Of a stretch of DNA of 64,000 bases, positions 1-64,000 are shown in pieces (the first letter of the stretch is position 1; each line of letters opens with the position of its first letter). Under the pieces are notes generated by a model. It was given only the letters and a program-made list of their open reading frames with translations. It made no database searches and was not told the DNA's origin. Source of the stretch: Deltaproteobacteria bacterium (GTDB lineage Bacteria; Desulfobacterota; Syntrophorhabdia; Syntrophorhabdales; Syntrophorhabdaceae); assembly GCA_022711595.1 (NCBI GenBank), contig JAKLET010000004.1:62001-126000 (forward strand), written 5' to 3'. The translations under genes and the position numbers were made by a program.

Positions 1-2
1 TG

Positions 3-1265
3 ATCGGTCTCGGGTATGTCGGATTGCCCCTTGTGGTTGAATTCTGCAAAACCGGCTTTAAGGTGTACGGGTTTGATATCGATCCAAAGAAAATTGACCT
101 GTTGAAGAAGGGAACAAGCTATATAAAGCATATTGATATAACTCAATTGTTTCATAAGGATGGAAATTCAGGCAGTTTTTTACCCACATCCAATTTTTCG
201 CTGTTGAACAAAATGGATTGCATAATCATATGCGTGCCCACTCCTCTGAATCAAAACAGGGAACCGGACATGCAATATGTTTTCCAGACCGCCGAAGAGA
301 TATCGAAATACATCAGGAAAGGACAGCTCATCATACTCGAATCCACCACATATCCGGGCACGACCGATGAGGATGTGAGGAAGATCCTCGAAAATGGTCG
401 CTTGGTCGCGGGGAAAGATTTCTACCTAGCTTTCTCTCCTGAAAGGGAAGACCCGAACAATCATGATTATTCGGTCAGGAATGTCCCCAAGCTGATCGGC
501 GGCTATTCGAGGAACTGTTCGGATTTAGCTAAGCTGCTGTTCGACTCGATCGTGGACAATACGGTACTCGTTTCATCGACAAGGGTGGCAGAGGCGGCAA
601 AGCTTTTAGAGAATATATACAGGGCGGTCAACATCGCAATGGTGAACGAGTTGAAGATACTTTTCGACAGGATGGGGATAGACATTTGGGAAGTTATCGA
701 GGCAGCAAAAACAAAGCCTTTTGGTTTCCAGGCTTTTTATCCCGGTCCGGGTCTTGGAGGGCATTGTATCCCGATAGATCCGTTCTATCTCACCTGGAAG
801 GCAAAGGAATATAATTTTGTCACCAAGTTCATTGAACTTGCAGGCGAGATCAACAACTCGATGCCAAATTACGTGATAGAAAAGGTTTCCAGGGCTTTGA
901 ACGTCAACAAGAAATGCATGAACGGTTCGTCGGTTCTGGTCATCGGTGTGGCCTATAAACCTGACGTGGATGATGACAGGGAAAGCCCTGCATACGCGAT
1001 AATGGACCTTCTGATGCGAGAAGGGGCCCGCGTCGATTACCACGATCCCTTGATCCCGAAATTGAAAAGATCGAGGAAGTATGATTTCAGGCTTTCTTCA
1101 GTTGATCTGACGGCGCAAGACATCAAAAAGTATGATGTTGTTCTCATCGTTACCAATCATTCTTCGATAGATTATAAGCTCATACGGAACAACGCCAAGA
1201 TCATTGTAGACACAAGGAACGCCATCGAGAGGAAGGGCAATGAGACCCGTATCTTCAAGGCGTGA
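3..1265 (+). CDS. UDP-N-acetylhexosamine 6-dehydrogenase (WbpA/TviB type), 5' end cut
   Basis: Four-electron, NAD-dependent oxidation of a UDP-N-acetylhexosamine to the UDP-uronic acid is the known reaction of this family. The frame is open from the first bases and begins inside the Rossmann motif (IGLGYVGLP), so only a few N-terminal residues are missing and the true start lies upstream. The catalytic Glu sits in FSPERED, the conserved AKLLENIYR helix is present, and the catalytic Cys is in GGHCIPIDP at about residue 255 of the visible part. The C-terminal UDP-binding domain has the conserved Lys in AYKPDVDDD. It is a complete, ordinary member apart from the truncation. The distinction between GlcNAc and GalNAc substrates cannot be read from the sequence. 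It would supply the uronic acid for the glycan and is the intact comparison for the degenerate homologue at 18507-19841. Confidence 0.93.
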   Translation: MGLGYVGLPLVVEFCKTGFKVYGFDIDPKKIDLLKKGTSYIKHIDITQLFHKDGNSGSFLPTSNFSLLNKMDCIIICVPTPLNQNREPDMQYVFQTAEEISKYIRKGQLIILESTTYPGTTDEDVRKILENGRLVAGKDFYLAFSPEREDPNNHDYSVRNVPKLIGGYSRNCSDLAKLLFDSIVDNTVLVSSTRVAEAAKLLENIYRAVNIAMVNELKILFDRMGIDIWEVIEAAKTKPFGFQAFYPGPGLGGHCIPIDPFYLTWKAKEYNFVTKFIELAGEINNSMPNYVIEKVSRALNVNKKCMNGSSVLVIGVAYKPDVDDDRESPAYAIMDLLMREGARVDYHDPLIPKLKRSRKYDFRLSSVDLTAQDIKKYDVVLIVTNHSSIDYKLIRNNAKIIVDTRNAIERKGNETRIFKA

Positions 1266-1325
1266 CCCTTTATCGATGCTCGATATTAAAGTGTCGTTAA
1301 ATATTTTTTTAAATAGAGGTTCTAT

Positions 1326-2273
1326 ATGCGTTTTTTAGTTACCGGCGGCGCAGGATTCATAGGTTCAAATATAGTTGAAGAGCTGGTCAGACAGAAAGAG
1401 CAGGTGCGGATCATCGACAACTTCAGTACCGGTAAGGCTGAAAACGTTGAACCTTTCAGGACAGATGTCGAACTGATCGAGGGTGACATAAGAGACTATG
1501 AAGCTGTTCGCGAAGCAATGAGCGGCATCGATGTTGTTTTGCACCAGGCCGCCCTCCCTTCCGTACCGCGTTCTATCAGCGATCCCGTCACCAGCAATGA
1601 AGTGAACGTGACGGGGACGCTTAACATTCTTGTGGCTGCCAGGGAAAACGGGGTTAGACGCGTTGTCTATGCGTCCTCTTCATCGGTCTACGGGGACAAT
1701 CCGAAACTCCCGAAAGAAGAAGGCATGATCCCTAACCCCCTATCACCCTATGCTGTATCAAAGCTGGCTGGAGAAAAATATTGCCAGGTGTTTTCGAACA
1801 TTTATAATTTAGAGACAGTATCTCTGCGATATTTCAACGTGTTCGGACGCAGACAGGACCCGAACTCGCAGTATTCCGCGGTCATACCGAAATTTATCAA
1901 GGCGATGATGAACGATTCAAGTCCGGTCATATACGGAGATGGGGAGCAGAGCAGGGACTTTACCTATGTAAAGAACGTTGTGAGCGCAAATATCCTGGCG
2001 GCCAGGGCAGACTGCAAGACAGGTATAGTAATGAACTGTGCTTGCAGCGGACAGATAACACTCAATGAACTGGTCGAAAAAATAAACATGATACTGGGTA
2101 AAAAGATCGAGCCCGTTTATGAAGCACCAAGGCCGGGGGACATAAAGCACTCCTTCGCTTCGATCGAAGTTGCCGAAAAGAACCTGGGATATCGGCCTGT
2201 TGTCGATTTTGACTCGGGGATCCGCGAAACGGTCAAATGGTACCAGTCTGTGTTAAGTATCAAGGCTGGGTAA
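1326..2273 (+). CDS. NAD-dependent UDP-sugar 4-epimerase (WbpP-like extended SDR)
   Basis: Extended short-chain dehydrogenase, 315 aa, the usual length for UDP-hexose or UDP-HexNAc(A) 4-epimerases. The NAD-binding motif GGAGFIG is at residues 7-13. The catalytic triad is visible as the Ser run near 117-120 with Tyr142 and Lys146 (PYAVSK). The segments AALPSVPRS and GDGEQSRDF are typical of the WbpP/Gne subgroup, which acts on N-acetylated UDP-sugars. A GAGG ribosome site sits 6 bp before the ATG. It follows the UDP-sugar dehydrogenase by 60 bp; in WbpA/WbpP-type pathways these two enzymes together make UDP-GalNAcA, which is the likely (inferred) product here. Confidence 0.88.
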   Translation: MRFLVTGGAGFIGSNIVEELVRQKEQVRIIDNFSTGKAENVEPFRTDVELIEGDIRDYEAVREAMSGIDVVLHQAALPSVPRSISDPVTSNEVNVTGTLNILVAARENGVRRVVYASSSSVYGDNPKLPKEEGMIPNPLSPYAVSKLAGEKYCQVFSNIYNLETVSLRYFNVFGRRQDPNSQYSAVIPKFIKAMMNDSSPVIYGDGEQSRDFTYVKNVVSANILAARADCKTGIVMNCACSGQITLNELVEKINMILGKKIEPVYEAPRPGDIKHSFASIEVAEKNLGYRPVVDFDSGIRETVKWYQSVLSIKAG

Positions 2274-2309
2274 GCACACAGAACCCAGCACTACAGAGGA
2301 TATTCAATA

Positions 2310-3821
2310 ATGTCAAACAAAAATAAGGTTGTTCTATATTTTCCCGACACTATGGAAAACCTTGCAATGATCGCCCCTCCGCTTTCGTTGATGGCCATTG
2401 GCGCGTACCTCGAAAAGGAAGGGTTTGAGGTTGTTATCTATGACAGGCGAATCGACGAGGCTGCACAGGACAAGATACTATCAGATCTTGAAGGTGTCCT
2501 GACAGTTGGCATTACCTCGCTGACAGGACCTCAAATTGCAGATGGCATAGAGCTTTCGCGTAGAGTAAAGACCGCTTATCCCGAGGTTCCTGTCGTGTGG
2601 GGCGGATGGCACCCGTCCCTGTTGCCCCACCAGACGTTGAGCAATCCTTATATCGATTATGTTGTGAGGGGCCAGGGCGAACTGACATTCACGGAACTAT
2701 TAAGGGCTTTTCAGGATAAAGGCGAAATAAGTTCGATCAAGGGGCTTTTATATAAAAAGGACGGGGGTATAGTTGACAACGGGCCGCGGGAACTGATGGA
2801 CATCAATCTGTTCCCATCGCTTGCATATCATATGATCGACGTGAGGAAATATCCCGGCAGGCCAAGTAGTAAGTCGGACGTGTATACCACTATCAGGACA
2901 CAGCAGGGATGCCCTCACAGGTGCGAATTTTGTGCCGAACCGATCGTCTACCATCGCAGGACGGTTCGTTACACACCTCAAAGAACGGTGGAAGAGATCG
3001 AAAAACTGGTCAAGAACTACGGGATAACCGAAATAAGTTTCCAGGACCCGACATTTGTGTTGTCACCGAAACACCTGAGAGAGTTCTGCAAGGGTATGAT
3101 CGACAGGAAACTGAACATCAGGTGGTCCGCCACTGCCCGTTACACCACCATTGCGAAAATGGACGAAGAGATGCTGGGGCTACTGAAAACGTCAGGTTGC
3201 GATATGCTCCATCCCGGCGTGGAAGCCGGAAGCCAGGAAATGATGGATTACATCAAGAAAGACCAGAGCCTCGATTACCTGATGGATTGCGTGGAAAAGC
3301 TCGCACGGTACGGAATAAGGGGGCTCTACAGTTTTATAATTGGCCTTCCAGGTGAGCCCGAAGGTGAGATCTCGAAGGTGTTCCAACTCGTAAAAAAGAT
3401 AAAAGAAGCCGATCCTGAGGCGATAGTGCCCGTGAATTTTTATACGCCCTATCCGATCAGTCCCTTGTACCATAAGGCCATTGAACATGGATTTGAGGAG
3501 CCAAAGACCCTTGAGGGATGGAAGGGCTTCAGCGCGAGGAAGAACAGGATGCCGTGGGTCAACAGGAAGATGGAAGACGAGGTCATGAAGAAGGACAAGT
3601 ATTATTTCCCCGCGGCCTTTCCATCTGAGGTGCTGAACAATAAAATGAGGAAAGGCAAGTTCAAGTGGATGTACAGATGCTTCCATGCCATTGCCAGGTT
3701 TCGCGTGAATCATAACTGGTATTCTTTTGATATCGATTGGAAACTGCTTCTCAGGTACTGGAAGTTCTGGGAAAAATACAACCGAAAACTCCCTTTGCAT
3801 AATATTCATTTCAGGTGGTAG
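2310..3821 (+). CDS. B12-binding-domain radical SAM protein
   Basis: Protein of 503 aa with an N-terminal cobalamin-binding-like Rossmann domain (about residues 1-150, with WGGWHPSLLP typical of the family) followed by a radical SAM barrel. The [4Fe-4S] cysteines are Cys201, Cys205 and Cys208 (GCPHRCEFC). The family uses S-adenosylmethionine and often methylcobalamin for methylation or rearrangement of unreactive carbons; no substrate can be named here. The C-terminal 100 residues are rich in aromatic and basic residues and may bind substrate or membrane. It overlaps the next gene region closely (stop at 3819-3821). One of three B12-type radical SAM genes in the window, which suggests C-methylated or rearranged sugars or lipids. 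Confidence 0.85.
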   Translation: MSNKNKVVLYFPDTMENLAMIAPPLSLMAIGAYLEKEGFEVVIYDRRIDEAAQDKILSDLEGVLTVGITSLTGPQIADGIELSRRVKTAYPEVPVVWGGWHPSLLPHQTLSNPYIDYVVRGQGELTFTELLRAFQDKGEISSIKGLLYKKDGGIVDNGPRELMDINLFPSLAYHMIDVRKYPGRPSSKSDVYTTIRTQQGCPHRCEFCAEPIVYHRRTVRYTPQRTVEEIEKLVKNYGITEISFQDPTFVLSPKHLREFCKGMIDRKLNIRWSATARYTTIAKMDEEMLGLLKTSGCDMLHPGVEAGSQEMMDYIKKDQSLDYLMDCVEKLARYGIRGLYSFIIGLPGEPEGEISKVFQLVKKIKEADPEAIVPVNFYTPYPISPLYHKAIEHGFEEPKTLEGWKGFSARKNRMPWVNRKMEDEVMKKDKYYFPAAFPSEVLNNKMRKGKFKWMYRCFHAIARFRVNHNWYSFDIDWKLLLRYWKFWEKYNRKLPLHNIHFRW

Positions 3822-3823
3822 GG

Positions 3824-5047
3824 GTGAAAAAGAAGATATTCATCGTAACGTACGGGGGTGGACATGTTAGCATCATGATCCCCATTATCAGGGAGTTAAT
3901 GAAGGACCGTAACATAGAGTTATCCATCCTCGGATTGTCTATCGCGTCTGAAGCCCTGCGGAACGAGGGTATAGCTCACAATACCATTCTCACTTATAAA
4001 GACCTCATAATGGATGAGAACGCATGGCGCTTCGGAAAGGCGTTGGCGAAGAAGATGCACGTAGAGGGAAAGGGCATTAGCCTTGAAGAGACGACGGTAT
4101 ATTTTGGATCGTCCATGCGTGACATGGTGGAGGAAAAAGGGGAAGAAGAGGCATTCCGGACCTTCAGGATGGATGGAAAAGCTTGTTTTATACCCACCCG
4201 AACCATGGGATCGATCCTGGATAAGGAAAAGCCGGACCTTTTGATAACAGGGAATTCTCCCCGTATGGAGAGGGCGGCGATGACGGCAGCCCATATGAAG
4301 GGGATCAAGGTGCTGAGCCTTAACGATCTTTTGGGATTTGACAGAAAATACATTTTCCCCGCAGACAAGATCGCGGTGATAAGCGAAATGACACGCGAAA
4401 ATTTGATCGGACAGGGGAATCCTCCCGAAAATATAGTCGTTACAGGATCTCCAGTTTTCGATCTCATTATAGATGAAAAGAGGACGTTCAACAGGGAAGA
4501 GATATTGAAGGAACTGGCCTTGCCGCCTGATGCCAGACTGTTCCTGCTTGCGACGCAGCCCCAGAAGGAAAGCACCTGGGAGATGATCGATATGATGGCT
4601 GCTTTGGTCAAGAATTATCCGGAGCATTATCTTGTGGTAAAACCCCATCCGGGTGATGATAACCGTCTTTACATGGATTACCTTTCAAAGATCAATGATC
4701 CAAGAGTTGTATTGGCAGGCATGCCTGTAAGAAAGATCATTTTTGTCGCTGACCTGACGGTCACCATTTATTCCACTGTGGGACTCGAGTCAATGTTGAT
4801 GGGAGTGCCGCTCATCCAGCTTAACCTGATGGGCATACCGAACCCGATACCTCTGTACCGGTATGGAGTCTGCTTTGAGGCGAAGGGCTATGACGAGCTT
4901 GAGACCCGTGTGAATGAAGTGTTGAACAACAAACAAACCAAAGAATCGATAGCGCGGAACATCAATCATTATTTCAAGGGCATTATTTCCGGCGGTGGGT
5001 TGCACAATTGCCTGCACCTTGTCTATGAAATGCTTGAAAGTGTATGA
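3824..5047 (+). CDS. GT-B-fold transferase-like protein (KPHP motif)
   Basis: Not recognised as a specific enzyme. The N-terminus (VTYGGGHVSIMIPI) looks like the first strand and glycine loop of a GT-B glycosyltransferase, comparable to MurG or UDP-GlcNAc 2-epimerase folds. The C-terminal half carries a KPHP motif (His275) followed by YSTVGLESMLMGVP, the arrangement seen in CDP-glycerol transferase, KpsC/KpsS and epimerase-like GT-B proteins. The GTG at 3824 is chosen because AGGTGG lies 5 bp upstream; a GTG at 3815 overlapping the previous stop is possible. Likely a cytoplasmic glycosyl- or glycerophosphotransferase acting on the lipid-linked glycan. Three other proteins in the window share the same C-terminal signature. 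Confidence 0.65.
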   Translation: MKKKIFIVTYGGGHVSIMIPIIRELMKDRNIELSILGLSIASEALRNEGIAHNTILTYKDLIMDENAWRFGKALAKKMHVEGKGISLEETTVYFGSSMRDMVEEKGEEEAFRTFRMDGKACFIPTRTMGSILDKEKPDLLITGNSPRMERAAMTAAHMKGIKVLSLNDLLGFDRKYIFPADKIAVISEMTRENLIGQGNPPENIVVTGSPVFDLIIDEKRTFNREEILKELALPPDARLFLLATQPQKESTWEMIDMMAALVKNYPEHYLVVKPHPGDDNRLYMDYLSKINDPRVVLAGMPVRKIIFVADLTVTIYSTVGLESMLMGVPLIQLNLMGIPNPIPLYRYGVCFEAKGYDELETRVNEVLNNKQTKESIARNINHYFKGIISGGGLHNCLHLVYEMLESV

Positions 5048-5078
5048 CGGGACTACACGACCAATTGGGATCAACAAA

Positions 5079-6101
5079 TTGATTAAGAATGATCGGATAT
5101 TGAGGGGCGGCATAATCGGACTGGGTGCTATAGGTTCCCAGCAGGACGAGGAAAGAAAGACCGATGGTGTTTATTCTCATGCGGGGGCTTATCGGGCAGT
5201 GGATGGTTTCGAACTGGTGTCGGCCTGCGAACCCAATGCGGAAAGGGCAGGCGCTTTCAGGCGTTTCTGGGGAGTTGACACGGTCTACGATGACCTGGAT
5301 GGTTTCCTGGCAAATGAAGAACTCAATGTCGTGAGCGTTTGCGCCCCCGATGTGATGCACTTCAAGATCATCAAGCACATCCTTGATGATCCAGGTCAAA
5401 TAAGGGCTGTCATAACGGAAAAGCCGTTGGGAATGACAGCGAATGAATGCCGTGATCTTGAAAAGCTGGCGTCTGGAAGCGGTGTTCTTATTGAGGTGAA
5501 CAATCACAGGAGGGCAGAACCGTCTCATTGTGAAGTGAGAAGGCTTCTAAGTGACAAACTGATGGGTGCGGTACAGGCGATCTCGGCCTATTATGTCAAG
5601 GGTCTTTTCCACAACGGGTGCACGATGGTGGATACCCTCAGGATGATGCTTGGCGAGGTGACCCGGGTCAAAGCGCTGCCCCCGTTCGAGGTGGGCTCTT
5701 ACGGTATGGACCATTCAGTTGATTTTTTACTTGGCTTTCAGGACGGCAGCAAGGCAATTGTCCAATCGTGTGATAAAGATGCGTACCATTACAGCATTTT
5801 TGAAATTGACATGCTGTTCTCCGGGGGGCGGCTTACCTTTCATGACAACGGGTTCAGGATAGAGCATCAGCCTGTCGAAGACTACCCTCATTATCCCGGT
5901 TTCAGATCGCTGGGTGAACCTGCACAGGTCCAGGGCGATATGGCCCGAGCCATCACCTACATTTATCGCAGGGTCCTTGATGACTTGTTGGCTGATAGAA
6001 CAGGTTTCGGAGAATTTGCCCGGGAGGCTGTCAAGGATATGGTGATCGTAGAAGCGATACGCGAGTCAGCCTTGCAGGATGGCAAAGAGATCGAATTATG
6101 A
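5079..6101 (+). CDS. Gfo/Idh/MocA family oxidoreductase
   Basis: NAD(P)-dependent oxidoreductase of the glucose-fructose/inositol dehydrogenase family, cytoplasmic. The Rossmann motif GIIGLGAIGS is close to the N-terminus and the conserved EKP signature appears as TEKPLG near residue 117. The second half is the usual alpha/beta substrate domain. Members in glycan loci oxidise C3 of UDP-sugars or reduce keto-sugars; which applies here is unknown. The start is uncertain: no ATG fits. TTG 5079 has GGGA 8 bp upstream and gives a normal N-terminus; GTG 5040 and TTG 5100 are alternatives. The region before 5079 overlaps the end of the preceding gene and does not resemble the family. The stop overlaps the next start (ATGA). 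Confidence 0.8.
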   Translation: MIKNDRILRGGIIGLGAIGSQQDEERKTDGVYSHAGAYRAVDGFELVSACEPNAERAGAFRRFWGVDTVYDDLDGFLANEELNVVSVCAPDVMHFKIIKHILDDPGQIRAVITEKPLGMTANECRDLEKLASGSGVLIEVNNHRRAEPSHCEVRRLLSDKLMGAVQAISAYYVKGLFHNGCTMVDTLRMMLGEVTRVKALPPFEVGSYGMDHSVDFLLGFQDGSKAIVQSCDKDAYHYSIFEIDMLFSGGRLTFHDNGFRIEHQPVEDYPHYPGFRSLGEPAQVQGDMARAITYIYRRVLDDLLADRTGFGEFAREAVKDMVIVEAIRESALQDGKEIEL

Positions 6102-7201
6102 CTCACATGAACGGAAAAAGGCAGATCAACGAAGTAAGAGTGAATAACGTCCAGCAGAGCATCGACACAGAAGAACGCGAAACCATCTTCAACCGGAGGA
6201 GGTCTTTCGGGCATGAAGAGACATACCTGAAGAACCGCAGGGACTGGAATGAACTGCCGGAAAAACAGATTGTGGCAGATTTTCCTCTCCATGTGGATAT
6301 CGAACTTTCCTCTGTCTGTAATCTCAAGTGTCCCATGTGCTACACCATCACGGACGAGTTCAAATCGAGGGTAAAAACAGGTTTTATGGATCTTGGGCTC
6401 TTCAAGAAGATCGTCGATGAGTGTGCTGAAGGCGATGTGTTTTCGATCCGCCTGAGCTTGCGCGGAGAGGCCTTGCTCCATAAGGATTTTATCGACTGTA
6501 TAAGATATGCGAAAGAGAAAGGCATCAAGGAAGTATCAACGTTGACTAACGGAAAGAAACTGGTAGATAAAGACTTCTGCGAGCTCATTGTAAATGCGGG
6601 ATTGGATTGGATCACGGTATCTATCGACGGTGTTGATGAAGTGTATGAGAGCATAAGGAAGCCCATCACGTTTCCCCAGATCAAGCAGGCCATGATGAAT
6701 TTGAATGAAGCCAGGGACCTCGCAGGGTCGCAAAAGCCGGCGATCAAGATCCAGGGTGTCTGGCCTGCCGTCAAACAGGCTGCCGATGTTTACATCGATA
6801 TCTTCACACCCCTGTCTGACCTGATCTACACTAATCCACTGGTCGATTATCTGTTTTGCGACAGTCAGGGCCAGATCGAATACGTGCCCGGCTTTGTGTG
6901 CTACCAGCCATTCCAGAGGCTGGTCATAACCTCAAGCGGAGATGCGCTCATGTGCGCCAACGACCAGATCGGGGAAGTTGTGATAGGAAGCGCGAAGGAC
7001 ACGACCGTCCACGAATTGTGGCATGGCAGGATGATGGAAAAGGTCAGGGATGACCACAGGACGCATAACGCGATCCGGTATTACCAGACATGCAGAGACT
7101 GTCAGATACCGCGTGCCAGAGAATACGAGGAAGCAACTGTGAAGGGCAGGAAGATCTTTATCGAAAATTACAAGAACAGGGCGCAGGTCATCGGAAAATA
7201 A
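6098..7201 (+). CDS. Radical SAM/SPASM domain protein
   Basis: Protein of 367 aa. The radical SAM cluster is Cys74, Cys78 and Cys81 (CNLKCPMC). The C-terminal region has the Cys pattern of a SPASM or twitch auxiliary-cluster domain (VCYQPFQ, LMCAND, CRDCQ). An N-terminal extension of about 60 residues precedes the barrel. It starts on ATGA overlapping the Gfo/Idh gene and its stop overlaps the start of the SpsF-type gene, so the three are translationally coupled. SPASM enzymes usually modify peptides or oxidise alcohols, as in the BtrN type aminocyclitol dehydrogenases; in this neighbourhood an alcohol or amino-sugar precursor is a reasonable but unproven substrate. Confidence 0.85.
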   Translation: MTHMNGKRQINEVRVNNVQQSIDTEERETIFNRRRSFGHEETYLKNRRDWNELPEKQIVADFPLHVDIELSSVCNLKCPMCYTITDEFKSRVKTGFMDLGLFKKIVDECAEGDVFSIRLSLRGEALLHKDFIDCIRYAKEKGIKEVSTLTNGKKLVDKDFCELIVNAGLDWITVSIDGVDEVYESIRKPITFPQIKQAMMNLNEARDLAGSQKPAIKIQGVWPAVKQAADVYIDIFTPLSDLIYTNPLVDYLFCDSQGQIEYVPGFVCYQPFQRLVITSSGDALMCANDQIGEVVIGSAKDTTVHELWHGRMMEKVRDDHRTHNAIRYYQTCRDCQIPRAREYEEATVKGRKIFIENYKNRAQVIGK

Positions 7202-7878
7202 TGAAGACGGTCATTATTCTTCAGGCAAGGATGAACTCTTCGAGACTGCCCGGCAAGATCATGCTGAAATTGAAGGGCAAGACAGTTCTCGAACACGTTG
7301 TTGGGAGACTGCAGACCTTCACCAGAGCTGACGATCTGGTGGTTGCAACCACAGACTCACCCAGGGATGATGTCACGTACGAGGTGTGTGATAAGATCGG
7401 TGCAAAAGTGTTCAGGGGTTCCGAAGAGAACGTGCTTGAAAGGTATTTCATGTGTGCGAAGGAACACGGGGCCGACCAGGTCATAAGGGCGACAGCGGAT
7501 GATCCCCTGACAAATATTGCCTTGCTCAATAAGATGTTCGACTCTCACCTGGGAAACAACGCGGACTATACGTATTCTGACGGGTTTCCCATAGGCGTGC
7601 AGGAAGAGATAGTCAGGTTCGAGGCGCTGCAAAAGTGCTACGAGCTATCGTACAAACCAAATCACTTCGAACATGTGCTGGAATATATTATTGAAAATCA
7701 GGACGATTTTGCCGTCAGCCTGATCAAGGCGGAAGGTATTCTTAGAAGGCCTGATGTGCGTATTACCCTGGATACAAGAGAGGACTTCGAGGTGATCAGC
7801 AAATGCTATGATCATTTCGAGAACATACTGAACGTTTCCATGGAGAATATCATAGACTTTTGGGATCAACTCAAATGA
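7201..7878 (+). CDS. SpsF-type cytidylyltransferase (first copy)
   Basis: Nucleotidyltransferase of the CMP-sugar synthetase fold, 225 aa. The N-terminal signature LQARMNSSRLPGK is the CTP-binding loop of the SpsF/KdsB/NeuA group, and RATADDPLT contains a metal-binding Asp region. SpsF proteins are associated with spore-coat polysaccharide synthesis in Bacillus, next to NeuB-like SpsE. The start is the ATG at 7201 overlapping the previous stop (TAATG); an upstream in-frame extension lies entirely inside the preceding gene and is rejected. It probably activates an acidic sugar with CTP. A second, divergent SpsF-type gene lies 4 kb downstream. Confidence 0.85.
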   Translation: MKTVIILQARMNSSRLPGKIMLKLKGKTVLEHVVGRLQTFTRADDLVVATTDSPRDDVTYEVCDKIGAKVFRGSEENVLERYFMCAKEHGADQVIRATADDPLTNIALLNKMFDSHLGNNADYTYSDGFPIGVQEEIVRFEALQKCYELSYKPNHFEHVLEYIIENQDDFAVSLIKAEGILRRPDVRITLDTREDFEVISKCYDHFENILNVSMENIIDFWDQLK

Positions 7879-8591
7879 GAACAGACAGGGTCGTCACCAT
7901 ACATCAGCCTGAATTCGCCCCGTGGCTCGGTTTTTTTAATAAGATATGGCAAAGCGACGTTTTTATCGTAATGGATGATGTGCAGTTCAAAAAGAACCAT
8001 TTTGAGAACAGGAACAAAATCAGGACCCTTGACGAGCAAGGCTGGACATGGATAAAAGTCCCGGTGCTCACGAAAGGCAGGTTCGGCCAGAAGATATGCC
8101 AGGTAGAGATCAACTCGGATGGCGAAAGGCGTTGGAGAGACGTCCTTCTGAAAACGGTCAGGTTGTCGTATCAAAGGTCAATATATTTTGACGAGGTCTA
8201 TGGGATCATTGAAAGGTGCATCGAGCAGGGTACCGCAAAACTGGTCGATATCAATGTATGCTTTATCGTGTCGATACTCGGCTACCTGGGTATCCAAAAA
8301 GAGATACTGATGCAGTCCGAGATGAACACCACTACTTCCAGGAGCCAGCTCCTGGCTGACCTCATTGAAAGCAGCGGATGCAATATATACCTTTCGGGGC
8401 AGTCAGGAAAGGTGTACCTTGACCTTGATCTGATGAAGGAAAAGGATATAATCGTTCGCTACCAGAATTTTAAACATCCGCAATATGAACAATCACACGG
8501 CGCTTTTATGGCCGGCATGAGCATTATCGACCTGCTTTTCAATTATGGAAGGGAGTCCGTTAAATTTATTGAAGGTTTCAACCATGAATAA
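7875..8591 (+). CDS. WbqC family protein
   Basis: About 238 aa and recognisable as WbqC family from the N-terminal IHQPEFAPWLGFFNK motif and the following DDVQFKK and NRNKIR segments. The biochemical function of the family is not firmly established to my knowledge; members occur in O-antigen and capsule loci, often near amino-sugar genes. The ATG at 7875 overlaps the previous TGA and is preferred over an upstream TTG at 7860. The gene ends 8 bp inside the NeuB-type gene. Soluble, no signal peptide or membrane segment. Its position between the cytidylyltransferase and the synthase suggests a role in making or modifying the nonulosonate-like sugar. Confidence 0.82.
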   Translation: MRTDRVVTIHQPEFAPWLGFFNKIWQSDVFIVMDDVQFKKNHFENRNKIRTLDEQGWTWIKVPVLTKGRFGQKICQVEINSDGERRWRDVLLKTVRLSYQRSIYFDEVYGIIERCIEQGTAKLVDINVCFIVSILGYLGIQKEILMQSEMNTTTSRSQLLADLIESSGCNIYLSGQSGKVYLDLDLMKEKDIIVRYQNFKHPQYEQSHGAFMAGMSIIDLLFNYGRESVKFIEGFNHE

Positions 8592-9621
8592 TTATTTCCA
8601 TAACCTCTTCGGGGACAGGACTTTCTTTATAGCGGAAATAGGCGGTAATTTCTCCGATTATGACACTGGTGTGAAGCTTATTGACCTGGCGACGCTCGCT
8701 GGCGCCGATGCCGTGAAGATCCAGACCTACAAAGCATCCACGCTGTCGAGCAGAAAAGCGATGTTCTCATCGGATGGAATGATATTTACCGGGGACGTTT
8801 CCCAGTACGAGTCTTTCGAGAAATACCAGATCGATGACGACGTACAAAGAAAGCTCTTTGAATACGCTCAATCGAAAGATGTCCTCATGTTTTCGACTCC
8901 GAGCCACTATTCCGATTGTGTTGTCCTGGAAAAGCTTAATTGCCCGATATACAAGATCGGCTCGGATGATGTGACGAATATTCCCTTCCTGAAAGAGGTT
9001 GCATCGATAGGCAAGCCGATGATCCTATCGACAGGGATGAGCACGCTGGAAGAGGTCAAGGAGGCCGTTGAAACGATCCTGGACACGGGCAATAACGATA
9101 TCTGCGTACTGCATTGCGTGACCAACTACCCGGCGGACTATGAGTCAGCTAATCTCTTGTCAATCAGGTCCATGATAGATGCGTTCAAAACAATACCCAT
9201 AGGTTTCTCAGACCATTCCCCTTATGATGAACTTGTTGTGTCTGCAGTTGCACTGGGGGCGAAGGTGATCGAAAAACATTTCACTTACGACAAGAACGCA
9301 GACGGGCCCGATCATCCCATATCGTTGCTCCCGCAGGAGTTCAAGAAAATGATAGAAAAGGTCAGGAATATAGAAATGGCACTTGGTGACGGGATAAAGA
9401 GGCCGGCAAAGTCAGAGGCCACAACGAGAAAGAACAACCGAAAAAGCATCGTGATGACCAGGCCTCTCAAGCAGGGCGAAGCAATAACGGTGGGAAGTTT
9501 TGCCATCAAACGTCCAGGTTTCGGGATCGAGCCGAAATACGCACCCACATTGATAGGAAGGATACTGGCCAGAGATATCGATGAAGACGATGTGCTTTTG
9601 TGGGACCACCTGGTAAAATGA
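8584..9621 (+). CDS. NeuB/SpsE-type nonulosonate (sialic acid-like) synthase
   Basis: Condenses phosphoenolpyruvate with a six-carbon amino sugar to a nine-carbon acid in the known NeuB, LegI and PseI enzymes. At 345 aa it is full length: a TIM barrel opening with FIAEIGGNF and DAVKIQTYK, the central STGMSTLEEV and GFSDHSPYD motifs, EKHFT, and a C-terminal antifreeze-like SAF domain (about residues 285-345, RKSIV to the end). The ATG at 8584 overlaps the WbqC gene by 8 bp. The next gene, PseG/SpsG-like, overlaps by 4 bp, matching the SpsE-SpsG order of other loci. The exact product (sialic, legionaminic, pseudaminic or a new acid) cannot be told from sequence. Confidence 0.9.
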   Translation: MNNYFHNLFGDRTFFIAEIGGNFSDYDTGVKLIDLATLAGADAVKIQTYKASTLSSRKAMFSSDGMIFTGDVSQYESFEKYQIDDDVQRKLFEYAQSKDVLMFSTPSHYSDCVVLEKLNCPIYKIGSDDVTNIPFLKEVASIGKPMILSTGMSTLEEVKEAVETILDTGNNDICVLHCVTNYPADYESANLLSIRSMIDAFKTIPIGFSDHSPYDELVVSAVALGAKVIEKHFTYDKNADGPDHPISLLPQEFKKMIEKVRNIEMALGDGIKRPAKSEATTRKNNRKSIVMTRPLKQGEAITVGSFAIKRPGFGIEPKYAPTLIGRILARDIDEDDVLLWDHLVK

Positions 9622-10634
9622 GGGTACTTGTCAGGGCAGACGGAAGCTATGAAAGAGGGCTTGGCCATATTTCTAAACAGATCACGCTTTGCAATAAACT
9701 CAAAAGATCCGGGAATGAGATATTATTTGTCATAAGGCGGAACGAGGTCACTGCGAACCTGCTTTCTCAGGCAGGCATGGATCATGTTCAAATTGACGGA
9801 GAGGTCCTGTCCGGTATTGACGGGATAATTACATCCTACAGGCCCGAACTGGTGATCCTGGATATACTCGATACTACCTCGGATTATGTACGTGCATTGA
9901 GGAAGCACAACGTCAGTATCGTTACCTTCGATAATACGGATGTCAGCGCGCTGGACTGCGATGCGGTGTTCAACGTCATGTATTATCACAAGGACGAAGC
10001 GAGGAAGCTCTTAAAGAGGGCTGCAGTATATGAAGGTTATAAGTACATAATAATTGACGAGGCATATAGTTCTGTCGGTGAATCTGAAAATGAAAGTGTT
10101 CAAAGGATACTTTTGACCCAGGGTGGCGCAGACACAGGAAACAGGACACCGTTCCTGATGGAGACGCTGATAATGCTGAGGGAGAAGACGAAGGTGCCTT
10201 TTAATGTGGATGTTGTGGTGGGCCCTGCATTCGATCTGGGCAATACCGCGACGATCGAGGAGATCGCTGGCGCGCATGATGTGTTCCATGTCAATCGGCA
10301 GCCCAGCAACCTCGCGCGTTTTATCGAAGAATGCGATATCGCGATCACGGCCGGGGGTACGACCATGTGGGAGATCGCGGCATGCAAAAGGCCGATGTAT
10401 GTTTTTATCAACGAGTCATTTGAAGACGAAACGGCAAGGGTGATCAGCTCTCTCGGGTTCGCATTGTATGACGGGTATTTGCCTGGTCAGGACAGGGTGA
10501 GCGACAGTCTGAAGAAGCTTGTCGAAGATCTTTCTTTGAGAAGGGAGCTTGTTCGGAACATGAAGTTGTATGATATTGCAAACGGCCTGAACAGGGTAAT
10601 TGATGGAATATATAAACACGGGGTGCAGACATAA
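9618..10634 (+). CDS. PseG/SpsG-like UDP-sugar hydrolase or transferase
   Basis: MurG-like GT-B fold of 338 aa. N-terminal VRADGSYERGLGHI matches the PseG/SpsG signature in which a His and Gly-rich loop faces the UDP-sugar; the C-terminal nucleotide site shows ITAGGTTMWEIAA. PseG hydrolyses the UDP-linked diacetamido sugar before the NeuB-type condensation, which fits its place directly after the synthase gene. It starts on ATGA with the preceding stop. The region YKYIIIDEAY and the long middle segment are less conserved, so a transferase role like that proposed for SpsG remains possible. Confidence 0.83.
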   Translation: MRVLVRADGSYERGLGHISKQITLCNKLKRSGNEILFVIRRNEVTANLLSQAGMDHVQIDGEVLSGIDGIITSYRPELVILDILDTTSDYVRALRKHNVSIVTFDNTDVSALDCDAVFNVMYYHKDEARKLLKRAAVYEGYKYIIIDEAYSSVGESENESVQRILLTQGGADTGNRTPFLMETLIMLREKTKVPFNVDVVVGPAFDLGNTATIEEIAGAHDVFHVNRQPSNLARFIEECDIAITAGGTTMWEIAACKRPMYVFINESFEDETARVISSLGFALYDGYLPGQDRVSDSLKKLVEDLSLRRELVRNMKLYDIANGLNRVIDGIYKHGVQT

Positions 10635-11293
10635 TGTTCAAAAGAAAAAAGATCCTGTGCGTCTCGGCGCATATGGATGACGCAGAGTTTGGGTGCGGCG
10701 GGCTTATCAGCTCGCTCTCAAGAGAATCCGATATCTATGTGCTGGTGCTGAGCAAAGACAGAAAAAATTCGCTTGGAGAGGTCCAGGAGGTCCGCGTTCT
10801 TGAAGAACAATATGCCGCGATGAACATACTTGGCGTGAAAAAAGAGAACATATTCTTACCGGACGGCATTCCTGGCCAGCTTTTTCCGGAGTACAGGCAG
10901 AACGTGTTGGAAGCGATGTATGATGTCGACTCGAAAATAAGGCCCGATATTGTCATCACGCCCAGCATGAATGACGTGCACCAGGACCACAGGACTGTAT
11001 GCAGGTCGGCTCAGAAGGCTTTTAATCGACGCACAAGGCTGGCATACGAAGTGATCAATTCAAGCGATGGTTTTGTACCGACATTGTTCTTTGAGATCTC
11101 TAAAGATGCCCTCGATGCAAAGGCCGAGGCAATACTTTGTTACAGGTCCCAGGCAGACCCTGCGGTCACTTCAGCTCACTATTTTGACAGGGGTGCGATC
11201 GAGAGCCTCGCGCGGCTCAGAGGCGTCCGCATGGGTGTGCAATACGCTGAATCATATGAGGTGATGAACCTTGTGCGCTTCCAGGGAGAGTAA
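10634..11293 (+). CDS. PIG-L/LmbE family deacetylase
   Basis: Zinc-dependent N-deacetylase of the LmbE/PIG-L family, 219 aa, typical length. The metal and catalytic residues are visible in SAHMDDAEFGCGG near the N-terminus (HMDD for the usual HPDD) and in DVHQDHR near residue 116. Such enzymes remove acetyl from GlcNAc-type residues on lipid or small-molecule carriers. The start overlaps the previous stop (TAATG). Located among nonulosonate genes, it could deacetylate an amino-sugar precursor so that another acyl group can be attached, which is inference. Confidence 0.86.
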   Translation: MFKRKKILCVSAHMDDAEFGCGGLISSLSRESDIYVLVLSKDRKNSLGEVQEVRVLEEQYAAMNILGVKKENIFLPDGIPGQLFPEYRQNVLEAMYDVDSKIRPDIVITPSMNDVHQDHRTVCRSAQKAFNRRTRLAYEVINSSDGFVPTLFFEISKDALDAKAEAILCYRSQADPAVTSAHYFDRGAIESLARLRGVRMGVQYAESYEVMNLVRFQGE

Positions 11294-11297
11294 ACAT

Positions 11298-12050
11298 ATG
11301 CCGGTGAAGGTTGTTGCCACGATCGAAGCCAGGATGGGTTCCACGAGGTTCCCGGGAAAGGTGCTGGAGCGCATAGGGGAAGAGACCGTGCTCGAATGGA
11401 CAGCAAAACGCATCCGGATGGCGAAACTTGTTGATGCCGTTGTCGTCGCTACAACGACCAGCGCCTCTGACGATCTGATAACGGACCTCTGTAAACAGAT
11501 CGATCTGCCGTGCTACAGGGGCAGCGAAGAGGATGTCCTGAACAGGGTCGCGAGCGCCGCACGGATGATGGCTGCGGATATTGTGGTCCAGACCGGCGCG
11601 GACTGCCCTTTCTACGATCCCGATATCATCGACCAGATGATCGGGATATTGATAAAAGGAAACTATCATTACGTCTGCAATGATATGGAGGAAGGCTATC
11701 CCGTTGGGGTCAATCTTCACGTGATTGCCTCTGAAACCTTTTTTGATGTGGATCGGTTGGCAACTTCTCAAAGGGACCGGGAAAATGTGGTCACATATAT
11801 ATGGGAGCATCCCGAAGATTTCCGGATATTTAACCTGACCCCTCCGCCGGAGTTGAAAAGGCCGGACATAAGACTGACGGTTGATTACCGGGAAGACCTG
11901 GCACTGCTGAACGAATTGTCAAAAGGCATCAACAATGATTCGTTCAGGACAATAGATATAATAAGATACCTGGAAAAGAATCCCAGTTTACTTGAGATCA
12001 ACAAGAACTGCAAAATGAAACAATCATCGTGCGCTTACAATATCGAATAA
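11298..12050 (+). CDS. SpsF-type cytidylyltransferase (second copy)
   Basis: A 250-aa nucleotidyltransferase with the CTP-loop motif IEARMGSTRFPGK, the SpsF-type YRGSEEDVLNR segment and QTGADCPFYDP. It shares this architecture with the gene at 7201 but is clearly diverged, so it is not a recent duplicate. The start is the ATG at 11298, 4 bp after the preceding stop; an upstream in-frame reading lies inside the deacetylase gene. The last 15 residues run past the conserved domain. Two SpsF copies flanking NeuB, PseG and deacetylase genes suggest that two different CMP-activated products are made or that one has a non-canonical role. Confidence 0.84.
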   Translation: MPVKVVATIEARMGSTRFPGKVLERIGEETVLEWTAKRIRMAKLVDAVVVATTTSASDDLITDLCKQIDLPCYRGSEEDVLNRVASAARMMAADIVVQTGADCPFYDPDIIDQMIGILIKGNYHYVCNDMEEGYPVGVNLHVIASETFFDVDRLATSQRDRENVVTYIWEHPEDFRIFNLTPPPELKRPDIRLTVDYREDLALLNELSKGINNDSFRTIDIIRYLEKNPSLLEINKNCKMKQSSCAYNIE

Positions 12051-12076
12051 CGACTGGCGCTGTTTGTGTGGGTAAA

Positions 12077-12781
12077 GTGATTGTAGGGATAAAAACACTC
12101 ATTATCGTGGCAGTGAACCTAACGGGATATTTATTTTTAAAACGCAAGGTTATTGACCTGAAGAAAGAAAGGATGTTTGAGGATTTTTATCAGGGACAGA
12201 TCACAGAGCATATCAAGGTACCGCCTAACTTTGAGAACCATTACGGCAAGAGCCGTGATTACCTTATGGATGTCTTTAAAAAGATGGAACCCGGGAGTAA
12301 CGTGCTTGAACTTGGTTGTTACCTTTCAAAACGCCTGAATTGGTTCGCAGAAAAAAACCCGGACCTGCTCTTCACCGGTATCGATCTTTCAATGAAAACA
12401 CTTTCGTTGGCGAAGGACAATAACGAATTGATGCCAAATGTCAGGCTTGTTGCGGCCGATTTTAGCAACCTGCCTTTCAAGACCGGAAAGTTCGACGCTG
12501 TGTTCAGCCACCTGGCCCTTTACCATGTTCCTTATTCTCATATCGAAAATGTTTTCAAGGAGATCAGAAGGATCTCGAAAAAGGACATCATTATGATAGA
12601 ACCGTTCCACAAGGTCCTGCCGCTCAAGCAGAAAATATTGTTGATGTCATCTCCTGATAAACATACTCATGATTACCGAAAGATTGAAAATGACGACGTT
12701 GACCGGAAAGAGATCCGTCCCCTGTTTGACGCGTCATCAGGTTATCATCCGATAACCGTTTTCCATTACCTGAAAAAATGA
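12077..12781 (+). CDS. Class I SAM methyltransferase with N-terminal hydrophobic segment
   Basis: The methyltransferase core is visible as motif I VLELGCYLSKRLNWF, motif II FTGIDLS, and FDAVFSHLALYHV at the motif IV position. The core is of the type found in small-molecule and sugar O- or C-methyltransferases. Before it, about 20 residues (VGIKTLIIVAVNLTGYLFL) are strongly hydrophobic and read as a membrane anchor. The start is uncertain: GTG 12077 keeps the anchor and has GGGT about 5 bp upstream, while ATG 12173 would remove it. Its stop overlaps the flippase start (ATGA). The target is unknown; a lipid-linked intermediate fits the anchor. Confidence 0.72.
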   Translation: MIVGIKTLIIVAVNLTGYLFLKRKVIDLKKERMFEDFYQGQITEHIKVPPNFENHYGKSRDYLMDVFKKMEPGSNVLELGCYLSKRLNWFAEKNPDLLFTGIDLSMKTLSLAKDNNELMPNVRLVAADFSNLPFKTGKFDAVFSHLALYHVPYSHIENVFKEIRRISKKDIIMIEPFHKVLPLKQKILLMSSPDKHTHDYRKIENDDVDRKEIRPLFDASSGYHPITVFHYLKK

Positions 12782-14277
12782 GACATTCTGTCGTTCGCAA
12801 TACTTTTATTTATCTTTTCAATATCGGCACCGTCAGTGTCTTGAATATCATTACTATTCCCATCTTTACAGCCTATTTGTCTCCTTATGATTATGGCATG
12901 ATAGCATTGAATGCTGTTGCCACAGGTGTTGCCACTATCATTGGCGGTTGGGGGTTGGACAACTTTGCGAACAGGTTGGAAATCAAATATTTTAATGATG
13001 CTAAAAAGAGGGCGAAGTGCCTGGGATGGGTATTCGTAACTAATTTGGTTATAGCGGTGCTGGTTTGCTGTGTCCTTTCGCTCCTTCCCCACCTGTTCTA
13101 TCGTTTTATTTACCAGGGCGCGAGACTCCCTTATTTTTACTTGTATCTGATTCCGGTCTGGACCGTACTGACGCAAAGAATAATTGTTTTTTACCAACAT
13201 TATCAGATCAATCTGCAGCAGGCATCCTCCTATTCACGGTTGAACATAGCACTCCAATTGTCTAATTTTGCGATCCTTATCCCGGGATTTTTACTGTTTC
13301 ATTTTTCGTTGACCGGATACATGGTGTCCATGTTCGCGGTCCAGCTTTTTTATGCCGGACTGATTGTTTTTTTCTGGATCCCGAAAATATTGGAATTTGA
13401 TGCAAGATATCGCAGATATATCCGGCTCGGCTTTCGATATGGATTGCCGCTCCATTTTGAGGGATATATTGCGGCAATACAAAATTATCTGGATAGGTTG
13501 TTGATAGCGGGCAAGTTGAACATAAACACCCTGGGAATATATTCCTTTTCATTTACTTTTTCGAATAACTACAGCCTGACCACGCAGGCCATGAATAATT
13601 CATTGAATCCCGAGGTTTACAGACGATTGGATCAAAAAACCGATGACGACAATAACCTGGCTTATTTGTATGGTGTCTGCCTGTTCTATTTCATGGCGCT
13701 TGCCCTGATCGGGTTTGCTTTTTCGCTTTTTTCAAAAGAGATCATTATACTGCTGACCAACGAGAGGTTCCATTCGTCCTATGAAATTGTGCCAGTTATT
13801 ATCGTTTCACTTATATTTCTCGATATGAATTCTATCTATAATGCGACCCGTGTTTTCATTAAGAACAAAACAAGGTTTATGACACTGGCCTCGTTCAGTT
13901 CCGTTTTTTTCAAGGCCATACTTTTATTTGCTTTGATACCGTTGATGGGAGTGTGGGGGGCCGTGATCGCATTTTTGTTGTTCCACGTTTTTAATTTTGC
14001 CATTTATAAATTATACGCTGACAGGATATTGCCGATGAAAACCCCCTCGTTTCTATCTGTTATCATACTGCTCGGGTATTCTTTTTTGTACTTCATAGTG
14101 CAATACATATGCCCTTTCAAGGGGCTGTTACCTGTAATTCTGTTGAAGGCGCTGTTATTAACGGTTGTTGTAATAGGTACGCTTGTTTTCCTGAAAAGAT
14201 CTGACAGCGTCCTCTTCGGAAAGATGGTCGCACCAATCCAGAAAATAGTTCCAAGGTGGTTGATGCCAGGCGTATGA
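12778..14277 (+). CDS. wzx: Wzx-type lipid-linked oligosaccharide flippase
   Basis: Polytopic inner-membrane protein of 499 aa with about 12-14 hydrophobic helices spread along the whole length, the size and profile of Wzx/polysaccharide-transport (MOP superfamily) flippases. The N-terminal segment NTFIYLFNIGTVSVLNI and the loop YLSPYDYGMIALNAV are typical of the family. It would flip the undecaprenyl-pyrophosphate-linked repeat unit to the periplasm. The gene is more AT-rich than its neighbours, which is usual for wzx. It starts within ATGA of the methyltransferase stop and its own stop overlaps the next start. Confidence 0.87.
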   Translation: MRHSVVRNTFIYLFNIGTVSVLNIITIPIFTAYLSPYDYGMIALNAVATGVATIIGGWGLDNFANRLEIKYFNDAKKRAKCLGWVFVTNLVIAVLVCCVLSLLPHLFYRFIYQGARLPYFYLYLIPVWTVLTQRIIVFYQHYQINLQQASSYSRLNIALQLSNFAILIPGFLLFHFSLTGYMVSMFAVQLFYAGLIVFFWIPKILEFDARYRRYIRLGFRYGLPLHFEGYIAAIQNYLDRLLIAGKLNINTLGIYSFSFTFSNNYSLTTQAMNNSLNPEVYRRLDQKTDDDNNLAYLYGVCLFYFMALALIGFAFSLFSKEIIILLTNERFHSSYEIVPVIIVSLIFLDMNSIYNATRVFIKNKTRFMTLASFSSVFFKAILLFALIPLMGVWGAVIAFLLFHVFNFAIYKLYADRILPMKTPSFLSVIILLGYSFLYFIVQYICPFKGLLPVILLKALLLTVVVIGTLVFLKRSDSVLFGKMVAPIQKIVPRWLMPGV

Positions 14278-15428
14278 GCACTCAAACGGAAAAGATGATC
14301 TATTGTTTTTCGAGGGAGCCAGGCGGGGCTGAAGCGCTCTCCCTCGTGTTAAAGGGGCGTGACGCTCACCTGTATTGTTTGATTGGGAAAGATTACGCAT
14401 GTGATATCTTTGATTCCCACGGCCTTGCTTATATGAGATATCAGGGAAATACCCGCGAAGAATTATTTGTTTTTATAGACAACCTGCATGAGCAGAAGCC
14501 CGTCTCGATTGTGCTGACATCAGCAGGGAGCATTCCCGAGCATGATATGACAGAAAAATATCTCTGGAACTGGGCGTCATCAAGGGGAGTGCCAAGCATT
14601 GCCGTATTGGACCAGTGGCAGAACTACAAGGAACGTTTTAGCGGACCCAACGGGACACATAGCCTTAAATACCTGCCAGATGTTATATGCGTGATGGACG
14701 AGTCGGCACGAAGGGGTATGATAGATGATGGGTTGCCCGGAGAACGGATAGAAATTGTCGGACATCCCAGCCTTTCAAAATTGAGAAATATTATGACAGC
14801 CCTTGGGGTTAGCGGAAACGAGGATATTCGGAAAAAGCTCAAGGTTGGCAGCGATCAACAATTGGTGCTCTTTGTCGCAGAGCCCTTTACCCACTTTTAT
14901 GGCGACAGGGCAGGATATACTGAACTGACAATATTGGAAGAGTTGATCTTTTACTTCCAAGAAAGATTCCTGTCATTGAAAAAGGGGTACAACGATATCG
15001 GGTTAGTCATAAAGCTTCATCCCAAGAACAACCTTGAAGTTTTTAAAAAGTTCAGAGAAAAACATGTTGAAATATGGGAAACTCTGGATCCCGTGGTCCT
15101 GACCGGCGAGGTTGACAAAATTGCCTTGTTAACAGCGTCAGACCTTGTTGTAGGAATGGCTTCTATCATGCTGATGGAGGCAATAGCGCTTGGAAAGCCG
15201 ACTGTAAGTATACAAGTGGGTGCCATGATATCGCATTTATGTGAGGCAGTGAACCAGGGGATCATACCTTTTATTTCCACGAGGAGTGAAATGAACCTGG
15301 TCCTGGACAGACTTTTGGATGATCGATCATATAAAGAGAAATATATTGAAAACATAAAAAATTACCCAATTATTGACAATGCAGATTCGCGCATCTGGGA
15401 AACAGTAGAGTCGAGGAAGTTAAGATGA
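14274..15428 (+). CDS. GT-B-like transferase of unknown specificity
   Basis: A 384-aa soluble protein I cannot assign. The N-terminus (IYCFSREPGGAEAL) suggests a nucleotide-fold strand and loop. The C-terminal half has KLHP with His249 followed by SDLVVGMASIMLMEAIALGKP, the same arrangement as the KPHP proteins at 3824, 22334 and 36641 and as CDP-glycerol or Kdo transferase-like GT-B enzymes. The ATG at 14274 overlaps the flippase stop and is preferred to TTG 14256. By position it may be one of the glycosyltransferases that build the repeat unit. Confidence 0.6.
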   Translation: MSTQTEKMIYCFSREPGGAEALSLVLKGRDAHLYCLIGKDYACDIFDSHGLAYMRYQGNTREELFVFIDNLHEQKPVSIVLTSAGSIPEHDMTEKYLWNWASSRGVPSIAVLDQWQNYKERFSGPNGTHSLKYLPDVICVMDESARRGMIDDGLPGERIEIVGHPSLSKLRNIMTALGVSGNEDIRKKLKVGSDQQLVLFVAEPFTHFYGDRAGYTELTILEELIFYFQERFLSLKKGYNDIGLVIKLHPKNNLEVFKKFREKHVEIWETLDPVVLTGEVDKIALLTASDLVVGMASIMLMEAIALGKPTVSIQVGAMISHLCEAVNQGIIPFISTRSEMNLVLDRLLDDRSYKEKYIENIKNYPIIDNADSRIWETVESRKLR

Positions 15429-15461
15429 ATAGCCATCTCATATTAAAGAGGACCATATAAA

Positions 15462-16739
15462 ATGGAAGAACTTGCTTTATTCGGTGGAAAGCCTGTCAGG
15501 GAAAAACCATTCCCCAAACACCGGACGACAGGAGATGAAGAAAAGAGGATCGTAATGGAGGTCTTGGATTCCGGGATACTCTCGGAGTTCATGGGATCTA
15601 ACAACGAACATTTTATGGGCGGTCCTTACGTGAATGCCTTTGAAAAAAAATGGTCGGAGCGATTTGGCGTGAAGCACACGGTCAGCGTGAATTCAGCGAC
15701 TTCTGGTCTTTTTGCGGCAGTTGGGGCTGCCGGTGTCGGGCCCGGTGATGAGGTGATCGTCCCGCCATGGACCATGACGGCGACTGCAACAGCGATCCTT
15801 TCCTTCAACGCGGTCCCCGTGTTCTGCGATATTGAAGAAGATACATTTTGTATGGACCCGGTGTCCGTCGAAAAACTGATAACGCCCCGTACCAGGGCAT
15901 TGATGCCCGTCCATATATACGGCCACCCTGCCGATATGGACCCGATCATGGAGCTCGCTTCAAGGTATAACCTGAAAGTCATAGAAGACGCGGCCCAATC
16001 GCCGGGAGGTTATTACAAGGGAAAACTGACCGGGACGATCGGGCACATGGGGGTCTTCAGCTTTAACTGCAATAAGATCATCCAGTGTGGAGAGGGCGGC
16101 GCGGTCGTGACGAACGATGACGAACTCGCGAAAAGGCTCCGGCTGATCAGAAACCATGGAGAGGCTGTTGTAGCGACCGGCATGAGCGTCCAGGATGGGT
16201 CGAACATTATCGGCTGGAATTACCGGATGAACGAGATAGAGGCCGCAATTATGATGGTCCAGCTCGATCGCCTGGACCATTTGTTGAAGGAACGAAAGGA
16301 TCTTGTCGAATATTTCGAGAAAGGGATACGTGATGTGACCGGCCTGATACTGCCTGTTGTAAAAGATGGTTGCACGCATACGTATTACCGTTATACGATG
16401 CGACTGGACAGAGACAGTATCAAGGTCCCATCCGCTACGATCGCGAAGGCCTTGAACGCGGAAGGAATATCATTCAACGCTGACTATATTCCCCTCAACC
16501 TTTATCCCATCTATCAAAAGAGGATGGGTTACGGCAGTCAAGGGTGCCCGTTCACATGCGCCTATTATGGAGGGACCGTCGATTACACAATGAAGAACCT
16601 CCCTGTTACGGATCAGATGACCCGTACCACATTATCATCCGAGGTGATCCGTCCGCCAGTGACATTTGTAGATGTTGATCAAATTATTATGGCATTTCAA
16701 AAAATATTTAAACAAATCGAAAAATTCGACGTCATATAA
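15462..16739 (+). CDS. DegT/DnrJ/EryC1/StrS sugar aminotransferase
   Basis: PLP-dependent transaminase of nucleotide-activated keto-sugars, 425 aa. The N-terminus LALFGGKPVRE is typical of the StrS/AHBA-synthase subgroup. SATSGLFAAVGA, IPV-type VPPWTMTATA and EDAAQSPGG are canonical, and the PLP lysine is Lys205 in FNCNKIIQCGEGG. It is somewhat longer than minimal family members because of insertions near residues 40-50 and in the C-terminal part (TCAYYGG region). It follows 33 bp after the GT-B-like gene. The likely job is to install the amino group for a diamino or aminodeoxy sugar, with the acyltransferase that follows acylating it. Confidence 0.9.
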   Translation: MEELALFGGKPVREKPFPKHRTTGDEEKRIVMEVLDSGILSEFMGSNNEHFMGGPYVNAFEKKWSERFGVKHTVSVNSATSGLFAAVGAAGVGPGDEVIVPPWTMTATATAILSFNAVPVFCDIEEDTFCMDPVSVEKLITPRTRALMPVHIYGHPADMDPIMELASRYNLKVIEDAAQSPGGYYKGKLTGTIGHMGVFSFNCNKIIQCGEGGAVVTNDDELAKRLRLIRNHGEAVVATGMSVQDGSNIIGWNYRMNEIEAAIMMVQLDRLDHLLKERKDLVEYFEKGIRDVTGLILPVVKDGCTHTYYRYTMRLDRDSIKVPSATIAKALNAEGISFNADYIPLNLYPIYQKRMGYGSQGCPFTCAYYGGTVDYTMKNLPVTDQMTRTTLSSEVIRPPVTFVDVDQIIMAFQKIFKQIEKFDVI

Positions 16740-16755
16740 AAGGATGTTTAACTTT

Positions 16756-17394
16756 ATGATAAAAATGACAGTAAAAATATTTCTAAACGTTTTTAAAAAG
16801 TTCAATACTCTGTTTTATATTTTCTACAATCGTATATATCTTTGGTCCAACAATATTCGTTTCGGAAAAAATATGCGAATAACTGGTTCTGTCACCTTGA
16901 TAATACGGGGTAAATCTGAAAATATTACCGTTGGTAACGATTTTACCTGTTTGGGTGAGTTGGTTCTTAACAATAGAGAAAATGGGAAGATCATAATTGG
17001 TGATAATGTGTTTTTTGATAAGAACGTTGAGATTTGTGCTGCCAGGGATGCGACGGTTGCAATTGCTGGTAAAGTAACGATATGTCCGCGATTTATTCTG
17101 AATGCAGGCACCGATGTTTCTATAGGTGAATCGACGGTCATAGCCGCTAATTGCAACATTAACGCCTCGGAAAGACAAAGGGTTATTGGAATTGAAATGA
17201 TCCGGCAAGAATATTTGCATGCGCCGATCAGTATAGGAAGCGATGTGTGGTTTGGAGTGGGTGTCAGCGTTCTCAAAGGGGTCAAGATTGGTGATGGGGC
17301 AATAATAGGCAGCAACGCGGTTGTGGCGTCTGATATAGACGATAACGCAGTCGCGGTGGGGGTGCCGGCAAAAACTGTCAAGTTCAGAGAATAA
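16756..17394 (+). CDS. Left-handed beta-helix acyltransferase (hexapeptide family)
   Basis: Protein of about 212 aa whose second half consists of hexapeptide-type repeats (VTICPRFILNAG, SIGESTVIAAN, IGSDVWFGVGVSVL, IGDGAIIGSNAVV), ending with the usual VGVPAK. It resembles WbbJ/maltose O-acetyltransferase-like enzymes that use acetyl-CoA. A hydrophobic N-terminal stretch (FLNVFKKFNTLFYIFYNRIYL) is unusual and may tie it to the membrane. ATG 16756 is preferred because AAGGA precedes it; ATG 16744 sits directly on that site. Codon use is markedly AT-rich compared with the aminotransferase upstream, suggesting separate acquisition. Confidence 0.82.
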   Translation: MIKMTVKIFLNVFKKFNTLFYIFYNRIYLWSNNIRFGKNMRITGSVTLIIRGKSENITVGNDFTCLGELVLNNRENGKIIIGDNVFFDKNVEICAARDATVAIAGKVTICPRFILNAGTDVSIGESTVIAANCNINASERQRVIGIEMIRQEYLHAPISIGSDVWFGVGVSVLKGVKIGDGAIIGSNAVVASDIDDNAVAVGVPAKTVKFRE

Positions 17395-17420
17395 TATTAT
17401 ATTTCAAGGATGGTAACGGA

Positions 17421-18455
17421 ATGACCAACAAAGACAATTATTATGCTGCGCTTTCTGAATGGAAAAAGCTTATGGATTCGATCCCCGATTCAGGTGCGGG
17501 AGCATATCTGAAACTACTTAACGTGGTCACTGTCAGCCAACTGCTGCATGAATTCGAATCGGGAGAGATCGATCCCTATCCAGGTCTGGCACCGGCCTTT
17601 CGGTCACAATCCGGATATATGGATCTTTATCTAAAGTTCCCTATTTTTAATAATTCGTCTTTTGACGGCACAGAGCTGAAAAAAGGATTGTCGGTCAAAG
17701 AACTTTACGAAACTGCATGGACAAGTTATTCGGAAAGCACCTATGACCATTCACTGGATCTCATACATAGAAGGTTGAAAGCCAATGGAATGGATACTGA
17801 TTTTTTTAAAGGAAAAAAATGTCTCGACGGGGGCTGCGGAACCGGGCGTTTTGCGATAGCGATGGCCCAGCTCGGCGCGGACAAATCGGTAGGGATCGAC
17901 ATTGGTACCAGGAGCCTTGAATTTGCGAACAGGCAGAAAGAACGACTCGGACTGTCAAACGTTTTATTCCAGGAGATGAGTGCCGATGACCTTAAATTCG
18001 AAGACGGCTATTTTGACTTGGTTATCTCCAATGGTGTGCTCCATCATATTGAAAGAACGGAAACAGGGTTGAGTGAACATCTGCGGGTTTTACGAAGCGG
18101 CGGCCTGTTCTGGCTCTACCTGTACGGCAAAGGCGGCCTGTTCTGGGAGCTATATGATGTTTTCAAGGATTCACTAAAGAACATCAGCTATTCAACGGCT
18201 ATCGGCATATTGCGGCAATTTCACATCCATGAAAATAAATTCTATCTCTTTTCCGATAATGTTTATGTTCCTGTGAGGAAATATTTCAGCTATTCCGAAG
18301 TGCACGCGATTTTGGCTAAATATTGCGAATATTCCCATGAACTCTTGAAAGGTGCGACCGGTGATGATGATGTGAAGGACCTTTTGAGCAAGCCTTACGG
18401 AAAGGAATTCTGGGGCGATGAAGGCGAAGTGAGGCTCAAGATCATCAAGAAGTAA
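17421..18455 (+). CDS. Class I SAM-dependent methyltransferase
   Basis: A 344-aa protein with motif I LDGGCGTGRFAIAMA, acidic motif II VGIDIGTRS, and ISNGVLHHIE followed by LRSGGLFWLYLY, the standard ubiE/sugar-methyltransferase pattern. It has an N-terminal extension of about 125 residues (SEWKKLMDSIPDSG, SVKELYETAWTSY) before the Rossmann core that resembles no domain I know. Start ATG 17421 has ACGGA and AAGGA-like sites upstream. It probably methylates a nucleotide sugar or the growing glycan. Confidence 0.8.
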   Translation: MTNKDNYYAALSEWKKLMDSIPDSGAGAYLKLLNVVTVSQLLHEFESGEIDPYPGLAPAFRSQSGYMDLYLKFPIFNNSSFDGTELKKGLSVKELYETAWTSYSESTYDHSLDLIHRRLKANGMDTDFFKGKKCLDGGCGTGRFAIAMAQLGADKSVGIDIGTRSLEFANRQKERLGLSNVLFQEMSADDLKFEDGYFDLVISNGVLHHIERTETGLSEHLRVLRSGGLFWLYLYGKGGLFWELYDVFKDSLKNISYSTAIGILRQFHIHENKFYLFSDNVYVPVRKYFSYSEVHAILAKYCEYSHELLKGATGDDDVKDLLSKPYGKEFWGDEGEVRLKIIKK

Positions 18456-18506
18456 TGAACCAAATGGCTTCTCAGGTTTTTAAAATAAATATTGATGGAG
18501 CATACT

Positions 18507-19841
18507 ATGATGACCAAATACGGTGAAATGCTCTTATCGGGGGACGCAAAGCTTGGCATATGGGGGATAGGGTACCTCGGCTATTCCGACCTCGCGAAGT
18601 ATGTCGCTGGCGGGATCAAATGCGTGGTGTCCGATTATAACCCTGAGCGGCTGAAGCGCCTGCAATCGGAGTTCCTGCCGTCTGACATTCTCCTCGGGTA
18701 CCTGGGGCATGTTCAAAAGAGTTCGAATATCTCCCGGTACATAGAAGTGAAAGAGACCTATCATGGACTCATAGATCCTGGTATTCTCGTGCATATCATT
18801 TCGGTTCCGACGCAGTCCGAAAGCACTCCTTCGAACAAGTGGATCATGGAGGCCCTCAAGGTGTTCATCGGGATCAAAGATATTCGCATGTCGGTACCGC
18901 CCTTGCTGCTTATCGAGTCTTCCCTTATCCCAGGTACCCTTGACAGGCTTATATTACCGTTCCTGAAAGAGAATGGTCTCGTCCCCGGAGAGAACGTGAT
19001 GGTGGGCATATGCTCCCGGACCGATTGGTTCGACGAGAACGGAAGGCTCTTTGATGCCCCGCGCATTGTCTCCGCCGTTACCCCCGATGCGATAGAGATC
19101 GTCGCGGAGATCATGGGGATCATCGGTGCGGACGTGATCAAGACCTCTGACTATCGTATCGCCGAACTGGTGAAAAGTGTCGAGAAAAGCTATTCGCAGG
19201 CCGGCATGACAATGGCGAACCAACTGGCCATGGCTTTCCCCGACCTGGACATCCAGGAGATGCTGCGCCTCGCGGCCGGAAGAAGCAGGATGCCTTTCTT
19301 CAGACCAGGCTTCGGTTCCGGAGGATATGATGTGCCGAGCGCCGCTCAATACGTGATGGAAGGAGCGAACACCCCGGAGTATCTATCGGTTTTCCGAGAA
19401 ACCAACTATGCGGACCTGAGTATGCCAAAAATGATTGCCGACGTTGTTTTGCGCAATAAGGCCCAGCGTGTGGGGGTCCTTGGTATTTCCTACAAATCGA
19501 ACATCAAGGTTGCCGCGATGAGCCCGGCCCTGAGGATGATCGGGTCCCTGAAGGGGAAAGTGCCCCTGATCATGTGTTACGACCCTTTCTATACCGATGA
19601 CGAGATCAGGGACATCATCGGATTGGACACGTTCAGGTTCCCTGATGGTCTCGGCGAATTCGATACGTTGGTGATCAGTGTCGGCCATCGTGATTTCAAA
19701 AGGGTCCCATGGAACATCCTGAAGGAAAAACTGGCGGATTGCCGGCTGGTCATGGATAATATGGGGATCTGGAAAGACAAGAACTGGGATGAAACAAATG
19801 TGTCCTATCGACAGGTAGGCACCCCGGGATGGAATAAATAG
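18507..19841 (+). CDS. UDP-sugar dehydrogenase homologue lacking catalytic Cys and Glu
   Basis: Whole-length homologue (445 aa) of the UDP-glucose/GDP-mannose dehydrogenase family. It keeps the N-terminal GIWGIGYLGYSD NAD loop, a central helix equivalent (AELVKSVEKSYSQA) and the C-terminal GISYKSNIK Lys. The active-site Cys loop, GGHCIP in the intact enzyme at 3-1265, reads GSGGYDVP here, so Cys is replaced by Asp275. The SPER Glu motif reads CSRTDW. A normal four-electron oxidation is therefore unlikely. The frame is open and well conserved otherwise, so this is not simple decay. ATG 18507 is chosen because GGAG lies 6 bp upstream. It could be a pseudo-enzyme, a two-electron dehydrogenase or act on a different substrate. 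Confidence 0.82.
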   Translation: MMTKYGEMLLSGDAKLGIWGIGYLGYSDLAKYVAGGIKCVVSDYNPERLKRLQSEFLPSDILLGYLGHVQKSSNISRYIEVKETYHGLIDPGILVHIISVPTQSESTPSNKWIMEALKVFIGIKDIRMSVPPLLLIESSLIPGTLDRLILPFLKENGLVPGENVMVGICSRTDWFDENGRLFDAPRIVSAVTPDAIEIVAEIMGIIGADVIKTSDYRIAELVKSVEKSYSQAGMTMANQLAMAFPDLDIQEMLRLAAGRSRMPFFRPGFGSGGYDVPSAAQYVMEGANTPEYLSVFRETNYADLSMPKMIADVVLRNKAQRVGVLGISYKSNIKVAAMSPALRMIGSLKGKVPLIMCYDPFYTDDEIRDIIGLDTFRFPDGLGEFDTLVISVGHRDFKRVPWNILKEKLADCRLVMDNMGIWKDKNWDETNVSYRQVGTPGWNK

Positions 19842-19845
19842 CGCC

Positions 19846-21597
19846 ATGTGCGGGATCACAGGTTTTTATTTGAAGGACAACCTTGAACGGCTGCCGGATG
19901 GATGGCCGGAAAAAGGAAATTTACTTTTAAAAGAGATGCTTGATATCGTCTGGTATCGCGGCCCGGATCAGACCGGTCATTTTACCGATGGAGTGTGCGG
20001 GCTTGGCATGAACCGTCTTTCCATCATCAACACCAACACCGATCCCATACCGTATTTCAATGAGGACCGTTCGCTGGCACTGGTCTTTAATGGCGAGGTA
20101 TACAATTATAAGGACATTCAGTTTGGCCTGAGGGATCTTCACAGTTTTGCCTCAGATTCCGATACCGAGGTTGTGCTCCATGCCTTTGAAGAAAGAGGTG
20201 TCGATTGCGCCAGGGATTTCAACGGCATGTATGCCTTCGCGGTCTATGATTCAAGGAAAAAAGAGCTAACCCTCGTACGGGACAAGGTGGGCGAGAAACC
20301 GCTGTACTATTATTATGACGGAAAGGCATTCTATTTTGCCAGCGAGATCAAGAGCATCCTGTGCGCCGTCGACACCGAACTGAACAACGACTGCCTGTCA
20401 TACGAAGTGTTTGAGGTGTGCGTTGACGAAACAACCCTCTTCAAGAATATTTTCTGCCTGTTGCCCGGTCAGTACCTCAGGATATCTGAAAAGGGAATGG
20501 AAACAGGATTTTACTGGACCGTGGAAGCCAATATCAGGGACATCCCCGACGACGAAGCATGGATAAAAAGGGAACTGACCGATCTTCTGGTGGATGCGGT
20601 AGAGCTCAGGACCAGGAACACGGCCCATCATTACGCGTGCCTGGTGAGTGGCGGCGTGGACAGCGCGATAGTTGCCGCGGTCTCGAAACCGGAATTTATT
20701 TTCACTACCACGTATGACCAATATGGAGACGATTATTCCGAACTCCATTATGCCGAACTCGTGGCGAAGAACATAGGCAAGCCGCTGCACATTGTCCGCC
20801 CCACCTCGGAGCATTTCGAACGCTACCGCAGCAGGATCGCTTATCATCTTGACCTTCCTGGAACATGGACAAGCTTTAACATGTTCTGCGTGTTGGAAGA
20901 GTTGAGCAAGGGCAGCAAGGTATTCCTCACCGGAGAAGGCATCGATGAGATCTTCGGAGGCTATCATCGCTACCATCTGCTCAATCACGATCAGCAGATC
21001 TATAAGCTTGACGCCATGAGCCAGTATTCATACCTGATAGAGAAGTATTACGGAAGCCCGGTTGACAGGTATGTAAGGCTCGTGAACCGCAGTACGGATA
21101 TCTACAATGAAAGGAACAACCTTTACCTGCGGGACAAGGTGGCGTCGTATTTCAACCGAACGGAAAGCATCGTCCACGGGATGGGCCTGACGGATTTCTA
21201 TACTACCCTCCAGATCATCCTCCATATGTCGGACCGGATGAGCATGGCTTACAGCATTGAGAACAGGGCCCCTTTTGTCGACCACAGGCTGCTTGAGTTC
21301 GGATTCGGCATGCCCGACAAGTACAAGATACATGACGGCATAACGAAGTACATCATAAAAGAGATTGCCCGGAAATTTATCCCCGTCGAGATTGCGGAAC
21401 GGAAAGACAAAAAGGGATTCATGGCGCCCGTCAATGTATGGTTCGGGTGGGGTCAGAGCGGAAAATACGACCGCTCTGGATACAAGAACGCAGTGTACTC
21501 CGATTGGTACGACGTGTTCATTGCAAAAAAATACGGTTGGGCACCGAAAGGATTGACTGGTGACCCGGGCGTCCGGAACCCTGGCGCTCCCCGGTGA
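19846..21597 (+). CDS. asnB: Asparagine synthase (glutamine-hydrolysing) family amidotransferase
   Basis: Class II glutamine amidotransferase plus ATP-pyrophosphatase synthetase domain, 583 aa. Cys2 (MCGITGF) is the glutaminase nucleophile, WYRGPD and NGEVYNY are glutaminase-domain motifs, and the PP-loop SGGVDS starts at Ser268. Classical AsnB makes asparagine, but copies in O-antigen loci are thought to amidate uronic acids to uronamides. That reading fits here because the window has a UDP-sugar uronate dehydrogenase. The C-terminal 20 residues after VFIAKKYG are extra. It lies 4 bp after the defective dehydrogenase homologue, an arrangement that suggests joint function. Confidence 0.88.
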   Translation: MCGITGFYLKDNLERLPDGWPEKGNLLLKEMLDIVWYRGPDQTGHFTDGVCGLGMNRLSIINTNTDPIPYFNEDRSLALVFNGEVYNYKDIQFGLRDLHSFASDSDTEVVLHAFEERGVDCARDFNGMYAFAVYDSRKKELTLVRDKVGEKPLYYYYDGKAFYFASEIKSILCAVDTELNNDCLSYEVFEVCVDETTLFKNIFCLLPGQYLRISEKGMETGFYWTVEANIRDIPDDEAWIKRELTDLLVDAVELRTRNTAHHYACLVSGGVDSAIVAAVSKPEFIFTTTYDQYGDDYSELHYAELVAKNIGKPLHIVRPTSEHFERYRSRIAYHLDLPGTWTSFNMFCVLEELSKGSKVFLTGEGIDEIFGGYHRYHLLNHDQQIYKLDAMSQYSYLIEKYYGSPVDRYVRLVNRSTDIYNERNNLYLRDKVASYFNRTESIVHGMGLTDFYTTLQIILHMSDRMSMAYSIENRAPFVDHRLLEFGFGMPDKYKIHDGITKYIIKEIARKFIPVEIAERKDKKGFMAPVNVWFGWGQSGKYDRSGYKNAVYSDWYDVFIAKKYGWAPKGLTGDPGVRNPGAPR

Positions 21598-21615
21598 CCC
21601 GGAATCCCGCCTGTT

Positions 21616-22353
21616 ATGATGGATCAACTTGCCTTGATGCTTTTCACTCATGACCCGGAACTTGCGAATAAGGCCGAAGAGGCCGGTATAGACCGGATCG
21701 TGGTCGATTTTGAATTCCGGGGAAAGAAGGAGAGGCAATCAGGTTACCATCTTGAGGTAAACAAGGCGACCATCGATGACCTGAGGAGGATCAGGAAGGC
21801 CGTCAGGATCCCTGTCATTGCCCGCATCAATCCCATATCGCCCGAAAGCGGGGAAGAGATAAGGGCCGTTATCTCCGAAGGGGCGGACATTGTCATGCTC
21901 CCCATGTTCAGAAGAACAAGGGAAGTGGAAGATTTCCTGGAATTAACAGCTGATGCCGTGGGAACGAACTTGCTTTTCGAAACAAAAGATTCCGTTGATA
22001 TAGCACCCGCGCTCGCCATGTTGAAGTTCGATGAGTATTACATCGGATTGAATGACATGGCCATAGATTACAACCTGTCCTTTGCGTATGATGTCCTTCG
22101 TTATGAGATGGTCAGTTCCATACGCCGTGCCCTCGGAGGGCGACCTTTCGGGTTCGGGGGCATTACGGTCGTGGGAGGCGGGAGTCCTTTGAAGACGACA
22201 GAGATACTGGAAAAGATGGCCCGGTACGGCTGTTCGCTTGCCATTTTAAGGCGCGCGTTCAAGCGGGACGTCCAGGGGAGGGTCATGTCGGAAGAGGTCG
22301 TGAAGATCAAAAGAACTTATATGGGTCTGCTCAATGAAGTACTTCCTGGTTAG
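21616..22353 (+). CDS. HpcH/HpaI aldolase/citrate lyase family protein
   Basis: TIM-barrel aldolase of 245 aa. Family residues are in place: Arg in VIARIN, the metal-binding Glu in LLFETKDS and Asp in IGLNDMAID. Known members cleave or form 2-keto-3-deoxy acids from pyruvate (or a CoA ester) and an aldehyde. It is not a usual member of glycan loci, and it overlaps the next gene by 20 bp. Given the NeuA-like cytidylyltransferase at 24259, it might make a keto-acid that is then CMP-activated; this is inference. Start ATG 21616 is followed by a second ATG at 21619 and either could be used. Confidence 0.85.
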   Translation: MMDQLALMLFTHDPELANKAEEAGIDRIVVDFEFRGKKERQSGYHLEVNKATIDDLRRIRKAVRIPVIARINPISPESGEEIRAVISEGADIVMLPMFRRTREVEDFLELTADAVGTNLLFETKDSVDIAPALAMLKFDEYYIGLNDMAIDYNLSFAYDVLRYEMVSSIRRALGGRPFGFGGITVVGGGSPLKTTEILEKMARYGCSLAILRRAFKRDVQGRVMSEEVVKIKRTYMGLLNEVLPG

Positions 22354-24160
22354 CAACCTGGCGGAATGCCTTCTTTATTTAAAAGAATATGCCGGTAACT
22401 GCACCCCCTTTGTTCTGAATGTCCACGATTTCAGGTATTTCGATGTACGTGGCATCCCCTTCGTGACCATCGGTAGTTTCATGGCGCCGCAGCAGACAAG
22501 GGAGTTTTGCGGTGGATACCTGGATTTTCTTCGAAGGTTCGTTGACGAAATGGACACGCGCAATGCTGGTATGGCAAGAGCACTTTTCGGTGTCGATATC
22601 AGGCTGTTCTCCGCGATTGCCTATGAGATCTTCAACGCTTTTTACGGCGTTTTCCGTTTTGCTGCCTGTATCCACCTGATGCGGACGGACACCGCGTGCA
22701 AAATGGTCGTTCCATTCAATAGTGGTGACAGTGAAGGGGCGGAGATTGACCGGCATGGACTGGCAGGCAGTTTCGACAATGATGATGAGGTTTTTAAAGA
22801 AACCTTCAATTATTTTAACGATGTTAACAATATAAGCGTGGAAAAGGTTTTTTATACTTCGGACAAAAGACCGTTGTCAAGGCACAGGAAGCAGGGTGCG
22901 AAGGAGCTTATCAGATCTTCGGCAAGGAAGATCCACAATATATATGCCAGTTTTGCCAGCGAAAAAGATAAATTCGGGAAGTATGTCTTGAACATGTCCA
23001 TGGATGATTTATGGCCGCAGGTCCTGAATTCCGTTGGTGGCGGGTCAGTTGGTGTTATATCTATTGGAGATGCTCTCAGTAGTGACGGAAAGGGACCAGT
23101 TGTCGGTTTCCACGAAGGAAGCGCAAGGTCCGAACTTTTTCGAATGGATGATCTGCAGGACGAATTCATGAGCTATTTTCGCTGCAGGGAGCTTATCCAG
23201 GATTTGCTCTTTCAAAGATATGAAGAGTTGCTTCAAAAGACGGTGCCAGTATGCAGGGCCATAAAAAATTACCTTGAAAAGAACAGGATCTGTGCGGTCG
23301 TAGGGAACGCCTGCGGCGCGACGTTTATGAACTCCTTTGCAAGCCAGCTGGCAAGGCAGGAAAATATACCCGTTGTTGGCATGCAGCACGGAGGTCAGTA
23401 CGGTTACATGGATTTTTTTGACAAGCTGGGGTACTCGGACTATTACGCCTGCGATCACTGGTTCTCGTGGGGATTTGACAACGCGTATTTCGAAAATGTT
23501 TTCCATTGCGAGGGCCAGGCAAGGGCCGAGATAGTTCCTGTTGGATCAGTCGAGATTTCTTCCCTTAAGAGGACCATCAACAGGAGCAGAAAAAAACGGA
23601 TGCCCATCGTCTATCCGATAGTCAATAATATCAAGCTCACGTGGTCTACGTTCCGGACCGATGATTTGAAGCTGTACAATTTTCAGAAAAGGATACTGGA
23701 GAAGCTTTTTGATTCTGGGAGGGAGGTGCTTGTGAAACCACATTCAGCATACTCCCTTGCGCTGGATGATATGCTGGCAAAAGCTCCCGGGAATATCTCC
23801 ATATCGACCGAGCCTCTTGCGAAGATATTCGGCAGGTATGATTTTGAATGGGTCGTCATAGACCTTCTGAGCACTCCTTTTGAACAGGCCTGCGTCAGTC
23901 AGGCACAGATACTCGCGTTCAACGATTCAGAGATCTGGCCCATTGAATTCAGGGCGAGGCAAATGATGGAAAAGCGTGCATGGGTCTTTGATGATGAGGA
24001 GAATTTCCTGAGCATGCTCGACGGAATACTGGCCGGGAAGGAGTTTGAAAAGCGATCGGATGATGTTTTTGAAAAGAATTTTATACTTCCTTATGGCGAA
24101 GGGACCGATCGGAAGGCGTTGACAGAACTTGAAAGGATCATCTCTGCCCGTGGCTGCTGA
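22334..24160 (+). CDS. Large GT-B-like transferase, unknown specificity
   Basis: A 608-aa soluble protein not assignable to a named family. The C-terminal third resembles capsule-type GT-B transferases: VVGMQHGGQYGY around residue 350, VLVKPHSAYS with His470, then VVIDLLSTPFEQACVS in the position of the acceptor or nucleotide-binding Ser/Thr-Glu motif. The N-terminal half (about residues 1-230) contains an FDVRGIPFVTIGSF segment and may be a separate domain. Translation overlaps the aldolase gene by 20 bp. It could transfer the product of the adjacent aldolase and cytidylyltransferase genes, but that rests on position only. Confidence 0.58.
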   Translation: MKYFLVSNLAECLLYLKEYAGNCTPFVLNVHDFRYFDVRGIPFVTIGSFMAPQQTREFCGGYLDFLRRFVDEMDTRNAGMARALFGVDIRLFSAIAYEIFNAFYGVFRFAACIHLMRTDTACKMVVPFNSGDSEGAEIDRHGLAGSFDNDDEVFKETFNYFNDVNNISVEKVFYTSDKRPLSRHRKQGAKELIRSSARKIHNIYASFASEKDKFGKYVLNMSMDDLWPQVLNSVGGGSVGVISIGDALSSDGKGPVVGFHEGSARSELFRMDDLQDEFMSYFRCRELIQDLLFQRYEELLQKTVPVCRAIKNYLEKNRICAVVGNACGATFMNSFASQLARQENIPVVGMQHGGQYGYMDFFDKLGYSDYYACDHWFSWGFDNAYFENVFHCEGQARAEIVPVGSVEISSLKRTINRSRKKRMPIVYPIVNNIKLTWSTFRTDDLKLYNFQKRILEKLFDSGREVLVKPHSAYSLALDDMLAKAPGNISISTEPLAKIFGRYDFEWVVIDLLSTPFEQACVSQAQILAFNDSEIWPIEFRARQMMEKRAWVFDDEENFLSMLDGILAGKEFEKRSDDVFEKNFILPYGEGTDRKALTELERIISARGC

Positions 24161-24258
24161 ATGAAGGAGTTCAGGGGGACCGTCCTTTCAGAATATGGTT
24201 TAAGCCGGTTCCAGACTGGATCAGGCGCTTAATAAAAAAACGGAGGTTGGAAAGTCAT

Positions 24259-25002
24259 ATGATCGCAGCATTGTTGCTTGGAAGGGAAGGGAGTGTCGGG
24301 TTCCCCGGAAAGAACCTCTACCCGGTCCTCGGGAAGGTGTTGATGGAATACCCCTTGATCGCGGCAATAAGGTCAAAGGGAGTGGATGAGGTGTATGTCT
24401 CAACAGATTCTCAGAAGATCAAGGATATAGGGGCGAAGCACGGGGCGTTCATCATTGACAGACCCGCTTACCTCTGCACGAAGGAAGCCCTGGGCGAAGA
24501 TGCATTCGTGCATGGTTACAGGCACATAAAGGACACAATGAAAAGGGACGTGGAGCTTGTGGTACTCTTGTTCTGTAACGCCGCGACGGTCACGGGCGAA
24601 CTCATTGATGAAGGTATCAAAGCTCTCAGGGAACACCCCGATTATGATTCCGCGGTCTCGGTCTCCAGGTACAACATGTGGAGCCCGCTTCGCGCGAGGA
24701 AGATTGCTGAGGACGGTCTGCTCCATCCTTTCGTTCCCTTCGAGACCTTTGGTGATCCGAGTACATTGAACTGCGACAGGGATTCCCAGGGAGACGTTTG
24801 GTTCGCAGACATGGGGGTTTCAATCGTGAGGCCCCATTGCCTTGAGAATATCGATGACGGCCTGCTCCCGCAAAAATGGATGGGCCGAAAGATATACCCG
24901 TTGAAACAATGGGGTGGCCTGGACGTGGATTATGAGTGGCAAATGCCCTTGGTAGAATACTGGCTCAGGGAGCACGGCTACAGATCTGAAGGGGAACGAT
25001 AA
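24259..25002 (+). CDS. NeuA-like acylneuraminate cytidylyltransferase
   Basis: CMP-sugar synthetase family, 248 aa. The N-terminal CTP loop is visible as LLGREGSVGFPGKNLYPVLGK, slightly altered from the usual AR.GS.R.PGKN; VYVSTDSQKI matches the VSTD motif and DVWFADMGV precedes a conserved Asp region. It is the third cytidylyltransferase in the window and is of NeuA rather than SpsF type. ATG 24259 follows a GGAAAG site; an upstream TTG is less likely. It lies 98 bp after the large transferase and 2 bp before the Gfo/Idh gene, so a 24259-36638 operon is likely. Confidence 0.84.
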   Translation: MIAALLLGREGSVGFPGKNLYPVLGKVLMEYPLIAAIRSKGVDEVYVSTDSQKIKDIGAKHGAFIIDRPAYLCTKEALGEDAFVHGYRHIKDTMKRDVELVVLLFCNAATVTGELIDEGIKALREHPDYDSAVSVSRYNMWSPLRARKIAEDGLLHPFVPFETFGDPSTLNCDRDSQGDVWFADMGVSIVRPHCLENIDDGLLPQKWMGRKIYPLKQWGGLDVDYEWQMPLVEYWLREHGYRSEGER

Positions 25003-25004
25003 AA

Positions 25005-26135
25005 ATGGACAGAATAACAGGCAAAGTCAAATTCGCCATTATCGGCTGCGGGCGCATCTCATACAGACATATCGAGGCGATCCAGGAAAACAATGACGCG
25101 CAGCTCGTGGCCCTGTGTGACCTCAATCTTGAAAGGGCGAACGAGATGAATGGAACAGCGCACGTGAAGGTCTATGAGGATTACCGCGAGATGTTCTCCG
25201 CGGAGGACATCGACGTGGCCTGCATAATGACACCCAGTGGAATGCATGCGGAACACGCAATTGACATAATCACGAGCTATAGAAAGCACATCGTGCTGGA
25301 GAAACCGATGTGTCTGAGGGTATCGGACGGTTTGAAGCTTATCGATACGGCCAGGAGTGTGGGCGTCAGGCTTTTTATCGTTCATCAGAACAGGTTCAAC
25401 AAAGCCATACAGAAGATAAAGACCGCCATTGACAATGACCTTATCGGCAGGATAGCAATGGCCACAGTCAGAATTAGGTGGTCGAGAGGTCAGTCGTATT
25501 ACGACCGGGATCCGTGGAGGGGGACGTGGGCCCTTGACGGCGGTGCCCTGACCAATCAGGCGATCCACCATATTGATCTTTTGAGGTGGCTCACGGGAGC
25601 TATCAAGAGCCTTTCCGCCGTCGCGAAAACGCAATTCGTCAATGTCGCCGTTGAGGACACGGCCTGCGCATGGCTGAAGTTCAAGAATGGCGCGCTGGGG
25701 GCGATAGAGGCCACGACGGCCACAAGGCCCCTCAATAAAGATCTTGAGGCATCGATATCCATCCTGGGAGAGAATGGTACGGTGATCGTGGAAGGGGCCG
25801 CCGTCAACAAGCTGACCCTGTGGACCTTTGATGACACCGACACACGGGAGTTCTCCGAAGATCCTCCCAACGTATACGGTTTCGGGCATAACCACATTAT
25901 CGACAATGTCGTTGACGTGCTGAAAAACGGAGGGGAGCCGCTTGTTTCCGGAGAGGATGCCATTGAGTCGATAAAACTGCTCAGCGCCCTTTACAGGTCA
26001 ATCGAAGAGGACGGAAGAGAAGTGTCGCTGAAGGATGATCCAGTTTCGGGAAGACTCGGAGTTATCGATGCCGCGACGGAAAAAATAGCCAACCTTTACA
26101 GAACGGATGCTGTTATGAGGAGCAGGAAAAAATGA
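25005..26135 (+). CDS. Gfo/Idh/MocA family oxidoreductase (WlbA-like)
   Basis: Protein of 376 aa with Rossmann loop IIGCGRISYRH, the EKP signature as LEKPMCL near residue 98, and the HQNRFNKAI segment found in WlbA-type enzymes that oxidise C3 of UDP-GlcNAcA-like sugars. The lower domain carries GGALTNQAIHHIDLL, the conserved His-containing catalytic stretch. Good ribosome site (AGGGGA) 9 bp before ATG. The stop overlaps the epimerase start (ATGA). If the sugar is a UDP-uronate, it may feed a 3-keto sugar to an aminotransferase. Confidence 0.87.
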   Translation: MDRITGKVKFAIIGCGRISYRHIEAIQENNDAQLVALCDLNLERANEMNGTAHVKVYEDYREMFSAEDIDVACIMTPSGMHAEHAIDIITSYRKHIVLEKPMCLRVSDGLKLIDTARSVGVRLFIVHQNRFNKAIQKIKTAIDNDLIGRIAMATVRIRWSRGQSYYDRDPWRGTWALDGGALTNQAIHHIDLLRWLTGAIKSLSAVAKTQFVNVAVEDTACAWLKFKNGALGAIEATTATRPLNKDLEASISILGENGTVIVEGAAVNKLTLWTFDDTDTREFSEDPPNVYGFGHNHIIDNVVDVLKNGGEPLVSGEDAIESIKLLSALYRSIEEDGREVSLKDDPVSGRLGVIDAATEKIANLYRTDAVMRSRKK

Positions 26136-27094
26136 AGACATCCATCATCACTGGCGGCGCTGGTTTCATAGGCTCGAGGCTGGCGCAAAGGCTCATTCAG
26201 CGAGGGGATATCGTGTATGTACTAGATGATCTGTCAACGGGTTATGAAAGGAACGTCCCCGAAAAGGCTGTTTTTTTTAAAGTCGATGTAAGTGATCCTG
26301 GAAGGATCAGGGAACTCGACCTGCCCGGCAAGGCCGATACGGTCTATCATTTTGCGGGCCAATCCTCGGGTGAGGCGTCGTTCGATGACCCTTCCGGGGA
26401 TATTGACCGGAATTACCGGGCCACCTACAATATGCTGGTCGCCTCGGAACAGATGAACGCCAAGCGATTTATTTATTCAAGCTCCATGAGCGTCTATGGC
26501 GATGTGGACCGATCCGCACCCATGGTTCCAGAAGACTACGAATGCAACCCTGCTTCTTATTATGGCTGCAACAAATTCGCGTCGGAGAAGTTTATCAATG
26601 TATTTGCAAAACATTCCCACATTAAACCCACCATATTCCGTTTTTTTAATGTTTACGGTCCCGGCCAGAACATGAAGAACATGAAACAGGGAATGTTGAG
26701 CATCTATATGTCATATCTGATCAGGGACATTCCTGTCACCGTGAAAGGGTCGCTTGATCGTTTCAGGGACTTTATTTATATTGATGACCTGCTCGACGCG
26801 GTGGTTGATTGCGAAGAGTCAGAAAGGACTTTCTATGAGACCTTCAACCTTGGGACGGGTATCAAGACCACGGTTTCCAGGCTCCTGGAGGCCCTGCTCA
26901 ATGTCTTTGGAAAAGGTGATTTCGATAAATGGGTCATCGTGGAGGGGAATACTCCCGGCGATATCAAAGGGTTTGTAGCCGACATGGCAAAGCTCAAGGC
27001 CCGTATGGAATGGTCGCCGGTATACAAGATCGAAGACGGTATAAAAGAAATGAAAAAATGGGTCGACGAAACGGTTGACCTCTGGAAGGATTGA
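26132..27094 (+). CDS. NAD-dependent sugar epimerase/dehydratase (extended SDR)
   Basis: Extended SDR, 320 aa. NAD motif GGAGFIG at residues 7-13, SSSMSVYGD and SYYGCNKFASEK give the Ser, Tyr and Lys (YxxxK) of the catalytic triad, and RFFNVYGPGQ is typical of UDP-glucose 4-epimerase-like enzymes. ATGA overlap with the Gfo/Idh gene. Substrate and exact reaction (4-epimerase versus decarboxylase or dehydratase) are not readable. A second SDR of this type lies at 33430. Confidence 0.86.
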   Translation: MKTSIITGGAGFIGSRLAQRLIQRGDIVYVLDDLSTGYERNVPEKAVFFKVDVSDPGRIRELDLPGKADTVYHFAGQSSGEASFDDPSGDIDRNYRATYNMLVASEQMNAKRFIYSSSMSVYGDVDRSAPMVPEDYECNPASYYGCNKFASEKFINVFAKHSHIKPTIFRFFNVYGPGQNMKNMKQGMLSIYMSYLIRDIPVTVKGSLDRFRDFIYIDDLLDAVVDCEESERTFYETFNLGTGIKTTVSRLLEALLNVFGKGDFDKWVIVEGNTPGDIKGFVADMAKLKARMEWSPVYKIEDGIKEMKKWVDETVDLWKD

Positions 27095-27096
27095 TA

Positions 27097-28029
27097 ATGG
27101 CAATGAGATGCCCTATTTGCTCAAGCGACGAACATGCGTTGATCACGGACCAGGTGAGATTCGGCAACAAGGCAGATGTTCTGAAATGCCGGCAATGCGC
27201 GTTGATCTATCTTGACCAGGGTTCATTCACACTTCCTGCGGACTTTTACGAGGGAGATTACCACCAGACATATATCACCCATGTGGAGCCTTCAGCGTTC
27301 GACCCTGGGTCCTATTACCAGAAGATGCTCCAGGTGACCAGACCATGGAGCGACAAGATCAATAAGGTACTTACGGGGAAAGAAACCGTACTTGACTTCG
27401 GGTGTTCCACGGGCCACTTGCTGACACAGATACAAGGCAATGCAAAGAAAGTGATGGGACACGAGCTGAACAAAAAAGAGGTTGAGTTTTGCAGGGATAA
27501 GCTCGGCCTGGATGTTTCCAATATACCCCTTGAAGAACGTTTTTCCGAGGGTACCTTTGATCTCATAACAATGGTGTTTGTCCTGGAGCATATCGCCAGG
27601 CCCGTGGAACTCCTGGCGGACCTCAAAAAGTTCCTCAAACCCGGCGGCAGTTTTATCATACTTGTCCCGAACGCGCAGGACGCACTCCTGTCTTTCTACA
27701 ATATACCGGAATTCGCAAACTTTTATTTCTGCGTTGAGCACCTCTTCTATTACACGCCCAAAACAATCAGGAGGCTTTTTACCCTCGCAGGTCTCGATGG
27801 AGATATCGAAACGATACAGGAATACCCGATAGGGAACCACTTGAACTGGGGGTATTATAAGAAGCCGTCAGATACCCTGGCATCGAGGGGCGTTATGCCC
27901 AATATCCAGCTTGCGGATGACGGTTACCTTTCGGTATGGGAAAGCTTCTGGAAGACGGTGGATGACGAATACAGGAAGCTTCTTGGCAAACTGGGATTCG
28001 GTGACCGTCTATGGTGCAGTGTAAAATGA
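27097..28029 (+). CDS. Zn-ribbon SAM methyltransferase (first copy)
   Basis: A 310-aa protein starting with a Zn-ribbon-like pair of cysteine knuckles (CPIC, CRQC) in about the first 40 residues, then a class I methyltransferase core with motif I VLDFGCSTGHLLTQI, a GHELNKKEVEF motif II region and FVLEHIARPVE. AAGGA lies 6 bp before the ATG. The Zn ribbon plus methyltransferase layout occurs in C- and O-methyltransferases of natural-product and glycan clusters. Ends overlapping the next start (ATGA). The substrate is unknown. Confidence 0.82.
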   Translation: MAMRCPICSSDEHALITDQVRFGNKADVLKCRQCALIYLDQGSFTLPADFYEGDYHQTYITHVEPSAFDPGSYYQKMLQVTRPWSDKINKVLTGKETVLDFGCSTGHLLTQIQGNAKKVMGHELNKKEVEFCRDKLGLDVSNIPLEERFSEGTFDLITMVFVLEHIARPVELLADLKKFLKPGGSFIILVPNAQDALLSFYNIPEFANFYFCVEHLFYYTPKTIRRLFTLAGLDGDIETIQEYPIGNHLNWGYYKKPSDTLASRGVMPNIQLADDGYLSVWESFWKTVDDEYRKLLGKLGFGDRLWCSVK

Positions 28030-28829
28030 AATTGTCAGTTTCGAACATAGCGTGGGACCCGGGAAGGGCGGATGAATTCCTTAATGTCCTTTATAATGAG
28101 GGTTGCGACGGTATCGAACTTTCGCCGAGCATGTTGTGGAATGAGCCTCTCGATGCGACAGGGACCGATCTTAACAGGCTGAAGGGGGATCTTGGCAGGT
28201 ACGGGTTTGCAATATCGAGCATGCATTCCCTGACCTATTCCAGGCCTGATCTTGTCTTTTTTGATTCAGAGAATACACGGAACCTGCTGGTCCATTACAT
28301 CCTTGGGCTTGGGAAGATGGCGCAAGCCCTGGGGATACCGGTCATGGTCTTCGGATCCGCGAAAAGCCGCACCATCGGTGGAAGGGACCGCGGGAGATGC
28401 ATCGGCATACTGGCCGATACGTTGGGAAAGATAGCAGCGGGGATGGAGCCTGAAGGAGTCCGGCTGCTCATAGAACCGCTGAGCAGAGAGTACACCGACT
28501 GTATCAACAACGCGGATGAGGGGGCCGGGCTCGTTGCGATGGTGGGCCACCCCAATTTTGGCCTCCACATCGATCTGAAATCCAGCTTCGATGAAAAGGA
28601 AGATTATCATGAAGTATGGACAAAATACGGAAATATAATCAGGCACTGCCATGTTGCAAATCCTGGATTGAAACCCCCCGGTCCGGACTGTGAAGAGCAT
28701 TACAAAGCGGCCGAGGCCATGAAGGCGGCCGGGTATGCCGGTTATATTTCACTGGAAATAAACAGGGTAAACAACACGAAAGAGCTTGAGAAAGCGATCC
28801 GGTTCGTGCGGAAAGTCTATATTGATTAG
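28026..28829 (+). CDS. Sugar phosphate isomerase/epimerase (xylose isomerase-like TIM barrel)
   Basis: AP-endonuclease-2/xylose isomerase-like TIM barrel, 267 aa. The four metal-ligand positions of the family are visible as Glu in LLIEPLSRE, Asp in LHIDLKSS, His in RHCHVAN and Glu in ISLEIN. Related enzymes are inosose, hydroxypyruvate or sugar-phosphate isomerases and 3-dehydroshikimate dehydratases. ATGA overlap with the methyltransferase. It is unusual in a polysaccharide locus and points to dedicated small-molecule metabolism in this block. Confidence 0.82.
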   Translation: MKLSVSNIAWDPGRADEFLNVLYNEGCDGIELSPSMLWNEPLDATGTDLNRLKGDLGRYGFAISSMHSLTYSRPDLVFFDSENTRNLLVHYILGLGKMAQALGIPVMVFGSAKSRTIGGRDRGRCIGILADTLGKIAAGMEPEGVRLLIEPLSREYTDCINNADEGAGLVAMVGHPNFGLHIDLKSSFDEKEDYHEVWTKYGNIIRHCHVANPGLKPPGPDCEEHYKAAEAMKAAGYAGYISLEINRVNNTKELEKAIRFVRKVYID

Positions 28830-28842
28830 AGGACAATTGAAA

Positions 28843-29928
28843 ATGATAGCGATAGAAAAACTTTTCAAAAAAGAGATAAGGGAACTTGAAAGGGTCAAGG
28901 ATACCCTTGACGAGAGGTTTGAATACGTCAGGCTGGACAAGAACGAAAGGCTCCTTCCGTTTCGCGAGGAACTGTTCAATGAATTCAAGGCCGGCATAAG
29001 ATCGGAGGATCTCTCCAGTTACGCCGAGCTTGGATTTGTTTACAGGGTGCTTGCGGAGTATCTCGGCATCGACCCTGAAGCGATGCTCCTTGCATCGGGC
29101 TCCGATCTTGCTATCAAATCGATATACGAGTCATGTGTAGAGCGCGGAGACAACGTGGTGCTCCATGCGCCAAGCTATGCCATGTACCGTGTCTATGCAA
29201 AAATGTTCGGAGCGGAGCCGAGGATGGTCCCGGTAGGAAGCGACTGGAGCCTTGATGTTCCGGGAATGCTTTCGATGGTTGACGAGAAGACAAAGATGCT
29301 GGTTATAGAGAACCCCAATGGTTTTGTGGGTTCAAAGCCGTCGCTTGACGAGATCCGGGAATGCGTAGCCTTCCTTGATAAAAAAGGCGTGGTCCTGCTG
29401 ATAGACGAGGCATACCTGTACGTCGAGAACAACCGCTCCGAGACGATACCGCTGATAAGCGAATACCCGGTCATGATCGTGTCCCAATCACTTTCAAAAG
29501 GCCACGGCCTGGCGGGGGCAAGGGCAGGGTACATTGTTGGAGATAAGGAAATAATGAAATATATTTCAAGGGTCAGGCCGATGCATGAAGTGACCAACCT
29601 CACTGGCCTTGCAATTGAATGGGTCATAAAACATCCGGAGATCCTTAATGAATATCAGCAAATGGTAAGGGAGGGCAAGGATTACCTCAGGGCGGAGATC
29701 TCTTCCCTGGGTATCCCATTCAAAGACACCCATACAAATTTTGTGTTGTTCTATTTCCCTGAGGAAGGGAGAACAAAGAACATCACGCAAAGGCTGAAGG
29801 ACAGCATGATACTGATCAGGAGACCTTTTGAGGAACCCAACCTGAAAGGGTGGTGCCGTGTGTGTGTCGGGACGCCGGACGATTGCAGACGGTTCGTCGA
29901 TACATTGAAACTCCTTCTGGCCAGATGA
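28843..29928 (+). CDS. Class I/II (HisC-like) aminotransferase
   Basis: Fold-type I PLP aminotransferase, 361 aa, resembling histidinol-phosphate aminotransferase: RLDKNERLLPF at the N-terminus, IENPNGFVGSKP, LLIDEAYLYV with the PLP-N1 Asp, and the Schiff-base Lys219 in SLSKGHGLAGAR. Because a whole histidine pathway is absent, a dedicated role is more likely. HisC-like enzymes in Campylobacter capsule loci are known to make serinol phosphate from dihydroxyacetone phosphate; with the HAD phosphatase at 35994 this is an attractive parallel but unproven here. ATG 28843 is preferred over upstream in-frame codons inside the isomerase gene. Confidence 0.84.
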   Translation: MIAIEKLFKKEIRELERVKDTLDERFEYVRLDKNERLLPFREELFNEFKAGIRSEDLSSYAELGFVYRVLAEYLGIDPEAMLLASGSDLAIKSIYESCVERGDNVVLHAPSYAMYRVYAKMFGAEPRMVPVGSDWSLDVPGMLSMVDEKTKMLVIENPNGFVGSKPSLDEIRECVAFLDKKGVVLLIDEAYLYVENNRSETIPLISEYPVMIVSQSLSKGHGLAGARAGYIVGDKEIMKYISRVRPMHEVTNLTGLAIEWVIKHPEILNEYQQMVREGKDYLRAEISSLGIPFKDTHTNFVLFYFPEEGRTKNITQRLKDSMILIRRPFEEPNLKGWCRVCVGTPDDCRRFVDTLKLLLAR

Positions 29929-29950
29929 GAAAATAACGAGGTAATGACTT

Positions 29951-30904
29951 TTGAAGAATTGCGATATTTGTGAACGGGATGATTTTTCTCTTATCGCCAC
30001 ACGCATAAGGGAAGGTGAGGGAAGGATCGTGCGCTGCAATAATTGCGGCCTGGTCATGCAGGAGGCGGACTGGGACAGCAAGAGGTTGAAAGAGTACTAC
30101 GAGATCGAATACCAGCTTTCCAATTCGCTCGTCACCGGCAAAGAACAATCCGCACAGGAACACTTCAATGATCGGATAAGAACGATCCGTTCCGTGTTTG
30201 AGAAGGTCTATCCCCTGCTCGATCCCGAAAGCCGCGTGCTTGAGATCGGTTGCGGCGCCGGAGAGCTTTTATCGCTGATTTCCCCCCATGTGTCTAAGTG
30301 TGTGGGGGTTGAGATGAATTCTTCATTCGTGGAGTTCATCAGGTCAAATCTGTCGATAGAGGCCTACGCGGAGGACATCAACAAGCTCAGCCTTGAAGGC
30401 GGCTTCGATCTCATCATATGCATCGCAACGCTTGACCATCTCCCGAACCCGCTGGAGACGCTGATCACCATGAAAAAGCTTCTCGCACCGTCGGGAAAGA
30501 TCTATATAGAGGTCCCCAATCTCGACGAGGCACTGAATCGCTTCCTGCCGAAAGGTAATTCGGAGAGATACAAGGAGTTCTTCTGGCACAGGGCCCATCT
30601 ATTCTATTTCGACAGAGATACCATAGAGGCACTTTTCAAAAAGGCCGGTTTTCTCTGTGATGTATCATGCAGGCACGAGTACACATTGAAGAATTTTATG
30701 CACTGGTATTACCTGGGGAAGCCGCAAACCGACTTTGTCACAGGTGTTACGGGAAATGAATTTTTCAGTGGGGAAACTCAGTTCGAAACAAGGATGAATG
30801 GAATATTCAACGAAATGGAGAGTGTTTTCAAGAAGATCATGGCGGAGACATTCTCCGGGGACAATCTTTGCTGCGTCGGGCATCTCGATCCGGACAGACA
30901 ATAA
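29951..30904 (+). CDS. Zn-ribbon SAM methyltransferase (second copy)
   Basis: A 317-aa protein with the same layout as 27097-28029: N-terminal Cys pairs (CDIC, CNNC) within about 30 residues, then motif I VLEIGCGAGELLSLI, VGVEMNSSFVE and DLIICIATLDHLPNP. The TTG start is preferred because GAGGT lies about 8 bp upstream and no ATG is in frame. Similarity to the first copy suggests an old duplication with diverged specificity. Probable sugar or keto-acid methyltransferase. Confidence 0.8.
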   Translation: MKNCDICERDDFSLIATRIREGEGRIVRCNNCGLVMQEADWDSKRLKEYYEIEYQLSNSLVTGKEQSAQEHFNDRIRTIRSVFEKVYPLLDPESRVLEIGCGAGELLSLISPHVSKCVGVEMNSSFVEFIRSNLSIEAYAEDINKLSLEGGFDLIICIATLDHLPNPLETLITMKKLLAPSGKIYIEVPNLDEALNRFLPKGNSERYKEFFWHRAHLFYFDRDTIEALFKKAGFLCDVSCRHEYTLKNFMHWYYLGKPQTDFVTGVTGNEFFSGETQFETRMNGIFNEMESVFKKIMAETFSGDNLCCVGHLDPDRQ

Positions 30905-30919
30905 AAAAGAGGTAGCCAT

Positions 30920-32413
30920 ATGAAAGTTCTTCTGCTTTATCCCAACATGCACGGTATGAACATGATCCCGTCGGCGATCGGGCTTTTTGCCAGCCTGCTC
31001 AAGATGCACGGGCACGCGATTGACCTTTTTGATTCTACGAACTGGGTGCTGCCCGGGGAGGAGGATTTCGACAGCGATAAGGTGAAAGAGAAAAACCTTA
31101 ACGTGAGGGCTTTTGACGATTCGATCCTGAGGTCTCAGATCAGAAGGACGGATGTCTATGAGGATTTCCAGAAGAAGGTCATTGATTTCGGTCCGGACCT
31201 GATCGCTGTTTCGGTGTCGGAAGACATTTTTCCGATAGGGGTCGACCTTTTGAGAAAAGTGAGACATCTGAAGATACCAACTATCATGGGAGGTGTTTTT
31301 CCCACCTTTGCACCGGAATTATGCCTTTCATACGATGTGGTCGACATGGTGTGCGTCGGTGAAGGGGAAAAGGCGCTGGTTGAGCTGTGTAAAAGAATGG
31401 AACGCGGACTTGCCTATGACGACATAGAGAATATCTGGGTAAAAAAGGGTGATGGGATTAAGAAAAACCCTCTGAGGCCGCCCACCAATATAGATGAAAA
31501 CCCGCTTCTTGACCTGAGCCTGTTCGATGATTCCCGCCTGTACCGTCCAATGCAGGGCCGGGTCTGGAAGATGCTGCCCGTGGAAACGCATCGAGGGTGC
31601 CCTTATCGGTGCACTTACTGTAATTCTCCATCGCAGTTCGATCTGTACAGGAGGGAAACGAATTGCAGCTACTTTCGAAAAAAATCCTTCAAGGCGATAA
31701 GGAAAGAACTCCTATACTACAGGGACAGTTTCAATGCGGAAGCATTTTATTTTTGGGCTGACACATTTATGACGTATACAGACAAAGAACTGGACGAGTT
31801 CATCGAGATGTATTCAGACATCAGGCTGCCCTTCTGGTGTCAGTCTTTCCCTGAAAGCATTGATGAAGAGAGAATGAAAAAGCTTATGAAGGTCGGGCTG
31901 TTCAGGATCGGCAGCGGCGTGGAGCACGGGAACGAAGAGTTCAGGCGGAATGTACTGAAAAGAAAGGTAAAGAACGAGACCATGGTAAGCCGTTTCAAGA
32001 TCCTGAACAAGATTGGACTACCATACAGCGTTAATAACATAGTGGGATTTCCAACGGAAACACGTCAGATTGCCATGGATACCATAGAGATCAACCGCCT
32101 GATAGATTCGGACGGGGCGAATTGTTACTCCTATAGCCCCTTCCATGGCACCCCGCTGAGGAAGATGTGTGAGGAATTGAAATACTGCGAACCTGGATTG
32201 ATAGCCCGTTCGGCCACGAAACCCACCCTGTTGCACATGCCCCAGTTTCCCCCTGAAGAGATCGAAGGGCTGAGAAGGTGCTTTATCCTTTATGTAAAGC
32301 TCCCGAAAGACAGATGGCCGGAAATCAGGAGAGCGGAGAAGCTTACACCGGAGGGTGAAGCGATCTGGAATGAACTGCGGGACGAAGTTGCGCAGAAGTA
32401 CATGCCCTACTGA
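30920..32413 (+). CDS. B12-binding-domain radical SAM protein
   Basis: A 497-aa protein with an N-terminal cobalamin-binding-like domain (MKVLLLYPNMHG, IMGGVFPTF) and a radical SAM barrel with cluster Cys227, Cys231 and Cys234 (GCPYRCTYC). SGVEHGNEEFRRNVLKR and NNIVGFPTET are family-typical. GAGG 8 bp before the ATG. It sits inside the small-molecule block between methyltransferase genes, so it may catalyse a C-methylation or rearrangement on the same precursor. It has no detectable signal peptide. Confidence 0.85.
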   Translation: MKVLLLYPNMHGMNMIPSAIGLFASLLKMHGHAIDLFDSTNWVLPGEEDFDSDKVKEKNLNVRAFDDSILRSQIRRTDVYEDFQKKVIDFGPDLIAVSVSEDIFPIGVDLLRKVRHLKIPTIMGGVFPTFAPELCLSYDVVDMVCVGEGEKALVELCKRMERGLAYDDIENIWVKKGDGIKKNPLRPPTNIDENPLLDLSLFDDSRLYRPMQGRVWKMLPVETHRGCPYRCTYCNSPSQFDLYRRETNCSYFRKKSFKAIRKELLYYRDSFNAEAFYFWADTFMTYTDKELDEFIEMYSDIRLPFWCQSFPESIDEERMKKLMKVGLFRIGSGVEHGNEEFRRNVLKRKVKNETMVSRFKILNKIGLPYSVNNIVGFPTETRQIAMDTIEINRLIDSDGANCYSYSPFHGTPLRKMCEELKYCEPGLIARSATKPTLLHMPQFPPEEIEGLRRCFILYVKLPKDRWPEIRRAEKLTPEGEAIWNELRDEVAQKYMPY

Positions 32414-32460
32414 TACTGAAGCCCATTGACGCTTTAGATTGCCGTCTTGCCTTATTTTTC

Positions 32461-33324
32461 ATGAAAAAATGGTATAAATACTTGCCAAATTATGAATCGC
32501 GCGAGAGTTCGTATCAGCCCCCTGATGAGGGGTTCGAAGAACATGCGAAAGCGATGTGCGGATATGGCGAAGACGATTCTTATAAAAGCAGAAAGGATTT
32601 TTTCGAGAATTATTATTTCGGGTTCCAGTACGGACGATTGGAATGTTACGATGATTTCATCAGGAAGAACCTGAAGAAGGACCATGTCATATTTTCCCTG
32701 GCAAGCGGGCGATGCGCGAACGAACTATTTCTCATACAGGACGGATACAAGGTTGTCTGTTCCGATCTGAAGATCATAGATTCTTATAAGAGCACGAAGG
32801 ACCTGTTCTCTGATTTTTCGTTCATTGAGTTCGACGCCCTCAGGGACGACCCGGTGGAAACATACGACGCGATCCTCGTCTTGAGCCTTATTTACCTTTT
32901 CGATGAACAGCAGCTCGGTGTTCTCCTGAAGAAGGTGAACAAACTCCTGAAAAAAGGCGGGTATCTGATCCTTGATTCAGCGGGCCCCCCGGACTGCAAA
33001 CTGGTCAATTTTTACCACGATACTTATCTGAAATATGAATCGAAGCTTTATGTCATGCTAAAATCGATCGTGAACAGAAAGGCTTATGGGACCATCAAGA
33101 AACATTTCGGTTTCAGAAGGACCGATGACGAGATATTGGAAAGCGCTCAGGGATCCGGATTTGAACTGGTAAACAAAAAGAATTACGATATCCTTTCCGA
33201 GCTGAGGAGAAGCTTCATATTCAACCGGCTGGTCAGGAACGGCTCCCCTCTCGAGAAGATATTCAAACCCCTGAGCAGAAAAGCCCCATACATCCGTATG
33301 TTCTGTTTCCAAAAGGCCTCTTGA
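32461..33324 (+). CDS. Divergent class I SAM methyltransferase
   Basis: A 287-aa protein. The methyltransferase core is recognisable but motif I is degenerate (VIFSLASGRCANELFL), followed by CSDLKII at motif II, DAILVLSLIYLF and LKKGGYLILDSAGPP. The C-terminal 90 residues (TIKKHFGFRRTDDEI) are not typical. No clear ribosome site precedes ATG 32461. Function probably methyl transfer, but a non-catalytic role is possible. Confidence 0.68.
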   Translation: MKKWYKYLPNYESRESSYQPPDEGFEEHAKAMCGYGEDDSYKSRKDFFENYYFGFQYGRLECYDDFIRKNLKKDHVIFSLASGRCANELFLIQDGYKVVCSDLKIIDSYKSTKDLFSDFSFIEFDALRDDPVETYDAILVLSLIYLFDEQQLGVLLKKVNKLLKKGGYLILDSAGPPDCKLVNFYHDTYLKYESKLYVMLKSIVNRKAYGTIKKHFGFRRTDDEILESAQGSGFELVNKKNYDILSELRRSFIFNRLVRNGSPLEKIFKPLSRKAPYIRMFCFQKAS

Positions 33325-33429
33325 CCAGGTAGCGGTCCACATCATGGGTTCCGGCCCTTGCGTTCTGCCTTTTTTCATGTTTTACCCGGTCTGACGGCTA
33401 AAAAAATAAAAAAACCGCAAGAGGAGATG

Positions 33430-34326
33430 ATGGCGAATAAAAAACTGAAAGTCATTGTTTTTGGTGGTTCCGGTTTCCTTGGAAGTCACGTGGCTGATGC
33501 CCTCTGCGATGCCGGGCACAAAGTGACCGTGTACGATGTCAGGAAGTCGGATTATCTGAAGCCGACTCAGAAGATGATCGTGGGCGATATCCTTGACGAA
33601 GCCAAGGTGAGAAAGGTCGCAAGGGGAGCGGACGTTATATATAATTTCGCAGGGATCGCGGACATTGACGAGGCATCAAGAAAACCGATAGAAACGGTCC
33701 AGCAGAATATTCTCGGCAATACCATCCTGCTTGACGCAGCCCGCGAAGGAGGGGTCAAAAGGTTCATATATGCGAGCACCGTGTATGTGTACAGTGATTC
33801 AGGTTCCTTTTACCGGTGCAGCAAGGCAGCATGCGAAAATTACATCGAGACATATCATAAGCAATACGGGCTTGACTATACGATCCTTCGCTATGGAACC
33901 CTGTACGGTACGAGGACCGACAGGAGGAACAGCATATACCGGTTTATAGAACAGGCCATGAAAGAGAACAGGATCATCTACCCTGGCGACGGGAACGAGA
34001 TCAGGGAATATATAAATGTTTTTGATGCAGCGCAGGCAAGCGTTGAGATACTGAGCGAAGAGTTCAGGAACGAGCACGTGATCTTTACCGGGCACTATCC
34101 ATTGAAGGTCAATGAAATGCTTGTCATGATCAAGGAAATACTCAAGAAGGACATAAAGATCGAATATGTTTTTCCGAAGTCGCAGGACCCTATCGACCAT
34201 TACAGAGTGACTCCATATACGTTCATACCGAAAGTGGGCAAGAAGTATGTGAAGCATTTTTATACCGATATGGGGCAGGGTCTTTTGCTTTGCATGCAGG
34301 AGATATACGAGAAGATCGAACAATAG
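33430..34326 (+). CDS. NAD-dependent epimerase/dehydratase (extended SDR)
   Basis: Extended SDR, about 299 aa. GGSGFLGSH NAD loop, YASTVYVYSDSG and SFYRCSKAACE with a Tyr and Lys of the YxxxK type (YRCSK), LRYGTLYGTRT. A strong AAGAGGAG site abuts the start; ATG 33430 (second of two ATGs) leaves 3 bp, 33427 none, so either may be used. Likely acts on a nucleotide sugar in the second half of this block. Substrate unknown. Confidence 0.84.
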   Translation: MANKKLKVIVFGGSGFLGSHVADALCDAGHKVTVYDVRKSDYLKPTQKMIVGDILDEAKVRKVARGADVIYNFAGIADIDEASRKPIETVQQNILGNTILLDAAREGGVKRFIYASTVYVYSDSGSFYRCSKAACENYIETYHKQYGLDYTILRYGTLYGTRTDRRNSIYRFIEQAMKENRIIYPGDGNEIREYINVFDAAQASVEILSEEFRNEHVIFTGHYPLKVNEMLVMIKEILKKDIKIEYVFPKSQDPIDHYRVTPYTFIPKVGKKYVKHFYTDMGQGLLLCMQEIYEKIEQ

Positions 34327-34351
34327 GCCCTTGCATGACACGAGGCACATT

Positions 34352-35287
34352 ATGAGAACAAACAATATCCGGATCGTTGTGACTTCACCTTCATTTTCCA
34401 GGAACGCCACGCTCGCGGCGAGGTTGCTAAGAGACTTCCCACAAAGCGTGCTGAATGTTGAAGGCGTGAGATATGCGGGAGAGAGCCTGCTGAAATACAT
34501 AGAAGAGGCGGATGGGATCATAGTGGGGTTGGAAACGCTCGATGAAAGGATCTTGAAGAATTGCCCGAACCTGAAGATAGTGTCGAAATACGGGGTCGGG
34601 CTGGACAATGTCGACCTCGTGTATTGCAAGGAGAACAACATCAGGATCGGGTGGACACCCGGCGTGAACAAGAGGGCTGTCGCGGAGATGACGCTCGCGT
34701 TCATGATAGGCCTTTCGAGGAACATATTTCTTACCGCAAATGAACTTAAGGAAGGAAATTGGAACAAAAGCGGGGGCATGGACCTGAGCGGAAAAACTGT
34801 GGGCATCATCGGTGTTGGCAATATAGGCAAGGAAGTGGTCAAGTTGCTGAAACCCTTCAGGTGCAGGGTTATGGTCAACGATATCATAGACCAATCTGCA
34901 TATTATAAAAGAAATAAACTGGAAGCAGTGGAAAAGGATGTCATTTATTCGAACTCCGATGTGATCACGATACACACCCCCCTTACGGATGCCACATGGC
35001 ACATTATCAACAGGCAGACATTATCAAAAATGAAAAAAAACGCATTTGTCATTAACTCGGCAAGGGGGGCCGTAGTAAATACCGATGACTTGAAATGGGC
35101 CCTGGCAAACAATATCATAGCAGGCGCGGCGGTCGACGTTTATGAAGAAGAACCGCCGAGCGACCCGGAATTGTTCAAGCTCCCGAATTTGATATGCACT
35201 CCGCACATCGGCGGCAATTCGGCCGAATCAGTCCTGTCCATGGGGAATAACGCGATAAAGCACCTGAGATCGTTCTTTAAAAAATGA
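34352..35287 (+). CDS. D-2-hydroxyacid dehydrogenase (SerA-like)
   Basis: A 311-aa NAD-dependent dehydrogenase of the 3-phosphoglycerate dehydrogenase type without a C-terminal ACT domain. GVGNIGKEVV is the NAD loop. The catalytic Arg is in NSARGAVV, the Glu in VYEEEPP and the His in CTPHIGG. GAGG lies 7 bp before ATG 34352; an upstream TTG is rejected. With the aminotransferase at 28843 and the phosphatase at 35994 it could form a SerA-SerC-SerB-like route to an amino-alcohol or amino-acid decoration (inference). Confidence 0.87.
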   Translation: MRTNNIRIVVTSPSFSRNATLAARLLRDFPQSVLNVEGVRYAGESLLKYIEEADGIIVGLETLDERILKNCPNLKIVSKYGVGLDNVDLVYCKENNIRIGWTPGVNKRAVAEMTLAFMIGLSRNIFLTANELKEGNWNKSGGMDLSGKTVGIIGVGNIGKEVVKLLKPFRCRVMVNDIIDQSAYYKRNKLEAVEKDVIYSNSDVITIHTPLTDATWHIINRQTLSKMKKNAFVINSARGAVVNTDDLKWALANNIIAGAAVDVYEEEPPSDPELFKLPNLICTPHIGGNSAESVLSMGNNAIKHLRSFFKK

Positions 35288-35305
35288 TACGTTGGAAAAA
35301 ACAAA

Positions 35306-36001
35306 TTGGAAAAGATACTGAGACTGTCATATAAGCTCGATGCATGGATGCCCCTGTATCCTGGAAGCCCCTGTACCGAACTGTCCATGGTTAAATCGAA
35401 GGAAAGGGGTGACTCCTGCAATACGAGCCGGATCGTAATATCGAACCACGCGGGGACCCATATCGACGGCCCTGCGCATTTTGAAACAACGGGCAAAAGG
35501 ATCAGTGATTATGATCTGAACTCCCTGGTCTTTGAGAATATATCGGTTGCCGATTGCTGTAAGGAAGCGGGAAGTCCGATAATTCCAGAAGACCTGGAAG
35601 ATTGCTTGAGTGTTAACACGGATCTTTTGCTCATCAGGACCGGTTTCAGCAAATACAGGGGCCCTGTTGCGAAGGGCTGCGAAAATGATGTGTATTGCAG
35701 CAATAACCCTTACCTGCACAGTGACACTGCCAGGATGTTGAGAGAACATCGTTCAAGTATCAGGGCTATCGGTATAGATTGTATTTCTATCAGTTCTCTT
35801 GCGAACAGGGACATGGGAAGAAGCGCGCACGAGATCCTTTTATCTACTGGAAAATACGAAAAGGACCCGATCCTCATTATAGAGGATATGTTCATACCTG
35901 AAGGACCGCCACGGATCGACAAGGTCATAGTGGTGCCTCTTTACTGTGATGACATTGACAGCGCTCCGTGCACGATACTGGGTTTTGTGGCCGATGATTA
36001 G
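35306..36001 (+). CDS. Cyclase family metal-dependent hydrolase (kynurenine formamidase-like)
   Basis: Cyclase family (PF04199-type) protein, 231 aa, with the metal-binding HAGTHIDGPAHF motif near residue 52-63. Known relatives include arylformamidase and polyketide-type cyclases. The TTG at 35306 is the only sensible start, with a weak GGAA site upstream. The gene overlaps the HAD phosphatase by 8 bp. The substrate could be an amide or lactone of the unusual sugar or acid made here. Confidence 0.8.
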   Translation: MEKILRLSYKLDAWMPLYPGSPCTELSMVKSKERGDSCNTSRIVISNHAGTHIDGPAHFETTGKRISDYDLNSLVFENISVADCCKEAGSPIIPEDLEDCLSVNTDLLLIRTGFSKYRGPVAKGCENDVYCSNNPYLHSDTARMLREHRSSIRAIGIDCISISSLANRDMGRSAHEILLSTGKYEKDPILIIEDMFIPEGPPRIDKVIVVPLYCDDIDSAPCTILGFVADD

Positions 36002-36638
36002 AACCATCATATTTGATTTTGACGGAGTGCTGGTTGAATCGAACAATATAAAAACCGAAGCGTTCAGTGCTTTGTTCAAGGGTATGTGCAACGATGAGCA
36101 ACACAGGCGGATCGTTCAGCATCATATAGATAACCTGGGTGTTTCGAGGTATAAAAAATTTGTCCACATTTATCGCAATATTCTCGGGAAGGACATCGGG
36201 CAAAAAGAACTGGACGATCTGTCACGTTCGTTCTCGGGACTCGTGATGGAAAGGGTAGTAAAAGCTCCGTCGGTGAACGGTGCCATGGAATTTCTCCAAA
36301 ATAACAAAGATTATAAGTGCTACATTGTGTCGGCGACCCCCCATGAAGAGATCAACGAAATAGTCAGGCTCAGGTCGATAAAAGGATATTTTGCCGGGAT
36401 CTACGGATCGCCGAAAGAGAAGGAAGAGCTGATCGATGATATTCTGGTGAAAGGAAAACATTCCACGGAAAGCACCGTTTACGTGGGTGATGGAATGAAT
36501 GATTACAGGGCCGCAAAAAAGTGTGGTGTTCATTTTATCGCGAGGATCCACGATGATAACGAGGAACTACTTTCCCTCAATTGCCCGAAGATCCGTAACT
36601 TCCTCGATATCGAAAAGGCGCTCAGCCAATCAGGCTGA
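35994..36638 (+). CDS. HAD superfamily phosphatase
   Basis: A 214-aa haloacid-dehalogenase phosphatase. Motif I FDFDGVLVES gives Asp8 and Asp10, motif II is in the SATPHEE region, Lys in SPKEKEE and motif IV YVGDGMNDYRAA. The alpha-helical cap between motifs I and II is of phosphoglycolate phosphatase type. Start ATG 35994 overlaps the previous gene by 8 bp. A dedicated phosphatase fits a pathway whose intermediates are phosphorylated, such as the SerA/HisC-like route. Confidence 0.87.
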   Translation: MIRTIIFDFDGVLVESNNIKTEAFSALFKGMCNDEQHRRIVQHHIDNLGVSRYKKFVHIYRNILGKDIGQKELDDLSRSFSGLVMERVVKAPSVNGAMEFLQNNKDYKCYIVSATPHEEINEIVRLRSIKGYFAGIYGSPKEKEELIDDILVKGKHSTESTVYVGDGMNDYRAAKKCGVHFIARIHDDNEELLSLNCPKIRNFLDIEKALSQSG

Positions 36639-36640
36639 CC

Positions 36641-38197
36641 GTGTATCGGAATGAAATGACATTTGAAGAAAATGACTTTGAAAATAAATTAAAGCTGGTC
36701 TTTGAAACTATAAGGGAAGTGAATGACCTTGCTTATCGCGATGTTTTCCTGCTCTCAAACCAGGTCCTCAGCAAGAGCCCGTATTCAAATAATTACTTGA
36801 GGAAAATAGTCTTCAATTCACCATCGAACAGAATTGGTGTCGTTAAGATCGCGCTGAAGGTCGGCAAGTACTATTTGAGCAGCCTCTTGCTGTTGATATG
36901 CCACGCTTTGACATCTTTTATCTATTTCACATCAGGAGCGCGGGGGGCTTTGGCCTTCGATACGGCAAAAGACCTGGTCCTCATTGATACGTTCTTTTCC
37001 GGGAAGAAGATACAACAGGAAAAAAAGTTTGAGGACGATTACTTTCCGGGTCTTGAGAACGTGTTGAAAATAAAAGAGAAGAATTATGTGTACCTGCCGA
37101 TCGTTTATGATGTGGCAGATCCTTTTTCATTGATCTCAGTGTTCGGGATCCTTAGGAAAGAAAAGGTCCCTTTCGTATGCGAGTACGGATTGTTGACCTT
37201 GTGTGATTATATCCGCACGGTGTATTTTATTGTTGCCTACCCTTTCCGCGTGATGAGACTGGCAATGAAAATTGATGGGCGGGAACCGAAATATGAGATG
37301 TTGAAAGAAGAGTTGCTCGAGACGATCCATCTGGTGACATTTCATGGTTACATCCGTTACCTGGTAGGGAGGAGAGCGGCAATGCTCCCGGCGAATAATA
37401 TAAAGGTGATCAGCTGGTATGAGAACCAGGTGACCAACAAAAACCTGTATAAGGGGTTGAGAGCGAATAATAAAAAAATCTCGATCTACGGGGCCCAGCT
37501 TTTTCTTTATGCAAAAACAGACCTGTATATAATCGCCGACGAGAATGAAATGAAGTTCGACCTTTTCCCGGACAGGATAGTGGTCAATGGCAGCAGTTAT
37601 TTATCTGACTCATCGAACGCGAGTTATTCAGTCGGTCCTTCGTTGAGATATGAAAAGCTGTTCAGGGTCAGAATCGATCGCGATAAACAAAAGAATTTGC
37701 TCCTCCTTCTTCCTTATAAGATCGAAGATGCGCAAAATATTCTGGATTTTGCGTTGGGAGCGGGGATCGATGAGTATAAAGTGGTCATAAAGGAACATCC
37801 TGCCAATTCGCAATATCTTCAAAAAAAGATGAACATGAATAGCATTCCTGCAAACTGTTTTTTTTCTTGCGAGGATATCTATGATCTGCTTCCCGAAACG
37901 AGGATCGTTATGGGTGGCTTCAGCGGAAGTCTCCTGGAGTCAGTGAGCCTGGGCATCCCGGCGGTCGTGATAAAAAATCGTGAAGACCTGGACTATAACA
38001 TTTTACCGGAATATGGGAAGGGTACATTGTGGGAAGAGGCATTCACGGAGGAGGACTTGAAGAGAAGTATTGCCAGGTTCGATGGCGAACTCAGTAAAAA
38101 CAATCCGGATATTGAACTGATTGCCAAAAAAATCAGAGATTCTTATTTCTGTGAACCTTCAGAGAGCAGGATTGTGGAAGCTTTTGATCTCCATTGA
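36641..38197 (+). CDS. Glycosyltransferase-like protein with KEHP motif
   Basis: A 518-aa protein. The N-terminal part (about residues 60-110, KIALKVGKYYLSSLLLLICHALTSF) has a hydrophobic, perhaps membrane-associated segment. The C-terminal part is GT-B-like: VVIKEHPAN with His386, then MGGFSGSLLESVSLGIPAV, the signature shared with 3824, 14274 and 22334. GTG 36641 has AGG about 7 bp upstream; ATG 36656 is an alternative. It begins 2 bp after the phosphatase. Likely a transferase adding a residue or a phosphorylated group; unassigned. Confidence 0.58.
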   Translation: MYRNEMTFEENDFENKLKLVFETIREVNDLAYRDVFLLSNQVLSKSPYSNNYLRKIVFNSPSNRIGVVKIALKVGKYYLSSLLLLICHALTSFIYFTSGARGALAFDTAKDLVLIDTFFSGKKIQQEKKFEDDYFPGLENVLKIKEKNYVYLPIVYDVADPFSLISVFGILRKEKVPFVCEYGLLTLCDYIRTVYFIVAYPFRVMRLAMKIDGREPKYEMLKEELLETIHLVTFHGYIRYLVGRRAAMLPANNIKVISWYENQVTNKNLYKGLRANNKKISIYGAQLFLYAKTDLYIIADENEMKFDLFPDRIVVNGSSYLSDSSNASYSVGPSLRYEKLFRVRIDRDKQKNLLLLLPYKIEDAQNILDFALGAGIDEYKVVIKEHPANSQYLQKKMNMNSIPANCFFSCEDIYDLLPETRIVMGGFSGSLLESVSLGIPAVVIKNREDLDYNILPEYGKGTLWEEAFTEEDLKRSIARFDGELSKNNPDIELIAKKIRDSYFCEPSESRIVEAFDLH

Positions 38198-38253
38198 AAT
38201 AGATCTTATGGGAGCGGCGGTTCATTAGTGAACGAGGAGAGAGAGGTGTAACT

Positions 38254-39036
38254 ATGAAAGTTGCGATTCTATGCGGGGGTTACGGCACAAGGATCAGGGA
38301 TGTTGCGGACAATATCCCTAAACCGATGATCCTTATCGGTGACAAACCTATTCTGTGGCATATAATGAAATATTACGCAGAATACGGGATAAAGCAGTTC
38401 GTGCTGTGCCTGGGCTACAGGAGCAACGTGATCAAGGAATTTTTCCTTAACTACGAGGCGAATACAAATGATTTTACGATCACGCTCGGCAAAGAGAAAA
38501 AAATTCAATATCACAATGAACACCCCGAATCAGATTGGCAGATAACCCTTGCCGAAACAGGATTGAACTCAATGACGGGTGCCCGATTGAAAAGGGTCCA
38601 GAGACATCTTCTGAACGAAGACAATTTCATGCTGACATATGGTGATGGAGTTGGAGATATCGATATACACAGGCTTATGGAATTTCACAAGAAACATGGA
38701 AAAATATTAACGGTAACAGGCGTAAGGCCGCCGGGCAGGTTCGGGGAATTGATGAATGATGAGGAAGGCAGAGTGTATGAATTCAACGAGAAACCCCAGG
38801 CCAGCGGGGGAAGGATCTCCGGAGGTTTTTTTGTCTGCAGAAAAGAGATATTCAATTACCTTGGCGATAATGAGAGCCTGATCTTTGAACAGGAACCGAT
38901 GCGCCAGCTTGTGAAGGACGGGCAATTGATGGTGTATGAACATGACGGTTTCTGGCAGCCCATGGACACTCACAGGGAATACCTGTTATTGAATGATCTG
39001 TACAGTAAAGGAGAAGCGCCATGGGTGGTGTGGTAA
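38254..39036 (+). CDS. rfbF: Glucose-1-phosphate cytidylyltransferase
   Basis: Makes CDP-glucose from CTP and glucose 1-phosphate. The N-terminal CTP-binding loop LCGGYGTRIRD (residues 6-16), NIPKPM and the length of 260 aa match RfbF/DdhA closely. GAGG precedes the ATG by 8 bp. The gene's stop overlaps the rfbG start (TAATG), the usual rfbF-rfbG order. This opens a CDP-6-deoxyhexose subcluster. Confidence 0.95.
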   Translation: MKVAILCGGYGTRIRDVADNIPKPMILIGDKPILWHIMKYYAEYGIKQFVLCLGYRSNVIKEFFLNYEANTNDFTITLGKEKKIQYHNEHPESDWQITLAETGLNSMTGARLKRVQRHLLNEDNFMLTYGDGVGDIDIHRLMEFHKKHGKILTVTGVRPPGRFGELMNDEEGRVYEFNEKPQASGGRISGGFFVCRKEIFNYLGDNESLIFEQEPMRQLVKDGQLMVYEHDGFWQPMDTHREYLLLNDLYSKGEAPWVVW

Positions 39037-40100
39037 TGAACGATCATCTTTCGTTGTTCAGGGGGAAGAAGGTCATTGTCACCGGTGATACCGGTTTCAA
39101 GGGGTCCTGGCTATCGTTATGGCTGACCATGTGTGGAGCCGAAGTGCTTGGTTATTCGCTTCCTCCGGCACGGGACAATGACCATTACAACCTTGTCGGC
39201 CTGTCTAAAATTATCAGGCACATAGACGGCGATGTCAGGGACCACGGGCTCATGAAGAAGATATTCTCCGATTTTGATCCGGAGTTTATTTTCCACCTTG
39301 CCGCACAGGCACTCGTGAGATATTCCTACAATGAGCCCAAGTATACCTTCGATACGAATGTAGGTGGTTTCATCAACGTCCTCGAGGTTGCACGTTCGTT
39401 GCCGGAATTGAGATCGATCATCTGCGTGACGTCGGACAAGTGCTACCTGAACAAGGAATGGATGTGGGGTTACCGTGAATCCGATGAACTCGGCGGGAGG
39501 GACCCTTACAGCGCATCAAAGGCGGCGGCGGAAATGGTATTCCAGGGGTACATGCATGCGTTTTTTAAAGAAAAGGAAAAAGTGGGCATTGCGAGTGTCA
39601 GGGCAGGGAATGTCATAGGAGGAGGCGATTGGTCTGAAGACAGGATAGTCCCCGATTCAATAAAAGCGCTTCAAAGAAGCGAACCCATATATCTGCGCAA
39701 CCCTTCTTCGACACGCCCCTGGCAGCACGTAATGGAGCCTCTGGCTGGTTATATGATGCTTGCAGCGAAACTCTACAACTCGCCGAAGGATTATTCGGGT
39801 TCGTGGAATTTCGGCCCCGGGAAGAATGCCGTGAATACCGTACATGACCTTGCGGAAAAGATCATATCTTACTGGGGCGGGGGAGAGATAAATATTGCGG
39901 GCAACGAAGGGGGGCCGCACGAAGCGAGACTGCTCCATCTGAATTGCGATAAGGCCTTCTATGTGCTCGGCTGGCAGCCCAATTGGGACTTCGACAGGAC
40001 CGTCAAGGAAACCACCCTGTGGTACAAGGATGTATGGCAGGGAAAGCCGGCGCTGGAAAAGACCAGAGGCCAGATCCTGTCCTATATGGGGGGTGAATGA
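39036..40100 (+). CDS. rfbG: CDP-glucose 4,6-dehydratase
   Basis: Converts CDP-glucose to CDP-4-keto-6-deoxyglucose. It is a 354-aa extended SDR with VTGDTGFKGSWL (a hallmark of RfbG, with D and K in the glycine loop), HLAAQALVRYSY, SDKCYLN and DPYSASKAAAE carrying the catalytic Tyr and Lys. GTG and ATG upstream codons in frame lie inside rfbF, so ATG 39036 is chosen. The product would be used by the next two genes. No RfbH (3-dehydrase) is present in the window. Confidence 0.95.
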   Translation: MNDHLSLFRGKKVIVTGDTGFKGSWLSLWLTMCGAEVLGYSLPPARDNDHYNLVGLSKIIRHIDGDVRDHGLMKKIFSDFDPEFIFHLAAQALVRYSYNEPKYTFDTNVGGFINVLEVARSLPELRSIICVTSDKCYLNKEWMWGYRESDELGGRDPYSASKAAAEMVFQGYMHAFFKEKEKVGIASVRAGNVIGGGDWSEDRIVPDSIKALQRSEPIYLRNPSSTRPWQHVMEPLAGYMMLAAKLYNSPKDYSGSWNFGPGKNAVNTVHDLAEKIISYWGGGEINIAGNEGGPHEARLLHLNCDKAFYVLGWQPNWDFDRTVKETTLWYKDVWQGKPALEKTRGQILSYMGGE

Positions 40101-40101
40101 C

Positions 40102-40551
40102 ATGATTGATGGTGTCAGGATAAGCCCTTTGAGACAGATACCCGATGAGCGCGGCAAGGTCATGCACATGCTCAGGAATGACTCGGAAGTTTTCATAGGT
40201 TTCGGCGAGATATATTTTTCATGTGTCTACCCGGACGCGATAAAGGCCTGGCACATTCATAAGCGTATGACGCTCAACTACGCCGTGCCTCACGGTAACA
40301 TCAAGCTGGTCCTCTACGACGACAGAAACGCAAGCAAGACGAGGGGTGAACTGCAGGAAATATTCCTTGGCCCCGAAAACTATTGCCTTGTGACCATACC
40401 GCCGATGGTGTGGAACGGTTTCAAAGGAATAGGGTCCGAAATGGCTATTGTGGCGAATTGCTCGTCGATACCCCATGACCCCAATGAAATTGAAAGGATG
40501 GACCCCTTCGACCTTTCGATCCCATATAACTGGGAGATAGTGCATAAATAG
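40102..40551 (+). CDS. RmlC-like 4-keto-6-deoxysugar 3,5-epimerase
   Basis: A compact cupin protein of 149 aa. AWHIHKRMTLNYAV has the conserved His at the position of the RmlC catalytic base, and GNIKLVLYDDR and IPPMVWNGFKG are typical of RmlC family. It is shorter than canonical RmlC (about 180 aa). GGGGTGA lies just before the ATG. Acting after RfbG it would epimerise CDP-4-keto-6-deoxyglucose at C3 and/or C5 toward the L-series. Confidence 0.82.
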   Translation: MIDGVRISPLRQIPDERGKVMHMLRNDSEVFIGFGEIYFSCVYPDAIKAWHIHKRMTLNYAVPHGNIKLVLYDDRNASKTRGELQEIFLGPENYCLVTIPPMVWNGFKGIGSEMAIVANCSSIPHDPNEIERMDPFDLSIPYNWEIVHK

Positions 40552-40575
40552 CATCGAATGGTACCGACACAATAT

Positions 40576-41469
40576 ATGGACAAATATCTCATAATCGGAG
40601 CGAACGGACTGATCGGACGGAAGATCGGGAAATTTCTGGAAGAAAAAGGAGAACACTGGGTCGGTTCCTGCAATAAAAGACCTGAAGCCGGGCTCCGTCA
40701 AGTCGATGTCACCAGCGGCGATCAGCTGGAAGAATTCATGTCAGGGACAGCACCGAGCGTGGTATTCCATTGCGCGAACCTGGCGGGAGGGGTCGATCTC
40801 TGTGAAAGATATTCCGAAAAAGCCAGCGCCTTTCATTATGATGCCACCATCAATATCGGGAGGTTATGCAGAGAGCTCGATTCGAAGTTAGTTTATATCT
40901 CGAGCGATTATGTTTTTCCCGACAGCTCTCGGCCGATAGATGAAAATGATGAACCGGGCCCCTTGAATGAGTATGGAAGACTGAAGTTGAAAAGTGAAGA
41001 GTGGGTCAGGAAAAATATGAAGGATTTTCTCATCATAAGGACCACAAATGTGTATGGATGGGACCCGGACAGCGTGACCCCCAATTACGTGATGAACGTG
41101 TTCAATACGGTTTCTTCGGGGAGGTCTTTCATCGCGCCTTCATATTTATGGGGGACCCCTACGTATGTGGATGACCTTGCGAAAGCGATCCTTGGCCTGG
41201 TCGACCGAAAAGAGAGCGGTGTTTATCACGTGGTGGGCCCTGATTTCGTGAACCGTTTCGATTGGGCTATTCAAATATGCAGGTCCTTCAGATTGGACCA
41301 TCTGCTGGTGCAGAGAAGTGACAGCAAGCCGGAGAATTATATCCCCAGGCCCTTGATAGCACGTTTGAACACCGCTAAGCTCCAAAAACTGTCCATAGTG
41401 GCGATGAAAGGTGTGGTTGACGGCCTGGAATCGATGAAGCAGGAAATGGAAAAGCAGACCCATGCCTAA
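40576..41469 (+). CDS. RmlD-like 4-keto-6-deoxysugar reductase
   Basis: SDR reductase of about 297 aa. IIGANGLIGRK NAD(P) loop at the N-terminus, VFHCANLAGG, VYISSDYVFPDSS and NEYGRLKLKSE with YxxxK match RmlD/StrL. ATG 40576 aligns with the family's start at the first beta strand; ATG 40558 adds six residues. It overlaps the GT2 gene by 8 bp. It would reduce the 4-keto group to give a CDP-6-deoxy-L-hexose, completing the pathway of 38254-40551. Confidence 0.83.
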   Translation: MDKYLIIGANGLIGRKIGKFLEEKGEHWVGSCNKRPEAGLRQVDVTSGDQLEEFMSGTAPSVVFHCANLAGGVDLCERYSEKASAFHYDATINIGRLCRELDSKLVYISSDYVFPDSSRPIDENDEPGPLNEYGRLKLKSEEWVRKNMKDFLIIRTTNVYGWDPDSVTPNYVMNVFNTVSSGRSFIAPSYLWGTPTYVDDLAKAILGLVDRKESGVYHVVGPDFVNRFDWAIQICRSFRLDHLLVQRSDSKPENYIPRPLIARLNTAKLQKLSIVAMKGVVDGLESMKQEMEKQTHA

Positions 41470-42433
41470 AGTAAGCATTATAATGAACTGTTTTAACGGC
41501 GAGCGCTACTTGCGCAAAGCTATCGACAGTGTATATGCCCAGTCTTATGAAGACTGGGAAATAATCTTTTTTGATAATGCATCAACTGATAACAGTGCTT
41601 CGATCGCAAAAAGCTATGATGACAAATTAAGGTATTTTTACAGCAAACAATTATTGCCTCTTGGAGAGGCAAGGAACCGTGCCATGGAACATGCAGAAGG
41701 GAAGTTTATCGGTTTCCTTGATTGTGATGATTTATGGGTAAAAAGCAAGATAGAGAAGCAGCTGCCTCTATTCGAAAAGAATGAGAAAACCAGCCTTATT
41801 TTCAGCAATGCCATGTTGTTCTTTCAGACTGATGGCACATGTGCGGATTTTTTTGAGTATAACGGAATGAAACCTCAACGAGGGAATATCTTAGGTTATC
41901 TTTTGAATAGTTACTTCATTCCAATGCCGACGGTTATGTTGAGGAAGGGTGCTTTGGGACCGACGAGCGAATGGTTTGACAGCAGCTTCGAACATGCGAC
42001 AGATTACGATCTTTTCCTGAGACTGGCAAGCCGTTGGGAATGTGATTTTGTTGACGAAGTATTGGCTGTATACAGAATACACGATTCAGCGACCAGTTCC
42101 AGGACATTTACGAAGATGCCTTTTGAAATATCTTCAACTGTGGAAAAACTAAAAGCTGGTGATCCGGGTTTAATGTATCGTTACAGACGTGAGGAAAAAA
42201 ACAATTCACAATGGATAGACTTTTTGCGCGCAAAAGCCCTGTGGCGCGAGGGCGATGGTAGCAAAGCGAGATGCCTTCTTATGAAAAACACGTTGACATT
42301 CAAGGCGATAATAATGTTTTCCCTATCTTTCCTGAGATACAAATGGGTTGCCAGGTGCCTGGAGAAGCTGAAAAGTTTGAAACGAAAAAGGATTAGCGAA
42401 GAAGAACTGGATAATTTTGTGCAATATAATTAG
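41462..42433 (+). CDS. Family 2 glycosyltransferase
   Basis: GT-A fold inverting transferase, 323 aa. SIIMNCFNGERYLRKAIDSV, FFDNASTDNS and the metal-binding DCDDLW (DxD-like) are canonical, with a C-terminal tail of basic residues after the catalytic domain. It immediately follows the CDP-sugar genes, so it may transfer the CDP-6-deoxyhexose, although most GT2 enzymes use UDP or dTDP donors. Soluble, probably peripheral at the membrane. Confidence 0.88.
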   Translation: MPKVSIIMNCFNGERYLRKAIDSVYAQSYEDWEIIFFDNASTDNSASIAKSYDDKLRYFYSKQLLPLGEARNRAMEHAEGKFIGFLDCDDLWVKSKIEKQLPLFEKNEKTSLIFSNAMLFFQTDGTCADFFEYNGMKPQRGNILGYLLNSYFIPMPTVMLRKGALGPTSEWFDSSFEHATDYDLFLRLASRWECDFVDEVLAVYRIHDSATSSRTFTKMPFEISSTVEKLKAGDPGLMYRYRREEKNNSQWIDFLRAKALWREGDGSKARCLLMKNTLTFKAIIMFSLSFLRYKWVARCLEKLKSLKRKRISEEELDNFVQYN

Positions 42434-42471
42434 TTTTGAATACATTAACAAACTTATTATCGGTATTTCCC

Positions 42472-43614
42472 ATGAAGAAAAAACTTTGCTTTATTGCAAC
42501 GCTTGAATTGCCGGTAAAGGTTTTCCTTGCAGGCCATATGCGCTTCATGCAGGGCCATTTCGATCTCAGCGTCATAGTGCGCACCGAGGACCCGGCCTTT
42601 CTCGAACCCTTCGGTATAACCGCCACAGTGATCCCCGTGGATATCCGGAGAGATATTTCGATCCGGGAAGACTTGAGATCGCTGCGCGAACTTTTCAGGA
42701 TATTCCGGAACGAGAGGTTCGGCATCGTTCATTCCATCATGCCCAAATCGGGGCTTCTATCAATGGTGGCCGGTTTTTTTGCAAGGGTGCCCGTAAGGGT
42801 GCACACTTTCACGGGTCAACTATGGAAGAACTATACAGGGCTGAAGCGGTTCTTTTTTAAATGCATTGACAGATTGATAGCTGCATGTGCGACGCATATC
42901 CTTGTCGACAGTCCCTCCCAGAGGGATTTTTTGATAAGGGAGGGTGTTGTGGGTCGAAAGAAGTCGTCCGTTCTTGGGTACGGATCTATATGCGGTGTAG
43001 ACACGGAAAGGTTCCGTTTCGATGAGAGATCGAGGAATGAGATCAGGGAGCGGCATGGCATTGATCTGAATGATATTGCCTTCCTGTACCTGGGGAGGTT
43101 GAAACGGGACAAGGGCATCCTTGATCTGGCACACGCCTTCACGGTGTTGTGCGGTAAATTTTCCAACGTTCACCTGTTCATCGTCGGTCCAGATGAGGAG
43201 AAGATGATGGATGAAGTTATATCCATATGCGATAAATGCGCCGACAGAATCTATATCCACGGGTTTACCGAAACACCTGAAAAATATATGTCTGCTGCTG
43301 ACGTCCTGTGCCTTCCCAGTTATCGGGAAGGGTTTGGTCAGGTCATCGCCGAGGCCGCCGCCGTTGGCATTCCGTCCATAGGGTCTAATATATACGGGAT
43401 AACGGACACTATCGATGACGGGGTGAATGGTTATCTCTTTGAAGCAGGGGCCCACTATGATCTGATGCAGAAGATGACGAAGTTCGTCGAAGACCCGTCA
43501 ACGATAAAAACGATGGGAGTGAAGGCAAGGCTGAACGTCTTCCAAAAATTTACAAAGGAGAAGGTAACATCGGCCATGGCCGGGTACTACGAAGAGCTTG
43601 AAAGGTCTTTGTGA
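42472..43614 (+). CDS. Family 4 glycosyltransferase
   Basis: Retaining GT-B enzyme of about 380 aa. HSIMPKSGLL and LYLGRLKRDKGI are N- and mid-domain signatures, and the EX7E motif is EGFGQVIAEAAA near residue 290. ATG 42472 is preferred over TTG 42436 because it starts at the first strand (KKKLCFIATLEL). Its stop overlaps the next start. It adds a hexose or HexNAc residue to the lipid-linked unit. Confidence 0.88.
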   Translation: MKKKLCFIATLELPVKVFLAGHMRFMQGHFDLSVIVRTEDPAFLEPFGITATVIPVDIRRDISIREDLRSLRELFRIFRNERFGIVHSIMPKSGLLSMVAGFFARVPVRVHTFTGQLWKNYTGLKRFFFKCIDRLIAACATHILVDSPSQRDFLIREGVVGRKKSSVLGYGSICGVDTERFRFDERSRNEIRERHGIDLNDIAFLYLGRLKRDKGILDLAHAFTVLCGKFSNVHLFIVGPDEEKMMDEVISICDKCADRIYIHGFTETPEKYMSAADVLCLPSYREGFGQVIAEAAAVGIPSIGSNIYGITDTIDDGVNGYLFEAGAHYDLMQKMTKFVEDPSTIKTMGVKARLNVFQKFTKEKVTSAMAGYYEELERSL

Positions 43615-44249
43615 AGAAGATCGTCAAGTGGTTTGCGGTCTTTTTCATCATATTTGCCGCGCTGTTTTCGATCATCATATTTGCCGCCTGCAATATAGTT
43701 GACTGGCTTGGGGGCAGCGACCGCCCGGAGCCGTCACGCGCGATCATGGTCCTTTCCGGTCCCCCTTCACGCGCGTTATATGCTGCTGACCTTTACAACA
43801 AGGGGTACGCGAAGGAGGTCTATATCACGCGTCCTGTCAGGGAACACTACTTCAAGCTCACCGATGACCTCGGTGTCTATTTCCCCAGGATCGAGCAGGT
43901 GCAGAAAGACGTTCTCATTAAAAAGGGTGTTCCCGCGAAGAACATACACATCGTGGGAAACGACTGCAAGAGCACCGTTGACGAGGCGAGGATCGCAGGC
44001 AGCACCTTCAGGGGTGATAGTTGCAGCATACTAGTTGTTTCCTCGCCATATCACGTTAAAAGAGCGCGGATGATCTTCCGGGACAATGTGAAGGAATGCC
44101 GGCCCAAGGTCCTGGCAACGCCGTATGAGCCATTCCCGAAGAAATGGTGGACAGACCAGGACAGTGCGAGGAACATCCTGCTCGAAGTGACAAAGATCGT
44201 TTTCTATAAACTGGGCGGAAGGTTTGAAAGTAAAAGTGAAGAGAGGTAA
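43611..44249 (+). CDS. SanA/YdcF-like (DUF218) membrane-anchored protein
   Basis: A 212-aa protein with one N-terminal membrane helix (FAVFFIIFAALFSIIIFAAC, residues about 8-28) and a DUF218 domain (AIMVLSGPPSRALYAADLY, SPYHVKRA). DUF218 proteins such as SanA and ElyC are implicated in envelope integrity and undecaprenyl carrier-related processes. Start is GTG, overlapping the preceding TGA. A periplasmic role in the glycan assembly pathway is plausible. Confidence 0.8.
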   Translation: MKKIVKWFAVFFIIFAALFSIIIFAACNIVDWLGGSDRPEPSRAIMVLSGPPSRALYAADLYNKGYAKEVYITRPVREHYFKLTDDLGVYFPRIEQVQKDVLIKKGVPAKNIHIVGNDCKSTVDEARIAGSTFRGDSCSILVVSSPYHVKRARMIFRDNVKECRPKVLATPYEPFPKKWWTDQDSARNILLEVTKIVFYKLGGRFESKSEER

Positions 44250-44350
44250 TGGGTAATAGGTGATAGATCATAGGGAAAAGCAAATGATTTATGTCGTCAT
44301 TCAGGATTTGGTTTGGGATTCAAAGGGTTTACTGTCTTAAAATATTTTCT

Positions 44351-44376
44351 GGATACCGGCCTTCGCCGGTATGACG
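44351..44376 (+). repeat. REP-like palindromic intergenic element
   Basis: Palindrome ATACCGGC (44353-44360), CTTC loop, GCCGGTAT (44365-44372), flanked by GG and GACG. The same unit recurs at 50817-50844 and inverted at 50762-50790. This is the pattern of extragenic REP elements seen in many bacterial genomes. It could fold in RNA, but no U-run follows, so terminator function is not obvious. Confidence 0.85.
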
Positions 44377-44437
44377 AGATCAACAAATAGCTTAAGCTTT
44401 ACGGTTAATCCTTTAACTGCATTAGTGTGCAGCTTTT

Positions 44438-44469
44438 ACACTTTACGGTTCACGCCTTACGCTTCACGG
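44438..44469. repeat. Short intergenic tandem-like repeat (CTTTACGG/CGCCTTACG/GCTTCACGG)
   Basis: A block of related 8-10-bp units ending just before the fusion gene at 44477. Very similar units recur at 48681-48706. It is probably a dispersed intergenic repeat; function unknown. Confidence 0.7.
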
Positions 44470-44476
44470 TTTCAAA

Positions 44477-47392
44477 ATGGATGACCAAAATAAAGCGGAC
44501 GAAAGGTATTCGGTAAAGTACATCCTCTGGGTGGTGTTTTATTGCTATTCCACCTTCGCGGCCCTGATGTTCCAGAAGGTGCTGCTGCCCCTTTTCCCCG
44601 GTTATCATGGCGGCAGCGGGCTGATCGGGGCGGATTCCGTTTTTTTTCATAATGTCGCTGTCAAACTGGCACATGCTGTCCGGACGTACGGCTGGAGCCA
44701 GTGGGCCCTGCGTCCGGCCGAGGGGGCCACGGGGAATGTGTCGATTCTTGCGGCCCTTTACGCGGTATTCGGTAACGAACCCATGGTGATCATCCCAGTG
44801 AACGCGGCATTACACGCGACATCAGGCCTGCTCGTTTTTCTCGTAGCACGTGTCTTATGGCCCGGCAAGGTGGGTACGTATTCAGGGGTCATTACCGGTG
44901 TGTTATTCATAGTTTTTCCATCCGCGCTCAACTGGTATGCCCAGGTCCACAAGGACGGTTTTGCGATCCTGGGCATGCTTGTCATCCTGTTCTCCTGGCT
45001 CAAAGGTATGCTGGAACTGTCAGGGGCACGCCGCGTAATATGGGTCACCCTTGGAACCCTTACCGGTCTGGTTTTAGTGGCATTTGTAAGGCCATACAAC
45101 ATAATAGTATTGATCATGTCCGTTACAGTTTTGGGGATAACGTTGTTGATCTATGTCTTCTTGCAAAGAAAAATGATGAGGGCGTTCACGCTTGCAGGCT
45201 TTTTTTGCATCGTGATCATTGCATTTACCGTCATAAATTCATTTATGCCAAAGATCGATCCAATAGAGAAAAAGGATGAGCTTCTCGGTCTCTTCAAAGA
45301 GGCCGGGATAGAATGGAGGTGGGAAAAAAGCGATATTGTCCCCGAAAGCTTTGACCGGCTCATTGAGAACGCAACATTAATAAGGGTAACAAATATATAT
45401 CATAGCAGGATAGTGAACGCGCGATCGGCCATAGATGAGGACATCAGGCCCGTCAATATCAGGACATCCTTTGCTTATCTGCCGCGGGCGGCATTTGTTG
45501 CGCTATTTGCCCCTTTCCCGAAGATGTGGTTTGAGCGTTCGTCGGTGATCTTTTTTGTGTCCATTGCCGAGACTGCCGTATGGTACCTGCTTGTCCCCGG
45601 AGTGTTTCTCGCTTTTTACTACAGGAGATCGGCGGGGCTTTTTCTCATTGCATTGAATTCAATTGTTTTTTTAACCGTACTGGGATACACAAACCCGGTT
45701 CTGGGAACCCTTTACCGGTTCAGGTACGTTTATCTATTCATACTTATGCTTATTGGGATGATGGGATGGATGGAACTGTTAAGAAGGAAATGCGGGGAGA
45801 GGCTCAAGAAGATCGGCTACAGAAAAGATGCCGGGGGTTCTCAGACAGAACGTTGCGTTCCAGTATGCGAGGCGGATCCCCTGATCACCAGGTCTGGTGT
45901 ATTGACGGCAGGTTTCGCCGTTATAACCTTTACATTATTGTCGAACGTCTTGCTTGTTGCGAGAGATGTCGTCCTGGCCAGGTGGTTCGGACTGGGCAAC
46001 GAGCTTGACGCTTTTTTTATTGCCATGATCATGCCCATGTTCCTTGTGACTGTCCTGAGCATTCCCATCGGGACGGTTGTTATCCCTCCGCTTATCGGTT
46101 CCTTTAGCAAAGGGTCCCGCGAAAAGACCCAGCAGTTTATAACGCTTTGTTCGACCATGATATTCTCTGCCATGTTTTTACTGACTTTGCTGCTCTATAT
46201 CTCCGGCAGGTATTACCTGCCTGTGCTGGGTTGGGGTTTTTCGGTTGAAAAGATATCACAGTCTCAACGGATCCTGATGATCGTGCTGCCGATCCTTTTT
46301 TTCAGCGGTTTTGTCATTCTTGGGAACTCGATCCTGAACGCACGGCAGAAGTTTGCACTGCCGGCGCTGGCCCAGGCGGTCGTGCCGGTCGTAGCCATGC
46401 TGGTCCTTCTCATCGCGGCAAAACAGATAGGCATATACGCCATGGCAATAGGTATGTTCATCGGACAACTGGCGAACCTTTTCATTGTAGATCATTACGT
46501 CAGAAAAGAAGGCTATAGGATATTTCCAAGGATCAGTCCCTCTGCCGTTATGGACCTTTGCAAAAGATCGTCAGGGGAATTGAAAAGCCTTTTTTCACAG
46601 TACGCGCCACTTGTCCTGGCAGCGCTGTTTGTCAGTCTTGCTCTACCTGTGAACAACATGATAGCGGCGTCACTGGCCCCGGGAAGCGTTTCCGCGTTCA
46701 ACCTCGGAATGAAGTTTATAATATTTTTTACCGGTCTTATAGGTACCGGCATATCGACGGTAATGCTGCCGCATTTTTCTTCCTATTTTGCCAGGAACCG
46801 CATAATGGATGTCAAACGGGAGCTTTCGTTCTTCCTCTTCCTTTCCACGGTTATTCCAATACCCGTAACAGTGATGATCTATCTACTGACGGGGCCCATG
46901 GTCAGCCTGATATTCGGAGGAGGCTTGTTTACGGTCGGTGATATCGGTGCGGTAGCTAGGATCATGGAGTACGGCATAATCCAGTTGCCGTTTTTCTGCA
47001 CGAACATGCTCCTGGTAAAATTTGCCAACGCTAAAAGAAAGAACACACTCATCACCGTGACATCATTATCCGGATTGATAATCAATATAGTGCTTAATTT
47101 TGTTTTCATCGGGAAGATGGGTGTTGCCGGCATCGCCCTTGCTTCATCATTGTCGGTTGTTTTTGCCACGGCCCTTTTTATCGTTGTCGGACACAGGTAC
47201 AGTGACATCAGCTGGGTTGACGCGACCTTTACGGCGCTCACCTGGCTGCTGTACTTGACAGTCCTTCTGCATCACCATTATGGCAATCTTCCAGGTGTTA
47301 TAGTTACTGCGGCTTTACTTGTTTCCACGATCGTATATCATCTCATGAAGTTCTTTGAGCACAAATTGATCCTAGGGCATCGGGCTGCGTGA
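44477..47392 (+). CDS. Fusion protein: GT-C-like membrane domain + MurJ-like flippase
   Basis: A single 971-aa frame. Residues 1 to about 455 form a polytopic domain with a large extracytoplasmic loop (after FINS, around residues 255-330) and a GADSVFF segment near the N-terminus, resembling GT-C/PMT-like transferases. Residues about 470-971 (from RSGVLTAGFAV) read as MurJ/MviN family flippase: FTLLSNVLLVARDVVLARWFG, NELDAFFIAMIMP and about 14 helices, the full family length of about 500 aa. The frame is uninterrupted across the linker (residues about 440-470, CGERLKKIGYRKDAGG). A flippase carrying its own glycosyl-transferring half is unusual. The stop overlaps the following sugar-transferase start. 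Confidence 0.82.
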   Translation: MDDQNKADERYSVKYILWVVFYCYSTFAALMFQKVLLPLFPGYHGGSGLIGADSVFFHNVAVKLAHAVRTYGWSQWALRPAEGATGNVSILAALYAVFGNEPMVIIPVNAALHATSGLLVFLVARVLWPGKVGTYSGVITGVLFIVFPSALNWYAQVHKDGFAILGMLVILFSWLKGMLELSGARRVIWVTLGTLTGLVLVAFVRPYNIIVLIMSVTVLGITLLIYVFLQRKMMRAFTLAGFFCIVIIAFTVINSFMPKIDPIEKKDELLGLFKEAGIEWRWEKSDIVPESFDRLIENATLIRVTNIYHSRIVNARSAIDEDIRPVNIRTSFAYLPRAAFVALFAPFPKMWFERSSVIFFVSIAETAVWYLLVPGVFLAFYYRRSAGLFLIALNSIVFLTVLGYTNPVLGTLYRFRYVYLFILMLIGMMGWMELLRRKCGERLKKIGYRKDAGGSQTERCVPVCEADPLITRSGVLTAGFAVITFTLLSNVLLVARDVVLARWFGLGNELDAFFIAMIMPMFLVTVLSIPIGTVVIPPLIGSFSKGSREKTQQFITLCSTMIFSAMFLLTLLLYISGRYYLPVLGWGFSVEKISQSQRILMIVLPILFFSGFVILGNSILNARQKFALPALAQAVVPVVAMLVLLIAAKQIGIYAMAIGMFIGQLANLFIVDHYVRKEGYRIFPRISPSAVMDLCKRSSGELKSLFSQYAPLVLAALFVSLALPVNNMIAASLAPGSVSAFNLGMKFIIFFTGLIGTGISTVMLPHFSSYFARNRIMDVKRELSFFLFLSTVIPIPVTVMIYLLTGPMVSLIFGGGLFTVGDIGAVARIMEYGIIQLPFFCTNMLLVKFANAKRKNTLITVTSLSGLIINIVLNFVFIGKMGVAGIALASSLSVVFATALFIVVGHRYSDISWVDATFTALTWLLYLTVLLHHHYGNLPGVIVTAALLVSTIVYHLMKFFEHKLILGHRAA

Positions 47393-48003
47393 TGCTGAAA
47401 AGGTCTTTCGATCTATTATTTGTGCTGCTGCTACTGATCGTTCTATGCATACCCATGGCAGTAATAAGCCTGATCATTCTCAAGACAATGGGGCGTCCCG
47501 TCCTGTTTCGCCAGATACGTCCCGGGTACAAGGGCAAACCGTTCATGATCATGAAGTTCAGGACCATGAACGATGCGCGTGACCCTGAAGGCCAATTGCT
47601 GCCTGACGAATTCAGATTGACCAAATTCGGCAAAAACTTGAGAAGACTCAGCCTCGACGAACTGCCCCAGCTTTTTAACGTGTTGAAGGGAGAACTGAGC
47701 TTTGTCGGCCCAAGGCCGCTGCTCATGGAATATTTGCCCCTCTATACAGAAAGGCAGGCGAGAAGGCATGATGTTAAACCGGGCATCACCGGATGGACGC
47801 AGGTGAATGGTAGAAATGCCCTTACATGGGAAGAGAAATTTGAATTCGATATCTGGTATGTGGACAACAGGAGTTTTTTTCTCGATATGAAGATACTCTG
47901 GATGACCATTGTTAAGGTCATCCAGAGAGAAGGCATAACCGCGGAAGGATCGGCTACTATGCCGGAGTTCAAGGGTTCCGAAACTGATCAGGGAGATAAA
48001 TAA
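47392..48003 (+). CDS. Initiating sugar phosphate transferase (PglC/WcaJ-type)
   Basis: Monotopic phosphoglycosyl transferase of 203 aa: one N-terminal re-entrant hydrophobic segment (LLFVLLLLIVLCIPM), then FRTMNDAR, LRRLSLDELPQLFNVLKGEL with the catalytic Asp-Glu dyad, SFVGPRPLL and VKPGITGWTQVNGRN. It transfers a sugar phosphate from UDP-sugar to undecaprenyl phosphate, the first membrane step of the repeat unit. ATG overlaps the fusion gene's stop. PglC-type size rather than WbaP, without the extra N-terminal helices. Confidence 0.92.
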   Translation: MLKRSFDLLFVLLLLIVLCIPMAVISLIILKTMGRPVLFRQIRPGYKGKPFMIMKFRTMNDARDPEGQLLPDEFRLTKFGKNLRRLSLDELPQLFNVLKGELSFVGPRPLLMEYLPLYTERQARRHDVKPGITGWTQVNGRNALTWEEKFEFDIWYVDNRSFFLDMKILWMTIVKVIQREGITAEGSATMPEFKGSETDQGDK

Positions 48004-48635
48004 TGGGGGAAAACGTTATCGTGATAGGTGGAGGCGGCCACGCCAAGGTTGTTGTTAGTACTCTCATAGAATTGAAGATACAGATCCAGGCCATTTACGA
48101 CGACGATCCGGGCAAGTGGGGGAAAGACCTTTGCGGTGTAAAGATCGTTGGGCCCCTTTCGGACCTTGAAGGCTTGTCCGATGACGCCGCAGTTCTGGCC
48201 ATAGGTGACAACAGGACAAGGAGCATTCTCGCAGAACGTTTTAGAAATTTCCGCTGGTTGACGGCAGTGCATCCCCGGGCGTTTGTCCATCCGTCTGTTT
48301 CGATAGGGAAGGGGACCGTGGTTTTCGCCGGTGCCGTGATACAGCCTGATGTTATGATAGGTGATCACTGTATAGTAAATACCAATGCCGCCATAGACCA
48401 TGACTGCGCACTGGGTGACTTTACCCATGTAGGCCCTGGAGCGTGCCTTGCCGGGGAGGTATCGGTTAAGGAGGGCGCGTTCCTGGCAACGGGCGGCGTA
48501 GCGATAATAGGCAGAAAGATAGGGAAATGGAGCATTGTCGGGGCAGGGGGAGTGGTAACGGAGGACATTCCGGACAATGTCACCGCAGTCGGCGTCCCGG
48601 CGAAGGTAATAAAAGAGAACGTGAAAAACCGTTAA
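48003..48635 (+). CDS. PglD/NeuD-like sugar O/N-acetyltransferase
   Basis: A 210-aa protein with an N-terminal Rossmann-like domain (VIVIGGGGHAKVVV, the PglD/NeuD signature) and a C-terminal left-handed beta-helix (VSIGKGTVVFAGAVIQPDVMIG, HVGPGACLAG, ATGGVAIIGRKIG). The His in NAAIDHDC matches the catalytic His of PglD. Start TAATG. PglD acetylates UDP-4-amino sugars; placed next to PglC-like gene, this mirrors the Campylobacter pgl order and suggests that a bacillosamine-like sugar is the initiating residue. The required aminotransferase could be the DegT protein at 15462. Confidence 0.88.
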   Translation: MGENVIVIGGGGHAKVVVSTLIELKIQIQAIYDDDPGKWGKDLCGVKIVGPLSDLEGLSDDAAVLAIGDNRTRSILAERFRNFRWLTAVHPRAFVHPSVSIGKGTVVFAGAVIQPDVMIGDHCIVNTNAAIDHDCALGDFTHVGPGACLAGEVSVKEGAFLATGGVAIIGRKIGKWSIVGAGGVVTEDIPDNVTAVGVPAKVIKENVKNR

Positions 48636-48642
48636 GTGTAAG

Positions 48643-48746
48643 GCGGGAGATAAGTCTTTTGGTTTATTTTTCTAAACACCACACGCTTTACGCCTGACGC
48701 TTCACGAACAGCAAGTAGAAAGAACGGGCGTGAGATAAGGTCTTTG
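48643..48746. repeat. Intergenic segment bounded by near-identical direct repeats
   Basis: GCGGGAGATAAGTCTTT at 48643-48659 and GCGTGAGATAAGGTCTTT at 48729-48746 flank about 70 bp that contains a copy of the CTTTACG/GCTTCACG units (48681-48706). The second copy provides the AAGG ribosome site of the following gene. This may be a small duplication or element scar; function unknown. Confidence 0.55.
48681..48706. repeat. Short intergenic repeat units (second copy)
   Basis: ACACGCTTTACGCCTGACGCTTCACG, read in units, matches the 44438-44469 block in order (CTTTACG, CGCCT.ACG, GCTTCACG). These are dispersed extragenic repeats rather than parts of a gene. Confidence 0.7.
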
Positions 48747-48747
48747 T

Positions 48748-49704
48748 TTGAATAACATGGAAAAATATTCGGACAATTGGCTGCCTCCGGGCAAGAAGGG
48801 GGCCGTCTGTTTCAGTATGGACGATGTTCACCCCTCCAGGTCGACTGACTACTATGAGGCCGGTGGAGATATGGAAAAGGGTGTGCTCGGTCACCTGGAA
48901 TGGCTTCTCGAGAGGCATCCGAATTTGCGGGTAACATTATTTACAACGGCAGACTGGAGGGAGATATCACCACGGCCTACAAGAAAGGTCCTGGCTTCAA
49001 TACCATATCTGCGCGACCGCTTCTACCTGGCAAAAAGGTGGCCGAAGGGGACCATGAGGCTGGACCGTCACCGGGAATTTGTCGATTATCTCAAGAAGCT
49101 GCCCAGAACGGAGATAGGCCTGCACGGGCTTTATCATTGCCATAAGGGCCCAAAGATACCCATAGAGTTCCAGGGACAGAGCCGGGAGGAGTTTGCTGAA
49201 CTTTTGGGTGAAATTCTCTCTATATTTCAAAGCGCCGGCATCGATCATGTGTCCGGTATATGCCCTCCAGGGTGGAATTCCCCGCACGCACTCCTTGAGG
49301 CCATGGTTGACACGGACCTGCGCTTCATTGCCTCTGCCCGTGACCTGTTCACACATGTGTCTGCCGATGCCGTTACGAACATGCACGGCATGAAAGGGGT
49401 CTCACTTATATACCCGCAGTGGGTTCACGGCGGAAGGCTGCTGCACATGCCCTCGAACTTTTCGTGCAGTAATCCCCTCGACAGGGCGATAGAGATCATC
49501 GAGAATGGAGGTCTTCTGGCAATAAAGGCCCACGCGGTGAAGAAGGTCTTCGCATATGTGAGCGATGACGGCCTTGACCTCGCATACAGGAACTTTATCG
49601 ATATGCTGCTGACCTTTCTTGAAGACCGATATGGCGACTCTTTATGCTGGACATCGATGGGAGAGATCACCTCCAGGGTGTTCGAAAGCCGGAAGATGAC
49701 TTAA
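48748..49704 (+). CDS. Polysaccharide deacetylase-like protein
   Basis: A 318-aa protein of the NodB/polysaccharide deacetylase superfamily, of a divergent DUF2334-like kind. FSMDDVHPS gives the Asp pair and GLHGLYHCH supplies an HxxxH metal motif. No signal peptide is visible, so it acts in the cytoplasm or on a soluble intermediate. TTG 48748 has AAGG 7 bp upstream; ATG 48757 is an alternative. It is followed by a GNAT acetyltransferase, giving a deacetylase-acyltransferase pair that could swap the acyl group on an amino sugar. Confidence 0.78.
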   Translation: MNNMEKYSDNWLPPGKKGAVCFSMDDVHPSRSTDYYEAGGDMEKGVLGHLEWLLERHPNLRVTLFTTADWREISPRPTRKVLASIPYLRDRFYLAKRWPKGTMRLDRHREFVDYLKKLPRTEIGLHGLYHCHKGPKIPIEFQGQSREEFAELLGEILSIFQSAGIDHVSGICPPGWNSPHALLEAMVDTDLRFIASARDLFTHVSADAVTNMHGMKGVSLIYPQWVHGGRLLHMPSNFSCSNPLDRAIEIIENGGLLAIKAHAVKKVFAYVSDDGLDLAYRNFIDMLLTFLEDRYGDSLCWTSMGEITSRVFESRKMT

Positions 49705-49724
49705 AAAGGACTGTGCCGATAAAA

Positions 49725-50696
49725 ATGAACGTCATCATAAACCCTGATAGAACAGAGGAAACATACCTTGAATACCTGAATCGTTGCTTCGATGATTGGG
49801 GCGGCATGGATATGTACAAATGGTGTTTTGACCGTCCCGTGGGCGGATTGAAGGCCGACATAATGCTGCTGAAAAAGGACGGCACCGTTCTTGGCGGTTC
49901 GGCGGTTACATACCGAAAAGCGGCCATACGTGAGTCGATGGTAAATGTCGCCATCATGACCGGTTCATGGACGCTCCCCGAGTCCCGCAGGCAGGGATGC
50001 TTCACCAGGATCATAGACGAATCTATTGCCCTGGCAAGGCAGAAAGGGGCTGCTTTGCTCCTCGCCTTTGTGACTGACAGGAACGCCAGCCTGAAGCGGC
50101 TTATCGGGCGAGGTGCGTCCCTTTTCCCGACCCATTATCTGGTCTCGGGCGAAGGCACTCCTGAGATGGAATCCAAACTGCAGATATCACAGGTAGCGGA
50201 TACCGGGAAATTCGTCGCCGATATTTACAGAACGATGGCAGAAGGACGGGGCGGCCGACCCCATTTTGAATACACCATTGAGGAGTGGCGGGCGCAGTTC
50301 GTGGACCGTCCCGAAGAGATAGAGATCGTGTCGGTCGGGGGTGACAGCCCGGCTATCATTGAGAAGAAAGGTATTTTCGACAGGATTCTGGCTATTGTGC
50401 CAACAGGGGGCCATTCATTTGAAGATTGCCTGAAAGCCCTCTTAAAAAGAACCATGGGAAATGGGAGAAGACTTTTCTTTTTCACGACGTTTTCCCGGCA
50501 GAAAGACTGCGCCGTGGATATGGGGTTCGAACACATACCCGGTTATTTGACAACGCTGATAGCGAATGAGGGAACGCTGAGGAGCTTATGCCCGGGCCTT
50601 TCCGAAAACGAGAGGCCTGTCGCAGGAGAGCTTTATGATCCGGACAGTAAATGGTACCTTGGCGAATGGGACCTGGTGACCGGCGACAGAATGTGA
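49725..50696 (+). CDS. GNAT family N-acetyltransferase
   Basis: A 323-aa protein with a GNAT acetyl-CoA fold in the first half (LPESRRQGCFTRIIDE carries the RRxGxF/Y-type CoA loop; ALLLAFVTDRNASLK). The second half (GGHSFEDCLKALLKR) looks like a partial second GNAT copy or a degenerate domain. The gene overlaps no neighbour: ATG 49725 is 20 bp after the deacetylase stop. Upstream GTG 49713 is possible. Substrate unknown, possibly a sugar amine freed by the deacetylase. Confidence 0.75.
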   Translation: MNVIINPDRTEETYLEYLNRCFDDWGGMDMYKWCFDRPVGGLKADIMLLKKDGTVLGGSAVTYRKAAIRESMVNVAIMTGSWTLPESRRQGCFTRIIDESIALARQKGAALLLAFVTDRNASLKRLIGRGASLFPTHYLVSGEGTPEMESKLQISQVADTGKFVADIYRTMAEGRGGRPHFEYTIEEWRAQFVDRPEEIEIVSVGGDSPAIIEKKGIFDRILAIVPTGGHSFEDCLKALLKRTMGNGRRLFFFTTFSRQKDCAVDMGFEHIPGYLTTLIANEGTLRSLCPGLSENERPVAGELYDPDSKWYLGEWDLVTGDRM

Positions 50697-50761
50697 TCAA
50701 AAAAAAGTTTCAAGGTTTCAGTGTTTGTGAATCGTTTCAACGGAAAGGGTTTTTACTTTTT

Positions 50762-50790
50762 CGTCAACCCGGCGAAGGCCGGGATCCAGG
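50762..50790 (-). repeat. REP-like palindromic element, inverted copy
   Basis: Inverted copy of the 44351 element: CCCGGC, GAAG, GCCGGG at 50768-50783 with flanking GTC and ATCC. It faces the copy at 50817-50844 with 26 bp between, as in paired REP elements. Confidence 0.8.
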
Positions 50791-50816
50791 GTGATTTCCC
50801 GTTTCTAAAGTTTTTT

Positions 50817-50873
50817 CTGGATACCGGCCTTCGCCGGTGTGACGTAATAAAAGGCCGGTATGACGTAATAAAA
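50817..50873 (+). repeat. REP-like palindromic element with a 21-bp-period duplicate
   Basis: ATACCGGC (50821-50828), CTTC, GCCGGTGT (50833-50840) is a palindrome like that at 44353. A 20-bp tail unit GCCGGTRTGACGTAATAAAA is present twice, at 50833-50852 and 50854-50873, with one mismatch, so replication slippage has duplicated the 3' half of the element. Confidence 0.82.
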
Positions 50874-50917
50874 AGACCTGCAAGACGTAAATTTAAAAGG
50901 ATAAACTTTGCAAAAAT

Positions 50918-52453
50918 ATGAAGAATTTTAACAATAAAAGGTTTTTAATACCTGTTGTTTTGGTTCTGGGCGCGTTCGCGCTCAGGCTTTACGCGGCGCT
51001 TGTGCCCGGCATCATCGTTCCCGATGGTGTCGTGTACATAGATACCGCGAAAATGATCCTTGCCGGACAGTGGCAAAGGGTGTCGGAGCAGGGTATCTAC
51101 AGCGCTTACCCATTCCTCATCGTGTTATTTCAGAAAATGTTTGCCGATTGGGAAACGGCCGGGAGAATGGTGTCTGTGGTCTTCGGCTCTTTCGCGGTAT
51201 TGCCTTTTTATTTTCTTATTAAACGCATCTTTGACATAAAGATCGCGGTCATCGCGTCTTTGTTTTTCGTTATCAACCCGAGACTCGTGGAGTATTCTTC
51301 CAATGTTATAAGAGAGGGGGCTTTCTGGTTCTTTTCAATAACCGCTCTCTGGGTCGCGCATGAAGGGATCTGTAGAAAAAAATGGATACTCATGGTCTGC
51401 GCGAGCTTTTTTGTCGGCCTCGCAGCGCTGACACGCATGGAGGGGATCGGTATCGCGGCGATCATTATATTATGGATATGCTGGTATTACTGGAAAGAAG
51501 GAGCGCCTGGAATAAAAAAGCCTTTGCTGCTGCTGTTGGTTTTTATGTTTGCTTTCCCGGTAATATTTTCCACACCGTTGATCATTCTCAAGGCCAGGAG
51601 AGGTCAGTGGGAGATAGGCCACCTCGGGTCAAAGATACCTTACGTATTAAAGCAGAGCGAAAAAGATGCCGCGGCATCTTATAAAATGTCAGTCGACGAA
51701 TCGGATATTGTTTCGAAGCTCTTGTCAGGGAATAAATTTGCATATTTTTTGTGGAAGGCCCTGCATAAATTTTTCCGTTCCTTCCATGTGTTGTTTATCC
51801 TTTTTTTTATAATTGGCGTTGTAAGGAGGAAGATAATTCCTTATGATCCGAGAGAAGCTCTTATCATCACCTGGTGGGCGGTCTTCTTCCTCATATCTTT
51901 ATTGTATGTATCGAAGATCTATTATTTGAGCACAAGGCACGGGATGTTGATGTCGATCCCGGCAACATTATGGGCGTCGATAGGTTTTATCGAGCTAAAC
52001 GACATGATCGAAAGGCTTGTCGCAAGATCCAAACCTGCATGGAACTATGCGCGCAATGGCCTGGTTTATTTGTTTATTCTAACCTGCCTTATTATACTCC
52101 CCAATACTCTTTCCTGGTCAGGTTGCGATAAGATCGAGATGAAAAAGGCCGGCGTTTATCTGAAGAAAATGGGATATTCAAAGGAAAGGATAGCGGTGGA
52201 ACCCAGGCTGATACGGCTCGGTTTTTACGCGGATGCGGATTATGTGGTGGTACCTCCCTTTGTAGACCATTCAGTTTTGGATGAATTTCTAAGATCTGAG
52301 CATATTGATTATCTTGTTGTCGACGAAAGAACGGTGGATGGCACCATAAAGGGTTTTAAGGACAATCTGAAAAGATTCAACATAGAAAAAATGGACCTTC
52401 CGGAATTAGATGCATATAAAGAGTATTCCATTGTTGTTTTCAAGGTTAAATAA
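50918..52453 (+). CDS. ArnT/PMT-like GT-C glycosyltransferase
   Basis: A 511-aa polytopic protein with about 11-12 hydrophobic helices. The first periplasmic loop contains the GT-C catalytic Asp region (VPDGVVYIDTAKMI, residues about 32-45). The N-terminal FALRLYAAL and LTRMEGIGIAAIIILW segments and the long C-terminal soluble tail (RIAVEPRLIRLGFYADADYVV) fit dolichol- or undecaprenyl-phosphate-sugar-using transferases of ArnT and GT39/83 type. It would add a sugar on the periplasmic side from undecaprenyl-phosphate-sugar. The gene is separated from its neighbours by 200 bp of repeats upstream. Confidence 0.82.
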   Translation: MKNFNNKRFLIPVVLVLGAFALRLYAALVPGIIVPDGVVYIDTAKMILAGQWQRVSEQGIYSAYPFLIVLFQKMFADWETAGRMVSVVFGSFAVLPFYFLIKRIFDIKIAVIASLFFVINPRLVEYSSNVIREGAFWFFSITALWVAHEGICRKKWILMVCASFFVGLAALTRMEGIGIAAIIILWICWYYWKEGAPGIKKPLLLLLVFMFAFPVIFSTPLIILKARRGQWEIGHLGSKIPYVLKQSEKDAAASYKMSVDESDIVSKLLSGNKFAYFLWKALHKFFRSFHVLFILFFIIGVVRRKIIPYDPREALIITWWAVFFLISLLYVSKIYYLSTRHGMLMSIPATLWASIGFIELNDMIERLVARSKPAWNYARNGLVYLFILTCLIILPNTLSWSGCDKIEMKKAGVYLKKMGYSKERIAVEPRLIRLGFYADADYVVVPPFVDHSVLDEFLRSEHIDYLVVDERTVDGTIKGFKDNLKRFNIEKMDLPELDAYKEYSIVVFKVK

Positions 52454-52522
52454 ACAGAGGCATCGTTTGCGGGGCCGAAATTACGGGAAGTAATGATCAT
52501 CTTTGCAAAAGGATAGAGGTCT

Positions 52523-53488
52523 TTGAATTTATTAAACGATAATGACCTGAAGACAATTGCCGTAACAGGTGCCACCGGTTTTATCGGGACACATTTGCTG
52601 GATAAATTAAAAAATTACAAAAATGTACAGATCAGGGCATTGATACATAAAGATCACCTGGCGGGAACTTTTGATACAAGCAGCATCGCTGTTATAGAAG
52701 GTGACCTCCTGGATCAAGGATCGCTTAAGCATTTCCCGACCCGCGGCAGTACGGTGGTTAACCTGGTTTATCTAAAAGGCAGATCGGGCGAAGAAAACCT
52801 GTCGGCCGTGGACAACCTGGGCGCAGCATGCGCAGAAGCAGGGATAAAAAGGCTTATCCATTGCAGCACAGCCGTGGTTGTGGGCAGGGTTCCTGAGAAT
52901 ATTATCAATGAAGAAACGAAATGCAATCCGATCAATGATTATGAGATCGAGAAGCTGGAAATTGAAAAACTGCTGATTGAAAAGTACAGCGGACTTTTTG
53001 AGATAGTTATTCTCCGTCCAACGGCGGTTTTCGGCCCCGGAGGCAGGAACTTGTTAAAAATGGCTGATCATATCTCACATGGGAACAGGGTTATCAACTA
53101 CGTGAGATCATGTTTGTACAATAAAAGAAAAATGAATCTGGTCAGCGTCGAAAATGTTGTTAATGCATTGGGATTTCTTATTAGTTGCAAGAAAATAGGT
53201 ATTAATCCGGAGATATTTATTATTTCTGACGATGAAGACCTGTCAAATGAATATAGAAAGATAGAAATTTCAATGCTGAGATCGTTCAGGAAAAAGGATT
53301 ATTTCATACCGGTTGTTCCAATCCCTCTTTTTGTTCTTGGATCGATATTAAAGTTCTCTGGAAGGACAAATTGCAATCCTTTAACCGTTTACAGCTGTAG
53401 TAAGCTAGTTGGCGAAGGCTTTATTAAAAAAAGGCCATTCCAGGAAGGTTTGATCGACTTTATTGATTGGTATAAGGTAAATTCATGA
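52523..53488 (+). CDS. NAD-dependent epimerase/dehydratase (extended SDR)
   Basis: A 321-aa SDR with VTGATGFIGTHLL, STAVVVGRVP and NDYEIEKLEIEKL, where the YxxxK pattern is Tyr-Glu-Ile-Glu-Lys, and LRPTAVFGPGG. It looks like the subfamily near WbjF/Gne-type or hopanoid/UDP-glucose epimerases. TTG start with GAGG and AAAGGA upstream is the only sensible start. Codon use is AT-rich, like the membrane genes that follow. The gene leads the membrane module. Confidence 0.8.
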   Translation: MNLLNDNDLKTIAVTGATGFIGTHLLDKLKNYKNVQIRALIHKDHLAGTFDTSSIAVIEGDLLDQGSLKHFPTRGSTVVNLVYLKGRSGEENLSAVDNLGAACAEAGIKRLIHCSTAVVVGRVPENIINEETKCNPINDYEIEKLEIEKLLIEKYSGLFEIVILRPTAVFGPGGRNLLKMADHISHGNRVINYVRSCLYNKRKMNLVSVENVVNALGFLISCKKIGINPEIFIISDDEDLSNEYRKIEISMLRSFRKKDYFIPVVPIPLFVLGSILKFSGRTNCNPLTVYSCSKLVGEGFIKKRPFQEGLIDFIDWYKVNS

Positions 53489-53503
53489 AACAGGTTTTTT
53501 AAA

Positions 53504-54931
53504 ATGATGGAAATTAAAATTAAACACATCTCCACCGGGATCTTTTGTCTTGCAGTCTGCGTTCTGTCATTATTAACTGTAACGAATTATCCCGGTCATG
53601 TTGTTGTTTACATCATATTTACGATCCTTTTAAATACTCTTTTTATCCTTGGTTTCACAAAAGGTAAAATCTTTTTTGACACTTTTATTGGTATATTTTT
53701 CTGGCTCGGGTACTGGTTGAAGTTTTCGGTGAGGATGGCATTCTTTGGGGGGAAGTTTCATGAACCGGTCGGCAATTTCAACGGGACTGGCGCTGCTTAT
53801 GACCACGTTCTGCTTGTAATATCATGCGGTGTTGCCGCCCTGTTACTAGCAAGCATTATTAGAAGGAAATTCTTTTTTTCATATGCAGATGTTTTAAAAA
53901 AGGCCCGGCTAGAGGAAATCTTTCATTTCTATCTGGATCACCGGCGGGCTGTTTTGATCGCGTTCACAGGTTTTTTCCTGATAGTTGCTTTATCGAACAT
54001 ATTTTTTGGGTTCTACCAGAGGGGTAGTGTGCCCAGGGCAATATTACCTTTTGGCTTAAGCGGTGCATGCACATGGCTCCTGCTCTTTGGCCTGGCATCA
54101 TTTTCAGCGGTAATACTGGACTGCGAGTTCAGATTGAAAAACAATCCTTATCTTGTATCGATTATCGCGCTTTTTGAATGTTTCTTATCAAACATATCTA
54201 TGCTGAGTCGGGGTATGGTGCTAAATGGCGGGGCATTGATGATAGGTGCATGCGATAATTCGCAAAAGCGCTCCATTCGAATGAGTTTAACGTATAAGGC
54301 CGTGATTATTGTGATATTTGGAATGATGTTCCTGTCCTCAGTTTTTTCTGTCAATCACATCAGAGGTTATTTATTTTCCATCTATAGTCTCAGCGATGTG
54401 AAAGTTAATACGAGTTCATTTGCACAAACAGCAAATAGCAGCTGGGTTTTGTTTATTGACAGGTGGGTTGGAATGGAAGGGGCCATGGCTGTGAGCAGTT
54501 ACCCACACCTGGGATGGGGTCTCTGGAAGAGGGCATGGCAAGAGAAATTTTCCAATTACGGGACAAGCATGTACGACCGTGAATTCATAGTGTCACCTTA
54601 TATGGAAATGGACTGGTCAAAACATCATTTTGTCGGTGTTCCTGGTATACTTGCTTTTTTCTATTATCCCGGGTCTTTCCCGTTTCTTTTCTTTTCCATG
54701 TTTCTTTTAGGTTTTCTCGGGGCCGCTATCGAACTTTTCGTTTACAGATTCAGCGGTGCAAATATTATGTTGTGCGCCCTGCTTGCGCAGGTTGTTTCAA
54801 GCAGGTATGTGCACTTCGGTTACGCTCCCAATCAGAGCTATCTGCTTTTCGGATCATTGTTTCTTAACGTACTAATAATTTACATAATTGACAAGTTACT
54901 GCAAAGATTGAACAGGAAATCGATCTCTTAA
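53504..54931 (+). CDS. Polytopic Wzy-like membrane protein, family A copy 1
   Basis: A 475-aa protein with about 11-12 hydrophobic helices and one long hydrophilic loop (after FSVNHIRGYLF to DWSKHHF, about residues 285-370). Size and profile resemble polysaccharide polymerase or O-acetyltransferase-like membrane proteins, but I recognise no named family. A close paralogue lies at 56300-57859. Shared blocks include IFFDTFIGIFFWLGYWL, EPVGNFNGTGAA, PFGLSGACTWLLLFG and AMAVSSYPHLGWGLWKRAW. Its loop carries Trp, His and acidic residues that could be catalytic. Likely inner membrane, periplasmic active loop. Confidence 0.62.
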   Translation: MMEIKIKHISTGIFCLAVCVLSLLTVTNYPGHVVVYIIFTILLNTLFILGFTKGKIFFDTFIGIFFWLGYWLKFSVRMAFFGGKFHEPVGNFNGTGAAYDHVLLVISCGVAALLLASIIRRKFFFSYADVLKKARLEEIFHFYLDHRRAVLIAFTGFFLIVALSNIFFGFYQRGSVPRAILPFGLSGACTWLLLFGLASFSAVILDCEFRLKNNPYLVSIIALFECFLSNISMLSRGMVLNGGALMIGACDNSQKRSIRMSLTYKAVIIVIFGMMFLSSVFSVNHIRGYLFSIYSLSDVKVNTSSFAQTANSSWVLFIDRWVGMEGAMAVSSYPHLGWGLWKRAWQEKFSNYGTSMYDREFIVSPYMEMDWSKHHFVGVPGILAFFYYPGSFPFLFFSMFLLGFLGAAIELFVYRFSGANIMLCALLAQVVSSRYVHFGYAPNQSYLLFGSLFLNVLIIYIIDKLLQRLNRKSIS

Positions 54932-56235
54932 TGAATTATTATTTTCGTCGAAATGATGGTTTGATCGCAATTATTACGTCATTATGTATCATAACGCCGA
55001 TTTTTTTTCAGATTAAATACGGGATATTTCTAGATAGGTCGATGGTCTTTGATTCCTATGGTTTAATAAGCAGGCTGCCGATCCCCATTTCTGTTGCTGC
55101 ATGTCTTATCGGGATCCCTCTTATTGGTCATTATCGGAACGGTAAATTTGCTATCATCGTGTGTTGCTCATCCTTTGCCTTGATGATCATTTCATTGCTT
55201 GTCGTTGCAAGCGGTCAGGGAGAGATCCTGCAGGAAAAAATCATTAAATTGTCACAATTCCTGTTGCCGATGGTCGCCCTGGTTCTCGGGCAGGTGTATG
55301 TTTGTAAAGATGATGAGCTTTCGTTTCTTTCGAAGTCTTTTTTTATCGTGCTCTTTATAATAATTCTTCTGCAAATGTCCTGCTCCTGGCAATATGGATT
55401 TACGATGTTATCACCTTATCTTTTTTTGCCGTATATTGCTTTATTCAGCATATATCAACATCTGCAATATGTTCCTGTTGTTTTTGCTTCTGCGTTCATT
55501 ATAGTGCTTTTTGTGCTCGGATCCGATAATGCTTTAAGAAAATGGATTGTTATATTCATGCCGATAATGGTGCTTTATGTTGTAGTCTCAACAACCCTCA
55601 CGGGTATGTTCTTGTTGATATCGGGAACGTTAATCTATGTATTGATGTATATTAACATGAGAAAATGGATCATTATAAAACTTGCCTGCGCGGTATTTTT
55701 GATATTTTCACTCGCTTTTGGATATCTCTATCATTATCGGGGGCAAAATATGCTGGAAGAAAAAATAAGTATTGTGACGACAAATGAATTGAGTGGAATA
55801 GAAATAACAGGAATAAAAAAAAGGCTGTGGTACTGGGATTTTTATGGCAATGAGGTCATAAAGGATGCGAAAACCTTCTTTTTCGGAAATGCATTGCCTA
55901 TGAGCAGGGCAAAGCATGCGAGCGCGCATAATTATTATCTGGATTTCGTGTATAATTTCGGTTTTCTTTCATTTATACCGATGCTGATCCTGATTGCGGC
56001 CACATTGCGTGGAGCCTATCGAAAAAGAAAGGATATTTTTGCTTCACCGGAACTAATGGGTATTACGATCGTGGTGTTATACCTGCTTTTTGTTGAGAAT
56101 ATGCTCAAGGTGGGGATGCGTCAGCCTTATCCCGGGATCTTTACGTTTTTTCTCTGGGGTATCTTGATATCGAAATTGTCAGTTTTTTCTTTAAGGGAGC
56201 CAGGTCGAAACGAAGCGGCCTCTGCCAGCGCTTGA
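54931..56235 (+). CDS. Wzy/O-antigen ligase-like protein, family B stand-alone
   Basis: A 434-aa polytopic protein. The signature ASAHNYYLDFVYNFG near residue 330 matches the HNxYL-type motif of O-antigen ligase/polymerase (Wzy_C/WaaL) proteins, and VGMRQPYPGIFTFFLWG follows. Its stretches are homologous to the C-terminal half of the fusion protein at 59110, e.g. the F(D/T)...LPIP(I/L)SV region and AHNYYLD. The stop of copy A overlaps the ATG by one base. Likely polymerises or ligates lipid-linked repeat units in the periplasm. Confidence 0.78.
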   Translation: MNYYFRRNDGLIAIITSLCIITPIFFQIKYGIFLDRSMVFDSYGLISRLPIPISVAACLIGIPLIGHYRNGKFAIIVCCSSFALMIISLLVVASGQGEILQEKIIKLSQFLLPMVALVLGQVYVCKDDELSFLSKSFFIVLFIIILLQMSCSWQYGFTMLSPYLFLPYIALFSIYQHLQYVPVVFASAFIIVLFVLGSDNALRKWIVIFMPIMVLYVVVSTTLTGMFLLISGTLIYVLMYINMRKWIIIKLACAVFLIFSLAFGYLYHYRGQNMLEEKISIVTTNELSGIEITGIKKRLWYWDFYGNEVIKDAKTFFFGNALPMSRAKHASAHNYYLDFVYNFGFLSFIPMLILIAATLRGAYRKRKDIFASPELMGITIVVLYLLFVENMLKVGMRQPYPGIFTFFLWGILISKLSVFSLREPGRNEAASASA

Positions 56236-56299
56236 TGAATATCCTGGACCAGTTCATAATTGATTACGGGCAGCGATTCTAAAATTAACAAACAAAATC

Positions 56300-57859
56300 A
56301 TGATATTCAGGATTTCTTTTGCATTCTTATGTATTTTTTGCGTCTTGCTTTTTGCGTTGGCACTTTTTGCCGCGATCAATTACCCCGGCCAAAAGATAGT
56401 ATACGCCGTCTTTACAGTCGCCCTCAATGCCCTTTTAATTCTAGGGTTCACGAAAGATAAGATCTTTTTCGATACCTTCATCGGTATATTTTTCTGGCTC
56501 GGTTACTGGTTAAAATTGTCTGTGAGGGTCGCCTTCATGGGGGGGGAGTTCCAGGAGCCCGTGGGCAATTTCAACGGAACCGGCGCCGCCTTCGATCACG
56601 CCCTTATCGTCACGACCTGCGGTGTAGCGGCATTGCTGATAGCCGGCCTTGTCCGAAGGAGATACTTCTTCTCATACGCGGACGCTGCTGTTCGGGCCAG
56701 GCATGAATCAACGTTCGCCTTTTACAAAAGGTACAGGAAGCCTGTCCTGGTCCTTTTCTTTGCCCTGTTCGCAGCGGTGGGCATCACGAATGTCATCTTC
56801 GGCATCTATCAGAGGGGCAGCATACCCCGCACATTCCTGCCCTTTGGCTTAAACGGTGTTTACACCTGGCTTTTGCTTTTCGGTATGGCATCTGTTTCAG
56901 CGGTCATACTGGACTGCGAGTTCAGGATCAAGAATAATCCTTACCTTGTTTCCGTGATGAGCCTTTTGGAATGCTTCGTTTCCAATGTGTCCATGCTGAG
57001 CAGGGGAATGGTCCTCAACGGCGGCTCCCTGATGATAGGCCTTGCCGATAACGCCAAAAAACGGTTTGTCCGCCTGAGCCTGAGCTATAAGCTGGTCATA
57101 CCGGTTATATTCGCCGTCCTGTTCATTGCATCTGTTTTTGTTGTGAACCATGTACGCGTAGCACTTTTCTTTACATATCCTTATGGGAATGCGTCTGTTG
57201 ATGTCCACCCGGAAAAAGCAACTGTTTCTCCCGGGGAAGCGGCCGGGTCTGACAGGACTGCTGCCGATGCCCGGGTGCCAAATACTTCGCCACATGCTAA
57301 TTCTGTTCCGCGCAGAGATTTGAATTCAGTGAAGTTAACCAAAAAATCGTTTATTTATACGGTAAACACCATCTGGGTTCTGCTCATCGACCGGTGGGTT
57401 GGAATAGAAGGGGCCATGGCGGTGAGCAGTTACCCGCACCTTGGATGGGACCTCTGGAAGAGGGCATGGAAGGAGAAGTTTTCAAATTACGGGACGAGTA
57501 TGTTCGATCTGACTTTCATAAGATCTCCATATTTGGAATCTGACATGCTGAAACATCATTTCGTCAGTGTACCCGGCATACTTGCCTTTTTTTACTATCC
57601 AGGTTCCTTTTCTTTCCTGTTCATTTCCATGTTCTTGCTTGGTTTGCTTGCGGCCGGGATCGAGTTTATTATTTATAAATTAAGTGGTGCGAATTTAATA
57701 CTGTGCTCATTGCTGTCGCAGGTGGTGGCCTACCGGTACGCACATTTCGGCTATGCTCCGGCCCATAGCTACCTGCTTTTCGGGTCGGTCTTTTTGAGTG
57801 TAATTATAATTTATACGGTAAATAGATCTTTGCCATATTTAAATAGAAAACAAGGCTAA
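56300..57859 (+). CDS. Polytopic Wzy-like membrane protein, family A copy 2
   Basis: A 519-aa paralogue of 53504-54931. Homology runs over the whole length; the main differences are about 44 extra residues in the long loop (VDVHPEKATVSPGEAAG to RRDLNSVKLT, residues about 295-340) and higher GC, with most changes at third codon positions. Conserved loop elements (IDRWVGIEGAMAVSSYP, LGWDLWKRAWKEKFSNYG) suggest a shared active or binding site. It follows gene B and precedes the GT4 gene. Same function as copy 1 is probable but not proven. Confidence 0.62.
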   Translation: MIFRISFAFLCIFCVLLFALALFAAINYPGQKIVYAVFTVALNALLILGFTKDKIFFDTFIGIFFWLGYWLKLSVRVAFMGGEFQEPVGNFNGTGAAFDHALIVTTCGVAALLIAGLVRRRYFFSYADAAVRARHESTFAFYKRYRKPVLVLFFALFAAVGITNVIFGIYQRGSIPRTFLPFGLNGVYTWLLLFGMASVSAVILDCEFRIKNNPYLVSVMSLLECFVSNVSMLSRGMVLNGGSLMIGLADNAKKRFVRLSLSYKLVIPVIFAVLFIASVFVVNHVRVALFFTYPYGNASVDVHPEKATVSPGEAAGSDRTAADARVPNTSPHANSVPRRDLNSVKLTKKSFIYTVNTIWVLLIDRWVGIEGAMAVSSYPHLGWDLWKRAWKEKFSNYGTSMFDLTFIRSPYLESDMLKHHFVSVPGILAFFYYPGSFSFLFISMFLLGLLAAGIEFIIYKLSGANLILCSLLSQVVAYRYAHFGYAPAHSYLLFGSVFLSVIIIYTVNRSLPYLNRKQG

Positions 57860-57909
57860 AAAATAAAGCCGTAATTGATGCTGATGTTGAATGGATAGGT
57901 CCTTTAAAA

Positions 57910-59043
57910 ATGAAAATCTTAAATGTGAATAATACGCTCGATCCGGTCAACGGAGGAGGTTCGGCGGAGAGGACACTTCAGGTGAGCCGCTTCCTTGCCG
58001 AACTTGGTGCCGACTGTACGATGCTTTCACTGGATACGGGTGTGACGGACAAAGTCCGTGAAAAGGCGGGCAGGGCACGAATGGTGACACTCCCCTGTCA
58101 GATAGAGAGGTATTTTGTGCCCTCATTATCGTGGGATACGCTATCAAACCTTGTTCGGTCAGCTGACATCGTCCAGATGATGAACCATTGGACGTTGTTG
58201 AACGCTATGGTCTTTCACTATGCCATGCGTTTTAAGAAACCCTATGTTTTAAGCCCTGCAGGTGCGATACCTATTTACGGGCGTTCAAGGACATTGAAAG
58301 AACTATACGATATCATCATAGGCAAACGGATCATTAGTAATGCAAAAGCGTGTGTCGCGATATCGCCCAAGGAGATTCCTTACATCAAAGAATACGGGGT
58401 ATCAGGAGATATGATCTCCGTGATCCCCAACGGGATAGATCCCGAAGATTATATGAAAGAGGACGATGAAGGCTTTAGAGAAAAATACGGGTTGACAGAC
58501 GCTCCTTTCATTCTCTACATGGGTCGCCTGAATCAGATAAAAGGGCCGGATCTCCTCCTTGACGCCTTTATACGCGTGGCGCGGTCAAGCGGCATTTCCT
58601 ATCATCTTGTTTTCGCCGGGCCCGATGGCGGTATGCTCAACGAACTGCAGGCCGTGTCCGTTCGAAACGGCATGGAGAAACAGGTCCACTTTTTGGGTTA
58701 TGTGGGCAGCGAAGATAGGTCTCACGCTTATCACGCGGCTGAATTCCTTGTGATCCCGTCCCGCCAGGAGGCTATGTCCATCGTTGTCCTTGAATCAGGC
58801 ATAGCAGGGACACCCGTTCTTATAACCGATGCTTGCGGGTTTGATGACGTGGCTTCCATCGGAGGGGGTATTGTTGAAGCCGCTTCCGTGGATGGGCTGA
58901 AGAAAGGAATGGAAGCAATAATGAGTGATCCTGCCGGTTTCAAGACCATGGGGGAGAAATTAAAGAGATTTGTCCAGGACAATTATCTCTGGGAGCAAGC
59001 TGCAAAAAAATACCTGGATCTTTTTACACGTGTACTGGGATAA
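57910..59043 (+). CDS. Family 4 glycosyltransferase
   Basis: A 377-aa GT-B enzyme. NVNNTLDPVNGGGSAERT is the N-terminal donor/acceptor loop, ILYMGRLNQIKGPDLLLDA and VIPSRQEAMSIVVLESGIAG give the EX7E-type motif (EAMSIVVLE). Start ATG 57910. Transfers a sugar to the lipid-linked unit. It is positioned between the family-A copy 2 and the Wzx-Wzy fusion, inside the duplicated module, so its product is probably the substrate of that fusion. Confidence 0.87.
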   Translation: MKILNVNNTLDPVNGGGSAERTLQVSRFLAELGADCTMLSLDTGVTDKVREKAGRARMVTLPCQIERYFVPSLSWDTLSNLVRSADIVQMMNHWTLLNAMVFHYAMRFKKPYVLSPAGAIPIYGRSRTLKELYDIIIGKRIISNAKACVAISPKEIPYIKEYGVSGDMISVIPNGIDPEDYMKEDDEGFREKYGLTDAPFILYMGRLNQIKGPDLLLDAFIRVARSSGISYHLVFAGPDGGMLNELQAVSVRNGMEKQVHFLGYVGSEDRSHAYHAAEFLVIPSRQEAMSIVVLESGIAGTPVLITDACGFDDVASIGGGIVEAASVDGLKKGMEAIMSDPAGFKTMGEKLKRFVQDNYLWEQAAKKYLDLFTRVLG

Positions 59044-59109
59044 ATGTTTGACTGGAATATTCACGGACTGGTACCCCTTTTTTTTAAAATCTTTTCGAAT
59101 GGTGCCTGA

Positions 59110-61524
59110 TTGACCATATATATCTACTCGTCGGCGATTCTCCTTAATTCGTTCTCAATGACGGCATTGATGCTGGTGTGCGGATTGGCGGGAGCCCCCG
59201 GTCTTACGGCGGATATCGCGATAGTCCAGGGTGCGACGCTGGCGCTTTTTTTTGCTTTTTCTGCGAACGCCCGCAACGTTATATTCGCGGACACATCGGG
59301 TTCAACATCCCATCTGCTTCTTCGTGGACGGTTGCTGCTCCTGCTCCCCCTTGCCGTCCCGGCTTTCATTCTCAGCTCCGTGATAGGTTCGGTTGACAGC
59401 TTGCTGGCGCTGGTGCTGATAGTGAGGCGTTCATCTGAATGGATAGGCGAGGTCTTTTTAAGCGCCTGTGAAGTACAAAACGACAAGAAGCCTGCCGTTC
59501 TGACCATCGGCGCGGAATGCCTGACATTTGTGCTGACGATCGTGTTGATCTTCCCAATGGGTGTGAACCCGGCAACCGCAATGATTTTTTGGGCATTGAC
59601 ACCGCTCGTGGCGGCGTTGAGCGGGAAGCTCACGGTATCGACTGTGCCGGTCAGCTTGATGCACAATCTGGCAAAACTGGCACCCAACCTTGGGTCAACA
59701 ACTATCATCGGCATCACCGTATACGTTTTCAGGCTGTCCATAATTATGCTTTTAGGCCGTATTGTGGCAGGGGATCTTTTCACGGCCTTCGTGATAGGCG
59801 GTATCATCCCAACAATATACAACAGCTCCATAGGCCCCAGCCTGGCGCTAAGGGCGAGCGGGAGCGGGTCAAAAGACCTGGCTTACAGGGTCATGCAATG
59901 GCTGGTTCCCGGCATGTTTATTTTCGGGTTTGCCGTTTTCTTTTTTTCAATGAATTACCCGGAGATGGCAAATCTTTTTAGAAAAGACCACCATTTCTGG
60001 ACAGCTGTAGGTTTGTCGCTCTCTGGAGGGGCGATAATGATGATCGCCCTGCACAGGCGTATCATGATGCTCCAACGGGAAATGAACGTGGAGATATTCG
60101 GTTCCGATGTCCTCTCTAACATACTCATAGTGGTTTCTGTGCCTTATTTTTATTATCTTCTCGGCGAACGTTCGCTTGAAGGCCTGTATGTTTTTAACGC
60201 CATCCTGACCCTGTGTTTTTACTGGAGCGCGGAAAGGTCGGGAAAGCTCGCGAAAGCACCTGGACGGCATAATACCTTGAATTTGTTCATTATCGCGGGA
60301 CTCGTGCTCTTGCCTTTCTTTTTTCAATTGAACGGCGGTATCTTCAGGGACAGCGCTTTTATTTTTGATACAGGCCGAATACTGAAGCAGCTGCCCATAC
60401 CTCTTTCGGTCATTGCGCTTATAGCGGGAGTTCTGTTCCTGGGAAGGTTCAGGGAAACCCACCGTTCACTGACGGTGTTTTTTTTCACGGCACTTATGCT
60501 GGTGCTGGCAACCCTGGTCATTCGGGAACCCGATGCAAGGAACGCCCGCCTTATATTGATGGCCCAGTATCTCATGCCAATTCTTGGCCTGGTACTTGGA
60601 GAGATGTATGGCGTGGCATCAGAAAAAGGCGAATTCGAGAAAACCTGTCTGGCTGTCGTGTGTTTCATCGTGCCGGTTCAGCTTTTTTGCTCATGGCTGC
60701 AGGGTTTGGTAATTCTTACCCCATATCTTTATTTTTTTAGCATTTACCAGCACATACTTTATGTGCCGGTGATCATGATCATTGCCTATGGCATGGCATT
60801 TGTTTGCCTGTGGGGGCAGGGAGGAAAATGGAAGATAGTCCTTTGCGCCTCACTGCCGCTTGTAGCGATATATGCCGGCGCATCGTATTCCATAGAGGTT
60901 TTTATCGTTTTTCTCGGCATTGTTTTCGTGGCGGTATGGAAGCATGATCCTTCTGTTCTTTCACGCCGCGCCGCAGTTTGCATCCTGGCCCTTGCATTAT
61001 TTTCAGGGATCGCATACGGTGCGGCAGCAAGAACATCCATCCTCGAAAAATCATCTCCAGTTTTTTCAACTGTCCTGGAGAGGTCCAATGCGAAGTACAG
61101 CCTTACAACAACGCTCTCGTCACCGAAGGATCTAACCGAACGCCTTAGGCAATGGGAATTTTACGGCAGAGGGATCATCTCCGGCACCCGTGAATTCTTT
61201 TTCGGTCATCCTTACCCGCCTGACAGACGCGTGCATCCAAGCGCGCATAACTATTATCTCGATCTGCTCTATAATTTTGGGTTTTTTGCCCTGTTGCCCC
61301 TGCTCATTTTACTGGTTTACACGGGAATCCTGACTTATCGCTGCCGTTATATACTGCGAACTGACCGCTTTTTGCTGGCGGCCGTTCTGTCTGTTTTTGT
61401 AATGTTCCTGATAGATAATTCCCTCAAGGTGGGTCTTCGCCAGCCATACCCGGGTATTTTTGGTTTTTTTCTCCTGGGATTCCTTCAGGCCCGGTTTTCC
61501 CGTTCTGTCAGGTCTTTACATTGA
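59110..61524 (+). CDS. Fusion protein: Wzx-like flippase half + Wzy/ligase-like half
   Basis: One 804-aa frame with about 20 or more hydrophobic helices. Residues 1 to about 385 look like a Wzx/MOP flippase: NSFSMTALMLVCGLAGAP, KLAPNLGSTTIIGITVYVFRLSIIMLLG. Residues about 395-804 are homologous to the stand-alone protein at 54931, with LPIPLSVIALIAG, SIYQHILYVPV and the diagnostic SAHNYYLDLLYNFGF and VGLRQPYPGIFGFFLLG. The linker near residues 385-395 is short and has no stop. The TTG at 59110 is the only plausible start. It would combine unit flipping and polymerisation in one protein. Confidence 0.8.
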   Translation: MTIYIYSSAILLNSFSMTALMLVCGLAGAPGLTADIAIVQGATLALFFAFSANARNVIFADTSGSTSHLLLRGRLLLLLPLAVPAFILSSVIGSVDSLLALVLIVRRSSEWIGEVFLSACEVQNDKKPAVLTIGAECLTFVLTIVLIFPMGVNPATAMIFWALTPLVAALSGKLTVSTVPVSLMHNLAKLAPNLGSTTIIGITVYVFRLSIIMLLGRIVAGDLFTAFVIGGIIPTIYNSSIGPSLALRASGSGSKDLAYRVMQWLVPGMFIFGFAVFFFSMNYPEMANLFRKDHHFWTAVGLSLSGGAIMMIALHRRIMMLQREMNVEIFGSDVLSNILIVVSVPYFYYLLGERSLEGLYVFNAILTLCFYWSAERSGKLAKAPGRHNTLNLFIIAGLVLLPFFFQLNGGIFRDSAFIFDTGRILKQLPIPLSVIALIAGVLFLGRFRETHRSLTVFFFTALMLVLATLVIREPDARNARLILMAQYLMPILGLVLGEMYGVASEKGEFEKTCLAVVCFIVPVQLFCSWLQGLVILTPYLYFFSIYQHILYVPVIMIIAYGMAFVCLWGQGGKWKIVLCASLPLVAIYAGASYSIEVFIVFLGIVFVAVWKHDPSVLSRRAAVCILALALFSGIAYGAAARTSILEKSSPVFSTVLERSNAKYSLTTTLSSPKDLTERLRQWEFYGRGIISGTREFFFGHPYPPDRRVHPSAHNYYLDLLYNFGFFALLPLLILLVYTGILTYRCRYILRTDRFLLAAVLSVFVMFLIDNSLKVGLRQPYPGIFGFFLLGFLQARFSRSVRSLH

Positions 61525-61569
61525 CCAGAGGCACCCGGTTGGTTTAAGATATCGTCTAAAATACTGATA

Positions 61570-62952
61570 ATGAAAGTTCTATTGATAAGCCATCCTTCTC
61601 TGAACCCGGAGAAACCAGACTTTCCGCCGATAGGAACGGCATACCTGGGAGCGGTAGTGCGTGACCGGGGCCACAGCGTTCTTCTCATAGATGGGGAACT
61701 GACCGGTATAGAAGATATTATTCAACAGGCGAAGGGGTTTAAACCCGACATTGTGGGTGTCACATGCTGGACTATCAACAGAGGGACGGTTTGGGAGCTG
61801 TGTGGCGCCCTGGAAAAAGAACTTCCCGGCGTGTTCCTTGTCCTTGGCGGACAGCACGCGAGCATCTATCCCGGGCATATCTTTCAGAAGACCCATGCGA
61901 AAGCCGTTGTAGTCGGCGAGGGTGAGCAAACCCTGTGTGAGCTGCTGGACGCACTGGAGAGAGGAGGGGGCCTCGCGCAGGTAAAAGGAATAGTCTTCAG
62001 GGAAGAGGACGGCACGATATGCAGGACAGAAGCACGTCCGCAGATCGAGGACCTTGATTCGATCCCTTTTCCGCACTATGAGGCTTTCAAGGATTTCAGT
62101 TTTCATCAGTACAACGGTTTCGCGGGATTGCCCAGGCCGACCGCGGCCGTCATAACGTCCCGGGGATGTGTATTCGACTGCGCGTATTGCGGATCTGTCA
62201 ATTTCTGGGGAAAAAAGTGGCGCCGCCGTTCAGCACAGAACGTGCTCGATGAACTGGAGCATCTCGTTAAAAATATGGGTGCACGCTCGATCTTTATGTT
62301 CGATGACAACTTCCCCGTCAATAAAAAGCGCGCCATGGACATATGCAGGGGTATAATAGAAAGAGGGCTCGATATCCAATGGGCTTGCTGCAGCCATGTA
62401 AAGATGGTGAATGAAGAACTCCTGAAAGTGATGAATGAAAGCGGGTGTGTCAGCATTGATTTCGGGGTGGAAAGCGGCGACAACACGATCCTTCGCAACA
62501 TCAACAAGAACCAGACCCGCGAGGACATTGAACGGGCCTTTGACCTCGTACACAGGGCCGGCATAAAACCCAGGGCGTATTTAATGATAGGCAACAAGGG
62601 CGAGTCTGTCGATACGGTCGACGAAACAGTGGACATGGTGGGGGTGATAAAACCCCATTCCTCTATAGGGGCGACGATCCTCTGGCTTTTGCCGGGTACG
62701 AATGTGTACCGCGAGGCGAACGAAAAAGGATTTATCGATGACAACTACTGGCTTAGCTGCGATGATGTGCCGTACAATCTCCAGGAATATTCATACGAGG
62801 AGCTGTTCAGGCTCCGCCTGAGGCTGATGCGCGGTATAGCAAAGAAAAAAGGCGGCCTGTTGCCCATTGTGAGCTTTTATCTGAAAACCATCTATTATCG
62901 ATACCCCTTCCTTTCCCGGATGAGGTTTTTGATACCTGATTGGTTGAGATAA
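61570..62952 (+). CDS. B12-binding-domain radical SAM protein
   Basis: A 460-aa protein with N-terminal cobalamin-binding-like domain (LVLGGQHASIYPG) and radical SAM cluster Cys200, Cys204 and Cys207 (GCVFDCAYC). FPPIGTAYLGAVVRDRGH is characteristic of the family. The third such gene in the window. It stands between the fusion protein and the 4,6-dehydratase and may act on the same sugar. Confidence 0.85.
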   Translation: MKVLLISHPSLNPEKPDFPPIGTAYLGAVVRDRGHSVLLIDGELTGIEDIIQQAKGFKPDIVGVTCWTINRGTVWELCGALEKELPGVFLVLGGQHASIYPGHIFQKTHAKAVVVGEGEQTLCELLDALERGGGLAQVKGIVFREEDGTICRTEARPQIEDLDSIPFPHYEAFKDFSFHQYNGFAGLPRPTAAVITSRGCVFDCAYCGSVNFWGKKWRRRSAQNVLDELEHLVKNMGARSIFMFDDNFPVNKKRAMDICRGIIERGLDIQWACCSHVKMVNEELLKVMNESGCVSIDFGVESGDNTILRNINKNQTREDIERAFDLVHRAGIKPRAYLMIGNKGESVDTVDETVDMVGVIKPHSSIGATILWLLPGTNVYREANEKGFIDDNYWLSCDDVPYNLQEYSYEELFRLRLRLMRGIAKKKGGLLPIVSFYLKTIYYRYPFLSRMRFLIPDWLR

Positions 62953-62984
62953 CATAATTTACTTAATCTCGTCGGGAGGCATAC

Positions 62985-63998
62985 ATGTTTACCGGTAAAA
63001 CACTATTGATAACAGGCGGTACCGGTTCGTTCGGCAACGCGGTCCTGCACCGGTTCCTTGACACGAAGGTCAAGGAGATCAGGGTGTTCAGCCGGGACGA
63101 AAAGAAACAGGAGGACATGAGGATAGAGCTCAACAATCCCAAGGTGAAGTTCTACATCGGCGATGTGCGGGATTATGACAGTGTGAACGTTGCTATGAAC
63201 GGTGTTGACTATATCTTCCATGCCGCGGCCCTGAAACAGGTGCCGTCCTGCGAGTTCTATCCCATGGAGGCTGTCAGGACCAACATCCTGGGCGCGGAGA
63301 ACGTGCTGAGCGCCGGGTTGGTCAACGGGGTCAACAAAGTTATCGTGTTGAGCACGGACAAGGCTGTTTACCCCATCAACGCGATGGGAATGTCAAAAGC
63401 GTTGATGGAGAAACTGATGGTCGCGAAAGCGAGGACCGAGGGTGAAGGATCGAAAACGGTGCTTTGCGGTACGCGTTATGGGAACGTCATGGCCTCCAGG
63501 GGGTCCATCATTCCTCTTTTCGTCAAACAGATAAAGGAAGGGAAACCATTGACGGTGACGGACCCCAACATGACGCGGTTCCTCATGTCCCTTGATGATG
63601 CCGTCGATCTTGTCCTGTATGCCTATCGGCACGCAAGGCAGGGGGATATTTTTGTCCAGAAGGCGCCGGCATGCACGATCGGTGATCTTGCTGAAGCGGT
63701 CAAAAAAATATTCAAAAGCAATAACAGGATAAAGATCATCGGGACGCGCCATGGTGAAAAGCTTTATGAGACACTGCTGACCCGCGAAGAGCTTGCCAAA
63801 GCGAAGGACCTCGGGGATTATTTCAGGATAGTGCCCGATGACAGGGACCTCAATTACAACAAGTATTTCACCGAAGGAGCGCAGCAGCTCTCTTCGCTGG
63901 ATGATTATAATTCGCACAATACGCTGCGGCTTTCGGTCGACGGGATCGTGGACAAGCTGTTAAAGCTCGATTACATCCAAAACGAGCTCTCCGCGTGA
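62985..63998 (+). CDS. UDP-GlcNAc 4,6-dehydratase/5-epimerase (CapE/WbjB-type)
   Basis: A 337-aa SDR whose signature places it with CapE/WbjB/FnlA. TGGTGSFGNAV is the NAD loop, and the catalytic motif is MxxxK at Met134-Lys138 (MGMSK) after TDKAVYP, instead of YxxxK. CapE-type enzymes make the 4-keto-6-deoxy-L-series UDP-sugar that leads to UDP-FucNAc or UDP-QuiNAc. GGGAGG lies 6 bp before the ATG. The gene ends 2 bp before the window edge, so reductase and epimerase partners, if present, lie beyond. Confidence 0.9.
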   Translation: MFTGKTLLITGGTGSFGNAVLHRFLDTKVKEIRVFSRDEKKQEDMRIELNNPKVKFYIGDVRDYDSVNVAMNGVDYIFHAAALKQVPSCEFYPMEAVRTNILGAENVLSAGLVNGVNKVIVLSTDKAVYPINAMGMSKALMEKLMVAKARTEGEGSKTVLCGTRYGNVMASRGSIIPLFVKQIKEGKPLTVTDPNMTRFLMSLDDAVDLVLYAYRHARQGDIFVQKAPACTIGDLAEAVKKIFKSNNRIKIIGTRHGEKLYETLLTREELAKAKDLGDYFRIVPDDRDLNYNKYFTEGAQQLSSLDDYNSHNTLRLSVDGIVDKLLKLDYIQNELSA

Positions 63999-64000
63999 CG

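Follow-up and report, generated by a model that had tools for sequence, protein, structure and literature searches.

A fusion of flippase-like and Wzy/WaaL-like halves encoded in the polysaccharide loci of environmental bacteria

The polysaccharide locus

The 64,000-nucleotide stretch of DNA analysed here (the window) forms an extended polysaccharide locus, the forward strand of which carries, at 59110..61524, a gene for a single protein with a flippase-like and a polymerase-like half. Among the other genes on this strand, Pfam searches place a Bac_transf (PF02397) initiating sugar-phosphate transferase at 47389..48003, a GT4-type glycosyltransferase, which is a conserved neighbour of the fusion, directly upstream of it at 57910..59043, and an FnlA-like UDP-GlcNAc 4,6-dehydratase/5-epimerase (PF02719 and PF08485) at 62985..63998. 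RmlD-like and other nucleotide-sugar enzymes are encoded in the window as well. An undecaprenyl-phosphate starter (PF02397) and a nucleotide-sugar gene (PF02719) are hence both to be found near the fusion, a combination by which a Wzx/Wzy-dependent locus is recognised.

Much the same company is kept by the fusion in its relatives, where its usual neighbours are WcaI-like, RmlD-like, FnlA-like and WecB-like genes, together with a WcaJ- or WecA-like starter. FnlA/FnlB/FnlC-like and WcaI-like genes, with PF02397 or WecA-like starters, are seen across the fusion loci, and FnlA-like homologues that are 69-88% identical lie near many of the fusions. Taken together, the WcaI-, RmlD-, FnlA- and WecB-like genes and the WcaJ/WecA-like starter that flank the fusion suggest, from their sequences, that the units being handled contain L-FucNAc or a sugar of that type.

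The window also encodes, at 12778-14277, a canonical flippase of the Wzx type (PF01943, PF13440) that is separate from the fusion, and separate Polysacc_synt proteins are present in a further four of the loci (L018, L021, L060 and L062). Since several loci hold such a canonical flippase, the fused one may be neither the sole nor the main flippase of its locus. A second flippase fusion, of 971 amino acids, occupies 44477-47392 and brings the MOP proteins of the window, with that at 12778-14277, to three; its multi-helix N-terminal half of ca 450 residues has no Pfam match and its C-terminal half belongs to the MurJ family (PF03023, residues 500-964). A 976-residue homologue, 65% identical, is found at L016:180-3110, and a DUF218 (PF02698) protein is encoded just upstream of the MurJ fusion, at 43611-44249.

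With respect to chain length control, no match to Wzz (PF02706) was found in the genome from which the window derives, although the locus encodes two or more polymerase/ligase-like proteins, such that any control of chain length in this organism must be of a different kind; Wzz (PF02706) is found in 16 of the 22 other fusion-bearing genomes.

The fused reading frame

The 804-residue frame begins with a TTG codon immediately 3' of an in-frame TGA (59107-59109), contains no internal stops and continues unbroken across 60240-60320, all of which can be read directly from the window sequence. When the genome of the window was searched with the fusion, two places were returned, namely the fusion itself and the 434-residue, stand-alone paralogue of its C-terminal half (54931..56235, forward strand). 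TTG is also the aligned start of the fusion in many members (window 59110; L015 8320; L016 8879; L023-L026 and L029 9995), in both deltaproteobacterial and betaproteobacterial lineages.

The initial annotation of this DNA had described a single 804-residue frame, and this description is borne out, there being neither a stop nor a change of frame at the junction; its placing of the domain boundary at residues 385/390 was correct to within a few residues. Its further proposal, of homology between the C-terminal half and the separate protein encoded at 54931-56235, is likewise confirmed (34% identity, E about 1e-60, with the stand-alone protein matching residues 392-797 of the fusion only), and the two blocks that it had regarded as diagnostic, AHNYYLD and RQPYPGIF, are indeed present in both proteins.

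An assembly error, a frameshift or a missed stop might, in principle, have joined two adjacent genes into one. A frameshift or missed stop at the junction was looked for and not found, and an assembly error is ruled out since the joined frame recurs, free of stops, in four other assemblies from the same family, in beta- and gammaproteobacterial genomes and in another genome of the same phylum. Indeed, the same junction is conserved in 24 independent genomes of different phyla or classes, against which an artefact has a vanishingly small probability. In other words, the fused protein is real, since it has been found in 24 or more environmental bacterial species with sequenced genomes.

The junction between the halves is short, extending over about residues 379-390 (60244..60279, forward strand) as judged from the alignment, a charge count and the ends of the helices. 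The alignment and charge count have it as basic in most members, and the helices of the structural model stop at 377-380 and resume at 388. From the 12 helices predicted for the N-terminal half, it is expected that the junction lies on the cytoplasmic side; with twelve helices to each half, both termini of the N-terminal one would be cytoplasmic, which is fitting for a chain that continues directly into the C-terminal half.

Distribution and co-inheritance

The 24 fusion-bearing genomes comprise five from the window's own family, one from elsewhere in its phylum (G659, of another family) and 18 that were reached through beta- and gammaproteobacterial relatives. Besides that of the window, the own-family fusions have 807 (G027), 818 (G011), 823 (G005) and 658 (G004) amino acids, the last being cut by the end of its contig. 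These contain no stops and are 62-73% identical to the window protein in the N-terminal half and 52-65% in the C-terminal half. A scan of 84,980 species with one genome per species, in which two short motifs served as the query, gave 17 loci, in all of which both halves are covered save where a contig ends. Three of these are own-family copies that had already been found, and the other 14, which align along their full length with 34-41% identity, come from beta- or gammaproteobacteria (Hydrogenophaga, Methylophilaceae, Herbaspirillum, other Oxalobacteraceae, Casimicrobiaceae and Burkholderiales). Four extra copies come from the taxonomic order to which the genome of locus L023 belongs (G250, G476, G197 and G207). 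Tblastn gave no matches among plasmids and none among viral contigs, and the viral folds returned were chance matches only, such that a viral or plasmid origin was rejected.

In all 24 genomes the match to the N-half profile is followed by a C-terminal half in the same frame, and no stand-alone N-terminal half was encountered in any search, two of which scored four candidates per genome while the species scan used its two short motifs. Trees were made of the N-terminal halves of 22 fusions and of the C-terminal halves of the same number together with three stand-alone proteins, the latter tree being unrooted. The main groups are the same in each and the trees agree at the supported groups, which include Hydrogenophaga with the deltaproteobacterial copies, the Oxalobacteraceae, L022/L027/G250 and L030/L031/G207. 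Moreover, the pairwise distances of the two halves have a correlation of 0.83, a value reached by none of 5000 permutations, from which the halves are judged to share a history, that is, to have been inherited together.

The N-terminal half

Residues 1-378 (59110..60243, forward strand) are predicted to adopt a 12-helix MOP flippase fold. AlphaFold2, when given an alignment of 18 rows, returned the whole chain with pLDDT 79 and pTM 0.83, and the N-terminal half alone with pLDDT 83, pTM 0.85 and 12 helices. In VIA-align comparisons this half matches WzxE with Z 22.8 (368 residues, 4.2 A), the MATE protein 6fhz with Z 23.4 and MurJ with Z 18-19. The result is repeated with the model of the half alone (WzxE Z 22-23, MATE 23, ca 365 residues). 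Foldseek on its own gave weak E-values (best 0.0085), yet its top rows are all MOP proteins. Since the identities of these and of the C-terminal matches are only about 10%, they are to be taken as matches of fold, the Z values being well over the level at which the tool advises caution for helical bundles. On this basis the N-terminal half is assigned, as modelled, to the MOP-superfamily flippase fold with its two six-helix bundles.

No such assignment comes from sequence families. With an E-value cut-off of 0.1, flippase-family models (PF01943/PF13440, PF03023, PF01554) gave no match to the N-terminal half of any of the 18 members, none of the Pfam or NCBIfam flippase models matches this half in any member scanned, a sequence search of the PDB produced a chance hit only, and no curated sequence library recognises any part of the window's fusion protein. 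Necessarily, therefore, it is the predicted fold that supports the flippase call, and the half is best filed under the MOP fold but outside the Wzx sequence families. The initial annotation's flippase-like half thus stands in respect of fold and not in respect of sequence family. That this half might instead extend the polymerase fold was examined by structure prediction, which gives it a separate MOP fold; an internal duplication of the polymerase fold was also considered and rejected, as the two halves have no homology to each other (hhalign E 0.53).

Several charged residues of the N-terminal half are invariant or nearly so, namely R55, R74, R106, R107, E110, E114, R208, D222, R317 and D333. 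In WzxE, the residues R44, R143, R239, R282 and D262 are described for the cationic lumen (PMC11706664). These charged residues are relevant to the proposal that the half is a MOP-fold relic or scaffold, which no longer flips and only anchors or regulates the polymerase, with flipping left to a separate Wzx. Such a proposal would sit well with the separate Polysacc_synt proteins of the window and of four other loci, and with the failure of any flippase family model to recognise the half. It is argued against by the invariance of R55, R208, D222, R317 and D333 and by the mean column identity, which is higher for the N-terminal half (55%) than for the C-terminal half (48%); moreover, in loci such as L023, L024, L025, L026 and L029 no second multi-helix flippase candidate was found within about 10 kb. 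We therefore regard a dead flippase half as distinctly improbable.

The partner family X

A further multi-helix protein, here called family X (A6), accompanies the fusion. Two copies are encoded on the forward strand of the window, one of 475 residues (53504..54931) adjoining the stand-alone C-half protein and one of 519 residues (56300..57859), and a third copy lies elsewhere in the same genome (G000:C34:135929-137434). The family has the motifs DRWVGIEG, SRGM and YYPGSF, and in most loci X adjoins the fusion or a stand-alone C-half protein. Among 46 genomes of the window's class, X and the fusion are both present in the same 5 and both absent from the other 41 (Fisher 7e-7, a value in which relatedness is ignored). 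No match to X was found in Pfam, NCBIfam or the PDB, and X represents a new family; its being a relative of the C-terminal half is unsupported (E 0.38).

The C-terminal half

Residues 391-804 (60280..61521, forward strand) are assigned a Wzy_C/WaaL-type membrane glycan transferase fold from VIA, PF04932 and hhalign comparisons. Model residues 384-802 match the O-antigen ligase WaaL (7tpg_B) in VIA-align with Z 21.9 over 326 residues at 4.6 A, and hhalign aligns this half to neighbouring ligase-type proteins across their HN motif. PF04932 (Wzy_C) is the sole family to recur among 18 members, matching five of them with a best value of 4.9e-9. The window protein itself is not matched, such that the Wzy/ligase-like character given to this half by the initial annotation is upheld by the fold and by these five members, and not by any family match of the protein on which it was based.

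Within the half, a loop at about residues 640-715 (61027..61254), probably periplasmic, varies greatly in length and is modelled with low confidence at 656-672. The SAHNYYLD block (61240..61263) has N714 and Y715 invariant and H713 in 14 of 18 members, and the RQPYPGIF block (61438..61461) has R777, Q778, Y780 and G782 invariant; all three features are on the forward strand. H713 aligns with the histidine of the HN motif, which is the catalytic residue in WaaL, and is replaced by Y or Q in the remaining four members (L015, L016, L017 and L023).

The C-terminal half also exists alone, both at 54931 in the window and in the genome G197, where a 479-residue protein (L052, on contig C22) adjoins a copy of X, the fusion of the same genome being located on another contig; fusion is thus not obligatory for this half. 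In the unrooted tree the three stand-alone proteins (window 54931, L016 and L052) fall among the fused ones, and their grouping as one clade is not rejected (p-AU 0.34).

Whether this half is a polymerase or a ligase bears directly on the function of the whole. Were it a WaaL- or PglL-type ligase, passing units or polymer from undecaprenyl-pyrophosphate to an acceptor, the protein would be a flippase-ligase fusion and X would be the real polymerase. WaaL is the best solved fold for the half, X is a conserved multi-helix neighbour in most loci and could be a polymerase, and a published model ties WaaL functionally to Wzx (PMC4863624). However, the fold matches include no solved Wzy, and so WaaL as best match cannot separate ligase from polymerase. 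Moreover, the WaaL histidine is not invariant, separate WaaL-type genes are already present in four fusion loci (L022, L027, L030 and L060; PF04932 or TIGR03097 where scanned), and no X was detected in five of the genomes with a fusion (G152, G157, G160, G161 and G207), in which a polymerase would then be missing. The ligase reading is accordingly unlikely. In view of the variable histidine and the separate ligase-type genes, it is more likely from the sequences that the C-terminal half is a repeat-unit polymerase.

Proposed mechanism and significance

The reading that we prefer, and consider probable, is that the fusion serves the assembly of a Wzx/Wzy-type glycan as a membrane machine made of one chain, in which the N-terminal half would flip, the C-terminal half would polymerise and units would be handed from one to the other. 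Cytoplasmic enzymes would build a short, undecaprenyl-pyrophosphate-linked unit, probably containing L-FucNAc, which the N-terminal half, through the alternating-access cycle of MOP flippases, would bring across to the periplasmic face. The C-terminal half, kept alongside by the junction of ca 12 residues, would then attach this unit to the chain under assembly, most probably in the role of repeat-unit polymerase. Covalent fusion would impose a 1:1 stoichiometry and proximity on flippase and polymerase, and because of this freshly flipped units could reach the polymerase ahead of the free pool.

A more elaborate and tentative version, which we hold to be possible while leaning slightly away from it, would have the flip-and-polymerise chain working with X as a dedicated membrane partner and transferring units directly, with the protein of G207 and its glycosyltransferase forming a three-step assembly line. 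In that genome a single frame of 1233 residues (L060:5745-9446) joins a GT2 glycosyltransferase (PF00535) to the flippase and polymerase halves, and the C-half loop carries an insert of more than 100 residues.

The idea that Wzx and Wzy form one complex is of long standing, and a Wzx-Wzy-Wzz complex is commonly proposed, although as of 2015 the confirmed interaction was that of Wzy with Wzz only (PMC4863624). A 2025 review still calls for structures of Wzx/Wzy/Wzz complexes (PMC12004945), and in the recent paper on the WzxE structure the passage of units from the flippase to the polymerase is still given as a proposal (PMC11706664). No report of a natural Wzx-Wzy fusion was found in open-access papers. 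The folds and the pathway are known, and it is the covalent arrangement that is apparently undescribed, as well as widely conserved. In this regard, a natural and ancient fusion is evidence that Wzx and Wzy can operate at a fixed 1:1 stoichiometry, and provides a handle on whether flipping and chain assembly act as one, offering a single polypeptide for cryo-EM and for experiments in which the linker is cut. Annotation would also benefit, as the fused proteins currently match no flippase family model.

Comparison with known systems

Among close comparisons for the N-terminal half is that with the Wzx O-unit flippases, as represented by WzxE (PDB 9G9N/9G9P), with which it shares the 12-helix MOP fold (Z 22-23, with 363-371 residues aligned), conserved charged residues in the helical part and a Wzx/Wzy-type gene cluster. 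It differs from Wzx in its identity of ca 10%, in the lack of a match to the Polysacc_synt models and in a chain that runs on into a transferase. The lipid II flippase MurJ also has the MOP fold (Z 18-19), but with 14 helices, two more than the 12 of the N-terminal half, which in addition has no PF03023 match and lies in a different kind of locus.

The C-terminal half resembles WaaL (PDB 7TPG) and the PF04932 family in its fold (Z 21.9), in its aligned HN motif and in the weak PF04932 matches of some members. Unlike WaaL, its H713 is not invariant, its RQPYPGIF block is specific to it and a flippase is attached. The fusion as a whole can be set beside the O-antigen pathway with its separate Wzx, Wzy and Wzz, since it would perform the same two steps and is found in the same type of gene cluster, with the difference that Wzx and Wzy, normally separate proteins, have their counterparts here in one chain.
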